Shown here: in pieces, positions 1 through 49,367 of the stretch
Layout: each line of letters begins with the position of its first letter
Position numbering within the stretch: the stretch's first letter is position 1
Assembly: GCA_003599595.1 (NCBI GenBank)
Contig: QZIP01000049.1
Coordinates: 1 to 49,367 of the forward strand
Length of the DNA stretch: 49,367 bases
Reading direction: 5' to 3'
DNA from: Candidatus Parcubacteria bacterium
GTDB taxonomy: Bacteria; Patescibacteriota; Microgenomatia; Levybacterales; GWA1-39-11
The notes under the pieces: generated by a model
Told to the model about the DNA's origin: nothing
Databases searched by the model: none
Seen by the model: the letters and a program-made list of their open reading frames with translations, nothing else
Made by a program: the position numbers and the translations under genes

Positions 1-174
1 TATAATGGTGGACATTTTCCAGTATTATTATTAGAAAATTGGGCGTACGGAGAAACTTCAGGTCGAATAAAAGTTTATGAAATTAATAGTTCTGTGTTAG
101 AAGAGCTAAGCAAGAAATTTATGCAAGCATCTATAAGACTCAAACAAATTGAATCTAAACTGGAGAATAAATAA
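1..174 (+). CDS. C-terminal end of an unidentified protein (partial)
   Basis: Frame 1 is open from the first base of the window to TAA at 172-174 and encodes the last 57 residues of a protein. The sequence ends in a charged, probably helical segment rich in K, E, Q and L. Its stop overlaps the ATG of the RNA ligase gene (TAATG), the same tight coupling used throughout this half of the window, which supports it as a real gene. No family can be recognised from so short a piece. Confidence 0.7.
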   Translation, partial: YNGGHFPVLLLENWAYGETSGRIKVYEINSSVLEELSKKFMQASIRLKQIESKLENK

Positions 175-1316
175 TGAATGAAGAATCGACAATGGTTGTT
201 GAGAAATCAACTCACAAAGTAGAAGTTATCAGAATTAATGAACTTCTCAAACACGATAATGCAGATTCTTTATCTTTGGTTAAGATTTATGATTACACTT
301 GTGTAGTTCGTACATCTGATTGGAAAGCTGGAGTTTTAGCAGCTTGGATTCCACCAGATTCTATAGTTGACACCAAACGTCCAGAATTTGCTTTTATGGC
401 TTCTAAGGCTAAAACAGATGGTAAGATACGTATTCGTACTCAGAAACTTCGTGGTGTGGTTTCTTATGGTCTTTTGGTTCCAGCACCAGATGGTTTAAAC
501 GAAGGGGATGACGCAGCTACAGTTTTGGGTGTTGAACATTATGATCCAGAAGTGGAAAATGTTTTGAGAGAGAAAATAGGTAATAAAAACTATTCCATGA
601 CTGGTGGAGAAGTAGCTAAACCTCCAAGAGGAACGTATCCTAAGTATGATGTTGACGCCTTTATGAAATATGCTAGAGTTGTATTTACGGAAGGTGAACT
701 GGTTGTTGTAACTGAGAAGATTCATGGGAGCAATGCACGTTATGTGCACATTGATGATGAGTTTCACAGAGGTTCTCGCGATCAGTGGAAAAAAGAATAC
801 GCTTCTCGTCCAGATCTGACTTATGAATCTTTGCTGGAAAAAATTGGCGATGAAGAAAAAGCCAAGCAAGTATTTGAAAAGATTAACAATTGGACTCCCA
901 AGAGGAATATGTGGTGGCAGTCAGCAGATACTGCTCCAGGTATGATGGATTTTTGTAAGGCTAATCCTGGGTATACTGTATACGGCGAAACTTATGGAAA
1001 TAATTCTGGATACCTATACGATACTACTCCAGAACAACATGTGAAATTTAGAGCATTTGATATTCTATGTCTAGATGGATCATGGATGGATTTTCCCTAT
1101 TTCTTGGCTACTTGTAAAGCTTTTGGTATTCCACATGTACCAGTAATTCACGAAGCCATTCCATTTAATTTTGATGAAGTAGTTAAAATGGCTGAGGGAA
1201 TGAGTCTTTTGAATCCAAAACACATCAGAGAAGGTGTTGTTGTACATCCAGTAAAAGAGCGTTGGCATCCTAAGTTGGGTAGGGTAAAATTGAAGGTCAT
1301 TAACCCAGAGTATTAG
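174..1316 (+). CDS. RNA ligase, Rnl5/DRB0094-like
   Basis: This 380-residue protein looks like an ATP-dependent RNA ligase, which seals or repairs nicked RNA through a lysyl-adenylate. The nucleotidyltransferase motif I is EKIHGSN with the adenylated lysine at about residue 182. Further motifs are VYGETYG in the middle, EGVVVHPV near the C-terminus, and a closing KLKV (motif V). Before the catalytic domain lies about 160 residues, matching the N-terminal OB-type domain known from the Deinococcus DraRnl (Rnl5) group. The ATG overlaps the stop of the preceding gene; a second Met at residue 7 is possible. In phages such ligases usually counter host RNA cleavage such as tRNA breakage. That role is inferred here. 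Confidence 0.85.
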   Translation: MNEESTMVVEKSTHKVEVIRINELLKHDNADSLSLVKIYDYTCVVRTSDWKAGVLAAWIPPDSIVDTKRPEFAFMASKAKTDGKIRIRTQKLRGVVSYGLLVPAPDGLNEGDDAATVLGVEHYDPEVENVLREKIGNKNYSMTGGEVAKPPRGTYPKYDVDAFMKYARVVFTEGELVVVTEKIHGSNARYVHIDDEFHRGSRDQWKKEYASRPDLTYESLLEKIGDEEKAKQVFEKINNWTPKRNMWWQSADTAPGMMDFCKANPGYTVYGETYGNNSGYLYDTTPEQHVKFRAFDILCLDGSWMDFPYFLATCKAFGIPHVPVIHEAIPFNFDEVVKMAEGMSLLNPKHIREGVVVHPVKERWHPKLGRVKLKVINPEY

Positions 1317-1317
1317 A

Positions 1318-1545
1318 ATGCAAATCAGTCTGCTACATAGATTTATTCAGTTTGGATTCAATTTTTTAATAGTTGGAGGTATATTTCTTTTTGCAGGGAA
1401 AGAAGCTGGTTTATTTTTAACTTTGGTTCTGATTTTAACAGAATTTGATGTGATCAGATTTAAGGTTGATGCAGTATATGAACAAAACCAAACAACAAAA
1501 ACGGGAAAGAGTTCGATTACAGAAAATAACAGAGAGGAGGAATAA
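1318..1545 (+). CDS. small membrane protein
   Basis: This 75-residue protein starts one base after the RNA ligase stop. Residues about 9-45 form one long or two short hydrophobic segments, followed by a charged C-terminal tail. It overlaps the next small gene in another frame. No family is recognised. Position in the early-type gene run suggests a host-takeover or membrane role, but that is only inference. Confidence 0.65.
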   Translation: MQISLLHRFIQFGFNFLIVGGIFLFAGKEAGLFLTLVLILTEFDVIRFKVDAVYEQNQTTKTGKSSITENNREEE

Positions 1546-1624
1546 ATTACGCGATAATAGAATAGAAATTCCTGAAACAATGAGAGAATCAGCTGGTGGT
1601 GGTTATAGAATCATAAAGAAGTGA
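1478..1624 (+). CDS. small basic protein
   Basis: An ATG at 1478 opens a 48-residue frame ending in TGA at 1622-1624. It overlaps the 3' end of the preceding membrane-protein gene. The N-terminal half is strongly basic (many K, R and Q) and the C-terminus contains a GGGYRIIKK stretch. The basic character would suit nucleic-acid binding, but there is no recognisable domain. It fills what would otherwise be a gap before the HNH gene. Confidence 0.5.
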   Translation: MNKTKQQKRERVRLQKITERRNKLRDNRIEIPETMRESAGGGYRIIKK

Positions 1625-1631
1625 GTTCTAT

Positions 1632-2219
1632 ATGAGTGAACCAAATTCTGCTGCTGAGAGACAAAGAATCAAAAAACTTAGAGATAAAGCTAGAAGAAAA
1701 ATTAAAAAACTTCTAGAACACCAGCATTATAAATGCTATTGGTGTGGAAAAGAACTAGCGCGAATATACAAAGATAGAAGAGATTCTTGTTTTGTATATT
1801 TTCATGGTCGTACTTATTCTTATGTGAGAAAAACTAACGACTTTGTTGAGTTTCTCAATGTAGATGGTATCTCATATAAGGAGCCTTGGGCAACAGTAGA
1901 TCATATCCTTGCTATAAAAGAAGGAGGAGACAGCACAATAGAAAACTTGTGCGCTGCTTGTCCCAAGTGTAATCAAGAAAGAACAAAAGAAATTACTGTT
2001 AAGGATTCTCATTGTGAATGTGGAGCCAAAAAGGAGCATAGAAAAAACAACTATTGTGGTAAGTGTAACAATAATTACCAAAACGGTTGGTTGTGTTCTT
2101 TTGGATGGGTGAAAAGTGCAATTCCTGACATGTGGGTGGATCCAGTTTGGGGTTCTATTGTTAAAATTGGAACTGCTCGCAGTTTACAAAGTAGAAGAAT
2201 TCGTGAATCAACTGAATGA
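1632..2219 (+). CDS. HNH endonuclease with extra zinc-binding C-terminus
   Basis: This 195-residue protein has the HNH layout. A CYWC pair sits at residues 35-38, VDHI with the catalytic-type His at 91, an ENL Asn at about 105, and a second CxxC at 110-113. An insertion of about 40 residues separates the first Cys pair from the VDH strand. After the HNH core come further paired cysteines (about 128-130 and 142-145), a second zinc site. The N-terminus is highly basic, as expected for DNA contact. It is immediately followed by another HNH gene (ATGA overlap). It could be a free-standing homing-type endonuclease or a phage DNA-processing nuclease. Confidence 0.82.
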   Translation: MSEPNSAAERQRIKKLRDKARRKIKKLLEHQHYKCYWCGKELARIYKDRRDSCFVYFHGRTYSYVRKTNDFVEFLNVDGISYKEPWATVDHILAIKEGGDSTIENLCAACPKCNQERTKEITVKDSHCECGAKKEHRKNNYCGKCNNNYQNGWLCSFGWVKSAIPDMWVDPVWGSIVKIGTARSLQSRRIRESTE

Positions 2220-2635
2220 GCAAACATCATAAAAAACGCAATAAAAAAAGCCAGCATGGAAGGAAAGGATATTTGTGGAAATTATTGTTTAATGGGGAAA
2301 AGATGGGTAAGTGTTGTTTTTGTGAAAAACCATTAACTTTTGACGAAGCAACTGTAGAACATCTTACTCCATTAAGTGAAGGAGGTTCTGATAGAATAGG
2401 CAGTGGAAATCTTAATGTTTCATGTTTGAAATGTAACAATGGTAGAGCTAGGAATGCTCAGTTATTAAAACGAGCAGATGAAATGGCTGTCAAATTGTTT
2501 GAAATGTGCCAAGGAAAAAGAGAAATTACTCCTAGATGGAAAACGTTAGTTGAATTTCTCAAAAAATCTGGAAATCTCTCAATTGATTTGTGTAAAGATG
2601 CTTATTTGTTAAAAAAAGGATTGAACGAAACTTGA
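2216..2635 (+). CDS. HNH endonuclease
   Basis: This 139-residue protein has CxxC at about residues 33-36, VEHLTPLSEGG with His at 49, a GNL Asn at about 65, and a second CxxCN at 70-74. This is a complete HNH/ββα-metal fold signature. The N-terminus is very basic. Its ATG overlaps the stop of the upstream HNH gene, so the two nucleases are co-translated. They share the motif layout but little else, so they are not a recent duplication. Confidence 0.82.
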   Translation: MSKHHKKRNKKSQHGRKGYLWKLLFNGEKMGKCCFCEKPLTFDEATVEHLTPLSEGGSDRIGSGNLNVSCLKCNNGRARNAQLLKRADEMAVKLFEMCQGKREITPRWKTLVEFLKKSGNLSIDLCKDAYLLKKGLNET

Positions 2636-2700
2636 GTCAATAAATAATAAGTTTGAATGTCTTCAATGAAGAAGTTTTATTCAAGAAATAGGAATTATTA

Positions 2701-3204
2701 ATGAACAGTGTAGAACAACTGGTTCAAGACAATTTGGCATTGGCTTATCATGCTAAACTTCAATTATTACCAAAATATAAGGGAATAGATGAAGACATTA
2801 TTGAATCAGATGTTCTATATGGTTTGTTTAAAGCTGCAAAGGCTTTAAATACTTCTCGTGCTAAGCTGACTACGTTAGCGCATTATTGTATAAGAAATCA
2901 AGTTAAAAATTCAGTCAGATATTGGTTGACCCCAACTCGAAATGTTTACAAAACAAGAACAGGTCAGGAAATTGCATTACTTAGACTTTCTGTTAAAAAT
3001 AACCCAGAAGTGTATGATATTTATGAAGACATCAAAAAGTTCTTGACTTGGGAAGAAAGAGTTATATTAAGAACAGTATTTTGGGAAGGGATTTCTCCAG
3101 TTGAGTTTAGTAAGATGCTAGGAAATTATAAAAGTTGGGCTAACCAAAAAATTAGATGCATATCTAAAAAAATTAGAGATTTGAAACAATATGCAACCAA
3201 TTAA
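2701..3204 (+). CDS. sigma-70-like RNA polymerase sigma factor
   Basis: This 167-residue protein has a region-2-like stretch at residues 30-77. It matches the sigma layout of an acidic helix, a GLFKAAKAL-type helix, then LTTLAHYCIRNQVKNSVR, as in the region 2 'LLKAVEKF...FSTYAxWWIRQA' pattern. The C-terminal part (about 115-162) resembles region 4, a helix-turn-helix with a WEERVILRTVFWEG start. It is small, like phage and ECF-type sigmas. A 65-base spacer precedes it, so it may be transcribed separately. The likely role is directing host RNA polymerase to phage promoters. Confidence 0.72.
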   Translation: MNSVEQLVQDNLALAYHAKLQLLPKYKGIDEDIIESDVLYGLFKAAKALNTSRAKLTTLAHYCIRNQVKNSVRYWLTPTRNVYKTRTGQEIALLRLSVKNNPEVYDIYEDIKKFLTWEERVILRTVFWEGISPVEFSKMLGNYKSWANQKIRCISKKIRDLKQYATN

Positions 3205-3346
3205 AATCATCAAAAATGATAATTTAGAAGATGAAGATGATATCTTCTATGTTTATGATGAAGAAATAGACAAAGAAGTTGTTAAATGGCTTGATTCAAT
3301 TACAAATGAGGAGAACAATGTCAATGGCGACACTTACCAAAGCTAA
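3191..3346 (+). CDS. small acidic protein
   Basis: An ATG at 3191 lies inside the end of the sigma-factor gene and opens a 51-residue frame ending at TAA 3344-3346. The protein is very acidic (DNLEDEDD, YDEEIDKE). It overlaps the following zinc-ribbon gene. Being directly coupled to a sigma factor, it might act with it, but nothing in the sequence proves that. Confidence 0.5.
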   Translation: MQPIKIIKNDNLEDEDDIFYVYDEEIDKEVVKWLDSITNEENNVNGDTYQS

Positions 3347-3626
3347 ACAACAGAGATTGGAAAGGTTGAAAAAGGGATTATGTGCTAGATGTGGTAAACT
3401 TCCTAAAAGACTTGGTGGAAGTTACTGTGTTGGCTGTACAGAAAAACGTCGCAAAGACAATGCTAAATACAAAGCTAAGAAAAAGATAAAATCATTTTCA
3501 AGTAATTCGTTTGTAAATCAGATACTAGCTGACCCACCATCAAGTAAAAGAGAACCTAAAGTGTTTTCTACCAGGGCTGGTTTTCAAATATGTGGTGGTG
3601 GCTTTAGAGTTATAAGGGGTGGGTAA
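3318..3626 (+). CDS. small basic zinc-ribbon protein
   Basis: The start chosen is the ATG at 3318, preceded by GAGGAG. ATG 3324 is also possible, and ATGs further upstream lack a good ribosome site. The roughly 102-residue product has CARCGK and CVGC pairs about 16 residues apart, a four-cysteine zinc site, followed by a strongly basic stretch (KRRKDNAKYKAKKK). Similar short Cys4 basic proteins often sit near HNH genes in phages. No catalytic residues are seen. Confidence 0.62.
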   Translation: MSMATLTKAKQQRLERLKKGLCARCGKLPKRLGGSYCVGCTEKRRKDNAKYKAKKKIKSFSSNSFVNQILADPPSSKREPKVFSTRAGFQICGGGFRVIRGG

Positions 3627-3902
3627 ATGTATCAGTGTTATTTTTGCAAGAAAAGGGTGTGTGTATGCAAAGTTGTTCCATCACAAATGACTCAAGAACA
3701 AATTGAAGAAGCTGTCAAGAAACATGAAAAAGATATCCGACAATGGGAAAAACTTTGCGAGGAAAAGATTAAGTTTCATCAACATGAAATAAAAATACTA
3801 CAAAAGTTCCACTGCACTCACGAACAAGAAACTTATTACCCTGATCCTTCTGGAAATTCTGATTCCTTTTATAAATGTGTTATTTGTGGAAATGAAAGAT
3901 GA
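3627..3902 (+). CDS. zinc-binding protein with central helix
   Basis: This 91-residue protein has cysteine pairs at both ends (CYFC near residue 4 and CVIC near the C-terminus) around a long charged helix of about 45 residues. The two Cys pairs could form one zinc site that closes the helix ends together, or two separate knuckles. Its stop overlaps the next ATG (ATGA). Family not recognised. Confidence 0.62.
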   Translation: MYQCYFCKKRVCVCKVVPSQMTQEQIEEAVKKHEKDIRQWEKLCEEKIKFHQHEIKILQKFHCTHEQETYYPDPSGNSDSFYKCVICGNER

Positions 3903-4141
3903 AAGATTTAATTTATGTAACAGTAATGATTGTATTAGTTACTGGTTCTAGTTTTGTATGGTACTACACAGGAAAAAACGAAGGACACTCAAACGGTTAC
4001 TCAATTGGGTGTAAAGATGGGAGAAGGGCTATACAAAGAGAAGCAATAGCCAGGGGATTTGGAAATTATAAATCTTACAGTGAGGATAATTTTGGAAATC
4101 CAACTCAATATTTTGAGTGGAAAGAAGTTAAGAAAGACTAA
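3899..4141 (+). CDS. small one-span membrane protein
   Basis: This 80-residue protein begins MKDLIYVTVMIVLVTGSSFV, a clear N-terminal hydrophobic segment that could be a membrane anchor or uncleaved signal. A soluble domain rich in G, N, Y and K follows. Coupled to the upstream gene by ATGA. Function unknown. Confidence 0.62.
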   Translation: MKDLIYVTVMIVLVTGSSFVWYYTGKNEGHSNGYSIGCKDGRRAIQREAIARGFGNYKSYSEDNFGNPTQYFEWKEVKKD

Positions 4142-4146
4142 TCGGT

Positions 4147-4257
4147 ATGGAAACCCTAGCAATAATTGCTGTTTTCATAATAGTCTTGACGCCTATTATT
4201 GTTAAAATACTACCTGAAAAAAAACATAAAGAAGAAGAGTCTGATTGGGGAATATGA
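4147..4257 (+). CDS. membrane microprotein
   Basis: A 36-residue frame from ATG 4147 to TGA 4255-4257. About 20 hydrophobic residues (LAIIAVFIIVLTPIIV) precede a short charged tail (KKHKEEESDW). The last codons overlap the ATG of the next membrane microprotein (ATGATG). Unrecognised. The operon position and the well-formed one-span layout are the only support. Confidence 0.5.
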   Translation: METLAIIAVFIIVLTPIIVKILPEKKHKEEESDWGI

Positions 4258-4445
4258 TGGTATTGTTAGATTGTATTGTGTTTTTTATCAGCGTACTATT
4301 ATTTCCGATAAATTTGAAAGGGGTAATGTCTGACAACAAATATAGCCCGTCGTGGTGCGTATCAGTAATGGGTTTAATAGTAAATATGGTTGTTATTTTA
4401 ATAGTGGTTTTAAAATATTCAGGAGTTTCAAATGCAGTCAATTAA
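4254..4445 (+). CDS. small two-span membrane protein
   Basis: The start is placed at ATG 4254, which overlaps the previous stop. A TTG at 4245 is in frame but less likely. The roughly 63-residue product has two hydrophobic segments (about residues 3-20 and 40-58) with a short polar loop. It overlaps the next gene by 14 bases. Unrecognised. Confidence 0.52.
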   Translation: MMVLLDCIVFFISVLLFPINLKGVMSDNKYSPSWCVSVMGLIVNMVVILIVVLKYSGVSNAVN

Positions 4446-4953
4446 GCAGAAGAATGATCAGTTTAAAGGTATGACTAAGAAAGAAAAAGCTGTTGCTGTG
4501 GCCAAAGATGTGTTAAAACATCTAAGAAGTTTGAAATTTACTGGTTGCGCTTCTTATTGTGAAGGAGATGGATTAAACATTTCTAAAGATGAAAATGTTC
4601 AACCACATATCAGTAAACTGGTTAAAAATTGTGAAGTGTGTGCATTAGGTGGGATGTTTTTAAGCTATATAAGACTGTTTGACAATGTTAAGTATGAAAA
4701 AATTATAGAACCCAAGTATTATGAAGAAAATGAATATCAAATTCATGTAGATAGGGACTACATTATTGATAAGTTCAAGGGTATTTTTGATAGGGATGTA
4801 TTAGATTGTATTGAAGACGCATATGAAGGTGGCTGGGATGAGTTTTATCCTGATCCCAGAGATCGTATTAAAGCTATCATGAAGAATATTGTTAAAAATA
4901 ATGGAAGATTTATTGATGATTTAGATAATGTTGAAGAAGATGAGGTTTGGTAA
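4432..4953 (+). CDS. unidentified conserved-looking phage protein
   Basis: This 173-residue soluble protein has several cysteines, a CALGGMFLSYI stretch at about residues 68-78, and an acidic C-terminus. The motif 'C-ALG-FLSYI' recalls a family of uncharacterised phage proteins, but I cannot name it with confidence. No catalytic signature is visible. It lies between membrane microproteins and a tiny basic protein in the early-type operon. Confidence 0.6.
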   Translation: MQSIKQKNDQFKGMTKKEKAVAVAKDVLKHLRSLKFTGCASYCEGDGLNISKDENVQPHISKLVKNCEVCALGGMFLSYIRLFDNVKYEKIIEPKYYEENEYQIHVDRDYIIDKFKGIFDRDVLDCIEDAYEGGWDEFYPDPRDRIKAIMKNIVKNNGRFIDDLDNVEEDEVW

Positions 4954-4972
4954 TAATCAAAGGAGATTTAAT

Positions 4973-5140
4973 ATGTCAGCATACAACAAAGAACGTAGAA
5001 AACTTCGTAGAGTTAAAAGAAGAATGAACGGAAGACCAGATGCTTATTTGAAACATACCCCACATGTTAGAAATGATCATTCTAAAGACATTACATACCC
5101 GAAGGAGAAGCTGAGTGATTTGCCAGTATTGTCAACGTGA
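4973..5140 (+). CDS. small very basic protein
   Basis: The start is ATG 4973, with AAGGAG seven bases upstream. An earlier in-frame ATG at 4928 lies inside the previous gene and lacks such a site. The 55-residue product starts MSAYNKERRKLRRVKRRMNG and is strongly basic, suggesting RNA or DNA binding. Unrecognised. Confidence 0.55.
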   Translation: MSAYNKERRKLRRVKRRMNGRPDAYLKHTPHVRNDHSKDITYPKEKLSDLPVLST

Positions 5141-5360
5141 GACAAAGCCGTTATATCCCTACCATGAGGGACCAGGCAGTTGTGGAACAGCGCTAGTTGA
5201 AGATCTGGAATCTATCAGAGCAAACGATATTTTGAATTTAGGCTTGGTAGAACCTGAAGTAATTAAAATATTGGGAAATCTAACAAACCAAATTGTTGAA
5301 TTACGACAAGAAAACATTGGTTTGAAAATGTTAATCAAGACCAAGAAGGATAAAGAATGA
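5115..5360 (+). CDS. small protein with N-terminal Cys pair and coiled coil
   Basis: Begins at GTG 5115, supported by GAAGGAGAAG just upstream and by the CQYC pair that starts at residue 3. The next ATG would remove this pair. The C-terminal 40 residues form a probable coiled coil with heptad-spaced I, L and V. 81 residues, overlapping both neighbours. Function unknown. Confidence 0.58.
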   Translation: MICQYCQRETKPLYPYHEGPGSCGTALVEDLESIRANDILNLGLVEPEVIKILGNLTNQIVELRQENIGLKMLIKTKKDKE

Positions 5361-5926
5361 GATTACAGTCATTCTTAACAACATCATTTGCTTGTTGTTG
5401 TTTTTTCATCATAGGATATTGCACAAGGTGGTTAGAAGATAGTCCTAATCCTCCTGAAATTATTCCACAAGCCCAAAAAACTGATGACATTTGTGTTCAT
5501 TTTTCACCTAATGGTGGATGTACGAATGAAATTATGAGGAATTTGGGACTAGCAAAAAAACAAGTTCGGGTGTTTGCTTATTCTTTTACATCTGAACCAA
5601 TTGCTCAAACTCTCATATTATTGGCAATGGGTGGAATAGATGTTCAAGTGATTATAGATTCAGGTTCTGCAAAACGATCTGAGGCTGATAATCTGGCTAG
5701 TAATGGAGTGAAAGTATATTTAGATTCTAAACATGCTATTATGCATTCCAAAGTTATTATTATAGATGATGACACTGTAATTAGCGGGTCGTTCAATTTC
5801 AGTAAAAATGCAGAAGAGAGAAATCATGAAAATCTAATAATCATCAAATCTCCCAAATTGGTTAAATTGTATTTGAACGAATGGGAAAAACACAAACAAC
5901 ACTCTCAACTGAAAGCAGCATGGTAA
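5357..5926 (+). CDS. PLD-family nuclease, membrane-anchored or secreted
   Basis: This 189-residue protein has a single phospholipase-D superfamily HKD motif. It reads HSKVIIID (His130, Lys132, Asp137), followed by GSFNFS at 144-149 and the ERNHENL block, the arrangement of Nuc/endonuclease-type PLD proteins that work as dimers. Residues 1-24 are hydrophobic with a Cys cluster (CCC at 13-15), which looks like a signal or membrane anchor. That would place it in the envelope or periplasm. It could degrade nucleic acid there, for example host or competitor DNA. The activity follows from the family; location and target are inferred. Confidence 0.82.
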   Translation: MRLQSFLTTSFACCCFFIIGYCTRWLEDSPNPPEIIPQAQKTDDICVHFSPNGGCTNEIMRNLGLAKKQVRVFAYSFTSEPIAQTLILLAMGGIDVQVIIDSGSAKRSEADNLASNGVKVYLDSKHAIMHSKVIIIDDDTVISGSFNFSKNAEERNHENLIIIKSPKLVKLYLNEWEKHKQHSQLKAAW

Positions 5927-6198
5927 TGGAACTTAAATGGATTGATAAATTTCCAGATGAAGTTGGCAAATATTGGTTTTATGGTTGGCAATGGAGTGAT
6001 GAAATCAAAAGTAAAAATCCACAACTTCATTTAGTAGAAGTGTCTTCCCACACAGATAGTAATGGACACACAACATTTTCAGGATCTTCCAAAACTGAAT
6101 TTTTTACAGCTCATGCAGCCGTTGTTCCAATAGGATATTGGACTAAATTCATTCCTCCATCACTTCCAGATTTAAGTAGGTTTAAAAATGGAAAATAG
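5926..6198 (+). CDS. small unidentified protein
   Basis: The start is set at ATG 5926, whose A is the last base of the upstream TAA (TAATG). An in-frame ATG at 5920 and a longer reading from 5881 are less likely because they lie inside the PLD gene. The roughly 90-residue product is rich in W, Y and F (KYWFYGWQW, IGYWTKF), typical of a small compact β-domain. Family not recognised. Confidence 0.58.
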   Translation: MELKWIDKFPDEVGKYWFYGWQWSDEIKSKNPQLHLVEVSSHTDSNGHTTFSGSSKTEFFTAHAAVVPIGYWTKFIPPSLPDLSRFKNGK

Positions 6199-6352
6199 CT
6201 GGGGTAAAGTATTTTGGGAATTATTCAGACAATTGACATGGAAATATAGATTTTATGTATTAGGTGCAGTTTCTGTTTTCTTTTTGTTTGAATTATTAGT
6301 TGTTGTATTGACTGTACTCGTGACATTATCTATTTCAGGATATGGAAAATGA
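6188..6352 (+). CDS. small one- or two-span membrane protein
   Basis: A 54-residue frame from ATG 6188 to TGA 6350-6352. A polar, aromatic N-terminal 20 residues is followed by one long hydrophobic stretch (about residues 22-50). It overlaps both neighbours by a few bases. Unrecognised. Confidence 0.5.
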   Translation: MENSWGKVFWELFRQLTWKYRFYVLGAVSVFFLFELLVVVLTVLVTLSISGYGK

Positions 6353-6483
6353 TTCCTAATCAATGTGTTATATTCACTATGATTGGGATGTTAGTATTGT
6401 TTGGCTTGATGTTAGATTGGACCATAAAGTTCTTACAAAAACAGGATGAAATTAAAAGGCAAAATAAAATTAACAAGGAGTAA
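6349..6483 (+). CDS. small one-span membrane protein
   Basis: A 44-residue frame from ATG 6349 (overlapping the previous TGA) to TAA 6481-6483. One hydrophobic segment (about residues 7-23) is followed by a basic, probably helical tail. The end of this frame contains AAGGAG, which may serve the next gene. Unrecognised. Confidence 0.5.
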   Translation: MIPNQCVIFTMIGMLVLFGLMLDWTIKFLQKQDEIKRQNKINKE

Positions 6484-6507
6484 TAATTTTGGTAATGTGT
6501 ATGGTGT

Positions 6508-6936
6508 ATGAACAAAATGATTTCGAGAGAAAGACTCAAACGACTTATTTACTCAAAGTACCTCCGTCTTTTGATAATAGTATCTTTAGTAAGCACTCTT
6601 ATGAGTGTGGTACTAGAAAGACAGTACCAACACGCTTTACTTTTCTCTCTGGCCATTACGAACGTTCTATCGCTGAGTTATATGATGACTGTTAGATTTG
6701 CTTGGGATAAAACGGCGATATTCTATGGGTGTTTGATAGGTGGTATTCCTGCTAGAATGGCTGTGGGACTTTGTATGTCTTATTTTGCCATGTTATTGAC
6801 CGATATCCACCAAGGTATGTTTGTATTTAGTATGATGTTTTGGTGGATTGGGTTTACAGCGTTAGAGTTTGGAATGGCGTTAGAATACTGGCATAAAGTT
6901 AAGTGGAAAAATGTAAATGTCAATAAATATGTCTAA
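6508..6936 (+). CDS. multi-span membrane protein
   Basis: This 142-residue protein has about four hydrophobic segments (roughly 18-38, 45-62, 70-95, 98-125) and a basic N-terminus. The only possible start in this frame is ATG 6508, because TAA lies at 6493. It has only a weak ribosome site. A strong AAGGAG lies about 27 bases upstream and would better fit a short overlapping frame beginning TTG at 6489, so translation may be coupled. Family not recognised. Confidence 0.65.
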   Translation: MNKMISRERLKRLIYSKYLRLLIIVSLVSTLMSVVLERQYQHALLFSLAITNVLSLSYMMTVRFAWDKTAIFYGCLIGGIPARMAVGLCMSYFAMLLTDIHQGMFVFSMMFWWIGFTALEFGMALEYWHKVKWKNVNVNKYV

Positions 6937-7489
6937 TCTTGAATGGTTAATAGATAAAGCCAAAGAATATGGTGTAGAAAAAGAATCTGAATTTGTTTTA
7001 GACGGCAGATTTGCTACTTGGTCAGGTTCTTCTAAGCCAACAGCCCATCATTATGGTACAGGTGGATTACTTGAACATGTTACTGAAGTAGTTAAACTAT
7101 GTTTACAATCCAATGAATATTTCAAGACAATTGACAAGGGTGTTGATGACAGATTATTGTTCTTAGCTGCTTTGTTTCATGATGTTGGTAAGATTTGGGA
7201 TTATGAATCTTACACCGATTATAATACTGGAGAAATAATTTGGAAATCCAATGATCACAAGAATAAAATTCACCATATCAGTAGATCAGTAATAGTTTGG
7301 AATGAAGCTAGTGTAAATATGAAACAAGAAGAACGAGATGAAGTGACACATGCTATTTTAGCCCATCATGGACAAAGAGCTTGGGGCAGTCCAGTTGAAC
7401 CACAAACCAGACTAGCTTGGTTGCTTCATACTTGTGATCACATGAGTGCCAGAATGGACGATTGCGATAGAAAAAATGGGAGAGCATAA
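6917..7489 (+). CDS. HD-domain phosphohydrolase
   Basis: This 190-residue protein has the full metal-binding HD layout: LLEH (54), LFHDVGK (88-89), an HH pair at 119-120, HAILAHH (145-151) and the final LHTCDHMSA Asp at 174. The arrangement, including the HYGTGGLLEHV start, is closest to the HD domain of YhaM-type 3'-5' exoribonucleases. The OB domain of that family is absent. It could hydrolyse a nucleotide or act on nucleic-acid ends. The overlap of 20 bases with the upstream membrane gene and the TAATG junction downstream place it within the operon. Confidence 0.8.
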   Translation: MSINMSNLEWLIDKAKEYGVEKESEFVLDGRFATWSGSSKPTAHHYGTGGLLEHVTEVVKLCLQSNEYFKTIDKGVDDRLLFLAALFHDVGKIWDYESYTDYNTGEIIWKSNDHKNKIHHISRSVIVWNEASVNMKQEERDEVTHAILAHHGQRAWGSPVEPQTRLAWLLHTCDHMSARMDDCDRKNGRA

Positions 7490-7671
7490 TGGAAAATACA
7501 ATAGAAAGTATTCGTGAAGATTTAGAATATGCGATTAATAGGACATATTTAAGTTGTCCTAATGACTGTGTGCCAAAATCAATTATTAGACAAGTTATTG
7601 ATGCGGAAGCTCCTGAAATCGACCCCAAAAGCTCAATGGAGAGCATATGGAACCTGCCTACAATTTGGTAA
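7489..7671 (+). CDS. small unidentified protein
   Basis: This 60-residue protein starts at ATG 7489 overlapping the HD gene stop (TAATG). It is mildly acidic with two Cys and no recognisable domain. It overlaps the start of the next gene by 25 bases. Confidence 0.5.
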   Translation: MENTIESIREDLEYAINRTYLSCPNDCVPKSIIRQVIDAEAPEIDPKSSMESIWNLPTIW

Positions 7672-7919
7672 AATGGGCTGAAGAGTTTGCTTTAGACATT
7701 AAACATTCTATGGATCGTCCATGGAAAATGGGAATAATTGTTCCCAATCCAGATTATCCTCCAGAAGTACCAGCTTCTTGTTGTTCATTTTCACCTTCTC
7801 TTAAAATGAAGAGATATACTTGTAACAATAATAAAGATTATTTATATCTTGGACAATGTGAGAAGTGTGAAGCAATCAGTTTTGCATATGCTGAGGCTGC
7901 TGTTTCTCTCACCAAATGA
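7647..7919 (+). CDS. small Cys-rich protein, paralog A
   Basis: This 90-residue protein is homologous to the next gene. Both have Y-[ND]-L-V-x-W-A-E near the N-terminus, a Pro-rich middle with a C/S/P cluster, an RYT-x-NxxxY-YLGQC block, and a final Cys pair (GQCEKC here). The four to five cysteines suggest a zinc ribbon. Function unknown. The pair looks like a tandem gene duplication that has diverged. Confidence 0.62.
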   Translation: MEPAYNLVKWAEEFALDIKHSMDRPWKMGIIVPNPDYPPEVPASCCSFSPSLKMKRYTCNNNKDYLYLGQCEKCEAISFAYAEAAVSLTK

Positions 7920-7926
7920 GGATTAT

Positions 7927-8223
7927 ATGGAAAATGTTACAATTAAAATTCAACCAAATTATGATCTGGTTGAATGGGCAGAAAAATCTGCTGTTGCTAT
8001 TGCCTATCCTAAAGATAGGGCATGGTATTTTGTGGATTGTCATCCTCCAAATGGACAACCAATAAATTGGGATTGTACTTGTTATTGTTCAAGCCATTCA
8101 AATGTTCGTTTAAGACGTTATACAACTCAAAACGAACAGAATTACTGTTACTTAGGTCAATGTAGAAGTTGTCAGAAGATATTTTGGAATTACACTAAAA
8201 CGGAGGAACAGATTAATGGATAG
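7927..8223 (+). CDS. small Cys-rich protein, paralog B
   Basis: The start is ATG 7927, preceded by GAGGATT. The in-frame start at 7849 lies inside the preceding paralog. The 98-residue product repeats the layout of its neighbour: YDLVEWAEKSA, a Pro/Cys middle, LRRYTTQNEQNYCYLGQC, then the final Cys pair GQCRSC. Probably a zinc-ribbon protein. Its stop overlaps the next gene. Confidence 0.62.
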   Translation: MENVTIKIQPNYDLVEWAEKSAVAIAYPKDRAWYFVDCHPPNGQPINWDCTCYCSSHSNVRLRRYTTQNEQNYCYLGQCRSCQKIFWNYTKTEEQING

Positions 8224-8479
8224 TTATTGTGAAATTTGTTGTGAAGATGTCAATATTTTAAGTCATTACCACTGTTATAACTGTGGTGAAGAATGTTCCG
8301 TTATGGGACATTTGGGAAATGAGGGTTACTATTGTAAAAGAAAGGAATCTTATTTAGCTGTAGGCACTAGGAAGATATTTGACATAGAGGAAGAAGAATT
8401 GTTTGGACACCCAGAATGTGATTGTGATGAAGAAGAAAATGAAAATGAATATGATTGGGAATCTGATTCAGATGAGTGA
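8216..8479 (+). CDS. acidic zinc-finger-like protein
   Basis: This 87-residue protein has CEICCED, HYHCYNCGEEC and YYCKR in the first 42 residues, enough Cys and His for one or two zinc knuckles. The last 20 residues are almost all D, E, N and S. Such a combination suits a protein-protein adaptor, but the family is not recognised. Confidence 0.58.
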   Translation: MDSYCEICCEDVNILSHYHCYNCGEECSVMGHLGNEGYYCKRKESYLAVGTRKIFDIEEEELFGHPECDCDEEENENEYDWESDSDE

Positions 8480-8657
8480 AGATAGAATATTTTTAGTTTT
8501 GATTTTATTAGCTGCGTTAAATATGGTATTAAACTGGGGATATACATTTCATTGTATTATGGAATGGTTTTTAGGATGGTTGGACAAGGAGTCTGTAAAT
8601 AAAAAACATGAACAATTGAGAGAGCAATGGCTACAGCAAGAGAGATTGAACAATTGA
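8472..8657 (+). CDS. small one-span membrane protein
   Basis: The start is ATG 8472, overlapping the previous TGA; upstream in-frame starts lie inside the previous gene. The 61-residue product has a hydrophobic segment (about residues 7-35) and a charged, helical C-terminus ending QEQ-rich. Unrecognised. Confidence 0.52.
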   Translation: MSEDRIFLVLILLAALNMVLNWGYTFHCIMEWFLGWLDKESVNKKHEQLREQWLQQERLNN

Positions 8658-8869
8658 TTGAAATTGCTATTGAAAACAAAAGATATGAAGACGATAATCC
8701 AGAGGTAGGAGCAGATTTCTTTCAGGAGGATAGATTGGTTGAAAATGCCAGACTAGAACTTCATGTAATGATTACAAAAGAACAAAGAGAATATGCTAAA
8801 CAACAATTACAAAATGCTCCTAAAAGATTAATGAGTCCACCAGCTGGTTTTGATAGATATAGAGGGTAA
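8627..8869 (+). CDS. small helical protein
   Basis: This 80-residue soluble protein is rich in E, R, Q and A, consistent with two or three helices. The C-terminus is Pro- and Gly-containing (SPPAGFDRYRG). It overlaps the preceding membrane gene by 31 bases. Unrecognised. Confidence 0.55.
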   Translation: MATAREIEQLIEIAIENKRYEDDNPEVGADFFQEDRLVENARLELHVMITKEQREYAKQQLQNAPKRLMSPPAGFDRYRG

Positions 8870-8870
8870 A

Positions 8871-9185
8871 ATGAATAGAATTCCACTTCCACCAGAAGGT
8901 CGTATGACTAGAGATTCGGTTGATTTCACCAAACAAAATCCATTATATAGGTGGTATCACCGCAGGTATGAATTTAAGCCAATTCCAAGTGAATATGAAA
9001 TCAATTTTGAAGAGTATAAAAAAAGAGTGTGTGAAAGAAAATATGAACCATATAATCCAATGTATAGAGGTTTGCAAGTCTTAGAACAAGATCATACAAT
9101 TAAAAGATCAAAAACTAGTGTAGAATATTGGGTTTATGGGAATACAGCGGAGAATCCATTATACAGGAAAGTTCAAACATGGTAG
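8871..9185 (+). CDS. unidentified basic protein
   Basis: The start is ATG 8871; an in-frame TTG at 8850 is less likely. The 104-residue product is rich in Y, R, K and P. It has two NPLYR repeats, near residues 24 and 95, and no recognisable fold. The stop overlaps the next start region. Confidence 0.55.
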   Translation: MNRIPLPPEGRMTRDSVDFTKQNPLYRWYHRRYEFKPIPSEYEINFEEYKKRVCERKYEPYNPMYRGLQVLEQDHTIKRSKTSVEYWVYGNTAENPLYRKVQTW

Positions 9186-9550
9186 AAGAAGAGAAACTTG
9201 AATGGCAGTTTCCGACATATTTGTTGTTCATAGTAACAACGGCTTGGGCACATCAAAATTTAGATTTAATAAAAGAACATTGGAATCAAGTTAGAGAATA
9301 TTGTAAAACAGAAGAGAAAGTGGAACAACCAAAAGAAAATCCCACAGTAGCGGTTGAAAACACAAAACAAAAACCACCTGTAATAAACCATTCATATTAC
9401 ATACCACCTGTTCATATCGTTCAAACACCTCAACAAGTTTACTATACTTCTAGTTTTAGAGTCCAGCCGTTTCCAGTAGTGAGAAGAAACGCAATAATTG
9501 TAAATTCTTCTTTTAGAAATAGAAATAATAGAGGTATTTTTAGGAGATAA
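9179..9550 (+). CDS. unidentified protein with low-complexity C-terminus
   Basis: The start is ATG 9179 inside the end of the previous gene. The 123-residue product has one aromatic or hydrophobic segment (about residues 11-25). A K/E/P/Q-rich linker follows, then an aromatic, Pro-, Val- and Asn/Arg-rich tail (NRNNRGIFRR) that looks disordered. Function unknown. Confidence 0.52.
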   Translation: MVEEEKLEWQFPTYLLFIVTTAWAHQNLDLIKEHWNQVREYCKTEEKVEQPKENPTVAVENTKQKPPVINHSYYIPPVHIVQTPQQVYYTSSFRVQPFPVVRRNAIIVNSSFRNRNNRGIFRR

Positions 9551-9551
9551 T

Positions 9552-9902
9552 ATGGAAAGAACTGAGTGTAATCTTGAAACATATATGCGTTTCCTAATGG
9601 AAACCATAAATCCAAACAATGAATTTACACCGAGTGTTTATTGGAATAAAAATGGAGATCAAATTGAAGTTTGGTGGAAACGTGATAGTTACTATGCAGA
9701 GAACTTTTATGGAAAAGAATATCCATTAGGAGCTAAGTACATTTCTCAAGAAACTGGTGAAGTGATTGGTGTTTGTATATATGGAATAGAAAATTTATTA
9801 TTCAAAGATAATATGTTAAGTAGGGAACCAGAAAGACAGATGATGGATGCTAAGTTTGCCGAATGGGCAGCAAAACAGGAGAATGTTAATGAGACATCCT
9901 AA
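9552..9902 (+). CDS. unidentified protein
   Basis: This 116-residue protein begins right after the previous stop. It is rich in aromatic residues and charged residues, with a central β-rich region (QIEVWWKRDSYYAENFYGKE). There is no recognised motif. It overlaps the next gene by 14 bases. Confidence 0.58.
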   Translation: MERTECNLETYMRFLMETINPNNEFTPSVYWNKNGDQIEVWWKRDSYYAENFYGKEYPLGAKYISQETGEVIGVCIYGIENLLFKDNMLSREPERQMMDAKFAEWAAKQENVNETS

Positions 9903-10194
9903 TTGTACATGTCCTTATAGTGGGCCTGTCCGTACTGGGGACCACTATGCATGTCCATTTCATAAAACTTATGATGCTATAATTAATGGTCAACATGTAA
10001 AAGTACTGCCATATGCTCAGACGGTTGAATCTGAAATGACTAGGATGAAACAGTTATTGGCTAAATGTCTATGGGAGTTACGTCAGCATAATGCTGAATA
10101 TGCTCACATCACCAAGGAGGATTTCCTACGTGAATTAGAGCAATATTGCACCGATGCTGACAAAGATAAAAGCCAAGAACTTCCAAAGCCTTGA
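9889..10194 (+). CDS. small zinc-binding protein
   Basis: The start is ATG 9889, with AGGAGA six bases upstream; an in-frame ATG at 9883 is also possible. The 102-residue product begins MRHPNCTCPYSGP and continues GDHYACPFHK, placing Cys and His residues (C6, C8, C24, H27) as a likely zinc site. A helical C-terminal half follows. It overlaps the Rad50-like N-lobe gene by 41 bases, so the two are probably translated together. Confidence 0.6.
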   Translation: MRHPNCTCPYSGPVRTGDHYACPFHKTYDAIINGQHVKVLPYAQTVESEMTRMKQLLAKCLWELRQHNAEYAHITKEDFLRELEQYCTDADKDKSQELPKP

Positions 10195-11068
10195 AGAAAT
10201 AGAAGTTGATCTAAATCATCCAGTTACAGTATTTTGTGGAAAAACAGGTTCAGGTAAAAGTAGCTTGTTACGAGCTCTTAGATGGATTGTTTTAAATCTG
10301 CAACCACAAAAAGTAAACTTTGTTAAACGTGGTAAAAAAACATTTGCTGTTGAGTTAGAAGTTGATGGAAATCTAATCAATAGAACCAAACCAGATAATG
10401 TGTATAGATTAAATGGATCTGAATACAAAGCGTTTGGTACTAAAATTCCAGAAGATATTGATAAGATACTAAATGTTGACAAACTCAACTTTTCTCATCA
10501 ATTAGATGGTCCTTTTTGGTTTGATTTGAGTCCTGGTCAAGTAAGCAAAGAACTTAATTCAATCATAAATTTGGAAGTGATAGATTCCTCGTTATCTAAA
10601 GCTAAATCGTCTATCACTTCTTCTAAAAAAGAATCTGAGGTATGTCAAAATAGATTGAAGGAAGCCAAGGCTAAAAAAAAGAGTCTGTTATGGGTGAAAG
10701 AACTCAATATTGATTTGAAAAAGTTAGAGGAGATGAAAAGTGAAATTATGGAACTTAGTGTACAAGCCTCTAGGATATCTGAATTAATAAAAGCCGGGGC
10801 TAACGCCGCTATTAAAGTTCAGACGCTTTCGCAAGCCTTCCTAGACTGCGAGGAAGCCCTCTCAAAATACCCCTTAGACCTAATTAATAAGGTTAAGAAG
10901 CTTCAATCATTATTACAAGAGTCTGAAGCAGCTAAAAAGAGGTTAGATGAGGCTGAAAAATCTGAAAAGGAAGCCCAATCTAAACTAGATGAAATTAAAG
11001 GTGTATCATGTCCAACTTGTGGAAAAGAGATGAATTCTGATGAATACGACAATCACGAAGAAGAATAA
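10154..11068 (+). CDS. SMC/Rad50-like ATPase, N-terminal lobe (split gene)
   Basis: This 304-residue protein is the N-terminal half of an SMC/Rad50/SbcC-type ATPase. It starts with the characteristic MLTKIKAKNFQSLEEIEVDL strand pattern and a Walker A GKTGSGKSS at residues 29-37. A coiled coil runs over about residues 145-280, and a zinc-hook-like CPTC lies at 286-289, 15 residues from the end. Signature motif and Walker B are absent. They are supplied by a separate gene at 13634-14236. In normal Rad50/SbcC/gp46 the chain continues through the hook into the second lobe; here it stops. The complex would act with the Mre11-like nuclease encoded between the halves, in DNA end processing. Confidence 0.87.
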   Translation: MLTKIKAKNFQSLEEIEVDLNHPVTVFCGKTGSGKSSLLRALRWIVLNLQPQKVNFVKRGKKTFAVELEVDGNLINRTKPDNVYRLNGSEYKAFGTKIPEDIDKILNVDKLNFSHQLDGPFWFDLSPGQVSKELNSIINLEVIDSSLSKAKSSITSSKKESEVCQNRLKEAKAKKKSLLWVKELNIDLKKLEEMKSEIMELSVQASRISELIKAGANAAIKVQTLSQAFLDCEEALSKYPLDLINKVKKLQSLLQESEAAKKRLDEAEKSEKEAQSKLDEIKGVSCPTCGKEMNSDEYDNHEEE

Positions 11069-11072
11069 GCAA

Positions 11073-11348
11073 ATGGTGTATGCAGATTTCAATAATTTAG
11101 ATGAAAAGCCAAATTGGATTCGTCTCAATTGTCTTGGAACAATTCGAGATATGAAAAGTTGGAGAATCATTCCAGAAGAAGGTAGACCAATTACGTTTTA
11201 TACAGATGATATGGATGATGACAAAAACACAGATAATATTTTAATTGAAGGAAAATTCCATTACAATTCTAAATCTAAACAATGGGTAGCCATTTTAGAT
11301 TGGGACACCTTGAGGCATGAAAGCGATGAACAACGAAAATCAAAATAA
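11073..11348 (+). CDS. unidentified small protein
   Basis: The start is placed at ATG 11073, four bases after the preceding TAA. An in-frame ATG at 11040 inside the preceding gene is the alternative. The 91-residue product is β-rich with W, Y and D/E residues (WIRLNCLG, WVAILDWDTLR), resembling a small OB-like or single-domain fold. Its place within the recombination module hints at a DNA-metabolism role, but nothing proves it. Confidence 0.55.
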   Translation: MVYADFNNLDEKPNWIRLNCLGTIRDMKSWRIIPEEGRPITFYTDDMDDDKNTDNILIEGKFHYNSKSKQWVAILDWDTLRHESDEQRKSK

Positions 11349-11460
11349 TGATCTTTTTACGGCCATAGCTTATTTATTAGCTGTTGCTATTTTCTTATTT
11401 GTAATGTTTTTCATAGTAGTTCCGTCATTGACTACTGGTCTTATGCCACTTGTTAGATAA
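11326..11460 (+). CDS. one-span membrane microprotein
   Basis: A 44-residue frame from ATG 11326 to TAA 11458-11460. Polar N-terminus (NNENQNND), then a continuous hydrophobic segment (about residues 10-33). The stop overlaps the start of the nuclease gene (TAATG). Unrecognised. Confidence 0.5.
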   Translation: MNNENQNNDLFTAIAYLLAVAIFLFVMFFIVVPSLTTGLMPLVR

Positions 11461-12752
11461 TGTCAAAACTTAAAATTTTTGTATTTGGTAGTAATCGGGA
11501 AGGAAGGCACGGTAAAGGTGCAGCACTTACAGCACGAAACCATCATGGAGCTATTTATGGTCAAGCAGAAGGAATCCAGGGAAATTCTTATGCAATTATT
11601 ACAAAAGAACTTAGAAAAGAATTTCCTCCAATTACATTGGAAGAAGTTAAACGTGGAGTGGATTCCTTCCTGGATTTCGCCAGGATACGACAAGACTGCG
11701 ATTTTGAAGTCTCTCCAATAGGATGCGGGTTAGCTGGTTTTATTCCAGAGCAGATAGCTCCTTTATTTGTCAAAAAAACTCCAAACGTACATCTTCCTCC
11801 AGAGTTTACTAAAATCATAAATGATGATCCAATTATTGCTATTACCACAAATGATTGGCATTTATGGCCTACTCCTCCTAGATTCAGAAGTTCAGAAAAA
11901 GACTGGCTTAATGTAATGGCCGGTTATCTTGAACAAATTACAAATCTACTTCCTTCAGCACCTTCTGGAGTTCCAGTTGTAATGGCTGGGGATATGTTTG
12001 ATAGATTTGATCCACCTGCTTCTTTTATTTCATGGTGTATGGATCACATACCAGAATGTTATGTTGTGGCTGGACAGCATGATCTTCCATATCATAGATT
12101 AGAAGACATTGATAAATCTGCGTTAGGAGTTATGATTAAGTTGGGGAGATGTAAGTTACTTAGTTCAAGATCACCTCAACCAGTTTACCATAATAACTTG
12201 GTTCTACATGGTTTTTCATGGAATCAAGAAGTTAGACCATTAAAAAGAGAAGATAATGATAAGAGAATTCATTTGGCTGTTATACATGCATATATTTGGA
12301 CAAAAAATACCTGTTATCCAGGAGCGTCGGAAGAGAGTCGGCTGGCAGCGTGGCAGAAGAAGTTAAAAGGTTATGATGCAGCTGTGTTTGGTGATAATCA
12401 CAAATCGTTTTTCATAACCAAAAAGGGACCATGTCCCATTTTAAATACTGGAAGTTTTATGGTCCGTAAATCAGACGAACGCGGACATAAACCATCAGTA
12501 GGTATTCTTCATGAAAGCGGTAAGTTGACACGTCATTATTTAGATATCTCAAAAGACAATTATTTTGATCCTTTAGAAGGAATGGAAAGTACACTTAGAG
12601 GTGAATCAGATGAATATGCTAGAGAAGCAATTGCTGAATTAGAAGCTTTAGGTGATCTAGGTCTTGACTTCAAATCATCTGTAAACCAATGGGCAGAAGT
12701 TCATAAAGTAAGAGATTCTGTTAGAAAGTTGTTGTTGGAGATGATGGAATGA
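11460..12752 (+). CDS. macro-like domain fused to Mre11/SbcD-like nuclease
   Basis: This 430-residue protein has two parts. Residues 1-120 (KIFVFGSNREGRHGKGAA... GNSYAI... SPIGCGLAGF) resemble the small 'phage-type A1S_2505-like' macro-fold domain. Residues about 124-400 are a calcineurin-type metallophosphatase. The metal-binding residues are D132/H134 (NDWHL), GDMFD at 177-181, GQHD at 205-208, the HAY His276, and GDNH at 311-314 in place of the usual GHxH. This is the nuclease partner of SMC/Rad50-like proteins, and its gene lies between the two halves of that ATPase. The order of domains and the single frame are directly visible. What the macro-like part binds is unknown; ADP-ribose or another nucleotide is possible from the fold. 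Confidence 0.83.
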   Translation: MSKLKIFVFGSNREGRHGKGAALTARNHHGAIYGQAEGIQGNSYAIITKELRKEFPPITLEEVKRGVDSFLDFARIRQDCDFEVSPIGCGLAGFIPEQIAPLFVKKTPNVHLPPEFTKIINDDPIIAITTNDWHLWPTPPRFRSSEKDWLNVMAGYLEQITNLLPSAPSGVPVVMAGDMFDRFDPPASFISWCMDHIPECYVVAGQHDLPYHRLEDIDKSALGVMIKLGRCKLLSSRSPQPVYHNNLVLHGFSWNQEVRPLKREDNDKRIHLAVIHAYIWTKNTCYPGASEESRLAAWQKKLKGYDAAVFGDNHKSFFITKKGPCPILNTGSFMVRKSDERGHKPSVGILHESGKLTRHYLDISKDNYFDPLEGMESTLRGESDEYAREAIAELEALGDLGLDFKSSVNQWAEVHKVRDSVRKLLLEMME

Positions 12753-13000
12753 TCACGTTAGATAAATACCAAGAATTGGTAAGATTGAGAGATAATTTAA
12801 GAAGAAAGAAAGATCAGGCTCAAGGTGCATACGACCAAATTATCTCTAGATTCAAATCTGAGTGCGATGCTGAAACAGCAGAAGAAGCTCAAGCAAAAGT
12901 AGATAAAATCAATAAGAAAATAGAAGTTAAAATGCCTGTATTTGAAACAGCTGAAAAGGCTTTTTGGGATAAATGGGGCGAAACATTGGAGAAAATGTAA
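12749..13000 (+). CDS. small coiled-coil protein in the recombination module
   Basis: This 83-residue protein is almost entirely charged helix (LRDNLRRKKDQAQGAYDQI... AEEAQAKVDKINKKIEVK), predicted coiled coil. It begins inside the stop of the nuclease gene (ATGA). The Rad50-like N lobe has about 135 residues of coil and the C lobe only about 65, so this protein could pair with the unmatched part. That idea is inference. No family recognised. Confidence 0.6.
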   Translation: MITLDKYQELVRLRDNLRRKKDQAQGAYDQIISRFKSECDAETAEEAQAKVDKINKKIEVKMPVFETAEKAFWDKWGETLEKM

Positions 13001-13203
13001 TGGATAAGTTATATGAAATATGGTATGTAGGGTATACATCTTACCCTATGTTGAAAACAATTACAGTTACTAATTATCAAAGAAATCAACTGATTTCTAC
13101 AAACAGAGATAAATTACAAGATGAATGTGATTATCTAAATCACATATGTGATGCAGATGAATATTATGAAATAAGAGAAGTGAACACAAATGAAAGAGTT
13201 TAA
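13000..13203 (+). CDS. small unidentified protein
   Basis: The start is ATG 13000, overlapping the previous TAA (TAATG). The 67-residue product starts MDKLYEIWYVGYTSYP, has an N-terminal β-rich half and an acidic, Cys-containing middle. Unrecognised. Confidence 0.55.
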   Translation: MDKLYEIWYVGYTSYPMLKTITVTNYQRNQLISTNRDKLQDECDYLNHICDADEYYEIREVNTNERV

Positions 13204-13303
13204 AGCTGCTGTTATTTTCATACTTGTTGTATGCATTATTATCAATTTGATAATTGGTTTTTGTGTTGGTACGTTCCAGCTTTGGAAATGGATTTTAGGA
13301 TAA
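13190..13303 (+). CDS. one-span membrane microprotein
   Basis: A 37-residue frame from ATG 13190 to TAA 13301-13303. Nearly all of residues 6-28 is hydrophobic, with a short FQLWKWILG tail. It overlaps the end of the preceding gene. Unrecognised. Confidence 0.5.
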   Translation: MKEFKAAVIFILVVCIIINLIIGFCVGTFQLWKWILG

Positions 13304-13313
13304 AGGAGAAAAG

Positions 13314-13631
13314 ATGAAGGATTTGATTATTGTTTCAGTGCTAACATTTATTTCAATAACAATAAATATCATATTGAATTCTAAAATTGCATCCTTAAAG
13401 AAACAACTAGCCAAGGCCAAAGAACCAGTTCAAAAAGTAGCACATAGACTTCCTACTCCTGATATTGATTTAATTAGAGAGAACCGCAGATTAGCTTGTT
13501 TGGTTCCACGAATGGAAAAGGAACTTAAATTTTGGAAACAAGAAGCACAAAGATGGATGCCACGTCAATATAGTAATTCATATATAGAATCTGAAATTAC
13601 CCTTGCTGAAGCTATTTCTTGGATTAGATAA
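13314..13631 (+). CDS. membrane-anchored coiled-coil protein
   Basis: This 105-residue protein has an N-terminal hydrophobic segment (residues 3-22) followed by helical, charged sequence (KIASLKKQLAKAKE, RENRRLACLVPRMEKELKFW). The layout resembles a phage spanin or i-spanin, with N-terminal membrane anchor and periplasmic coiled coil. It lies in a recombination module and has no lysis neighbours, so this is only a possibility. A good AAGGAG lies eight bases before the start. Confidence 0.6.
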   Translation: MKDLIIVSVLTFISITINIILNSKIASLKKQLAKAKEPVQKVAHRLPTPDIDLIRENRRLACLVPRMEKELKFWKQEAQRWMPRQYSNSYIESEITLAEAISWIR

Positions 13632-13633
13632 TA

Positions 13634-14236
13634 ATGTTGGATCTTTCCCAAATACGTCAGAAAACGAACAAATTACTTCATGAACGTGAATTTGCAGCCA
13701 AGCAAGTAGAACTAGAAAAAGCAGCTTTAGAAAAGATTGAAAACAAACTGAAGGATCTCACAGAAGTTCAAGAGATTCTTCAACTTCACGCAGAAGCTGT
13801 TCAGAATAGAGCACAAAAACAAATCTCTTCAATTGCTACTCAAAGTCTTAAACATGTATATGGACCAAATGTAGAATTTAGAATTGAATTCAAGCGTTCT
13901 AAAGGTAAAACAGAAGCAGAATTGAAATTCATAAAAGATGGTCAAGAGTTTGATCCCAAAGAAGAAACAGGTGGTGGAGAATTAGATGTAGCTTCTTTGG
14001 CTCTTAGAATGTCTTGTTTGATGTTATCCAGACCAAGACTTCGTAGATTAATAGTTGCTGATGAGCCGTTTAGAAATATCAATGGTGAAGAATATCAACA
14101 AAGAGCTGGAAATTTAATTCAGCTCCTTGCTGAAGAAATGAAAGTACAATTTGTTGTTGTTTCGGACGACGAATGGCTTAAAGTGGGTAATGTAATTGAT
14201 ATGTCAACATTGAAGAATAAGAAATTACATCAGTAG
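13634..14236 (+). CDS. SMC/Rad50-like ATPase, C-terminal lobe (split gene)
   Basis: This 200-residue protein is the C-terminal half of an SMC/Rad50-like ATPase. Residues 1-65 are coiled coil. The head follows, with the ABC-type signature region ETGGGELDVASLALR (about 111-125), Walker B RRLIVADEP (137-145), and a D-loop-like FRNIN. No Walker A is present; it is on the N-lobe protein encoded at 10154. The two lobes must associate to form the ATPase sites. The last codons overlap the convergent release-factor gene by 12 bases. Confidence 0.87.
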   Translation: MLDLSQIRQKTNKLLHEREFAAKQVELEKAALEKIENKLKDLTEVQEILQLHAEAVQNRAQKQISSIATQSLKHVYGPNVEFRIEFKRSKGKTEAELKFIKDGQEFDPKEETGGGELDVASLALRMSCLMLSRPRLRRLIVADEPFRNINGEEYQQRAGNLIQLLAEEMKVQFVVVSDDEWLKVGNVIDMSTLKNKKLHQ

Positions 14237-15006
14237 ATCAAATTGACCTTTTTCAATAATTTTATCCACATTATTAACTTTCTTCCCTGTTCTATGATCT
14301 ACACATCTTGATTCCATATAATTATACGTCCTGATTTTATCACCTCTCCCACCATCTCCTAACTGCTGTTTTCTTATATCTTTATATGATGAAAACTTCT
14401 GATTGTTAGTCAATTCAGTTATTTTAGCAGATAATACCCTTCTAGCTTCTTTTCTATTCTTTCCTTGATCCCTTCCATTAATAAACACGGATAAACCAGT
14501 TGGTTTGTGTTTCAATCGAACTGCACTAGCTACCTTATTAACATTTTGTCCACCTGCGCCTTGTTTTCCAGTTTGAAATGATTCTTCTAAATCTTTTTCT
14601 TGTAAATTAATTTTAGAATTCTGTGGTGGAAGTGGAAGTACAGCAACAGAAATCATAGAAGTTTGTTTTCTTCCATTATGTTCTGTAGGTGGTATTCTTT
14701 GTACACAGTGTTTACCAGATTCCATACGGAATAATTTACCAGCATTACTACCAGTAAACTTGGCTACTATGTGTCCAGGATCATTATCTAATAATTCAGA
14801 TTTTAAACCATTACGAATAGCATATTTGACATATGCATCATAAAGGTTTTCTACAAACAGCTTACTATCGGTTCCACCAACACCGAATTGAATTTCAACA
14901 ACTATTTCTGAGGAAAGGTCAAAGCCAGTCCTTACCTCCAGAGCTATTATTAGCTAGTTGTTGAGAGGAGCTAAAGACACCCCCATGGTTGATTTGAATT
15001 ATTCAT
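14225..15006 (-). CDS. RF1-like peptide chain release factor, two programmed +1 frameshifts proposed
   Basis: This is a class I release factor, which cuts the finished peptide from tRNA at stop codons. The continuous open part (14225-14725 from its only ATG) holds the GGQ motif (GAGGQNVN) and the codon-recognition loop RIPPTEH, an RF1-type PxT rather than the RF2-type SPF. Homology to the PCRF domain continues well upstream (VEIQFGVGGTDSKLFVENLY), but this frame has no ATG, GTG or TTG before TAG. The good start is ATG at 15006, with AAAGG seven bases upstream. From it, eleven codons reach CTT-TAG-C. A +1 shift gives 17 more codons to CTT-TGA-C. A second +1 shift enters the PCRF frame. The product is 259 residues and lacks the usual N-terminal domain 1 of about 100 residues. 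Confidence 0.8.
14919..14940 (-). promoter_or_regulatory. proposed +1 frameshift site 2 of the release factor (UGA)
   Basis: The bases CTT-TGA-C (CTT at 14922-14924, TGA at 14919-14921) are identical to the prfB shift core. Upstream lie two Shine-Dalgarno-like blocks, GGAGGT (14934-14939) and TAAGGA ending four bases before CTT. The spacing is slightly looser than in prfB. A +1 shift gives Leu-Asp, then LSSEIVVEI, which leads directly into the conserved PCRF domain. Confidence 0.65.
14971..14984 (-). promoter_or_regulatory. proposed +1 frameshift site 1 of the release factor (UAG)
   Basis: Read on the minus strand, GGGGGT ends two bases before CTT-TAG-C. This is the same geometry as the bacterial prfB site (AGGGGGT-AT-CTT-TGA-C), but the slow stop is TAG. 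The shift moves Leu-tRNA from CTT to TTT, so the next codon read is AGC. TAG at 14971-14973 is codon 12 of the frame starting at 15006. RF1 reads UAG, and this gene encodes an RF1-like protein, so low RF1 activity would favour the shift. Confidence 0.7.
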
Positions 15007-15056
15007 TGTGGAACCTTTCTAAACAAATTGAAAATAATTAACCGGCCCTAAACCCT

Positions 15057-15080
15057 ATTATAACGTTCAAACGTGTCTTA
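15057..15080 (-). promoter_or_regulatory. candidate promoter of the release factor gene
   Basis: On the minus strand a perfect -10 box TATAAT (15057-15062) lies about 50 bases before the release-factor ATG. A weak -35 candidate TTGTAA is spaced only 15 bases upstream. The gap of about 125 bases after the preceding gene would give this gene its own transcript. The -35 match is poor, so this is tentative. Confidence 0.3.
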
Positions 15081-15132
15081 CAACTGTATAAACTTGGCAA
15101 ACAAATAATAAAAATGAACCTTAACCGCGTTA

Positions 15133-15951
15133 TTAAGCGTAATAATCTTCTGGAATCATTTCATTTGGTCTGGTGTCTAATTCCATACTTTCAGTAATTT
15201 TTGCCATAAATGGTTCAATTAGTTCTTGATTTTGCTTTTCGATTTTTTCTATTACTGAAACTATTTTTCTATCAGACCATCCATTACGAACCCCAATTTC
15301 CAATACTCCTTCAGGTGTTAGTAAGTATTGATAGCCTTGATTTGTATTAGGATGATTACCTTTTTTGGGTTTTATAGGAATACGTTCAATCAAGTTATTT
15401 TTGATAAGTCTCTGCAATATACCACTAACTGATGAGGGTTTTAGATTTGAATCATTTTTATTGTATTCCCTACTTATAGAAGAATAATTATTGTTCCCAT
15501 TTAGTATTGCATTCAATACATCCTTTCCAGAAATTCCAATTTTAGCACGATTATTTGAATTTGAATTTGTTACTACTTTTGATTTGAGTTTAGCTTTTTC
15601 CTTACTGTTTCTTAATACAGGAGCCATCTTTTGTTTTTTAGGAACTACAATTTCTTCTTTTTTATGTGATGGATATATTTGATATTCCCCGGTTCTTTTG
15701 GCTGGACTGACATTATAATCCAATTTTTCAAATGCGTGAGAAGCACTACCAGATCTTATTACATATGGATCATGACTACTGTAATATGAATTAGGATCAT
15801 GTTGTTCTGCAGTGCTAGTTTTAGATTCAATTTCGTTTTTAGGTTCTTTTTTTATTTCATCTTTAACTTGTTTTAATTGTGTATTTGGATTCTTCTGTTT
15901 TGGTACAGATGTATTTTCAGAACCAGTATTTTGATTATTTGTTTCTGTCAT
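15133..15951 (-). CDS. winged-helix-like protein, paralog 2
   Basis: The start is ATG 15951, overlapping the stop of the KTSC gene (TAATG); an in-frame ATG nine bases upstream is possible. The roughly 272-residue product has a charged, disordered N-terminal half (QVKDEIKKEPKNEIES). A winged-helix-like region follows (about 155-230: DVLNAILNG, SSVSGILQRLIKNNLIERI, YLLTPEGVLEIG), then a helix, then the ending TRPNEMIPEDYYA. The same elements occur in the paralog at 16376. It looks like a DNA-binding or virion-associated protein. The exact role is not known. Confidence 0.68.
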   Translation of the reverse strand: MTETNNQNTGSENTSVPKQKNPNTQLKQVKDEIKKEPKNEIESKTSTAEQHDPNSYYSSHDPYVIRSGSASHAFEKLDYNVSPAKRTGEYQIYPSHKKEEIVVPKKQKMAPVLRNSKEKAKLKSKVVTNSNSNNRAKIGISGKDVLNAILNGNNNYSSISREYNKNDSNLKPSSVSGILQRLIKNNLIERIPIKPKKGNHPNTNQGYQYLLTPEGVLEIGVRNGWSDRKIVSVIEKIEKQNQELIEPFMAKITESMELDTRPNEMIPEDYYA

Positions 15952-16376
15952 TATTGCCATTTGGTAGAATAACTACTTGCAACTCTGCGAAATCCTCTTG
16001 AACGATATACAGCCCAAAAATACTTTCCTTTAGAAACAGCTTTTCTAAAAGCATCCACTTCACCTCTGCTACTGGAATACAAATATGGTAATCCAGAAGA
16101 TTTCTTAAATTGAACTAACACTTCTTCTGTTTCTGGAAAGAACTTGAACCAAAAGATATGAGAAGAAGCAGGATATAAAGCTGTTTCACCACGCCAAAAG
16201 GAATCATCTTCAACTTCTTCTTCCTCTTCTTCTCCAAATAAAGCTTCTAATAATAGTTCTTCAGCTGTTAAGTCAGTTTCTTCCTCTTCATCAATAGTAT
16301 TTGGAAACTTTTTAGATGGAAGAGGAGGTCTTTTCTGAATTTTACCAAAATTGGATTTATTGAATTGTTTAGCCAT
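15951..16376 (-). CDS. KTSC-domain protein
   Basis: In this 141-residue protein, residues about 70-130 (SSHIFWFKFFPETEEVLVQF, YLYSSSRGEVDAFRKA, SKGKYFWAVYRSRG) fit the KTSC domain. That domain has a conserved SS-I start, a central L-V-F strand, a Tyr-rich strand and a G-Y/F-F end. KTSC proteins are often lysyl-tRNA-synthetase-like or phage-associated nucleic-acid binders. The N-terminal half is disordered with a very acidic run (EEEEEEVEDD). It lies between two winged-helix-like paralogs, coupled to both by start/stop overlaps. Confidence 0.68.
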   Translation of the reverse strand: MAKQFNKSNFGKIQKRPPLPSKKFPNTIDEEEETDLTAEELLLEALFGEEEEEEVEDDSFWRGETALYPASSHIFWFKFFPETEEVLVQFKKSSGLPYLYSSSRGEVDAFRKAVSKGKYFWAVYRSRGFRRVASSYSTKWQ

Positions 16377-17224
16377 TATGCGTAATAATCTTCTGGTATC
16401 ATTTCATTAGGACGGGAATCTATATTCATATATTCTGAAACTTTTGAAGCGGCTGTATTTTCCATTTTTTCTAAAGCTTGTTTTTTAAGTTTTGCAGTTT
16501 TTCTTTTTAATTGTTTATTTTTAGATTCTATTTTTCTGATTTCTCTAGCAATTTTTTCGTTTGACCAACCATTATTTATGCCTATTTCTAAAATTCCGTA
16601 TGGAGTTAAACTGTATGTATATTTTTGTCTAGCTCCCTCACTTAATACATTAGGTTTCATTGCATATCTACTAACTAATCCACGAACAACCATTCTTGCT
16701 AACATGGTAGATAATGCTATATTTTGGATTTTATTATCATCTTGAGAAAGATTTAAATTAATCAAACTACCAAAATTGTCAGCTCCATTAAATATAGAAT
16801 CTAATATTCTACGAGAAGTAATAGCATTTTTTTGTAATTTTCCATATGAAGAACCACCGCGCTTGGCTTGACTGCCCCTTAATCCTATTTCATCTACAAT
16901 TTCTGGTTTTTGAGTCTCAAATGGAGATTGTTTTATTAATTTTGTTTTAAGTTCGCGTCTTTCTTTTGGTGTTCTTTCTAATATGGGTGGATCAGACTGG
17001 TTTGGATCAGAAACTACTTGCTCTGGTTTACCTGGTCTACCTACTGTATATTTTGTATATACATTGTCAGGTCTTGGTTTTGTCCAGGGGGTATAATTAA
17101 TATCAAAAAAGTTTGTATTGCTTCTTGATTCAATTTCCTTTTTTGGTTCCTTTTTAACTTCATCCTTAACTGGTTGTGGTTTCTGTATTTCAGTTTTAGG
17201 TTGTTTTGGTGTATTTTCATTCAT
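16376..17224 (-). CDS. winged-helix-like protein, paralog 1
   Basis: This 282-residue paralog of the product at 15133 shares four elements. These are PVKDEVKKEPKKEIES near the N-terminus, a helix-wing region (about 135-220: RRILDSIFNG, LSTMLARMVVRGLVSRYAM, YSLTPYGILEIGINNGWSNEKI), a long basic helix, and the identical C-terminal stretch RPNEMIPEDYYA. The degenerate tRNA-like element lies 18 bases upstream of its ATG, so it may be in the leader of this operon. Function unknown. Confidence 0.68.
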   Translation of the reverse strand: MNENTPKQPKTEIQKPQPVKDEVKKEPKKEIESRSNTNFFDINYTPWTKPRPDNVYTKYTVGRPGKPEQVVSDPNQSDPPILERTPKERRELKTKLIKQSPFETQKPEIVDEIGLRGSQAKRGGSSYGKLQKNAITSRRILDSIFNGADNFGSLINLNLSQDDNKIQNIALSTMLARMVVRGLVSRYAMKPNVLSEGARQKYTYSLTPYGILEIGINNGWSNEKIAREIRKIESKNKQLKRKTAKLKKQALEKMENTAASKVSEYMNIDSRPNEMIPEDYYA

Positions 17225-17242
17225 AACACAAACCTATTTAAG

Positions 17243-17315
17243 TGGACCCGAAGGGAATTGAACCCTTCACAGGTTGCTTGCAAGGCATCCTCGCCCCCTT
17301 GGATCATGACAGCCC
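17243..17315 (-). tRNA. tRNA-Ala(UGC)-like element, degenerate
   Basis: Read on the minus strand from G1 (17315) to A73 (17243), this is exactly 73 bases with key landmarks at canonical positions. U33, anticodon UGC (34-36), A37, G18-G19, a perfect five-pair T stem around TTCAATT, and discriminator A73 are all present. The acceptor has G1-C72, G2-C71 and the wobble G3-U70 that marks tRNA-Ala for alanyl-tRNA synthetase. However, pairs 6-67, 7-66, 11-24, 12-23 and 28-42 are mismatched, U8 and A14 are replaced, and no CCA is encoded. It may be a decayed tRNA gene, or a tRNA mimic in the leader of the next operon. Confidence 0.55.
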
Positions 17316-17347
17316 ATTCTAATATTGTAGTTTATCCATAATAATTA

Positions 17348-17689
17348 TTAATATGAAATCAACAAATACCCTAAAGAAAGTTCAGTAGTAACACCGGAAC
17401 CCAATCTCTGTATATTATAAAAATATGCCCCAGGCTGAAAACCACTCATGCTACCCCCTGATACTGTAAAACTAAAAATGCCATTACCCGAGTTAACAAT
17501 AGTGCCGCCGCTTACATTGTTAATGTATCCAGAATTGGTACTCAAAGTGATTAGACCACTAATTCCTCCTGCTCGGTTTGTAACTTGAAATTGAATATTC
17601 CAAGCTCCGATGGCAGTAATCGGATTAACTTGTGTTTGTACTGTAAAATCAGAAAGTGGTGTAACTGATATATTTGTATATACAGGCAT
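17348..17689 (-). CDS. small β-rich virion-associated protein
   Basis: This 113-residue protein is almost entirely β-type sequence rich in T, S, V, G and N (PVYTNISVTPLSDFTVQTQV, ISGLITLST). It resembles the N-terminal β-sandwich domain of phage baseplate BppU-type proteins, though I cannot assign it firmly. It follows the fibre genes, so a fibre-tip, attachment or assembly role is likely. Confidence 0.6.
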   Translation of the reverse strand: MPVYTNISVTPLSDFTVQTQVNPITAIGAWNIQFQVTNRAGGISGLITLSTNSGYINNVSGGTIVNSGNGIFSFTVSGGSMSGFQPGAYFYNIQRLGSGVTTELSLGYLLISY

Positions 17690-17760
17690 ATTTTACCTTC
17701 TATTCGTCTGCTGTACTGAAAGAAATATTGTTGATTTTGTTATGGTGTCTAGGTTAATCA

Positions 17761-18177
17761 TTAGCTATCAACTTCCCCAGCATCTATTTTACTACGAATA
17801 ACGGTTTTCAAATCGGAAGCAGATACTTCTGGTCTATCAGGTAGTCCTGCAACTCTGGTTTTCAGATCAGCTAAGTTGGTGGCAGCAGCAACTTCTGTTT
17901 TGAATGACATCAACCATTCTCTAGTTCTATTTGTTTCTTCTAATATTGTAAGAGCTAATGCTCGAATTACTTTTGCTAAGTAGTCCGTATCCCCATTAAT
18001 TTCTGCTACTACATTTTTAGCTCTATTTCTTAGATTGGCTAAAATTGCTGCTTGTTCAGCTAACCACGTAGCTCCAGTTCCGGGTGCATTATTTACCCAT
18101 TCGGCTTCTATTGTAGCTGCTTCCTCTGGAGTAAGTGGAACTTGGATACCATTAACTACTTTATGTGTTGCTGGCAT
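17761..18177 (-). CDS. putative tail-fibre accessory protein
   Basis: This 138-residue, mainly helical protein starts MPATHKVVNGIQVPLTPEE, then has a glycine/tryptophan stretch and long helices. The start 'VNGIQVPLTPEEAAxIEAEW' and its position directly after fibre genes resemble small proteins encoded with phage tail fibres. These often have a short loop to a helical domain. A chaperone or virion role is inferred. Confidence 0.55.
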   Translation of the reverse strand: MPATHKVVNGIQVPLTPEEAATIEAEWVNNAPGTGATWLAEQAAILANLRNRAKNVVAEINGDTDYLAKVIRALALTILEETNRTREWLMSFKTEVAAATNLADLKTRVAGLPDRPEVSASDLKTVIRSKIDAGEVDS

Positions 18178-18186
18178 TTGTTTCTC

Positions 18187-18792
18187 CTAAACGGCATTTT
18201 TAAGACCATAGAGACGGAATTCACCGGACATTGTTCCTGATGATGGTAATATTCTAACTGCGTCAACATCTGCAGCAGTGATTCTTTGTCCGCTACCCGC
18301 AAATCTGCCTAGAGTACCCCCAGTATTCCTCATAAGAATATCGTAAGTAGCCATGAAGAATTTTGCAGCAGATGGTTCATAAAAATCAATTACACCACCC
18401 ATTTCTTCATTAGCAGCATTACCTTGAGCGTTATTTATCACGATAGCAGAGTTAGCAGTTGAGCCTAAACCACCATTAGTTGGGGTAGCTAAAACATACA
18501 AAAATGCCCATTGATAATCTGATGCTCCACTATCATAAGTTGAACCACCATCAGTACTGGTTCTTATCCAAACAGCAGCTCCGTCCACAGACACTATTAC
18601 ATGAGCAAATACTATTCTATAAGCAAAAAAATCACTGTTAGTCCAACTTGTCAAAACAAAGTCAACAGAAGAAGCACCGGAAGCTGTTGCAGTAGCTAAT
18701 GGAATCCAAGCTTGGGCTGCTAAATAATCTGCTGGTGGTATTTGACTTAATCCACCATTTACTCCAAACACTAATGGTTTTCGCCAAGCCAT
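18187..18792 (-). CDS. tail fibre or baseplate-periphery protein
   Basis: This 201-residue protein begins MAWRKPLVFGVNGGLSQIPPADYL. This opening is common at the head of phage tail-fibre proteins that attach to the baseplate. The remainder is a β-rich globular domain ending YGLKNAV. Located in the fibre cluster and separated by only three bases from the next gene. The receptor is unknown. Confidence 0.62.
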   Translation of the reverse strand: MAWRKPLVFGVNGGLSQIPPADYLAAQAWIPLATATASGASSVDFVLTSWTNSDFFAYRIVFAHVIVSVDGAAVWIRTSTDGGSTYDSGASDYQWAFLYVLATPTNGGLGSTANSAIVINNAQGNAANEEMGGVIDFYEPSAAKFFMATYDILMRNTGGTLGRFAGSGQRITAADVDAVRILPSSGTMSGEFRLYGLKNAV

Positions 18793-18795
18793 TTT

Positions 18796-19749
18796 TTAGA
18801 ACCCACTGCTAGTAAGAGTTGAGGTTGTAGGATCAATTCGAGCAAGAACAGCACCACTGTTGGCAACTACTCCAATTTGTTGCATAATATCTCCAGAGAG
18901 TAAACCACCAGACCCCCAAGACCCGGAAATCACTATTATATGACCAGACCGACCGACAATCAAAGGTACTCCACCATACCCGGAGTAATTTGCCAATCCA
19001 GATGATAGTTGGAATACCCCGTCCGTGTACATATTGACTTGAATACCGGAAGCTACGTTATCAACAACTACCCCAACTGCTGGCATTCTACCGCTCAAAG
19101 AAGCCATTGCAATTTGTAGGGTACCACTTCTACTTACACTAACAGCTCTAACTCCAGAAATTGGTTCCGCTGTTATGAATGGGGTTGAAGAACCACTCCA
19201 AATTGGACTTAGAGTTGCTGCTTGTGTTACTAATGACCCACTTGCAAAATGATATGTTGATAATTGACCACTTGCTATACTACCCGAAACAACAGCGCCA
19301 TTACCAATCATCCCAGATATAATAGCTCCACTACTTACACTACCAATAGATGCTGTAGTTTTCCTAGCCAGTGATGCATCTACTACATACCACCCACCAC
19401 CATCAGTAGCCGAACCATCATAATATAATGCTTCCCCAGTTTGCAGTGGTGCACGAGCTAATGGAAATACTCCACCAGAAGTATTGATTTGAACTGTAGC
19501 TCTTGCTAATCCAGTATCTGCATTGAATACTGAAATAGATTCAATTTCATCAACTTGGTTTGACCCAACACCACTAACCATTGAAATAGCTGTGGCACCA
19601 CTAATCAATCCTGTTGTTGATTGTGGAGAACAAGTTAGGGATGTAGAACCAACTCTACGATATGATACATGCCATTGTAGAGCATTAGCGGCAACAGTAC
19701 CACTAAGGATTATTTCAAGGGATTTGGTTGTAGTATCTAAATTAATCAT
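18796..19749 (-). CDS. modular Ser-Gly-repeat tail fibre protein
   Basis: This 317-residue protein has two domains shared with other fibres here. Residues about 8-110 (LEIILSGTV... ISVFNADTG... GEALYYDG) match a part of the 1167-residue fibre. Residues about 190-310 (SGVRAVSVSRSGTLQIAMAS, NVASGIQ, VGRSGHIIV, GSWGSGGLLSGD) match modules in the fibres at 24867 and 31775. Between them lie a few Ser-Gly repeats (ISGMIGNGAVVSGSIASGQL). The ATG overlaps the upstream stop (TAATG). Probably a trimeric fibre segment. Confidence 0.7.
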   Translation of the reverse strand: MINLDTTTKSLEIILSGTVAANALQWHVSYRRVGSTSLTCSPQSTTGLISGATAISMVSGVGSNQVDEIESISVFNADTGLARATVQINTSGGVFPLARAPLQTGEALYYDGSATDGGGWYVVDASLARKTTASIGSVSSGAIISGMIGNGAVVSGSIASGQLSTYHFASGSLVTQAATLSPIWSGSSTPFITAEPISGVRAVSVSRSGTLQIAMASLSGRMPAVGVVVDNVASGIQVNMYTDGVFQLSSGLANYSGYGGVPLIVGRSGHIIVISGSWGSGGLLSGDIMQQIGVVANSGAVLARIDPTTSTLTSSGF

Positions 19750-20219
19750 TACGGAACCAATTCATCGCCAGGAATATTAATGCTAGGATCAAAAGAAGGA
19801 TTTACAAGGTAATTTGGATTATCTCTAGTGTAAAAAGTTGCAGCAGTCAACTTCATATCTGCTGTAAATGCAGTTGTGGTATTGACTGCTGTTCTCCAAA
19901 TTAGGAAAATACCATCTGCTGCTGGACCAATATTAGTACTCAATTTAACTGGATTACCAGAAGTTAGATCATTCCAAATAGCTGTTTTTTGAGCACCTGA
20001 TAGAGCATTGAGATCATTATAGATAGCTAATAATGTTCTAGCTCTTCTTTCAGTAGGAGCAATAGGAGTAGCTAATGCTTCTACCAATTCTGGATACTCT
20101 TTGATAGCGGCTTGGTAGTCGCTGTTGGCCGGTGCGTTGGGGACGCACGCCCCGTCGCTCCGCAGCAGCCCGGTTGGGATGCCGCGATTGGTGTACTGCA
20201 CGGTGTAAGTGTATGCCAT
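19749..20219 (-). CDS. fibre-cluster protein, GC-rich 5' end
   Basis: This 156-residue protein starts MAYTYTVQYTNRGIPTGLLR. Its first 38 or so codons are GC-rich, while the rest returns to the AT-rich composition of the genome. This suggests a recombination joint inside the gene at about 20105. The C-terminal part is mixed helix and β (YNDLNALSGAQKTAIWNDL). Function unknown. Its placement between fibre genes implies a virion or assembly role. Confidence 0.6.
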   Translation of the reverse strand: MAYTYTVQYTNRGIPTGLLRSDGACVPNAPANSDYQAAIKEYPELVEALATPIAPTERRARTLLAIYNDLNALSGAQKTAIWNDLTSGNPVKLSTNIGPAADGIFLIWRTAVNTTTAFTADMKLTAATFYTRDNPNYLVNPSFDPSINIPGDELVP

Positions 20220-20221
20220 AA

Positions 20222-21319
20222 TTAAAGCTCCGCTGAGGCTGTATATTGAAATCGCATGCCGGTCTTGCTCGTAGCGGCGTCACTTGTCATCAAGAAGCCG
20301 GTGTTGCCCTGACTGCTGACGGTGCCGGTGCGATTGTTGCCAACGGCGTAGTAGAAAACCTTGCTGGCGTTACCGCTCATATCCCAATAACTGATTGTCG
20401 GCGTCGTGCGCATGGCCGACTGCCAATTAACATGCACCACGGTCGCCGCAGTGCTTGCACCAGAAATAGCCACGCCCGCTGAGCCGACGACGGTTGCAGT
20501 CGCAGGTACAGTCTCAGTCTCGTAACTCTTCCGGTAGTACCTCTGGCACATCGCCAGTTCTGTCTCAAAGTCCCGTATCTCGAAATCCGTCGCCGTGTCG
20601 CCGACTTCAAGCTGAACTTGGCTGAGGTAGAAGTCGTTGCTGGTGGAGTCCATGCCGTTGACTTGGTTAGCAGTTGCTTCATAATTACCCGTTTGCCAAG
20701 CGTCTGCGGTGGTATGATAATTAGAGCCGGCTGCTATAACAAATAGCAGTTGGACACCGACACCATTGGTATAATCCCATGTCCCGGCTGACGGCGAAGC
20801 TGGAAATGTTACAGTTTTCCTTTCCCATGTATCAGATGTGGAAATGGTGTATTCAATAACACAAGACCTGTCTGCACCGCCGTTACGAAGTGCAACACAA
20901 AACGTGCCGGTCTTAGTTGACCTTACCCAAAACGAAACCGTAACAGATTTTTGAGCAAAGTTTTTCCAGTTATACCCCTCAACTATTTGATATATATGGT
21001 AAACATCACTAGCTCCAATACTCGCATCTATTGTGGTGCAATCCACCTTGAAAGAGTAGTTTGACAGCTTTCCTGACTGAGCCACCGTTGGAATTGTGGT
21101 GCTTCTACTAACAGTTGCCACGCCTACACCAACAGACCCATATACCCATCTATCGGCCATGTAGCCGCCAGCCGCTGCAAAGCTCGTCCCCCGCTGCCAA
21201 ATGTCAAAGTCGCCGTTGATGATGGTGTTCTTCATCCCACCAGCATAAATGGAAAGAAGACCTTCAGGGTACCTATTTCTTTCTTGAGCCAATGTTTCAG
21301 GTCGCCAAGTTCTAATCAT
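20222..21319 (-). CDS. tail fibre protein with carbohydrate-binding-like domain, foreign composition
   Basis: The start is ATG 21319, overlapping the stop of the upstream fibre gene by eight bases. The track's 21337 start would reach further into that gene. The 365-residue product opens with about 25 linker residues. A domain beginning NTIINGDFDIWQRGTSF and MADRWVYG follows, the well-known start of a phage and bacterial carbohydrate-binding-type fibre domain. The sequence ends in SFWVRSTKTG, FYLSQVQLEVG and MRFQYTASAEL-type strands. The codons between about 20222 and 20660 are GC-rich, unlike the neighbours, a sign of transfer. Likely receptor-binding part of the adhesin. Confidence 0.75.
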   Translation of the reverse strand: MIRTWRPETLAQERNRYPEGLLSIYAGGMKNTIINGDFDIWQRGTSFAAAGGYMADRWVYGSVGVGVATVSRSTTIPTVAQSGKLSNYSFKVDCTTIDASIGASDVYHIYQIVEGYNWKNFAQKSVTVSFWVRSTKTGTFCVALRNGGADRSCVIEYTISTSDTWERKTVTFPASPSAGTWDYTNGVGVQLLFVIAAGSNYHTTADAWQTGNYEATANQVNGMDSTSNDFYLSQVQLEVGDTATDFEIRDFETELAMCQRYYRKSYETETVPATATVVGSAGVAISGASTAATVVHVNWQSAMRTTPTISYWDMSGNASKVFYYAVGNNRTGTVSSQGNTGFLMTSDAATSKTGMRFQYTASAEL

Positions 21320-24300
21320 TGTAAAGTCCAATCTCACTCATATGCACTACAGCTCCACTAGCTATTGGACCATTAGCCCAAATCGCGGGGACCAAACAAA
21401 CTCCACCACTTAATGATTGTAAAACTACACTAAACACATTCCAAGTACCACCTAATTGACAAGTGACAGCAGGACCAAGTAAAGCAACTCCGGAACCCCA
21501 AGTTGGATCAGTACCACTAGTACCAACTGCAAATCCACTAACAAAAGAATTAGGAACAAAATCAAAATTAGCAACCGAAACACCACTAACAGGAGCACCA
21601 ACTCCACTGGTCGTTTGTAAGATACCCATTCTCATAATCAAACCAGATAAAGCAGCAGTTGTCTTCAATTGAGCCTGGAACGTTAACATTGCTCGATTCA
21701 ATGCTTGGGTATCAGTACAACTCAAGTTCTGATAAACTGCAAACTTGTGACCGCTCTGCGTTATTTGAAATTGACCATAGTATCTATTAGACAAACCACT
21801 AGTGAAACCAGATTGCATTTGATCCCACTGTTGATACATCACCATACTAAATCCAGAAGCAGGAGCTCCCGAAGACCAAGCAACATAAAAACTATCTGGT
21901 CCTACAACATCCGTTCCAGTTCCATGCACTCCAGAAAAACTCAAAACATTGTTGACCAATGGACCATACATACTTTGGGTCCACAAACCACCATTAGTCA
22001 ACCAATTATACTCGCTTCCTGAGTTTATAACTCCAGAAGCCAAGTGCATCTGACCAATTTGACCACTTGCTACACTGCCTGAGACTACAACTCCACTGGC
22101 AAGACTTGGATTAGGATAAGTCCCAGTTAAAGCCCCACCAGCAGTTCCAGCTAATTGAGTATTAGTTGCTCCTTCAGCAGATAGCGTATACCAACCATCA
22201 TCATAATACATTCCTTGACTTGGAGTTAACAACGACTTGGCTTCAGTTCGTAAACTACCTCCAGCATTAGTTTGAACTGTAACCCCAGCAGTTGCAGTAT
22301 CAATATTGAAAACTGATATATGACTTACGTCAACTGCATATCCTGAAGCTGGAGCAGAAATCATAGTAACAGCGGCAGTACCACTAACTAAACCGTTATT
22401 TGCTCCTGGTTGACTGGTTAGATCGGTATTGTTGACGGTGGTATAACCAACATTCCAAGTCAATCCACTAGTAGTAATAGCCCCACTGAGTACAACCTCT
22501 AGTGCTATACCACTGGTTAGAATAATGCCGCGTTTGCGTTGACGAGCAGCTATTCCACCCCAAGCAGTTCCTAGATGTTCCCCAGCAACTTGACCGGAAG
22601 CTATGGAACCAGATACAACCGCTCCATTACCAATCAATCCGGAGGTGATGATACCGCTGGTTAATGCGAAGGAACCTGAGGTGTTTGTAACCGTATAGGT
22701 GTTCGTAGTTGTGACTGCAACAGATATACCAGCTCCAGCAGCGACAACAAAAGCCCCAGATGCAAGATGACCGCTGTTGACTGCGCCACTAGCTAGATGC
22801 ATCCGACCAATGGCACCGGAAGCTACATATCCACTTACTATACTCCCAGAAGGAAGGAGAATGGTGCCAGATATAGCTGTTAAGGAATTGGATGTTCCAA
22901 TGAAGATTCTTCCATATACAGTGCCGACATATACATCACCATTGCCGGCACCGCTTGCTCCAACACCCCCATCAAGGTAAAGATTACCACCAGAACCACC
23001 GACATTTCCTGCATTAGCAAGACCTCCTGGTCCACCATAGATGTAAGTATTGCCACCTGTTGCACCTCTGTTCTGACCGGAACTAGCTGAAGTTCCTCCT
23101 TGTCCGGCTTGTACTGTCAACGTACCACCGTCGCCTGCCAACATTCCAGTACCAGAAGTAGCGGTACCTCCAGTGCCAGCAGTTATTTGAATTAAGCCAC
23201 CAAGTCCAGCGGAACCACTTAGGGATGCAGATCCACCTAACGAGGCTCCAATAACAAGACTAGGAGCAGTAGTATTGACTGCTACTCCAGCTTGCGCCCC
23301 ACCTATTCTGATTGTAGTCGGCGTAACTAAGCCAATGTTCAACGCACCGAACATCCCAGCATCAACATACAATGTACCGGAATTGACATCGGTTGAGATA
23401 TTGATGTTAGTACCATCATCCGATATCAAACTAGTACCAAGAAGTCTTGAAGCTATCCACTTTGTTAGATAACCACTAGTTCCAGTACCAGATAAAAGAA
23501 TAACACCAGAAGCTAGATGCATTCCTCCTATAGAACCACTACTAATATTTCCACTGTTTACAGCATTATTACCAATTAGTCCTGATACTATAATACCTGA
23601 AGTTAATGAACTGCCAGCACCAGACAAGTTAGTAAGTAATATACCACTAAGACCAGGTGTAACAGATATCCCTGGACCAGGTAGTAATGTGCCTGATTGA
23701 ATATGGACAGCAGCAATTTGACCGCTACCAATATTACCGGATAGAACAGCATTATTAGCAATTTCGCCAGATTGAATTAACCCAGAAGCAATTCTCCAAA
23801 AATAAACTGTATCAACACCGGAACGACCAACAAATACTGAATTATCAACACCAGCATCTATAGCTCCAGCACCAATAATTGTTCTATAGGTACCACCACC
23901 ACTGTTAAGAAAGGTAGTGTCCGCACCAATTAAAGTATTTGAATCCCCGTAAGTAACTCCTGCACCACCGACATCATCTCCTGCACCATATCCAATAAAC
24001 GTATTTTTACTACCGCTACTTAATATTGCTCCAGTGTTTGCTCCAAGTGCTGTATTTCCACTAGCCGTATTTACAACATTGACTAAAGATTGAACGCCTA
24101 CAGCTACATTTTCGCTACCATTAGTCAAATTTTTAAGTGCAAAATATCCTACTGCGGTATTATCATTTCCACGAGTATTAAGTTGTAACGCATCATAACC
24201 AACAGCAGTATTATCTATACCAGATATATTATCTGTTAATGCTGCGTCGCCAACAGCAGTGTTGTAATCAGCTAAATTATCAGCTAGGGCGTAAGCTCCT

Positions 24301-24815
24301 ACTGCTGTGTTGTAGCTTCCCGAAATTACGTTCTTAAGAGCATGAAATCCAAACGCAGTGTTTTCTGTAAAGGAAGTAGAAAATCCAGAACTTAAAGCAT
24401 TCACACCTGCTCTGGTATTTTCTTCAAATGGAATAGATACTAATTGAAAACCGGATGCTATGTGGTTTGGGGAAACTGCCCCTGAACTAATGTTTCCAGA
24501 ATTTACAGCATTATTGCCAATTAACCCAGAAACTATGATTCCAGAGGTAAGAGCAGTAGCAGCTCCTGATGTATTTGTAATGGTTAATATGTTTGGCGCA
24601 GTTGCTGCAATATTAACACCAGGACCAGCTGCAACTTGGAACGCACCTGAAGCCATTACTCCAGATACAATAATACCAGAAGCTAGATGGAATCTACCTA
24701 TTTGACCAGATGCTATGTAACCACTGGTCAATCCACCTGATTGAATTCTAAACACAACTCCTGTTGGAGTTGGAAGCCCATCAATTCCAGATGATCCAAT
24801 TACAATCGTATTCAA
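21312..24815 (-). CDS. giant modular tail fibre with YadA-head-like and Ser-Gly repeats
   Basis: This 1167-residue protein begins at TTG 24815, preceded by TAGGTAAG and an in-frame TAA, so TTG is the only start. Residues 30-125 are Ser-Gly repeats (SGLIGNNAVNSGNISSG). About 130-345 are YadA-head-like repeats (YNTAVGAYAL, IDNTAVGYDAL, NTALGANTG), known from trimeric adhesins. About 530-645 are glycine-rich. Further Ser-Gly repeats, a module shared with the fibre at 18796, and a carbohydrate-binding-like C-terminal domain (NWLTNGGLWTQ, HMSEIGLYND) follow. The whole is probably a long trimeric fibre. Confidence 0.78.
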   Translation of the reverse strand: MNTIVIGSSGIDGLPTPTGVVFRIQSGGLTSGYIASGQIGRFHLASGIIVSGVMASGAFQVAAGPGVNIAATAPNILTITNTSGAATALTSGIIVSGLIGNNAVNSGNISSGAVSPNHIASGFQLVSIPFEENTRAGVNALSSGFSTSFTENTAFGFHALKNVISGSYNTAVGAYALADNLADYNTAVGDAALTDNISGIDNTAVGYDALQLNTRGNDNTAVGYFALKNLTNGSENVAVGVQSLVNVVNTASGNTALGANTGAILSSGSKNTFIGYGAGDDVGGAGVTYGDSNTLIGADTTFLNSGGGTYRTIIGAGAIDAGVDNSVFVGRSGVDTVYFWRIASGLIQSGEIANNAVLSGNIGSGQIAAVHIQSGTLLPGPGISVTPGLSGILLTNLSGAGSSLTSGIIVSGLIGNNAVNSGNISSGSIGGMHLASGVILLSGTGTSGYLTKWIASRLLGTSLISDDGTNINISTDVNSGTLYVDAGMFGALNIGLVTPTTIRIGGAQAGVAVNTTAPSLVIGASLGGSASLSGSAGLGGLIQITAGTGGTATSGTGMLAGDGGTLTVQAGQGGTSASSGQNRGATGGNTYIYGGPGGLANAGNVGGSGGNLYLDGGVGASGAGNGDVYVGTVYGRIFIGTSNSLTAISGTILLPSGSIVSGYVASGAIGRMHLASGAVNSGHLASGAFVVAAGAGISVAVTTTNTYTVTNTSGSFALTSGIITSGLIGNGAVVSGSIASGQVAGEHLGTAWGGIAARQRKRGIILTSGIALEVVLSGAITTSGLTWNVGYTTVNNTDLTSQPGANNGLVSGTAAVTMISAPASGYAVDVSHISVFNIDTATAGVTVQTNAGGSLRTEAKSLLTPSQGMYYDDGWYTLSAEGATNTQLAGTAGGALTGTYPNPSLASGVVVSGSVASGQIGQMHLASGVINSGSEYNWLTNGGLWTQSMYGPLVNNVLSFSGVHGTGTDVVGPDSFYVAWSSGAPASGFSMVMYQQWDQMQSGFTSGLSNRYYGQFQITQSGHKFAVYQNLSCTDTQALNRAMLTFQAQLKTTAALSGLIMRMGILQTTSGVGAPVSGVSVANFDFVPNSFVSGFAVGTSGTDPTWGSGVALLGPAVTCQLGGTWNVFSVVLQSLSGGVCLVPAIWANGPIASGAVVHMSEIGLYND

Positions 24816-24846
24816 TTACTTACCTAAAAATACAGTATAAACATTA

Positions 24847-24875
24847 ATTATACATAAAAATCACTGCTACACCAA
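24847..24875 (-). promoter_or_regulatory. candidate promoter upstream of the giant fibre gene
   Basis: On the minus strand TTGGTG (24870-24875) and a perfect TATAAT (24847-24852) are separated by exactly 17 bases. The -10 box lies about 32 bases upstream of the TTG start of the fibre gene. The -35 matches the consensus only partly. The 51-base gap in an otherwise tightly packed cluster also suggests a new transcript. Confidence 0.42.
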
Positions 24876-27779
24876 AATCAAACCACCACTGTTATAGGGG
24901 TATCCAATTGTTTGAAGTGTATCACCAAGAATAAATCCACCTGAATTCCAAGAACCTGAAGTTGGAACTAAATGCCCACTTCTGCCTACATATATAGTTT
25001 GTCCTAGTGCTCCTGTGAAATCAGTGAGACCAGAAGCAAATTGGAATTTACCAAATGAATAGAAATTACCTGTCGCTCCACTAGCCACATTATCAATTAA
25101 AATACCTACTGCTGGCATTCTTCCACTTACAGAAGCCATGGCTATTCTTAAATAACCAGATTGAGATATTTGAACAGCTCTAACTCCTGAAATATCTTCT
25201 TCAGTCACTAATGGAATTGCAATTGAACCACTAGTATTAGAAATCAGTATTCCAGATAATCCAGGAGTAATACTTATACCTGGACCTGGTAATAAAGTAC
25301 CTGATTGAATGTGAACAGCAGCTATCTGTCCAGAACCAATGTTACCAGATAAAACACCACCATTGGCGATATGCATCTGGCCAATTTGACCTGATGATAT
25401 GTTTCCACTATTTACAGCATTGTTACCAATTAGTCCTGATACTATAATACCGCTAGTTAATGCAAACGAACCAGAAGCATTTGTTATTGTAAATGCGTTA
25501 GGAGTCGTAGCAGCTACTGTGATTCCTGTACCTGCTAAAATAGTAAATGCGCCAGAAGACATCACACCTGAAACAACTATTCCAGATGATAAATGAAATC
25601 TACCAATAGCTCCTGATGCGATATTTCCTGAATTAACAGCATTATTACCAATTAATCCACTTACGATAATTCCAGATGTTAGCGCAAACGAGCCAGACAG
25701 GTTAGCAACAGTCAAAACATTAGGAGCAGTAGCTGTTACTGAAATACCTACTCCTGCTGCTACCTGAAAAGCGCCTGAGGATAATACTCCAGATACAACT
25801 ATTCCACTAGATAAGTGGAATCTTCCAACAACTCCACTAGCTATGTTTCCAGATTGTACTTGATTGAATAAAAGCGGGTCTTCGACGTTAAGATTAATTT
25901 GGCCACTATTTATACCTACTGAACCAAGAGGCTGTACAGCATCTCCTGCAACCAAACCACCTGAGTTAAACCCACCGCTGTCTGTTACAACATGTCCTGA
26001 ACGTCCCAGAACTAACTGACGACCTAGATAACCCGAAAAGTCAACAATCCCTGAAGCTGCTGCCAGAGGAATTTGAACGGTTCCAATACCATAAACAGGA
26101 GCTCTCAAGCCAGAAGCAACGTTATCAATTACTATTCCCAGTGCTGGCCAACGCCCACTCACAGAAGCCATTGCAATTCTTAAATATCCAGACTGTGATA
26201 TTTGAACTGCTCTAATACCGGATATTGGTTCTTCAGTAACAGCAGTGTACATCTCACCACTATTACTATAGAACAACAACCCCATACTTTGTGGGGCTGT
26301 TGAACCTGAACTATGATGATATGTTTGTATCTGACCAGAGGCTATGTGAGGGGAACCAACAGTGCCAGATGCAATACTGCCAGAAACAACAGCTCCATTA
26401 CCCACATGCCCAGAAGTAACACTTCCTGAAGCGTGATGGAATTGTCCAATTGCCCCACTAGAAACATTTCCACTATTTACAGCATTATTGCCAATCAGAC
26501 CAGATACTATAATGCCAGAAGTTAAAGCGAACGAGCCAGATGCGTTAGTTATTGTAAAAGCATTAGGCGTGGTAGCAGCAACTGTTATGCCAGCACCAGC
26601 AATTAATGTATAAGCACCAGATGCTAGAACACCGGATACAATTATTCCAGAAGAGAAATGAAATCTACCAATTTGTCCTGATGCAATACCACCAGAAACA
26701 ACTGCGCTATCACCAATCAATCCAGATGTTATAATTCCACTGGTTAAAGCAAATGAACCAGAAAGATTAGTGATTAGTATTCCACTGAGTCCAGGTGTAA
26801 CAGAAATACCTGGTCCTGGCAATAATGTGCCAGATTGAATGTGAACTGCTGCAACTTGTCCTGAACCTAAGTTACCACTTAGCACTGAACTGTTGGCTAG
26901 GTGTTGAGATGCAATCTGACCACTAGCAATACTACCACTTACTACTGAGTTGTTACCAAGATATCCAGATGTGACTTGACCAGAGGTTAGTACTGCACTT
27001 CCACCACTAGCGGAAATTGTAATTCCAGATAATCCAAAAGCTACTGATACCCCTGTGCCTGGAAGAATAATTCCAGACTGAAGATGAACTGCTGCTATTT
27101 GACCAGAACCAATATTACCACTCAGAACAGCATTATCACCTATATACCCACTTGTGATGATACCAGACGTTAGAGCAAATGCTGCTCCTTGGCCAATAAT
27201 AACAGCTTTATATCCACTGCCATCTGAGTAGATAATACTAGCTTGATCAGTTGATAGTGTTAGTGGGTTTGTTCCATTTATGGTTGATCCACTTGTAGCT
27301 GTGATTGATAAACCACTTGCACCATAATTAGCAACTACAGTCCACCAATGTGGACTAAATAATGAAGTATCCCCTAGTGTTGCTCCTGGTAACACACCAG
27401 AAACAGCACCACTTCCATAAAAGGAAACTAAAGCTGCTCTATCAACTTGATTAAATGTATATGAATTATTACCTGACTGGTCATTGACACCGCCAGTAAG
27501 GTTAAAAGAAGCTTGAGGAGTTAAATTTGGATTTACTTCAGCCCAATCATTATGGGCCATTTGTTCAGTATTTTCAGCTCCTCTTTCCAGTATATTAAAT
27601 ACTGGACCAGAACCGCCCTGCAATAAAAATAACTCTTGATCACAAAATGCTCTAAATTGGCCTGATAAATTTGTTGGCCAATTTAGATAACCGGAACGAA
27701 GGCATAAAACGGAAGCTCCAGATGTGATAGATCCACTTAGTGAACCATAACTAGCAAGATTTGCGATTTCCGCTGTCAT
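24867..27779 (-). CDS. modular Ser-Gly-repeat tail fibre protein
   Basis: This 970-residue protein has an N-terminal domain of about 200 residues (MTAEIANLASYGSLSGSIT... NPNLTPQASFNLTGGVND) that looks like the attachment end. It is followed by many repeats of the form LTSGII-SG-IG-NAV-SG-I-SGQI and HLASG. Two copies of the SGVRAVQISQSGYLRIAMAS-type module are present, at about residues 515-630 and 860-965. The repeats predict an elongated β-structured, probably trimeric shaft. Homologous parts occur in three other fibre genes here. Confidence 0.75.
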   Translation of the reverse strand: MTAEIANLASYGSLSGSITSGASVLCLRSGYLNWPTNLSGQFRAFCDQELFLLQGGSGPVFNILERGAENTEQMAHNDWAEVNPNLTPQASFNLTGGVNDQSGNNSYTFNQVDRAALVSFYGSGAVSGVLPGATLGDTSLFSPHWWTVVANYGASGLSITATSGSTINGTNPLTLSTDQASIIYSDGSGYKAVIIGQGAAFALTSGIITSGYIGDNAVLSGNIGSGQIAAVHLQSGIILPGTGVSVAFGLSGITISASGGSAVLTSGQVTSGYLGNNSVVSGSIASGQIASQHLANSSVLSGNLGSGQVAAVHIQSGTLLPGPGISVTPGLSGILITNLSGSFALTSGIITSGLIGDSAVVSGGIASGQIGRFHFSSGIIVSGVLASGAYTLIAGAGITVAATTPNAFTITNASGSFALTSGIIVSGLIGNNAVNSGNVSSGAIGQFHHASGSVTSGHVGNGAVVSGSIASGTVGSPHIASGQIQTYHHSSGSTAPQSMGLLFYSNSGEMYTAVTEEPISGIRAVQISQSGYLRIAMASVSGRWPALGIVIDNVASGLRAPVYGIGTVQIPLAAASGIVDFSGYLGRQLVLGRSGHVVTDSGGFNSGGLVAGDAVQPLGSVGINSGQINLNVEDPLLFNQVQSGNIASGVVGRFHLSSGIVVSGVLSSGAFQVAAGVGISVTATAPNVLTVANLSGSFALTSGIIVSGLIGNNAVNSGNIASGAIGRFHLSSGIVVSGVMSSGAFTILAGTGITVAATTPNAFTITNASGSFALTSGIIVSGLIGNNAVNSGNISSGQIGQMHIANGGVLSGNIGSGQIAAVHIQSGTLLPGPGISITPGLSGILISNTSGSIAIPLVTEEDISGVRAVQISQSGYLRIAMASVSGRMPAVGILIDNVASGATGNFYSFGKFQFASGLTDFTGALGQTIYVGRSGHLVPTSGSWNSGGFILGDTLQTIGYPYNSGGLILV

Positions 27780-27790
27780 TTATTAGTCAA

Positions 27791-28606
27791 CTAACAACAA
27801 GCTGAATCTAACCCAATTTGGATTTGACCAGGAGTAAACACAAGTGGTGGAGAAGTATCATTTACAACAATTGCCGATTGTAATTTACCAAAAAAGTATA
27901 AGTTTCCTCCTTCTGCTGCATCCCACAATCCCCATGCAGCCAATGAAGACAGCCAGTCTCCTGAAGGAGAACCTGTTGCTGGCATTCTTATAGTTTCAAC
28001 ATTATATCCAAAACCAACAGTAATAGGATTAGACCAAGCAGCTGCATTAGTGATTACTGCTCTATCATACCCATCAGAACCTATTGTTGGTTCTGTCCAA
28101 CCAGTTCCGTCATTAGATGGCATTACTTGTGACAAACCAAGATAAAATGTTAAAGGCGCAGCAGGGTTACTTGATTTCATCCATCCGTCTAATACACCAT
28201 TCAATACTATTGTTCCAGCACATCCACTAACCGTAAGCCTGATTGAACCAGCAGGAAATGATAATTTAGGTGAAGATGCACTGACACTTCTAGTACTTCT
28301 TAATGGACCATAAAATAATAAGTTGTTATCAGTAGTTGTAATTGCAATACCGACAATAGTTCCCCAATCAGCAGTTGCTTGTGGAAATGTTAAAGTGTTA
28401 ACATTATAACAAAACCCATTATCTGGAGTAGACCAATCTGCTGTTGATGTGATCACTTTAGCATATCCGCCACCAGATGGTTCTGTAATTGGTCCATCTG
28501 GTTCAGGTAGGGTAGTAAGTAAAGCAATTTGTGTTATTACGTTAGGAAATGCTGCTGCATTAAGAACTGTATTTAGATATCCATTACGAGCATAATCAAA
28601 CATCAT
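27791..28606 (-). CDS. virion protein of two internal repeats, paralog B
   Basis: This 271-residue protein is homologous to the next gene upstream (28619). It consists of two related halves. Each has a Gly-Tyr-x-[KR/DR] strand, an FP-x-A/LP-x-G segment, a W-centred strand (DWGTIVGIAI; DWLSSLAAWGLW), a [FY]FYG-L / LYFFGKL strand, and a final P-L-F-x-G-I hairpin. The protein ends in Cys-Cys. Its place among fibre genes suggests a trimeric baseplate or fibre-tip component. No family name can be given. Confidence 0.65.
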   Translation of the reverse strand: MMFDYARNGYLNTVLNAAAFPNVITQIALLTTLPEPDGPITEPSGGGYAKVITSTADWSTPDNGFCYNVNTLTFPQATADWGTIVGIAITTTDNNLLFYGPLRSTRSVSASSPKLSFPAGSIRLTVSGCAGTIVLNGVLDGWMKSSNPAAPLTFYLGLSQVMPSNDGTGWTEPTIGSDGYDRAVITNAAAWSNPITVGFGYNVETIRMPATGSPSGDWLSSLAAWGLWDAAEGGNLYFFGKLQSAIVVNDTSPPLVFTPGQIQIGLDSACC

Positions 28607-28618
28607 AGAATTAATCTC

Positions 28619-29449
28619 TTAACAACAAGCCAAATCCACACCAATTTCAATTTCTCCAGGAGAAAATGATAATACTGGGGACCCTGTTTTAACAACAATT
28701 GGATTACGCAATCTTCCGAAAAAGTACAAATCATTTGTTCCATCAGTTGTTGTGGAAGAACTCCATAATCCCCAAGCTACCATTGGTAAAGCACTCCAAG
28801 TACCAGATGGAGCACCACTAGATGGTAAATTTATAGTAAGTATATTATACCCTTGACCAGCAGATATGGCACTCCAGGAAATGGTGTTATCAATTTGAGT
28901 CCTAGAATACCCATTAGAACCTATTGTTGGTTCTGTCCAACCAGTTCCATCATTTTCAGGCAGTACAGAAGATAATCCTAAATAATATGTTGATGGGGTA
29001 GATGGAGTTACTTGCCTTAAAAATGATGTGAGTATTGCATTTTGAATAGCTTGACCCAAACAACCTTTAACACTAACAGCAATAGCTCCAATTGGTAATG
29101 CTAAAGCTGGAGTTGCAGCAGTTATTGTTATTGGAGATTTTAGTGGTCCATAAAAAATTGGACCACTAGCAGCTAGGATAGCTAATCCTACAATAGTGCC
29201 CCAATTACCTGTAGCTTTAGGAAAGAAGATTGGTAAACTGTTATAGGAATAACCATTAACAGGAACTGTCCAATTTGTTCCAGTAGTAACTCTTGAATAA
29301 CCATTACCAACAGGTTCCACCAAATCTGCTAAATCATCAGATTGTTCTGGCATTTCTGTAAGTAATGCAACTTGTGATATTAATGTTATTCCTGGCACTC
29401 CATTGAGATAAAAATCTAAAAAAGCATTTCTAGAATAATCGAACATCAT
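28619..29449 (-). CDS. virion protein of two internal repeats, paralog A
   Basis: The start is ATG 29449 (or 29446), overlapping the methyltransferase stop; the longer frame from 29494 lies inside that gene. The roughly 277-residue product is clearly homologous to 27791, with MMFDYSRNAFL... and NDGTGWTEPTIGSNGYSR shared. It has the same two-half architecture (GNWGTIVGLAI and MVAWGLW; IFYGPL and LYFFGRL) and the same terminal Cys-Cys. Confidence 0.66.
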   Translation of the reverse strand: MMFDYSRNAFLDFYLNGVPGITLISQVALLTEMPEQSDDLADLVEPVGNGYSRVTTGTNWTVPVNGYSYNSLPIFFPKATGNWGTIVGLAILAASGPIFYGPLKSPITITAATPALALPIGAIAVSVKGCLGQAIQNAILTSFLRQVTPSTPSTYYLGLSSVLPENDGTGWTEPTIGSNGYSRTQIDNTISWSAISAGQGYNILTINLPSSGAPSGTWSALPMVAWGLWSSSTTTDGTNDLYFFGRLRNPIVVKTGSPVLSFSPGEIEIGVDLACC

Positions 29450-29946
29450 GGTATTTTTCTCCCTAAACAACAAAGCACAGGAGAATTCATACAATCTTTA
29501 ACCTCACCAATTTCTAAAATCTCAAATCCTTTGAAAATAAACTCTCTGTAAGCATCTTCACCAAATCTCCAATAATCTTTAGGAAATCTATGTAATGGAA
29601 ATCCAAAAGTAGGTGTAGATACAAATAGATAACCATTAGGTTTAAGCATTTGATGCATAATACCCACAGTTAACCAAAACTGTGGATCGTGTTCTAACAT
29701 TTCACAACATAAAATAGTATCAAACGAATTAGATCCAAAACAATCTAACAACTCATGGGCGTTTATTACTAAATCTACACATGGTCCGGCTGATTGATCA
29801 ACTCCTATGTATTCATTCGATTTATGTTGAAACGAATCACGTATTGTTCCATTGACATTGTAAGATCCAATTTCTAATGTTCTCCCAACATTGAATTGAT
29901 GTTTAAACAATGACTCTTTTGCAAATTCTATGATTGTTCCAATCAT
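29446..29946 (-). CDS. class I SAM-dependent methyltransferase
   Basis: This 166-residue Rossmann-type methyltransferase has motif I LEIGSYNVNG (about residues 24-33), an acidic strand end YIGVDQSAG (46-54), FDTILCCEMLEHDP (74-87, the motif IV/post-loop typical of Methyltransf_11 proteins) and LKPNGYLFVSTPT (103-115). It starts inside the glycosyltransferase stop and is followed by fibre-tip genes. It probably modifies the sugar or protein product of the glycosyltransferase. Substrate not determinable. Confidence 0.78.
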   Translation of the reverse strand: MIGTIIEFAKESLFKHQFNVGRTLEIGSYNVNGTIRDSFQHKSNEYIGVDQSAGPCVDLVINAHELLDCFGSNSFDTILCCEMLEHDPQFWLTVGIMHQMLKPNGYLFVSTPTFGFPLHRFPKDYWRFGEDAYREFIFKGFEILEIGEVKDCMNSPVLCCLGRKIP

Positions 29947-31760
29947 ACTTTAAACTCCTGTTCAGAATATGAAAGACCATATGTGTTAGCGAAAGAAGCA
30001 TATTCAGAAGGTAATGCTGTATCATGCCAAAGATGAGAATCAGCTTTGATCCATTTACCTAAACTTGGAAACTCCCAAATAGCCATACCTGCATGCCCAG
30101 CCATTCCCCAAGGAATTATTTTTACAGCCCATTTTTGGACTTCTGATTCCACCCAAATCCAACCATGATCTTTTGCATGTTGTTCAATTTCATCAGCAAA
30201 TGACAGCCATTTAGGAACACTAAATCCAACACATTCAGTTCTAACACCCCCCCAAGTTGGATCTGGTAACCCAGAGTAAGTAGCATGTACTGTTTTAGAA
30301 ATTATATCTCTTAGGCTTGGTCTCCAATCCGTTTTGGGAATGAACCTTCTTGACATTTTGACTAAAACATCAAGTTTGTTTTTATCAGCCCAACGTAAAC
30401 CGTTTGCTATAGCGCATAAATCTCCTCTTGTATGATTCATTCTAGAATCTGAACTATAAAAATCTGCGCTATAATCTTGTGCAATTTTCTTCAATTTATC
30501 CTTTTCTTCACTACAATCATCTATCACAATACAAGGAACTTCTGGATAATGCTTTTTACGAACTTCTAATGCTAAATGTATATATGGTATTGAAGCATAA
30601 GTTGAAATCAACAATCCAAATTTAGGATCTTCAATCCAAGGTTCATATTTAATAACTTTAGGAATAGGAGCTTCATTGGCAATGTGAAAATTCATCCTTT
30701 CTACAATTTCAACATTTTCTTTCAATCTTCCATCCCATGGAGCTGATTCATATGCTTTACGAGCACAATGTAAACTTTCAGCTTTTAATCCTATGTAATA
30801 AGATGCTACTGATGTTAAATCATATGGCCCTTCATTTTGTGCATATGGATTTGAGATATAACTAGAATTACCACTTGGAATTTGCATAGCTCTTTTAGCT
30901 AATGCATAGCCCATTGGAAATCTATTTTTCCCATTATAAAACTTTGCTGCATCTACAATTGGTTCGCGTAAATGTAATCCTTCAGCACATGCTCTTAAAT
31001 GCCATCTTTCGGCTTCAAGTTCATTTCCAATATTTTCATAACATTTTGCAATATAGCTCATACTAGCAGCTTTTTCATCAGCCCAAGTAGCAGTAGGTAA
31101 TTTGGTATGTTTTTCCAATTGAGTTATTGCTTCTTGCCATCTGCTGTGAAAAAACAATTCTCTGCCATAATAGTGAGCTATTCTATCATTTGATGGTTCT
31201 TCTTCAGAAGCAAGTTTCAACAAATTTAAATAATTACCTCTTGATTTATTTCCATCAGGATAATGATGGACAGTTATATCAACATCGACCCATTTATCTT
31301 CTCCCCATCTCCCTTTTTTTCTTCTTAAAATTTCATGTACAGGTAAATACCATTCATAATCTTTTGTATGTATTTTTTCATATGTAAAACTCACTCCGTT
31401 AGTACCGTCTTCCCTATGACTCCACACATACTTATAACGTGCTCGATTATTGTATTTCCACACATCTGAAATTCTTTTTTTCCAATCTTTTTCTGCAATA
31501 GTTTCATCCAAATCTATACAGAACATAATATCACAATGAGGAGCAAGCTCAATAGAAAGATTCCTTGCTTTATCAAATCTCCATGGTTTGATTTCTTTTC
31601 TAACTACAATTGCTCCTCTGTCTCTTAGTTTTTGAACAGTATTATCGGTACTTCCTGTATCTAACACAAATACTTTATCTGCTTGTTGGACACTATCCAT
31701 AAAACGATCAACAAATTGCTCCTCATTTTTACAAATTGCATAAACACAAACTGACGGCAT
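29943..31760 (-). CDS. two-domain glycosyltransferase with central TPR-like region
   Basis: This 605-residue protein has an N-terminal family-2 (GT-A) glycosyltransferase. It shows CVYAICKNEEQFVDRFMDSV, the nucleotide-binding LDTGSTDNT (33-41) and the metal-binding DLDE (83-86). Residues about 190-370 are helical repeats of TPR type. A second GT-like domain starts at about 385 (FGLLISTYASIPYIHLALEV, CIVIDDCSEEKDKL). It lies with a methyltransferase inside the fibre cluster. It may glycosylate virion proteins or host surface sugar; this is inferred. Confidence 0.8.
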   Translation of the reverse strand: MPSVCVYAICKNEEQFVDRFMDSVQQADKVFVLDTGSTDNTVQKLRDRGAIVVRKEIKPWRFDKARNLSIELAPHCDIMFCIDLDETIAEKDWKKRISDVWKYNNRARYKYVWSHREDGTNGVSFTYEKIHTKDYEWYLPVHEILRRKKGRWGEDKWVDVDITVHHYPDGNKSRGNYLNLLKLASEEEPSNDRIAHYYGRELFFHSRWQEAITQLEKHTKLPTATWADEKAASMSYIAKCYENIGNELEAERWHLRACAEGLHLREPIVDAAKFYNGKNRFPMGYALAKRAMQIPSGNSSYISNPYAQNEGPYDLTSVASYYIGLKAESLHCARKAYESAPWDGRLKENVEIVERMNFHIANEAPIPKVIKYEPWIEDPKFGLLISTYASIPYIHLALEVRKKHYPEVPCIVIDDCSEEKDKLKKIAQDYSADFYSSDSRMNHTRGDLCAIANGLRWADKNKLDVLVKMSRRFIPKTDWRPSLRDIISKTVHATYSGLPDPTWGGVRTECVGFSVPKWLSFADEIEQHAKDHGWIWVESEVQKWAVKIIPWGMAGHAGMAIWEFPSLGKWIKADSHLWHDTALPSEYASFANTYGLSYSEQEFKV

Positions 31761-31774
31761 GTTATCCTCCTAAT

Positions 31775-32845
<1,071 letters not shown>

Positions 32846-32846
32846 T

Positions 32847-33089
32847 TTATGGTTCTCCTACTTTACGCAAACTTAATGATACTTCATTAATAGTAACATC
32901 GTTTAATGTGTCTCCATTATTAAATAATAAACCCATTACAGCACCAACTGGCAACTCTAACTCTTGAACAATGAGCAAATATTCTGTTGGAACACCAATT
33001 ACATCACCAACTCCAGCTGCGCCTTCAATCACATTTACAAATTTAGGCTGAAATATATTTTCTTCAGATACAGACTTTGATTCGTTCAT
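32847..33089 (-). CDS. small virion-associated protein
   Basis: This 80-residue, β-rich protein has no recognised motif. It lies between two collagen-like fibre genes with one- to two-base gaps, so it is probably a joining or capping part of the fibre complex. Confidence 0.55.
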
Positions 33090-33091
33090 AA

Positions 33092-36000
33092 TTATGTTCT
33101 TTGTAAAACAAAACCAATATGAAAACCTGAAGATTGAATTACGCCACTAGTCCAAGTAGCCCTAGTGCTGGCTATTGCTATATATTTACCACCAGATAAC
33201 ACCGTTAATTTATTTGCTGTTCCTGTAGATATAGCATTAGTATCTTTATTCCAAACAATAGTTCCTAATGTTACAGCTACCCCAGATACACCAGCTGTTA
33301 CAGTTTGTGATGAGTTATATAGTTTTGCACCAACATCTATTATACCTGCTCCAGTCGGTCCTGTAGGGCCGGTTGGCCCGGTAGGACCAGTCGGTCCTGT
33401 TGGTCCAGTCGGTCCTGTGGGTCCAGTAGGGCCAGTCGGTCCTGTGGGTCCAGTTGGACCAGTAGCCCCAGTTGGTCCGGTCGGACCAGTCGGTCCAGTA
33501 GGACCACCTGGTCCCATACTAGGAGTACTACCAGCTGGTGTATACGCGCTATCCGATGTTTTTCCAACTTCTTTCCATTTATCTCCATCGTACTTGAGTA
33601 TGATAGTTTCTTTAGGTTGAATATTTCTAGGTTTATCACCAGGACTTTGAAATTGATTAGTAGAAACACTATCTGAATTTCTGGAAAGTAAAGTGGCAGT
33701 ATTAGGTGCTGCGCCTGGTTGTGGCCCTTCAGCATTATTCATCAACTTGAAAGTGCGTCCCTTTGTGTTAAATCCTACTGATTCCAAAAATCCTGTAATA
33801 ATTACTGGACCTGTCAGATTAAACGCCTGAAGATCTGCACCAGTTATTGGATAATCATTTAATTGTTGTGGTGATGGGGATTGTGTTTTTACGGTCTCAA
33901 CACCTGTACAACAAGTGTAATCCAAGTTACAACAAAATTCTGAATTCAAATCTGCAAATATAGACGATCCATCACCATTACTACCACCAGTATTTGTTGT
34001 AATATCACAACAAACATCAGTGTCAAGCTCTGCAAATATAGTGCTTTTAGTAAAAGTGTTGCCATTATCATAAGAATTTACAGCATATACTGAAGCAATA
34101 TATCCAGAAACAGAACCTAATGAAACTAATTGACCATCGTATCTAATCCCAGAACTTATTAAATTATCATTACGTTCTACTAACCAAACATATTCAATAA
34201 TTGGAAATTTATTTTCTGCGCCAGCTGCTCTTGGATCATAAAGAGTAACGCCACCAGACCAAAGAGTTCTTCCACCAATTTCTAAACCACTATTTGCTAA
34301 ACAGATAACAGTTTGAGTTTGTGGTACTACAACAACGCCTTGTACACCACCAGATTGCCATACTTCTGGTTGTACAAATTGTCCTTTGTCAAACCGTACT
34401 CTATTCACTCCATATGTATGATCTGGAGTTACGTGTTCTATAAAACTTCCACTAACATGAGAATTTATGTTTGTTCCATCAATTCCACGATAAACAACTG
34501 TCCAAACGTTAGTTCCACTAGTGCCGTTTACATATACAAATTCTTGATCTTGTTGCCCACTACTGATAACTCCGCGCCATCTATATCCAACTGGAAAATA
34601 ATCAGCATTATCAACAATTAATTGGTGCTCACCACTATTGAATGGTTGAGCTAATCGAGCATAAGGAGTTCCATATAAAGGCGAACCACTGTATGTATCC
34701 GACCAAGATTGAGCTACTGACGGACCTCCAACACCTTTAGGAACAATACAGCCACTTAATCCAGGTCCAGCATGTTGATACTCTGTAATTCGTGGATTCC
34801 ATTCGGTACATATAACACGAGTACGAGCAAACCTAGACCTTTCAGAATAAGTCCAAATAATATCATGAAGACCTTCTGGAGTCCAGTTATATATACCTGG
34901 ATAAACTTCATCTAATGCATAAGATGTTTGTAGATTATATCTATCTTGTGCAATTCGTAATGCTAGAGCTTCCAATCCTGAAGTGTTTACAGGAACCATT
35001 CCACTGGCAGCTGTTCCATCAGAAGTGTAAAGAGCTTTAGCTGTTGTTTGTAAATATAATTCTGATATACCAACCAAGCCAGAAGATACTGAACCACCAA
35101 ATATATATCCACTGGCTGTTTTTGTAGTAACAGCTCCATTTTCTACAGCACTATATGAACTACCAGATAATATTTGTCCAGAAGTGATTGTTCCAGACTG
35201 AATACTAATTCTGATAGACCAAACATCTCCATAGCTTTCTTCATACCAAGCTGATGGTCTTTGATTCTGATATCTTGGATTTACAAAGTGTGGAACAGGG
35301 TCGTTTTCATATACATATTTAGGGAAAGTAACAACAATATCTTTAGGAACTACAGCATTAGCAGCAGGATTTAAATTACCAACTGGAAGTTGAGCATCTC
35401 CAGGATAAAATATATCACCACCAGCCACTCTATTAAGTGGGACAATATTCTCTCGATTTCCTATTGCTGTATCTGTAGATTCAGCAGGTGATTCTAACTT
35501 ATATGTTCCATCCATATTTCTTACAACTATTACACCTAAGTTGTAAGCAATTGCATCTAATAGTAATGGAGCAGACTCTACGTTAGTCCAGAGTTGAGAA
35601 TCAGGTTGAGGTTGACCATAAACGGCATCTATCGTAGGTATTGTGAGAGAGATCCCTAGAGCGTCTGCAAGGTCGTTTAAAAGATCTTCCCAAGTTGTAT
35701 CTTGATGAACGTGAAGAGTTGTAGTTTTGCCTTGCCAGTAATATCTTTCATCAACTAATGTTACAAGGTATAACCCATCAAACTTTCCAGCAAGTTCCCC
35801 AATAGGTCTTGCTGGTAACATATGCATATTAGTAGTAACTGTGTATTCATCATTTTTGGTCCCTCCAATAGGGACTTGTTTCATAATGAATTCACCAACC
35901 ATTGATGGTTGAACAGCTTCTAACATGGCTTTCACCATGCTTGAAGTTGCTAACATTCTAAAAACCGACCAACGATTAGCGTTAAATGGATAGTACCAAT

Positions 36001-36268
36001 CCCCAATACCGCATTTAGAGCTGGGCTGAGGATCTGGATTTACAAAACTGGCTAATGCGCCAGTATTTCTACCAGGGTATCCTGGCATGGTGAAATCTTG
36101 AAGATACTCCATTGGGAGTAATCTATTGATTTCATCTATTAAATCTGCGAGGGGTTGTTGGTCGCGAGGGGGGAGAAAGTTTTGGTCTTTATATTTTTCA
36201 TTTGTGGCTGGAGCCATACGGACAAGTGTTCCCTTGTCCGTAACAAACGGAATTCCAGCATATGTCAA
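33092..36268 (-). CDS. large tail/baseplate protein with collagen-like C-terminus
   Basis: This 1058-residue protein's first 750 or so residues are tail/hub-like domains with β-strands and Ser-Gly elements ([15 protein letters not shown]). It then has a Cys-rich part with paired repeats ([22 protein letters not shown]). A Gly-Pro-Thr collagen-like tract (about 915-980) and a C-terminal β-domain of C1q/TNF type ([17 protein letters not shown]... [10 protein letters not shown]) follow. The listed start is TTG 36268 with no ribosome site. The frame stays open 18 codons further upstream with protein-like sequence ([10 protein letters not shown]) and no standard start there, so the true start is unsure. 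Confidence 0.72.
33348..33516 (-). repeat. collagen-coding nine-base repeat tract
   Basis: Near-perfect 9-base tandem units encode Gly-Pro-Thr triplets within the large tail protein. Third-position variation (ACC, ACT, ACA; GGT, GGC, GGA) breaks the nucleotide repeat while the amino-acid repeat is kept. Confidence 0.8.
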
Positions 36269-36335
36269 TAAAAAGTCTAAAGGAGTTGCGATGTCTATAC
36301 ACCCACTATTAATACATTCATTTTAGCTTATTAGT

Positions 36336-36352
36336 GGAGTATAATAAACTCC
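36336..36352 (-). terminator. small hairpin between two tail genes
   Basis: The inverted repeat GGAGT / ACTCC with a seven-base AT loop lies just after the stop of the 472-residue gene and before the uncertain start of the next one. The stem is only five pairs. It could mask a GGAG ribosome site or act as a weak pause. It is too short to be a strong terminator. Confidence 0.3.
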
Positions 36353-37770
36353 TAACCAATCAAACTATCAGAAATTGATGGGGATGGAGAGTACGGAAAA
36401 ATAAATTCGTTAGAATAGACTTCTGATATCAGACGATTTAGTAACGTCTGGAAGGTGTTTAAGGTGCCACCAGCACCTCTACTATTAGAAGCCGTTACAT
36501 TTCCATAATCACCTTGAGTAAAATTAATAGAACCAGAATGAACACTGAAAAATGGTTCGTTTACAGCTAATTGAGTCATTTCTCCAAATCCAATTTTATC
36601 TATATAAAAACTTCTACCATTTGCATATGCAGTAGTCAAACGTATTCTTAACCATTGTTGAGATGGTAAAGCAAGAGGAGTTCTAAATGATCCAGTAAAT
36701 GGTTGATAAACTGTATTCAAATCGGCTAAATCAATAGTGAACGAATTGGGATTGCCACCAGCATCGTTTATAACATTATTTCCGCCATCAATTAAATCAA
36801 CAACCATTATTCCTGTGCCAGCTACTCCATCTCTACGCATGAACAAACAAACAGAATATTGAGTTAGAGGATCCAACTCGCCTGGAGTTCCAGTACTACT
36901 ATTATCAAACTGTTGTTTAATTTGAACTAATGTACTACCGTCTCCTAATATTCTTAAAGCATTTCCTGTTCCATAAACAATAGTTGTCTCTTTAAATATA
37001 TCTGTACCTGCTGCGCCAACAACAATAGTCCATTTATCAGGAGCGTTTGCATTACTTCCTGTAAATGATGTAAATCCACTATTAGTTAATAAATTATTAC
37101 TACTATTATTAGAATCACCATCTATGGCAGAAATAGTGTTTGATGCATTACTTCCTTGTGGCCAATTGAAATTAAACACCCCAACATTACCTGTTCCAGT
37201 AATAGTTATTGTCTCATTACCAGCAGTAGCGCCACCAATATAAGAGTCTGAAGAACATACTAATTGAATATTCTCAGCAAATATATTTTGTAGAATCAAA
37301 CCATCACCTGGTCTGGTTACAGATGTAACTATTACACCATTACCAATACCTGTAAAATTGGGACCAGGATTACTAACGACTATTGGTGTTGCAGATACTG
37401 TTTGTTGTAATATTGTTGCTCCTTCAATTTTCATTTGACGAATAACTTCATTAATACAAATAATTGTGTTAGTATAACTTAGATTAAGAGCAAATTGTGG
37501 ATTATCCCTGTAAACCATTCTGTTGATAGTTTGGACGGCTACTTGAGACATCAAACTGCCAATTGTGTCTGAATTTAATTGAGAAATATATTGCTGACCA
37601 ACTATAGCTTGAATATCAGATTCAGAATCAAACTGTGCAACAACACCAGTAGTGGTATTAGTAAGATTTTGTAATTGTGCTGCTTGATTGATTGCCATTT
37701 GTGAAATTGGCACACCACATTTACCTAATCTATTGAATAGATTTCCAGGAGCATTATCGAAAGATAGCAT
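36352..37770 (-). CDS. tail protein with carbohydrate-binding-like domain
   Basis: This 472-residue protein has a helical, Gln-rich N-terminal region of about 130 residues and a central β-domain. Residues about 225-400 match the CBM4_9-like pattern (NLLTNSGFTSF... APDKWTIV... NALRILGDGST... TQYSVCLFMRRD... FTGSFRTP... WLRIRLTTA... FYIDKIGFGE). The C-terminus is short. It is probably a baseplate-periphery protein that binds surface sugars. Confidence 0.68.
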   Translation of the reverse strand: MLSFDNAPGNLFNRLGKCGVPISQMAINQAAQLQNLTNTTTGVVAQFDSESDIQAIVGQQYISQLNSDTIGSLMSQVAVQTINRMVYRDNPQFALNLSYTNTIICINEVIRQMKIEGATILQQTVSATPIVVSNPGPNFTGIGNGVIVTSVTRPGDGLILQNIFAENIQLVCSSDSYIGGATAGNETITITGTGNVGVFNFNWPQGSNASNTISAIDGDSNNSSNNLLTNSGFTSFTGSNANAPDKWTIVVGAAGTDIFKETTIVYGTGNALRILGDGSTLVQIKQQFDNSSTGTPGELDPLTQYSVCLFMRRDGVAGTGIMVVDLIDGGNNVINDAGGNPNSFTIDLADLNTVYQPFTGSFRTPLALPSQQWLRIRLTTAYANGRSFYIDKIGFGEMTQLAVNEPFFSVHSGSINFTQGDYGNVTASNSRGAGGTLNTFQTLLNRLISEVYSNEFIFPYSPSPSISDSLIG

Positions 37771-37778
37771 GTATCACC

Positions 37779-38426
37779 TTATTGTATTGGTGTACCTGGC
37801 ATAGCGGTTTGGACATTAGAAGAATCAATAACATTACTGACTTGTTGACATTCTTGGCCAACATTTCTTCCAATTTCAGTTGTTATCCAAGGAGGACGGC
37901 CAAAATTCATTAAATTAAGAATGTTTAACTGTTTTGATGGATTTCGGTGGCCAAACACATATAATCCACTTATTCTATAGAGTGGTGTAGTTGCGTCTTT
38001 AAGAGTAACTATACTCGCTGTTTCATACTGCTCATCCATTGTTACCCAATCTTCATCTTCAAATGAAATTGGTGTTGGTATATCTGGAGCTATACTTAAT
38101 CTGCAGCAAGTCCATCTTGACATCCAAAGCATTGTTGGAGCTGCTAATTGAAAAAAAGCAGCTGTTGCTCCATCAAAAGGGTCAGGTGAAGTCATACCAG
38201 CCATATATCTATGTAAATCATATTCGTAATAATTCATCACAGTAAAATCCGTCCACATCGCAAACGGATCTTCTTCATCTTCTGGTAATATAGTGTTTAC
38301 TGCCCCATCAGCATTTAAGTCTGGAGTTCCAACTATAACAGTAGCTATATTTCCGGCTGTGGAATCATTTTTGTTGTTTGCAGAAATACCAAAAAAACTA
38401 TTAATCAGACCAGGTAGTGCTGACAT
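37779..38426 (-). CDS. tail protein, unidentified
   Basis: This 215-residue protein contains a DLNADGAVN stretch (near residue 36) that resembles a dockerin or EF-hand calcium loop, then an aromatic-rich central part (MWTDFTVMNYYEYDLHRYM, WMSRWTCCRLS). Its first codon overlaps the stop of the preceding tail gene. It may be a tail-tip or baseplate component; the family is not recognised. Confidence 0.6.
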   Translation of the reverse strand: MSALPGLINSFFGISANNKNDSTAGNIATVIVGTPDLNADGAVNTILPEDEEDPFAMWTDFTVMNYYEYDLHRYMAGMTSPDPFDGATAAFFQLAAPTMLWMSRWTCCRLSIAPDIPTPISFEDEDWVTMDEQYETASIVTLKDATTPLYRISGLYVFGHRNPSKQLNILNLMNFGRPPWITTEIGRNVGQECQQVSNVIDSSNVQTAMPGTPIQ

Positions 38427-39802
38427 TAATGATTTACTCCTGCATTAATTTCGGCTTGGGTATAAGCTTCTGATTTTTGACCAGCCTCACCAACCTTGAG
38501 ACCATTGCCAAATTGGTCGTCGTTATTTAAGAAAGCTTTATTTAGACTAGGGTCATAGTATGCAGCTGCTTTTAGTATGTACTTAGCAGTGCCCCATCCT
38601 TCTATTGGTTGCTTAGGTTGTGTACCACCAGTATTATTGATATTATCACTACCTGGAGTAAATGTCCATCCATTAAGTCTTGGACCAACTTGCCCAGCTT
38701 TTTTATCTTTCAAAGATCCTTTAGTTCTTGGCCGATACAAAGCAGACATCATAACACTAACTGTGTTATTGTACATGTCAACTGTCAATTGTATTTTTTG
38801 AGTAGCTGCTATACTTTTTGAAACAGAAGACCCTCCAACCAAATTTGATTCAGCGCCACCAGCAGCTAACAGTTTAGCATTACCGATAGATAAAGCAGCA
38901 GCAATTAATGCTGCCTGGCTAGTAGTTTTAGCTCCCCAAAGCTGTAGCGACACAGCACCTACTCTGTACCAACCAAATTGAGAGTTTGGCCCAGGGGAGG
39001 TTGTCTCAGTATAAGTTCCTTGAGCTCTGTAAGCTGTTGGCGTCCCTGGATCTACACCATTGAGCTTGGTCAAATCAGGAGGCATCTTATAGACTTCACG
39101 ATCTATAATTTCGTAAGATATAGAAAGCCCATCTGGAGAAATGGTATATTTTGATTTTTGTCTAATAAATCCCTTTGCAACACCAGTTACAGCAACAAAT
39201 TTCCTATAATAATCTGCAACTTCTCCTTGGGAGTTATCAGATCTAATAGTGTATTTCCCACGACGAACTTTGGTAGTCAATAACAAATCATCTATTTCAA
39301 CTGATTCAAACCATCTGTTAGATAATACTGGACTACCAGGATTGTTAGTTATTGTATTGCCATCAACGGTATTGTTTTCCCAATAATGGGCAATTATTCT
39401 GTAATTAATTAAAAATGTTTCATTGGTAAGTTGGGTTATGTCGCAAGATTGTGGTTGAGGTCCGTTTTTTGCATCCACTGTTCCAACATTCCCTTGAGCA
39501 ATTTGAGTTATTAATGGAACATTATTAACCATTACTTGCAATTCTCTTCTCGGCTGTAACAATGCCGCTCTTATTTTAACCATAATAGATGTTGGGTTAG
39601 TTTGATCTGCTCCTTCAAGACCCATAGCATCCAAGTAATTTACATTAATGATAGCAGCAACTGTGATATCAAATTTAGTATACATTTTGTCGGTAGGACC
39701 CATAGATCCTTCCCCACTTACATCATCGTATACACATTCTTGACTAAAATTTGTATGATAGGGGTATGGCAATGTTATACCATTATATGTTATTACACTC
39801 AT
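38426..39802 (-). CDS. distal-tail/baseplate-like protein
   Basis: This 458-residue protein opens MSVITYNGITLPYPYHTNFS, the NGI-L-P style of opening common in phage tail-tip and distal tail proteins. The body is β-rich, with an aromatic strand (WFESVEIDDLLLTTKVRRGKYT-type) and Gly-rich loops. It directly follows the tape-measure candidate and overlaps it by four bases, the usual place of distal tail protein genes. No family is firmly recognised. Confidence 0.6.
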   Translation of the reverse strand: MSVITYNGITLPYPYHTNFSQECVYDDVSGEGSMGPTDKMYTKFDITVAAIINVNYLDAMGLEGADQTNPTSIMVKIRAALLQPRRELQVMVNNVPLITQIAQGNVGTVDAKNGPQPQSCDITQLTNETFLINYRIIAHYWENNTVDGNTITNNPGSPVLSNRWFESVEIDDLLLTTKVRRGKYTIRSDNSQGEVADYYRKFVAVTGVAKGFIRQKSKYTISPDGLSISYEIIDREVYKMPPDLTKLNGVDPGTPTAYRAQGTYTETTSPGPNSQFGWYRVGAVSLQLWGAKTTSQAALIAAALSIGNAKLLAAGGAESNLVGGSSVSKSIAATQKIQLTVDMYNNTVSVMMSALYRPRTKGSLKDKKAGQVGPRLNGWTFTPGSDNINNTGGTQPKQPIEGWGTAKYILKAAAYYDPSLNKAFLNNDDQFGNGLKVGEAGQKSEAYTQAEINAGVNH

Positions 39803-40689
39803 TCTCTCATATCTCCAGGACGAGCATAAGCTGAAATCCAGTTGCCGTCACAAGCCCACTCAACAAGGTCTACAGATTCTTCATTAGCTGCTTTATTTAT
39901 TCTATCTGCTTCATCTTTAACAGTTTTATCCATTCCTTCTGTAACAGATCCTGTTTGGAAAACATTCCCTATAAATGATCCATATCTAGCTCCTGCCCCA
40001 ATAAAATCTTGTCCAATACCAGCTGCTTTTTTCTTAACTTTATCCCAAGCCTCTTCGTATGGCTGTGTTGCTACATTTCTGTTATATATAGAATCGGCCA
40101 ATTCTTGTTGAGCTGGTGCTAATTGATTAGCAAGATGACTTTCTAACCCAGCATCTCTTCTGCTTTGATTCTGAGCCATCCAATTCATATTAGCACTAGT
40201 ATTATTAAATCTTTCATATGTTCCCTGAAGATTTGCTTTACCCCATTCATCAAGTTTACCAGCAATTTGTAAGATTGCTCCAGTAATTTTCATTATCTCA
40301 CCAGGAGTTCCTCCTACTCTCTCCCCTGCTGCTTTTATTCCTTCACCAGCAGTATTAGTAACACCAGAAAAAGTAGTAGCACCTGCAGATAATGGACCTG
40401 TGGAACCACGCGCTGCTACTCCTGCTGATTTTGTAGCATCCCAAAAAGATTGATTTTTAGCTATTCTACTTTGTTCATCCTGCATCGTCATTCCAAGTTT
40501 GGCATCACCACCTCTTTTATTAATTCTATTTTCTACATTCGCCAAGTCGTTTTGTAGCTGTTGCTGCCTTTGACGAGCTGCTTTTGTTAAACCGCCAAAT
40601 ATGCCATCACCGCCGCTAGATTTAATTAAATCTTGAAGCTGTTGACGTCTGGCTAATAAATCAGCAGTGCTAGTTCTTTTTTTAGCCAT
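39799..40689 (-). CDS. short tape-measure-like protein
   Basis: In this 296-residue, mainly helical protein residues 1-75 are a Gln- and Arg-rich helical part (LLARRQQLQDLIKSSGG, ARQRQQQLQNDLANVENRIN). A Gly/Ala/Thr-rich middle and more helices follow. It lies immediately after the tail-chaperone pair G/GT and before the distal tail gene, exactly where the tape measure gene sits in siphoviruses. It is unusually short for that role, so the tail would be short or the tape measure divided among genes. The function is inferred from position. Confidence 0.5.
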   Translation of the reverse strand: MAKKRTSTADLLARRQQLQDLIKSSGGDGIFGGLTKAARQRQQQLQNDLANVENRINKRGGDAKLGMTMQDEQSRIAKNQSFWDATKSAGVAARGSTGPLSAGATTFSGVTNTAGEGIKAAGERVGGTPGEIMKITGAILQIAGKLDEWGKANLQGTYERFNNTSANMNWMAQNQSRRDAGLESHLANQLAPAQQELADSIYNRNVATQPYEEAWDKVKKKAAGIGQDFIGAGARYGSFIGNVFQTGSVTEGMDKTVKDEADRINKAANEESVDLVEWACDGNWISAYARPGDMRE

Positions 40690-41295
40690 TTGGACCTCTT
40701 CTTGAAGCTTCTATTGCACCTTTCATAATAGCAGCTTCACCATCACCATCTGCATTAGAATTATAGAATATTTTACCAGGTAAAAATAAACCGCTTGCGA
40801 CTCCAAAACCAATTAACAATGGAGCTGCTTCTCTTTGTTGGGCTCTCGCTCTATTAAGCCAAAGGGCAAACATTTCTTTATAGGTTGGTTTTCTTCCTAA
40901 AAAGATTTGATACTTTCCAAGATCGCATTTAGTGAGGTCAGATATCGGCTCTAGTTTTTTTTTAATTTGTTACACCAATCCATAAAGTTATCTAATAATT
41001 CACCACATTCTACTTCAGTTAAACCACCATCCTCATACTTTTTAAGAGAGAAAATCCCTTGAATTTTCTCTACCATTGCAATTTGAGCTTTTATTCTGTC
41101 TTTACTTGGTGAGGAAGCTACTTGCATATCTAACGAAAGTTCTGTGCCAACTTCCATTAATTTACGATGTAAAACCATAGGATCAGCTTTTATTGTTTTT
41201 TCACCATTAAAATAAGAAAACAATAATCTATCTTTTGGTTTATACCCATCAATTTCTTCTTTCTCACCAAACAAATTCCAAAACCATTGAAACAT
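40682..41295 (-). CDS. tail assembly chaperone GT (by -1 frameshift)
   Basis: The full product is formed when ribosomes slip -1 near the end of the G frame. The first 114 residues (G part) are followed by 27 codons in the -1 frame that bridge the G stop (LEPISDLTKCDLGKYQIFLG). The frame then runs without a stop into MFALWLNRARAQQ..., which ends at TAA 40682-40684. GT totals about 204 residues. The T part (with a hydrophobic LLIGFGVASGLFLP stretch) is thought in this family to contact the tape measure. The downstream frame has its own ATG at 40873, but the bridge region is fully open. Confidence 0.82.
40951..41295 (-). CDS. tail assembly chaperone G
   Basis: This 114-residue protein, produced without frameshift, holds N-terminal aromatic residues (MFQWFWNLFGEKEE), then FSYFNGEKTIKADP, then a helical region with the block IFSLKKYEDGGLTEVE and a final WCNKLKKN. 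Chaperones G and GT coat the tape measure during tail assembly. The short paralog at 42877 shares the FSYF-[DN]-G and F-[AS]-[LV]-KK-[FY]-EDGGLT blocks. Confidence 0.75.
   Translation of the reverse strand: MFQWFWNLFGEKEEIDGYKPKDRLLFSYFNGEKTIKADPMVLHRKLMEVGTELSLDMQVASSPSKDRIKAQIAMVEKIQGIFSLKKYEDGGLTEVECGELLDNFMDWCNKLKKN
40954..40960 (-). promoter_or_regulatory. slippery heptamer A-AAA-AAC
   Basis: On the minus strand the last codons of G read TTA-AAA-AAA-AAC-TAG. The heptamer A-AAA-AAC is a strong -1 slippery sequence, placed just before the TAG stop (40951-40953) of G. The A run is nine bases long (40955-40963). Slip re-reads one base and opens the T frame. Confidence 0.85.
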
Positions 41296-41309
41296 AAATT
41301 CTCCTAAAA

Positions 41310-41810
41310 CTAATTGTCATATACTACAATACCCTGAGCGCCAGCCCCGTTATTCCATGGATCAGAAATATAACCAACGGCAGTCCAAATTATTTCCAAC
41401 AAACTTCTTTCTGCGCCAATAGGCAAAGTATAATGATCTTTAATATAAACACTATTAAACGTCCATGGAGCATTCTGAACTGGAGAAGCTAAAGTTAAAA
41501 CACCATAGCCTCCGTTTGCTCCTAGTAGTTTTCCACCATATGGAAATGTGCCTTCTATTGAACCTTGAGTAGAATTAGCCACGGCCTGAGTAAAGACAGC
41601 TGAATCAAAATGAACCAGTGTCATACTAATATCTACTGCGTATAAAGTTACTTGCCTTTCTGGAGGATTTTGGAAAAATCCATCCACTTCTATAGGTAAA
41701 TAACTAAATTGTGGAACAATTGTTACCTTACCCTGGTTGTCTGTAAGGCCCAATTCGCTTCCGTTGTATTTTACCAAACACTGGCCGTTAACATAATAAT
41801 TTCTAGCCAA
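41310..41810 (-). CDS. tail-tube-like protein, paralog B
   Basis: This 166-residue protein begins MARNYYVNGQCLVKY and is homologous to the upstream gene at 41876. Shared elements are MARNYY-[VI]-NG, the V-[TI]-I-x-P block, an SLVHFD / TLVHFD strand, an SA-R-S-L-x-E-I-I-W-x-A-x-GY-type C-terminal region and a final V-V-[YW]-D. Size, β-rich sequence and position between the head-tail genes and the chaperones fit the major tail (tube) protein. Two tandem copies could form two kinds of ring. Confidence 0.6.
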   Translation of the reverse strand: MARNYYVNGQCLVKYNGSELGLTDNQGKVTIVPQFSYLPIEVDGFFQNPPERQVTLYAVDISMTLVHFDSAVFTQAVANSTQGSIEGTFPYGGKLLGANGGYGVLTLASPVQNAPWTFNSVYIKDHYTLPIGAERSLLEIIWTAVGYISDPWNNGAGAQGIVVYDN

Positions 41811-41875
41811 ACTTCACCTCTATTTCATTCCTCCCCAACCTCATTCTATTTTAATTTATATAATGAATTAACACA

Positions 41876-42466
41876 CTATTCAGTACTGTGATCCCAAATT
41901 ACAACACCAGAAGATTTTAATTCTTCACCTGTTGAAAGTGGAACATAAGGAATGGCTCTCCAAATACAATCAACAATAGATCTTTCAGCACTAATAGGCC
42001 ATATTATTGGTCTTTGAGCTAAATAACAAGCATTAAATCTCCAAGGTTCAGCATCAGTATCGCTCTCATCTGATGCTGACAAAAACAACGTCATAAAATG
42101 GTTGCCATTAGCATACATAGCTTTACCTGCACCTAATGGCTTCCCAGCAGCTTCCATTAAACCATCTACTCCCCCACCAGCACTTTCTGCAATGCAGGCT
42201 TTCAATATAACAGGATCAAAATGTACTAAACTCATTGTGATAGTGACATCTGTTAACATCCACATAACTTCTGGAGGAATTTCACTTCCAAAATCATCAT
42301 ATCTATAATCTTTATGTCTATAATTCGGAATTATTTTTACTACACCCTGAGTGTTAGTTAATCCCAATTCTTGGAGTTCTCCATCTTCTCCTATCGCTAA
42401 AGCTGTGCCTTCCATTCCCCGCACTCTAACCATACATGATCCATTTATGTAATAATTTCTAGCCAT
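41876..42466 (-). CDS. tail-tube-like protein, paralog A
   Basis: This 196-residue protein begins MARNYYINGSCMVRVRG and carries an extra loop (EGTALAIGEDGELQEL, near residue 20) absent from paralog B. It shares the VTITMSLVHFD strand, ISAERSIVDCIWRAIPY and VVIWD with that paralog. Its position is next to the head-tail connector genes. It is either the main tube protein or a tail-terminator/initiator version of it. Confidence 0.6.
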   Translation of the reverse strand: MARNYYINGSCMVRVRGMEGTALAIGEDGELQELGLTNTQGVVKIIPNYRHKDYRYDDFGSEIPPEVMWMLTDVTITMSLVHFDPVILKACIAESAGGGVDGLMEAAGKPLGAGKAMYANGNHFMTLFLSASDESDTDAEPWRFNACYLAQRPIIWPISAERSIVDCIWRAIPYVPLSTGEELKSSGVVIWDHSTE

Positions 42467-42469
42467 GAT

Positions 42470-42874
42470 TTATAGTGGATCACCTGAAATTAAGAGAACC
42501 TCTACACATAAATGGTTTTCAAACAATTTTCCAGTCATTGTATTTGTCGCTTCCACCTGCCACATTCTTAATACTTGTCCTTCATCAGATAATTCTTCAA
42601 TTTGATCTAATGCATTTATATACTTAACACCAATTGCATCCATACTTGTTCTTGGAATATGGAAAGTAGTTCTATAACTAGCACTCATATCATGTGAAAT
42701 AGGTTCATCAGTTTTGTATATGTAATTTCTTCTTACTTGAACTAATGTGTAAGAAGTAACTACACCTGACTGTTGATCATCATTTCTTTTCAACAGTCTA
42801 ACTGTTTTTAACATTCCAACACCAGAATACAATCCTATATGGAAATATCTGGTATTGTAACGATCAATTGGCAC
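42470..42874 (-). CDS. head-tail joining/completion protein candidate
   Basis: This 134-residue protein has a β-rich body (FHIGLYSGVGMLKTVRLLKR, VVTSYTLVQVRRNYI) and no recognisable catalytic motif. Its place in a run of connector-sized genes between head and tail tube suggests a head-closure or tail-terminator role. Confidence 0.5.
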   Translation of the reverse strand: MPIDRYNTRYFHIGLYSGVGMLKTVRLLKRNDDQQSGVVTSYTLVQVRRNYIYKTDEPISHDMSASYRTTFHIPRTSMDAIGVKYINALDQIEELSDEGQVLRMWQVEATNTMTGKLFENHLCVEVLLISGDPL

Positions 42875-42876
42875 AA

Positions 42877-43068
42877 TTAATTACTCGTAATAATCAAAAA
42901 TCTATATAGCAATTCTAATGTTTCTGTCTGAGTTAATCCACCATCTTCAAATTTTTTAACAGCAAACACTTCTCTTATTTTGTCAATTAAATCTTTTTTG
43001 AGAGCATCCGAATCAGGAGCTCTTCTCATTTCACTACCATCAAAGTAAGAAAAAGATTTTGGATTCAA
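42877..43068 (-). CDS. short paralog of the tail assembly chaperone
   Basis: This 63-residue protein (FSYFDGSEMRRAPDSD... VFAVKKFEDGGLTQTETLELL) matches two blocks of chaperone G at 40951 but lacks its N-terminal 25 residues and the slippery end. It lies upstream, next to the connector gene. It may regulate chaperone assembly or be a remnant of duplication. Confidence 0.6.
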   Translation of the reverse strand: MNPKSFSYFDGSEMRRAPDSDALKKDLIDKIREVFAVKKFEDGGLTQTETLELLYRFLIITSN

Positions 43069-43069
43069 T

Positions 43070-43762
43070 TTACCACTTCCAGTTTCTATAAGGTCCGAGA
43101 ATTGCGGTTAGGATGTCCCAGAAATCTCTCATCCAATAACTGACTGACCTTTCTTCATAACTTTCACCAGTAAGCCAACGTCCTAATGGGAACATATCTC
43201 TAAGTTGGGCAATAATAAGGTTGTTAGCCATCCTAAAAGCTGCTGGGAGCGTGTCTACACTCCAACCTGCGGTATATATCACTTTTATTGAACCAACATC
43301 CTGACCAACGAAGGGAGACAATAAACCAACTTGTCTCATAATTGGTTTAGGCCAGTAGTTACCCAATCTAATCAAAATTCCACATCTTGAAGTTCCATCA
43401 TCCTGATCTATTTGTAATGTATAATCTGTTCCATATACTTTAGGATCACCAGAAAATGCATCATCACTTGTTCCAAAATTACCACCTTCATGTACCCAAA
43501 CTTGCAAATCTTCATAATCTCCTGTAGGAGATGGATTAACAGGTCTATTTCTTAATAATAATCTTTGAGTTCCCGTTCCATCATAATACTGAGTCCGAGT
43601 AAGATAATTAATTCCGTTAAATGGACGTCCCAAATATGTATTGATTATGTCACTGGCCCATTCAGCATACAGTAGTAATTTTGCATCTTGAGTTGAATCG
43701 GTTTGTGGAATATCCAATACAGTTTTAATTTCTCTCAAATCTGATAGTATGAGGTTAGCCAT
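43070..43762 (-). CDS. head-tail connector / adaptor protein
   Basis: This 230-residue protein begins MANLILSDLREIKTVLDIPQTDST, with helix DAKLLLYAEWASDIINTYLGRPF. A strand-rich region contains RPVNPSP and IKVIYTAGWSVDTLPAAFRMANNLIIAQL. This is the layout of the gp6-like / Phage_connect_1 adaptor, which forms a ring between portal and tail. The gene position after the capsid genes supports it. Confidence 0.72.
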   Translation of the reverse strand: MANLILSDLREIKTVLDIPQTDSTQDAKLLLYAEWASDIINTYLGRPFNGINYLTRTQYYDGTGTQRLLLRNRPVNPSPTGDYEDLQVWVHEGGNFGTSDDAFSGDPKVYGTDYTLQIDQDDGTSRCGILIRLGNYWPKPIMRQVGLLSPFVGQDVGSIKVIYTAGWSVDTLPAAFRMANNLIIAQLRDMFPLGRWLTGESYEERSVSYWMRDFWDILTAILGPYRNWKW

Positions 43763-43767
43763 TATGT

Positions 43768-44874
43768 TTAACTCGATGTTCTAGATCGAATTTCTCTTCC
43801 TCTGCCGCTAGATCGAATTTCTGGTTTTGGTGTAGAAGGAGCATTTTGTTTGTTTACTAATCTTCGTTCAGCTTGAGACATACCAGGAACTATGGTTCTC
43901 TTATGAGGGTGTTCTTCATAATCACTACGAATATAAGTATTCATCTCACCTAATTCTTTGTTTAACTTCTCTAAATCATCTAATTCCTTGGCTACTGATT
44001 TCAATTTTTCAACAAGTAGTTTTTTAATTTTGGGATCAGATGTTTCACTCAACATCTTATCATAAAAAACTAAGGATTTAGTACCTTCACTAAATAGGTG
44101 TTTGACTAATTGTTTAGCTGTATATTTTCCTGAATCATCTTGACTTACTTGTTGTTCCCCACCGCCAGTAAACATAGAAACTCTACTACGTGCAGGAGCT
44201 CCTTGTTTATTGCGAGTATCTTGTTGCTGGTAATACTGAGCAGCCGCATTAGGTTTAGGAGCAGCTGCAGCTTGACGGTTATTAATTGTTCCAGGAATTG
44301 GTTGTGCTTTTGTTCCATCAGCTAAAGACTTATCATATTGTACTTCTTCATGCGCGTTAGGTCTAGGAGCAGCAGGTTTAGTATGAGCTGAATATGGTCG
44401 AGCTATTTGGGTTTTCTTTTGTGGTTTTACTGGTGCAGCCATTGCTTTCCCTTTGTTTGGATCTGGTTTGTCACCAGTTTTAGCTGGTCTTTGGTCGTAT
44501 TTTGATTCTGGTTTTTCTTTATACGTAGGAGATTTAGGATCACGAGTAGAAGCCCCTTGTTTCGGTCCTTGAGGTAAAGATTTTTTACTATCTTTTGGTA
44601 TTGATAATGGTTTACTATTTTTTCTAGTGTCTAATTTAGTTTTACTACCATGACTGGCATGACCATACATATACCTATTTGGTTTATGTTGGTTGGCTCT
44701 AGGTTTTGCGTTTTCTGGAGGGAAGTCATCTAATCCTTTATTTTCATCTTTTATCTTCTTTCCTGTCATATAATTTTCCCCAGTGCTTGCTTGACATACT
44801 GCATATGGATTAACATCCCCTCCCTGTTTCTTAACCTTTTCAACACACCTTGAAACTTTTGTATTTTTGGGCAT
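43768..44874 (-). CDS. basic, partly disordered head-region protein
   Basis: This 368-residue protein starts MPKNTKVSRCVEKVKKQGGDVNPYAVCQASTGE, a Cys-containing helix. The next 200 or so residues are low-complexity, rich in K, P, N, Q and R. A helical region (LVKHLFSEGTKSLVFYDKM, KSVAKELDDLEKLNKELGEM) and a Ser/Arg tail follow. It may link DNA or capsid inside the head. It follows the strong hairpins after the capsid/decoration genes, so its expression is probably lower. Confidence 0.55.
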   Translation of the reverse strand: MPKNTKVSRCVEKVKKQGGDVNPYAVCQASTGENYMTGKKIKDENKGLDDFPPENAKPRANQHKPNRYMYGHASHGSKTKLDTRKNSKPLSIPKDSKKSLPQGPKQGASTRDPKSPTYKEKPESKYDQRPAKTGDKPDPNKGKAMAAPVKPQKKTQIARPYSAHTKPAAPRPNAHEEVQYDKSLADGTKAQPIPGTINNRQAAAAPKPNAAAQYYQQQDTRNKQGAPARSRVSMFTGGGEQQVSQDDSGKYTAKQLVKHLFSEGTKSLVFYDKMLSETSDPKIKKLLVEKLKSVAKELDDLEKLNKELGEMNTYIRSDYEEHPHKRTIVPGMSQAERRLVNKQNAPSTPKPEIRSSGRGREIRSRTSS

Positions 44875-44903
44875 GTTACATCCATATCAAAATATATATT
44901 AAA

Positions 44904-44950
44904 CGCAACTGGGATAAGGGACTGGAAAACAATCCCTTATCCCAGTTGCG
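44904..44950 (-). terminator. strong hairpin after the capsid operon
   Basis: A perfect 18-base inverted repeat (44904-44921 and 44933-44950) with an 11-base loop lies after the decoration gene, about 30 bases before the next start. On the minus strand it is followed by loose T-rich sequence, not a clean T run. It is likely a terminator or mRNA-stabilising/processing structure that lowers downstream expression. Confidence 0.65.
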
Positions 44951-44964
44951 ATTAGCTAGGAAGA

Positions 44965-44984
44965 AGGGTAGTCGCGACTACCCT
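44965..44984. terminator. perfect 20-base palindrome
   Basis: A 10-base perfect palindrome half (AGGGTAGTCG with its reverse complement adjacent) lies nine bases after the stop of the 173-residue gene and just before the 18-pair hairpin. Being symmetric, it could form a hairpin on either strand or be a protein-binding site. Confidence 0.55.
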
Positions 44985-44992
44985 AATTATCA

Positions 44993-45514
44993 TTAAACGT
45001 TTACAGAACCAGCAGCAAGTGGCTGCCATGAGAAACCACCACCAGAACCTGTGGTTCTCTTGTTGCTTACGAATCCAGCAACAAACCAGTTGGGGAATGG
45101 ACCAGATACAGAAATTAATCTAGCATACTGGTGTGGTCTCTGGAACGCACCAAAGGCAATACCACCAGAACAGAACTGAGGAGCGTCAGCTACAGGAGCA
45201 GTAACAGAATAGTTACCACTTACCCATAAACCACTATTCACCCAGAAAGTTCCACCACTTTCAACATTTACTGGCATTTGTGGCAATCCACTAGTTGGAT
45301 CAGTAAAGCTGCCAGAAGTGGTAGTATCAGAAGTCTGAATGCGCAATTGAATCACACCAGATCCTGCACCACCAGCACACCACACGTTGCAATACGTGTT
45401 AGCATGCATTAGATCTACAATTTCACCAACAGTCAAGTTAATACCAGAACCCATACTTATGGAAGCTCTGTAATCACAAGTGTTGGCAATATCAACAACT
45501 AAATTAGCACTCAT
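44993..45514 (-). CDS. head decoration protein candidate
   Basis: This 173-residue protein is β-rich with many G, S, T, N and V residues and few charges, starting MSANLVVDIANTCDYRAS. It lies directly after the major capsid gene and before strong hairpins, the usual setting for a highly expressed decoration or cement protein. There is no certain sequence match. A good AGGAGATT ribosome site precedes the ATG. Confidence 0.6.
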   Translation of the reverse strand: MSANLVVDIANTCDYRASISMGSGINLTVGEIVDLMHANTYCNVWCAGGAGSGVIQLRIQTSDTTTSGSFTDPTSGLPQMPVNVESGGTFWVNSGLWVSGNYSVTAPVADAPQFCSGGIAFGAFQRPHQYARLISVSGPFPNWFVAGFVSNKRTTGSGGGFSWQPLAAGSVNV

Positions 45515-45572
45515 TTATCAAAATCTCCTGTTAGGAAGTTCGTTTTTCTATGTTTATATTTGTTCATTCAAC

Positions 45573-45605
45573 CCCAACCTACTCTTGTTTAGAGAGTAGG
45601 TTGGG
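45573..45605 (-). terminator. hairpin between capsid and decoration genes
   Basis: A 13-base inverted repeat (45573-45585 and 45593-45605) with a seven-base loop lies in the 102-base gap between the capsid gene stop and the decoration gene start. No T run follows. It may partially terminate or stabilise transcripts so that the two proteins are made at different ratios. Confidence 0.55.
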
Positions 45606-45616
45606 ATCGATCATAT

Positions 45617-47065
45617 TTAGATTGTTGGGTCCAAATTGTCCATCCAAACGAAGGCACTTTCGTGACGAGCCTGGATGTCAGCGGAAAGAATACCACGAAC
45701 CCAAGTTTGATCATTAGCGAAACTGGTATCGCCCTGAGTTGTTGCAGCAAACTCAATTGCTCCGAACATACCGATCAAAAGATCGCTCCACATACCACCT
45801 ACAATGTAGGTAAGGTTAGAGGAAGAACCCTTGGTACGAGCTTGAGAAACCTGAGTTGACTTGACAACTGGGTAACCTGCCAAAGTAGCAGGAGTATCTG
45901 CACCAGCTTCACGAATCAAATTGAATACAAATGGTCCCTGGTTATCACCCTGAGCAACAGCATCTGCACGTAACTGATACCACTTATACAGAGACTTTGG
46001 TCTCATGATAAAGCATTCAAACTCAGCATTAGCTTCTTCAACTGCGCTTACAAAACGATAAATATCTCTTGCGGAGAATGCATCACCGTTTGGACGTGGA
46101 TCAGAGCTAGTGAGCTTGATGATATCCTTGAAGTTAATAACACCACGAGGTTGGGTATCAGTACCGGTTCCCTGAAGACCAGCCAAGTCCAAACCAAGAG
46201 CCAAACTCTTAGTCATATCATCACGAAGCAATGCTTCGGCAGCTGGAGAAGCAAAACGAATTAATTCGTTAGGAGCCTTGATCAGAACAGCTAATTTCTT
46301 AGCCTGGAGAGTTACCTCACCAGTTCCAACCAAGGATTCTGTAATAGGAGCATTTTCACCAACCCAGTAGGTGGTGCTGGCAGATGTCTGACGTGGGAAC
46401 TTCATACGACCCTGTGGGGGAAGTGGAACTACCCGAGCGCCAGCATTTACCAATGCTTCTTTGTTACGCAAAAGTTCAATCAACTCACCCATCTCTGGAG
46501 GAGCTACGATAGCGCCACCAGTGAGTTCGTTCAACCAAGACAGAGCCTTGGAATCATAACCCAGAGACTTTAGATGCTGGGTACGCATCCACTTCATTTC
46601 GCCGTGATCAGCCTTATCTACACCAGCGCAGACCAAGCTTTTCATTTCCCGACGAAAATCTACTGGTACAAAAGCATCCATTAAATAGGAGGTACCAAGT
46701 GGGGAAAGGAAACGATTTCCTAACCCTGCATAATCATAAGCCTGATTGCCAGCATCGCGGCTTAGAGTATTATGAAGACGTTCAGCTACCTGAAGTTCAA
46801 CCTTGGCCTGTTCAGGTTTGATTTGATTGCTAACCACACCCAACATCTTGAGGAAGCTATATCCTCTAGAAGTTAGTGGATCCTCACCAATACGAGCATT
46901 GGGGAGACCAAACACCTGGGACGCATTAGGAGAACCAGGGGCTGGGGTTTTCTTTAACTGCTCAATCAAGCCACTAAAAGACTTGGTCAAACCGTTAATC
47001 TGATCATCAGTTTTGCGAGCCATATCTTGTAGACTCTTTACTTCGGATTCTAACGTAGCACTCAT
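45617..47065 (-). CDS. major capsid protein, HK97 fold
   Basis: This 482-residue protein begins with a helical, coiled-coil N-terminus (about residues 1-45, EVKSLQDMARKTDDQINGLTK-like) matching the HK97-type delta domain that is often removed by protease during head maturation. Typical phage_capsid features follow: RVVPLPPQGRMKFPRQTSASTTYWVGENAPITES, KKLAVLIKAPNELI, and RDDMTKSLALGLDLAGLQGTGTDTQPRGV (about 280-308). The C-terminal P/A domains end in HESAFVWMDNLDPTI. The gene has a clear TAGGAG ribosome site. Confidence 0.92.
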   Translation of the reverse strand: MSATLESEVKSLQDMARKTDDQINGLTKSFSGLIEQLKKTPAPGSPNASQVFGLPNARIGEDPLTSRGYSFLKMLGVVSNQIKPEQAKVELQVAERLHNTLSRDAGNQAYDYAGLGNRFLSPLGTSYLMDAFVPVDFRREMKSLVCAGVDKADHGEMKWMRTQHLKSLGYDSKALSWLNELTGGAIVAPPEMGELIELLRNKEALVNAGARVVPLPPQGRMKFPRQTSASTTYWVGENAPITESLVGTGEVTLQAKKLAVLIKAPNELIRFASPAAEALLRDDMTKSLALGLDLAGLQGTGTDTQPRGVINFKDIIKLTSSDPRPNGDAFSARDIYRFVSAVEEANAEFECFIMRPKSLYKWYQLRADAVAQGDNQGPFVFNLIREAGADTPATLAGYPVVKSTQVSQARTKGSSSNLTYIVGGMWSDLLIGMFGAIEFAATTQGDTSFANDQTWVRGILSADIQARHESAFVWMDNLDPTI

Positions 47066-47115
47066 TAGTTAAAAACTCCTATGAGATTATTTAGGATCAA
47101 TTCAAAAAAATATTG

Positions 47116-49323
47116 TTAAACGTTACCATTGTTTCCTGCCAATTCGTTGGCAAGTTGGTTTAACTGTTGTTCAAGTTCGGACAATTGTTCACTCTGACGA
47201 AGGAGTGTTTGGCGTGTTACATGAATTTCCAAGGATTTACCCTTTATTCCCTTGTCGTCGCCACCAGCCATCGCACCACCAATAGCTTGAGCAGCCATTG
47301 GAACAGCCATTCTGGCTGCACCAGCAGCCACAGCTGGTAATACCTTCTTACTCTTTTCTTCCTTCTTACCAAACTTCTGAGCAGGATCAGTTGGTCCCAT
47401 CTTAGATGGAGATTTTGGTTTGGTTACTTCAACTTCCTTAGCAGCATCTTTCATTTCCTTGAATTTCTTCTTGGGTTTGGTTACTAAACTGACTCCCTTT
47501 TCACCAACATCTCCAACTTCATCTGGGGTTATTTCACCCAAATTACCTTCATCTGGAGAATTTTCTGGAGATACTTGTTCATTGCTATCTGGCATATTTA
47601 CATCTACATCATCGATAGCATCAAGCATTGGGTCTAACGCACTGTGTGCATCAGACAAAGCTATGTGGTGAACCAAACATTCCTGGCGATGTGGATGACC
47701 AAAATCCATAGTATCAGCAAGTTTCCCTAAGAAACCACGTGCAGAATCAATTGCTCTGCGATGGTGGCTAAAAGAACGATCGTCCCTACCGTCTTCCAAA
47801 CCTTTTTTCTTTACTAGGCTAGGGCCGCCAAACTGTTGCATTGGCTCATTGCCTAATTTTGGGTTATATCCATTTGGACTTGTCACGTCAACTTCAGTAT
47901 CTGCCTTCTCCATTTCAGAGAAGTTCTTTTTCTTAATTAAACTTGAGCCACAAAACTGCTGCATCGGTTCATTGCCTAAATCTAGTCTATATCCAGATGG
48001 ATCATGTACATTGACAAGATTAATCTGTTCATCCATTTCTTTGAAACTCTTCAGATACTTATCTTTAATAGACTTTGATTCTGCGGAATCCATTCCAAGT
48101 AAATTCTTGAAATATTTCATATTGTAATCTTCACTACCATCGGAGCCAATTTCTTCTAATGCTCTCTTATAGTGGTAAGCTTCCATACGATCTTTATTGG
48201 AAAAATCAGTGTTATTTGACATTTTCTTCAAGAAATCAGAAGCTTCCCCAACAGTCTTATGTTTATCTTTGGGGAGAGGCATAAAAGATCTATCAAACTG
48301 TTCACCTACTGGATTCATTTGATCAGTATCTGGTTTTTCATGTTCAGTGGTGGATTCAGGAACATCAATACCCTTCTTGGCAATTTGTTCTTCTAAATCA
48401 CCTTTGTGAAATGCTTTTTTGCCTTTAGAAACACCAGCAACTCCGTCAGCAATTTTTTCACGTTCACTGATGTCCATCACTGCATTTTTATCTTTGTATT
48501 CTTGATGGGCTGCTTCAGTGCCAGGAATATGTCCGTCTTCAATATCCATATCGCGGATACCTTCTTTGGACTTTCCGTATTGGTTTCTCAAAGCCTTAAC
48601 CAATCTCCGACGAAGTTCTTTAGTTTGCATACCTTCAGCAACTTCTTCAGGTGCTGGAAGTTCTTCATCATCACTATCAGCAGGTTCAGCTGGCAGCTCT
48701 TCTTCTGGCATTGTTTCTTCTAATTCATCAATTTCTTCATCTTCTTCTTCTGGGCCTAGTTCACCATCTTCTTCCATCATTTCTTCTTCACCAAGATCTT
48801 CTTCTGGAAGTTCTTCTTCCATCATTTCTTCTTCACCAAGATCTTCTTCTGGAAGTTCTTCTTCCATCATTTCTTCATCTAGAACAGGCTCATCCAAAGA
48901 ATCTGCATCACCTAATTCATCATCCATACCAATTCCATCAAGAGGAGCAGCATTTGGATGATATTTTTCAAATAGTAATTCAATTTCATCTAGCTCAGCA
49001 GCTAAATTCTGAAGTTTGTTTTGAAGATGTCCACCAATGTCTTCATGTTCTAGTAATTCGGAAATTTCATCATACTGTTCTAACAACAGTGTATTGTCAC
49101 GATGTAAACGACGAAGTACCTGAGCAGAATACTTTTCAACTTCTTGTTCATCAATGACACCGTCTGAATTGAGGTCCATTTCTTCAGGACTGCCTAAATC
49201 AATATCAGGATCGGTGCCTATATCTAAATCAGCATCCGTATCAGTAGCCATATCTGGCATTACTTCCGGAGCAGCTTTCTTGATATACCCAAGCGGATCT
49301 AGGACTCTAGAACATGCCGGCAT
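47116..49323 (-). CDS. putative scaffold / prohead core protein, acidic
   Basis: This 735-residue protein is extremely acidic in its first third. It has a canonical EF-hand-type loop DLNSDGVIDEQE at residues 50-61 and tandem EEELPEEDLGEEEMM repeats (about 155-195). The middle has charged helical parts and two related blocks (GYRLDLGNEPMQQFCG and GYNPKLGNEPMQQFGG). The C-terminal 100 residues contain A/G-rich and coiled-coil helix (RQTLLRQSEQLSELEQQL). It lies just upstream of the major capsid gene, where scaffolds and prohead proteases are encoded. No protease motif is seen, so a scaffold/core role is inferred. Confidence 0.62.
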   Translation of the reverse strand: MPACSRVLDPLGYIKKAAPEVMPDMATDTDADLDIGTDPDIDLGSPEEMDLNSDGVIDEQEVEKYSAQVLRRLHRDNTLLLEQYDEISELLEHEDIGGHLQNKLQNLAAELDEIELLFEKYHPNAAPLDGIGMDDELGDADSLDEPVLDEEMMEEELPEEDLGEEEMMEEELPEEDLGEEEMMEEDGELGPEEEDEEIDELEETMPEEELPAEPADSDDEELPAPEEVAEGMQTKELRRRLVKALRNQYGKSKEGIRDMDIEDGHIPGTEAAHQEYKDKNAVMDISEREKIADGVAGVSKGKKAFHKGDLEEQIAKKGIDVPESTTEHEKPDTDQMNPVGEQFDRSFMPLPKDKHKTVGEASDFLKKMSNNTDFSNKDRMEAYHYKRALEEIGSDGSEDYNMKYFKNLLGMDSAESKSIKDKYLKSFKEMDEQINLVNVHDPSGYRLDLGNEPMQQFCGSSLIKKKNFSEMEKADTEVDVTSPNGYNPKLGNEPMQQFGGPSLVKKKGLEDGRDDRSFSHHRRAIDSARGFLGKLADTMDFGHPHRQECLVHHIALSDAHSALDPMLDAIDDVDVNMPDSNEQVSPENSPDEGNLGEITPDEVGDVGEKGVSLVTKPKKKFKEMKDAAKEVEVTKPKSPSKMGPTDPAQKFGKKEEKSKKVLPAVAAGAARMAVPMAAQAIGGAMAGGDDKGIKGKSLEIHVTRQTLLRQSEQLSELEQQLNQLANELAGNNGNV
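48775..48870 (-). repeat. 45-base tandem repeat in the acidic scaffold-like gene
   Basis: Two nearly identical 45-base units encode a 15-residue acidic motif (EEELPEEDLGEEEMM). The units are identical at most positions, so they expanded recently and may vary in number between related phages. Confidence 0.7.
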
Positions 49324-49366
49324 ACATCAAGCCGAGGAACAGGGCGAGCTGAGCGAGGCTATGCAG
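49307..49366 (-). CDS. C-terminal end of an upstream protein (partial)
   Basis: On the minus strand the frame is open from the window edge to TAG at 49307-49309 and encodes a hydrophobic end (LHSLAQLALFLGLMYAGMF). It overlaps the start of the acidic scaffold-like gene by 17 bases. The last 50 bases of the window are GC-rich compared with the neighbours. It may be a piece of the portal/protease operon or an assembly-end effect. Confidence 0.3.
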   Translation of the reverse strand: MHSLAQLALFLGLMYAGMF

Positions 49367-49367
49367 G

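Follow-up and report, generated by a model that had tools for sequence, protein, structure and literature searches.

The Phage Contig and Its Release Factor Gene

The stretch of DNA analyzed in this study, hereafter the window, is QZIP01000049.1, which is 49,367 bases long and an entire contig of a 1.4-Mb metagenomic bin with 52 contigs. The contig is that of a tailed phage: a 482-residue ORF at positions 45617–47065 matches phage major capsid proteins, and long tail-fibre-like ORFs are also present. The tail-fibre-like ORFs at 21312–27779 and 33092–36268 on the minus strand are highly repetitive, containing both SGxIxSGxIG repeats and a GPTGPT tract that resembles collagen. On the plus strand, 10154–11068, 11460–12752, and 13634–14236 hold an apparent split SbcC-type ATPase, whose N- and C-terminal halves flank a phosphoesterase-like ORF with a macro-like N-terminal part. 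The genes of the window phage end in TAA, TAG, and TGA, all three being used, and no tRNA genes were found in the 49,367-base window. The same bin also contains ordinary RF1 (C5) and RF2 (C45, SPF motif) genes, and no CTT-stop site was seen at the start of its RF2 gene.

The minus strand of the window contains a release-factor frame of 231 codons, DLSSEIVVEIQFGVGG...FDLLM*, at 14225–14920. Its translation matches the Pfam domains PCRF (E = 1.3e-21) and RF-1 (E = 4.2e-23), and contains the PxT motif of stop recognition as PPT (14692–14684) as well as the GGQ motif of class I release factors in the RF-1 domain (14554–14546). The NCBIfam profiles gave 208 bits for RF1 vs. 153 bits for RF2, and the RF2 motif SPF was absent, so that the protein does not belong to the prfB (RF2) family. 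The best PHROG match was phrog_19918. Domain 1 is absent, as the match begins at about residue 85–110 of RF1 and the NCBIfam RF1 profiles align from about residue 104; only 28 residues of the product precede the RF1-matching part and these are not conserved. Peptide chain release factor H (prfH) is also a class I factor without domain 1. Membership in prfH was rejected, however, as the score of 51 bits fell short of the cut-off (166.65) and was far below that of the RF1 match. The AlphaFold model of the release-factor frame had a pLDDT of 88.5, and its best Foldseek match in the PDB was RF1 of Thermus thermophilus on the ribosome (TMq 0.85). The phage gene thus encodes an RF1-like release factor of class I that lacks domain 1 and has a confidently predicted RF1 fold.

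The PPT motif suggests recognition of UAA and UAG. The specificity is left uncertain by the usual HTS motif, which is QTS here, and by the altered tip of the decoding helix, which reads DSK. In the relatives identified, the PxT motif was mostly PPT, with PHT, PPS, PPN, PHL, PDN, PSN, or PKN in some. A link between the type of stop codon and the PxT motif was sought among these relatives and not seen.

Two Probable Frameshift Sites in Series

On the upstream side, a TAG at 14956 closes the release-factor frame, which contains no ATG, GTG, or TTG ahead of the PCRF domain. Farther upstream, an ATG at 15004–15006 is preceded at a distance of 7 bases by the Shine-Dalgarno (SD)-like AAAGG (15014–15018), and an ATG with an SD before it was found in the same relative place in all relatives with two sites. 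It opens a leader ORF in frame 0, MNNSNQPWGCL, which runs at leader codons 11–12 into the first site, CTT TAG C (14970–14976). The SD-like GGGGG at 14980–14984 is followed by TGT and CTT, which is the spacing of prfB, and its pairing energy with the anti-SD was −9.3 kcal/mol vs. a background median of −1.6. The homologous sites of the relatives are CTT-TAA, CTT-TAG, or CTT-TGA. A +1 shift at this site leads into a middle ORF of 17 codons, SSSQQLANNSSGGKDWL (14922–14972); the corresponding ORFs of the relatives are always open, ranging from 11 to 23 codons. The second site, CTT TGA C (14918–14924), is preceded by the SD-like bases GGAGGTAAGGA (14929–14939) and then CTGG, with an anti-SD pairing energy of −5.8 kcal/mol in the nearest 11-nt window. 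A second +1 shift enters the release-factor frame at GAC 14920. Both sites therefore have the elements of a prfB-type site, which are a CTT (or YTT) codon, an in-frame stop, a following C, the remainder of the gene in the +1 frame, and an SD-like sequence immediately upstream.

These positions agree base for base with a sequence-only reading of the window, which had described two tandem prfB-like sites, SD-like bases before both of them, and exact prfB geometry at the first. A hairpin around the sites was too weak for a claim (fold z-score of −2.2, with 6 of 200 shuffles equally good), and a promoter scan revealed no excess.

Relatives With Two Sites

A DNA-level search of the phage collection and a single-protein scan of viral contigs returned nothing, and the first scan of genome contigs found no relatives. 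The second scan of genome contigs returned mainly prfA genes of bacteria, with L026 as the single true member. Relatives were recovered in IMG/VR with a two-sequence alignment and later fragment alignments as queries, and their genes were scanned for up to two CTT-stop sites per gene. When the protein was aligned to homologous phage release factors, as the sequence-only reading had proposed, the two-site layout was found in seven further distinct genes, which are only distantly related.

The eight distinct tandem genes are those of the window, of LR756511.1, and of six IMG/VR phages. LR756511.1, a 595-kb uncultured phage whose release factor is 56% identical to that of the window, is the closest relative in the annotated collection. 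Its leader MKKKVKNQVCL is followed by CTT-TAA-C, 15 codons, CTT-TGA-C, and the release-factor frame. Among the IMG/VR genes, only L009/L010 have the stop pair of the window, UAG and then UGA. The pair is UAA and UAG in L011, UGA and UGA in L013 and L192, and UAG and UAG in L020 and L221. The distance between the two CTT codons equals 1 modulo 3 in all eight genes, as is required for two +1 shifts. The first sites of all eight had anti-SD pairing energies of −5.4 to −10.4 kcal/mol. The SD-like sequences of the second sites were weak in four of the eight (about 0 to −2.5 kcal/mol) and strong in some others.

Chance is a poor explanation of this layout. When the 120 upstream bases were shuffled with their dinucleotides preserved, the frame could be reached from an ATG with an SD by way of tandem CTT-stop sites once in 60,000 shuffles, and by way of a single such site 105 times. 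Tandem entry was found for 8 and single entry for 27 of the 121 release-factor open frames of the fetched phage loci and the window, compared with 0 and 2, respectively, of the 1029 other open frames in the same sequences. Moreover, dN was far below dS in the release-factor frame downstream of the stops, indicating strong purifying selection. The sequence-only reading had considered chance or sequencing error unlikely, which is upheld by the shuffles, the control frames, the independent assemblies, and the purifying selection, and its central claim of two tandem sites in one release factor gene is strongly supported by the recurrence and this selection. Comparison among these sequences establishes both sites with their frames and recurrence, the selection on the product frame, and the predicted release-factor fold.

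Relatives With One Site or an In-Frame UGA

More than 20 further relatives have one CTT-stop site, at which the stop is UGA, UAG, or UAA. The release-factor cores of L014 and L015 are identical at 229 of 230 residues and their leaders have diverged; CTGTCTTTARC is retained despite this divergence, with UAA in one gene and UAG in the other. In addition, a separate lineage of short phage release factors (L136, L130, L148, L158, L170, L168, L150, and L285) has one CTT-stop +1 site per gene, which lies within the PCRF domain near codon 34. The stop of these sites is also UGA, UAG, or UAA, and most are preceded by GGAGGGG-like SD bases. A different observation concerns L138, a long RF2-like phage factor with an SRF motif, which has a candidate CTT-TAG-C near codon 23, the position of the site in prfB.

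In a sister group of short phage release factors, 43 distinct genes (L271, L272, L279, L240, L232, and 38 other loci) contain a UGA in frame near codon 33, which is approximately the position of the single CTT-stop shift in the L136 lineage. The stop is always UGA, is preceded by GGC or GGT in 42 of the 43, and is followed by A in 33. Nearly all of these genes start directly at an ATG. The bacterial RF1 residue aligned with this UGA is Trp. In five phage records of the group, which were sampled at greater length, TGA serves as an ordinary stop and no tRNA with a UCA anticodon was found. The in-frame UGA is thus a candidate for programmed readthrough of a release factor, and its occurrence in sister lineages at the shift position of other relatives suggests that the lock on the gene was kept through another recoding route. 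Within the main clade, L018 and L021 have an in-frame UGA-A in place of the shift site, just before position 3001 (CAG TGA AGA; AGT TGA AGA), and the phage of L018 has a tRNA with a CUA anticodon.

Proposed Mechanism

We consider it highly probable that synthesis of the full-length release factor requires two successive prfB-type +1 frameshifts, which would act as two slow-termination gates in series. At each CUU-stop-C, the leucyl-tRNA in the P-site of a ribosome awaiting a release factor would slip from CUU to UUU. Prompt termination would instead release a short peptide, of 11 residues at the first site or 28 at the second. With two gates in series, the yield would be approximately the product of both slip rates, and the factor would be made mainly under slow termination, when release factors are few or occupied during infection. 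Compared with one site, two sites would give a steeper response and a lower leak. In a simple competition model, which serves as illustration only and sets slippage to one half when release-factor activity is normal, passage at a tenfold excess of release factor was 9% via one gate and 0.8% via two, and at a tenfold shortage 91 and 83%, respectively. The occurrence and regulation of slippage, its kinetics, and the stops read by the phage factor are parts of the mechanism that we infer, regulation by analogy with prfB; efficient constitutive slippage would leave identical DNA.

Negative feedback by the encoded factor is a further element to be considered. UAG fits feedback by an RF1-like factor and UGA does not. 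If the factor reads only UAA and UAG, as PPT suggests, the UGA site would not be self-regulated and the UGA gates would sense the host RF2. Each of 12 related phage records contained one release factor gene only.

In the copy of the window, whose gates are UAG and UGA, RF1- and RF2-type termination would both have to be slow. The equal stops of other tandem genes point to a more general function, namely the sensing of termination rate with little leak and a steep response. As the number of gates and their stops vary across the family, the shared principle is probably a stop-codon lock on the phage release factor rather than a fixed AND gate for RF1 and RF2. We give about even chances to the broader proposal that a "stop-lock" on the release factors of phages is general and has been maintained by convergence. 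In this proposal, tandem +1 sites, a single +1 site at any stop, and conserved UGA readthrough in the same place are interchangeable means of restricting synthesis of the factor to stalled termination, and the tandem form is a steep two-input sensor of termination rate.

Alternative Explanations

A second site might also have arisen and persisted as a neutral ratchet, with efficient slippage at both sites and without useful control. In L020, the two cassettes are near-identical and 34 bases apart, with 13 of 16 upstream bases alike. Because duplication of a cassette of 3n + 1 bases keeps the frame, L020 points to a simple route to tandem sites. Parsimony on the clade tree also requires at least seven changes of site number, a rough minimum as some inner branches are weak. 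However, most other tandem genes, including that of the window, show no clear likeness between their own two sites, the tandem sites persist over deep splits, and a second slip always costs yield. A neutral origin and persistence of this kind therefore appears fairly unlikely.

Selection of the pair of UAG and UGA in order to restrict synthesis of the factor to low activities of both RF1 and RF2, the strict logical AND of the sequence-only reading, is unlikely. It fits the UAG and then UGA of the window, the same pair in L009/L010, and the UAA/UGA of LR756511, and its logic follows from the simple competition model. The pair is not conserved, however: two tandem relatives have UAG/UAG, two have UGA/UGA, and one has UAA/UAG, and the identity of the last stop changed at least eight times on the same tree, also a rough minimum. 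The switch between UAA and UAG in the near-identical L014 and L015 argues against it as well. What stands of that reading is the probable requirement that two terminations be slow, with stops that differ from gene to gene.

Indels introduced by sequencing or assembly, or the decay of a pseudogene, would be conceivable for a single metagenomic contig whose sites lie within short T runs. This explanation is highly improbable and was rejected, as independent assemblies, including the 595-kb genome, share the layout with different stops and flanks, purifying selection downstream is strong, and no tandem entry occurred in the 1029 control frames. Similarly, a start at the internal ATG 14725, where a 166-codon ORF opens, would yield a GGQ-only, ArfB-like protein; the chance of this is very remote and it was rejected, since no SD precedes this ATG, its Met is replaced by Y, H, N, R, and other residues across the alignment, and the PCRF part upstream of 14725 is conserved and under selection. 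Finally, reassignment of the stops, which is common in huge phages and is hinted at by in-frame stops or a CUA tRNA in the records of some relatives, is next to impossible in the window phage and was rejected by frame logic, as reading UAG and UGA as sense fails to join three frames, and the genes of the window end in all three stops with no tRNA genes present.

Comparison With Known Release Factor Recoding

Similar to bacterial prfB, with its CTT-TGA-C and SD-like AGGGGG, the phage gene combines a slippery codon, a stop in the A-site followed by C, SD spacing, and the +1 direction, all in the early part of a gene for a class I release factor. Different from prfB, which has one site and encodes RF2, it has two sites and encodes an RF1-like factor without domain 1, and UAG is common in its family. 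Among 8,164 genomes, the stop at the prfB shift site was TGA in 98.6% and TAA in 1.4%, with TAG absent throughout, and prfA was without such control (PMC12421855).

Beside single-site bacterial prfB, the closest precedent is the eRF1 of Mimivirus (R726) and Megavirus (mg280), whose expression involves UGA readthrough plus a frameshift at CUU-UAG-C or CUU-UAA-C (PMC3521657). Similar to the phage gene, these are viral class I release factors behind two successive 5′ stops, with CUU-stop-C and a stop swapped between relatives. However, they are of the eukaryotic/archaeal type, are found in amoeba viruses, and combine readthrough with one shift, whereas the phage factor is of the bacterial type, is found in tailed phages, and combines two +1 shifts. 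As regards tandem +1 sites, the statement of the sequence-only reading that no tandem system had been described thus agrees with the open-licence literature searched, with the qualification that the Mimivirus and Megavirus eRF1 also needs two recoding events.

A survey of huge phages lists RF1 and RF2 and makes no mention of frameshifting (PMC7162821). These genes and phrog_19918 belong to the protein family of the window's release factor and likewise come from viruses of this kind, and LR756511 is itself an uncultured huge-phage record; the release factor records of huge phages are unannotated and recoding in them is apparently undescribed. Searches of open-licence papers on tandem release factor frameshifts, phage-encoded release factors, and release factor frameshifting in jumbo phages found nothing relevant. 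Apparently, neither tandem +1 sites nor a UAG shifty stop in a release factor gene of bacteria or phages has been described earlier in this literature. According to a 2016 review (PMC5009743), no bacterial gene for RF2 or RF1 is known to have an early in-frame stop with continuation in the same frame, and UGA readthrough in the sister group, if true, would be of that type. The CTT-TAG-C of L138 has a stop never seen in bacterial prfB (PMC12421855).

Implications

Autoregulation of release factors by frameshifting in bacteria was thought to be confined to RF2, with one site and UGA or rarely UAA. The phage RF1-like family departs from this, as it has two sites in series and uses UAG, UAA, and UGA freely. 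Phage genes of this type escape gene callers or are truncated by them. The family is large enough for the effects of stop identity and gate number to be tested, and its homologous genes with zero, one, and two gates form a natural series in which a steep sensor of termination rate may come ready-made. The proposed locks on these genes are also a clue that phages may watch host termination during infection.
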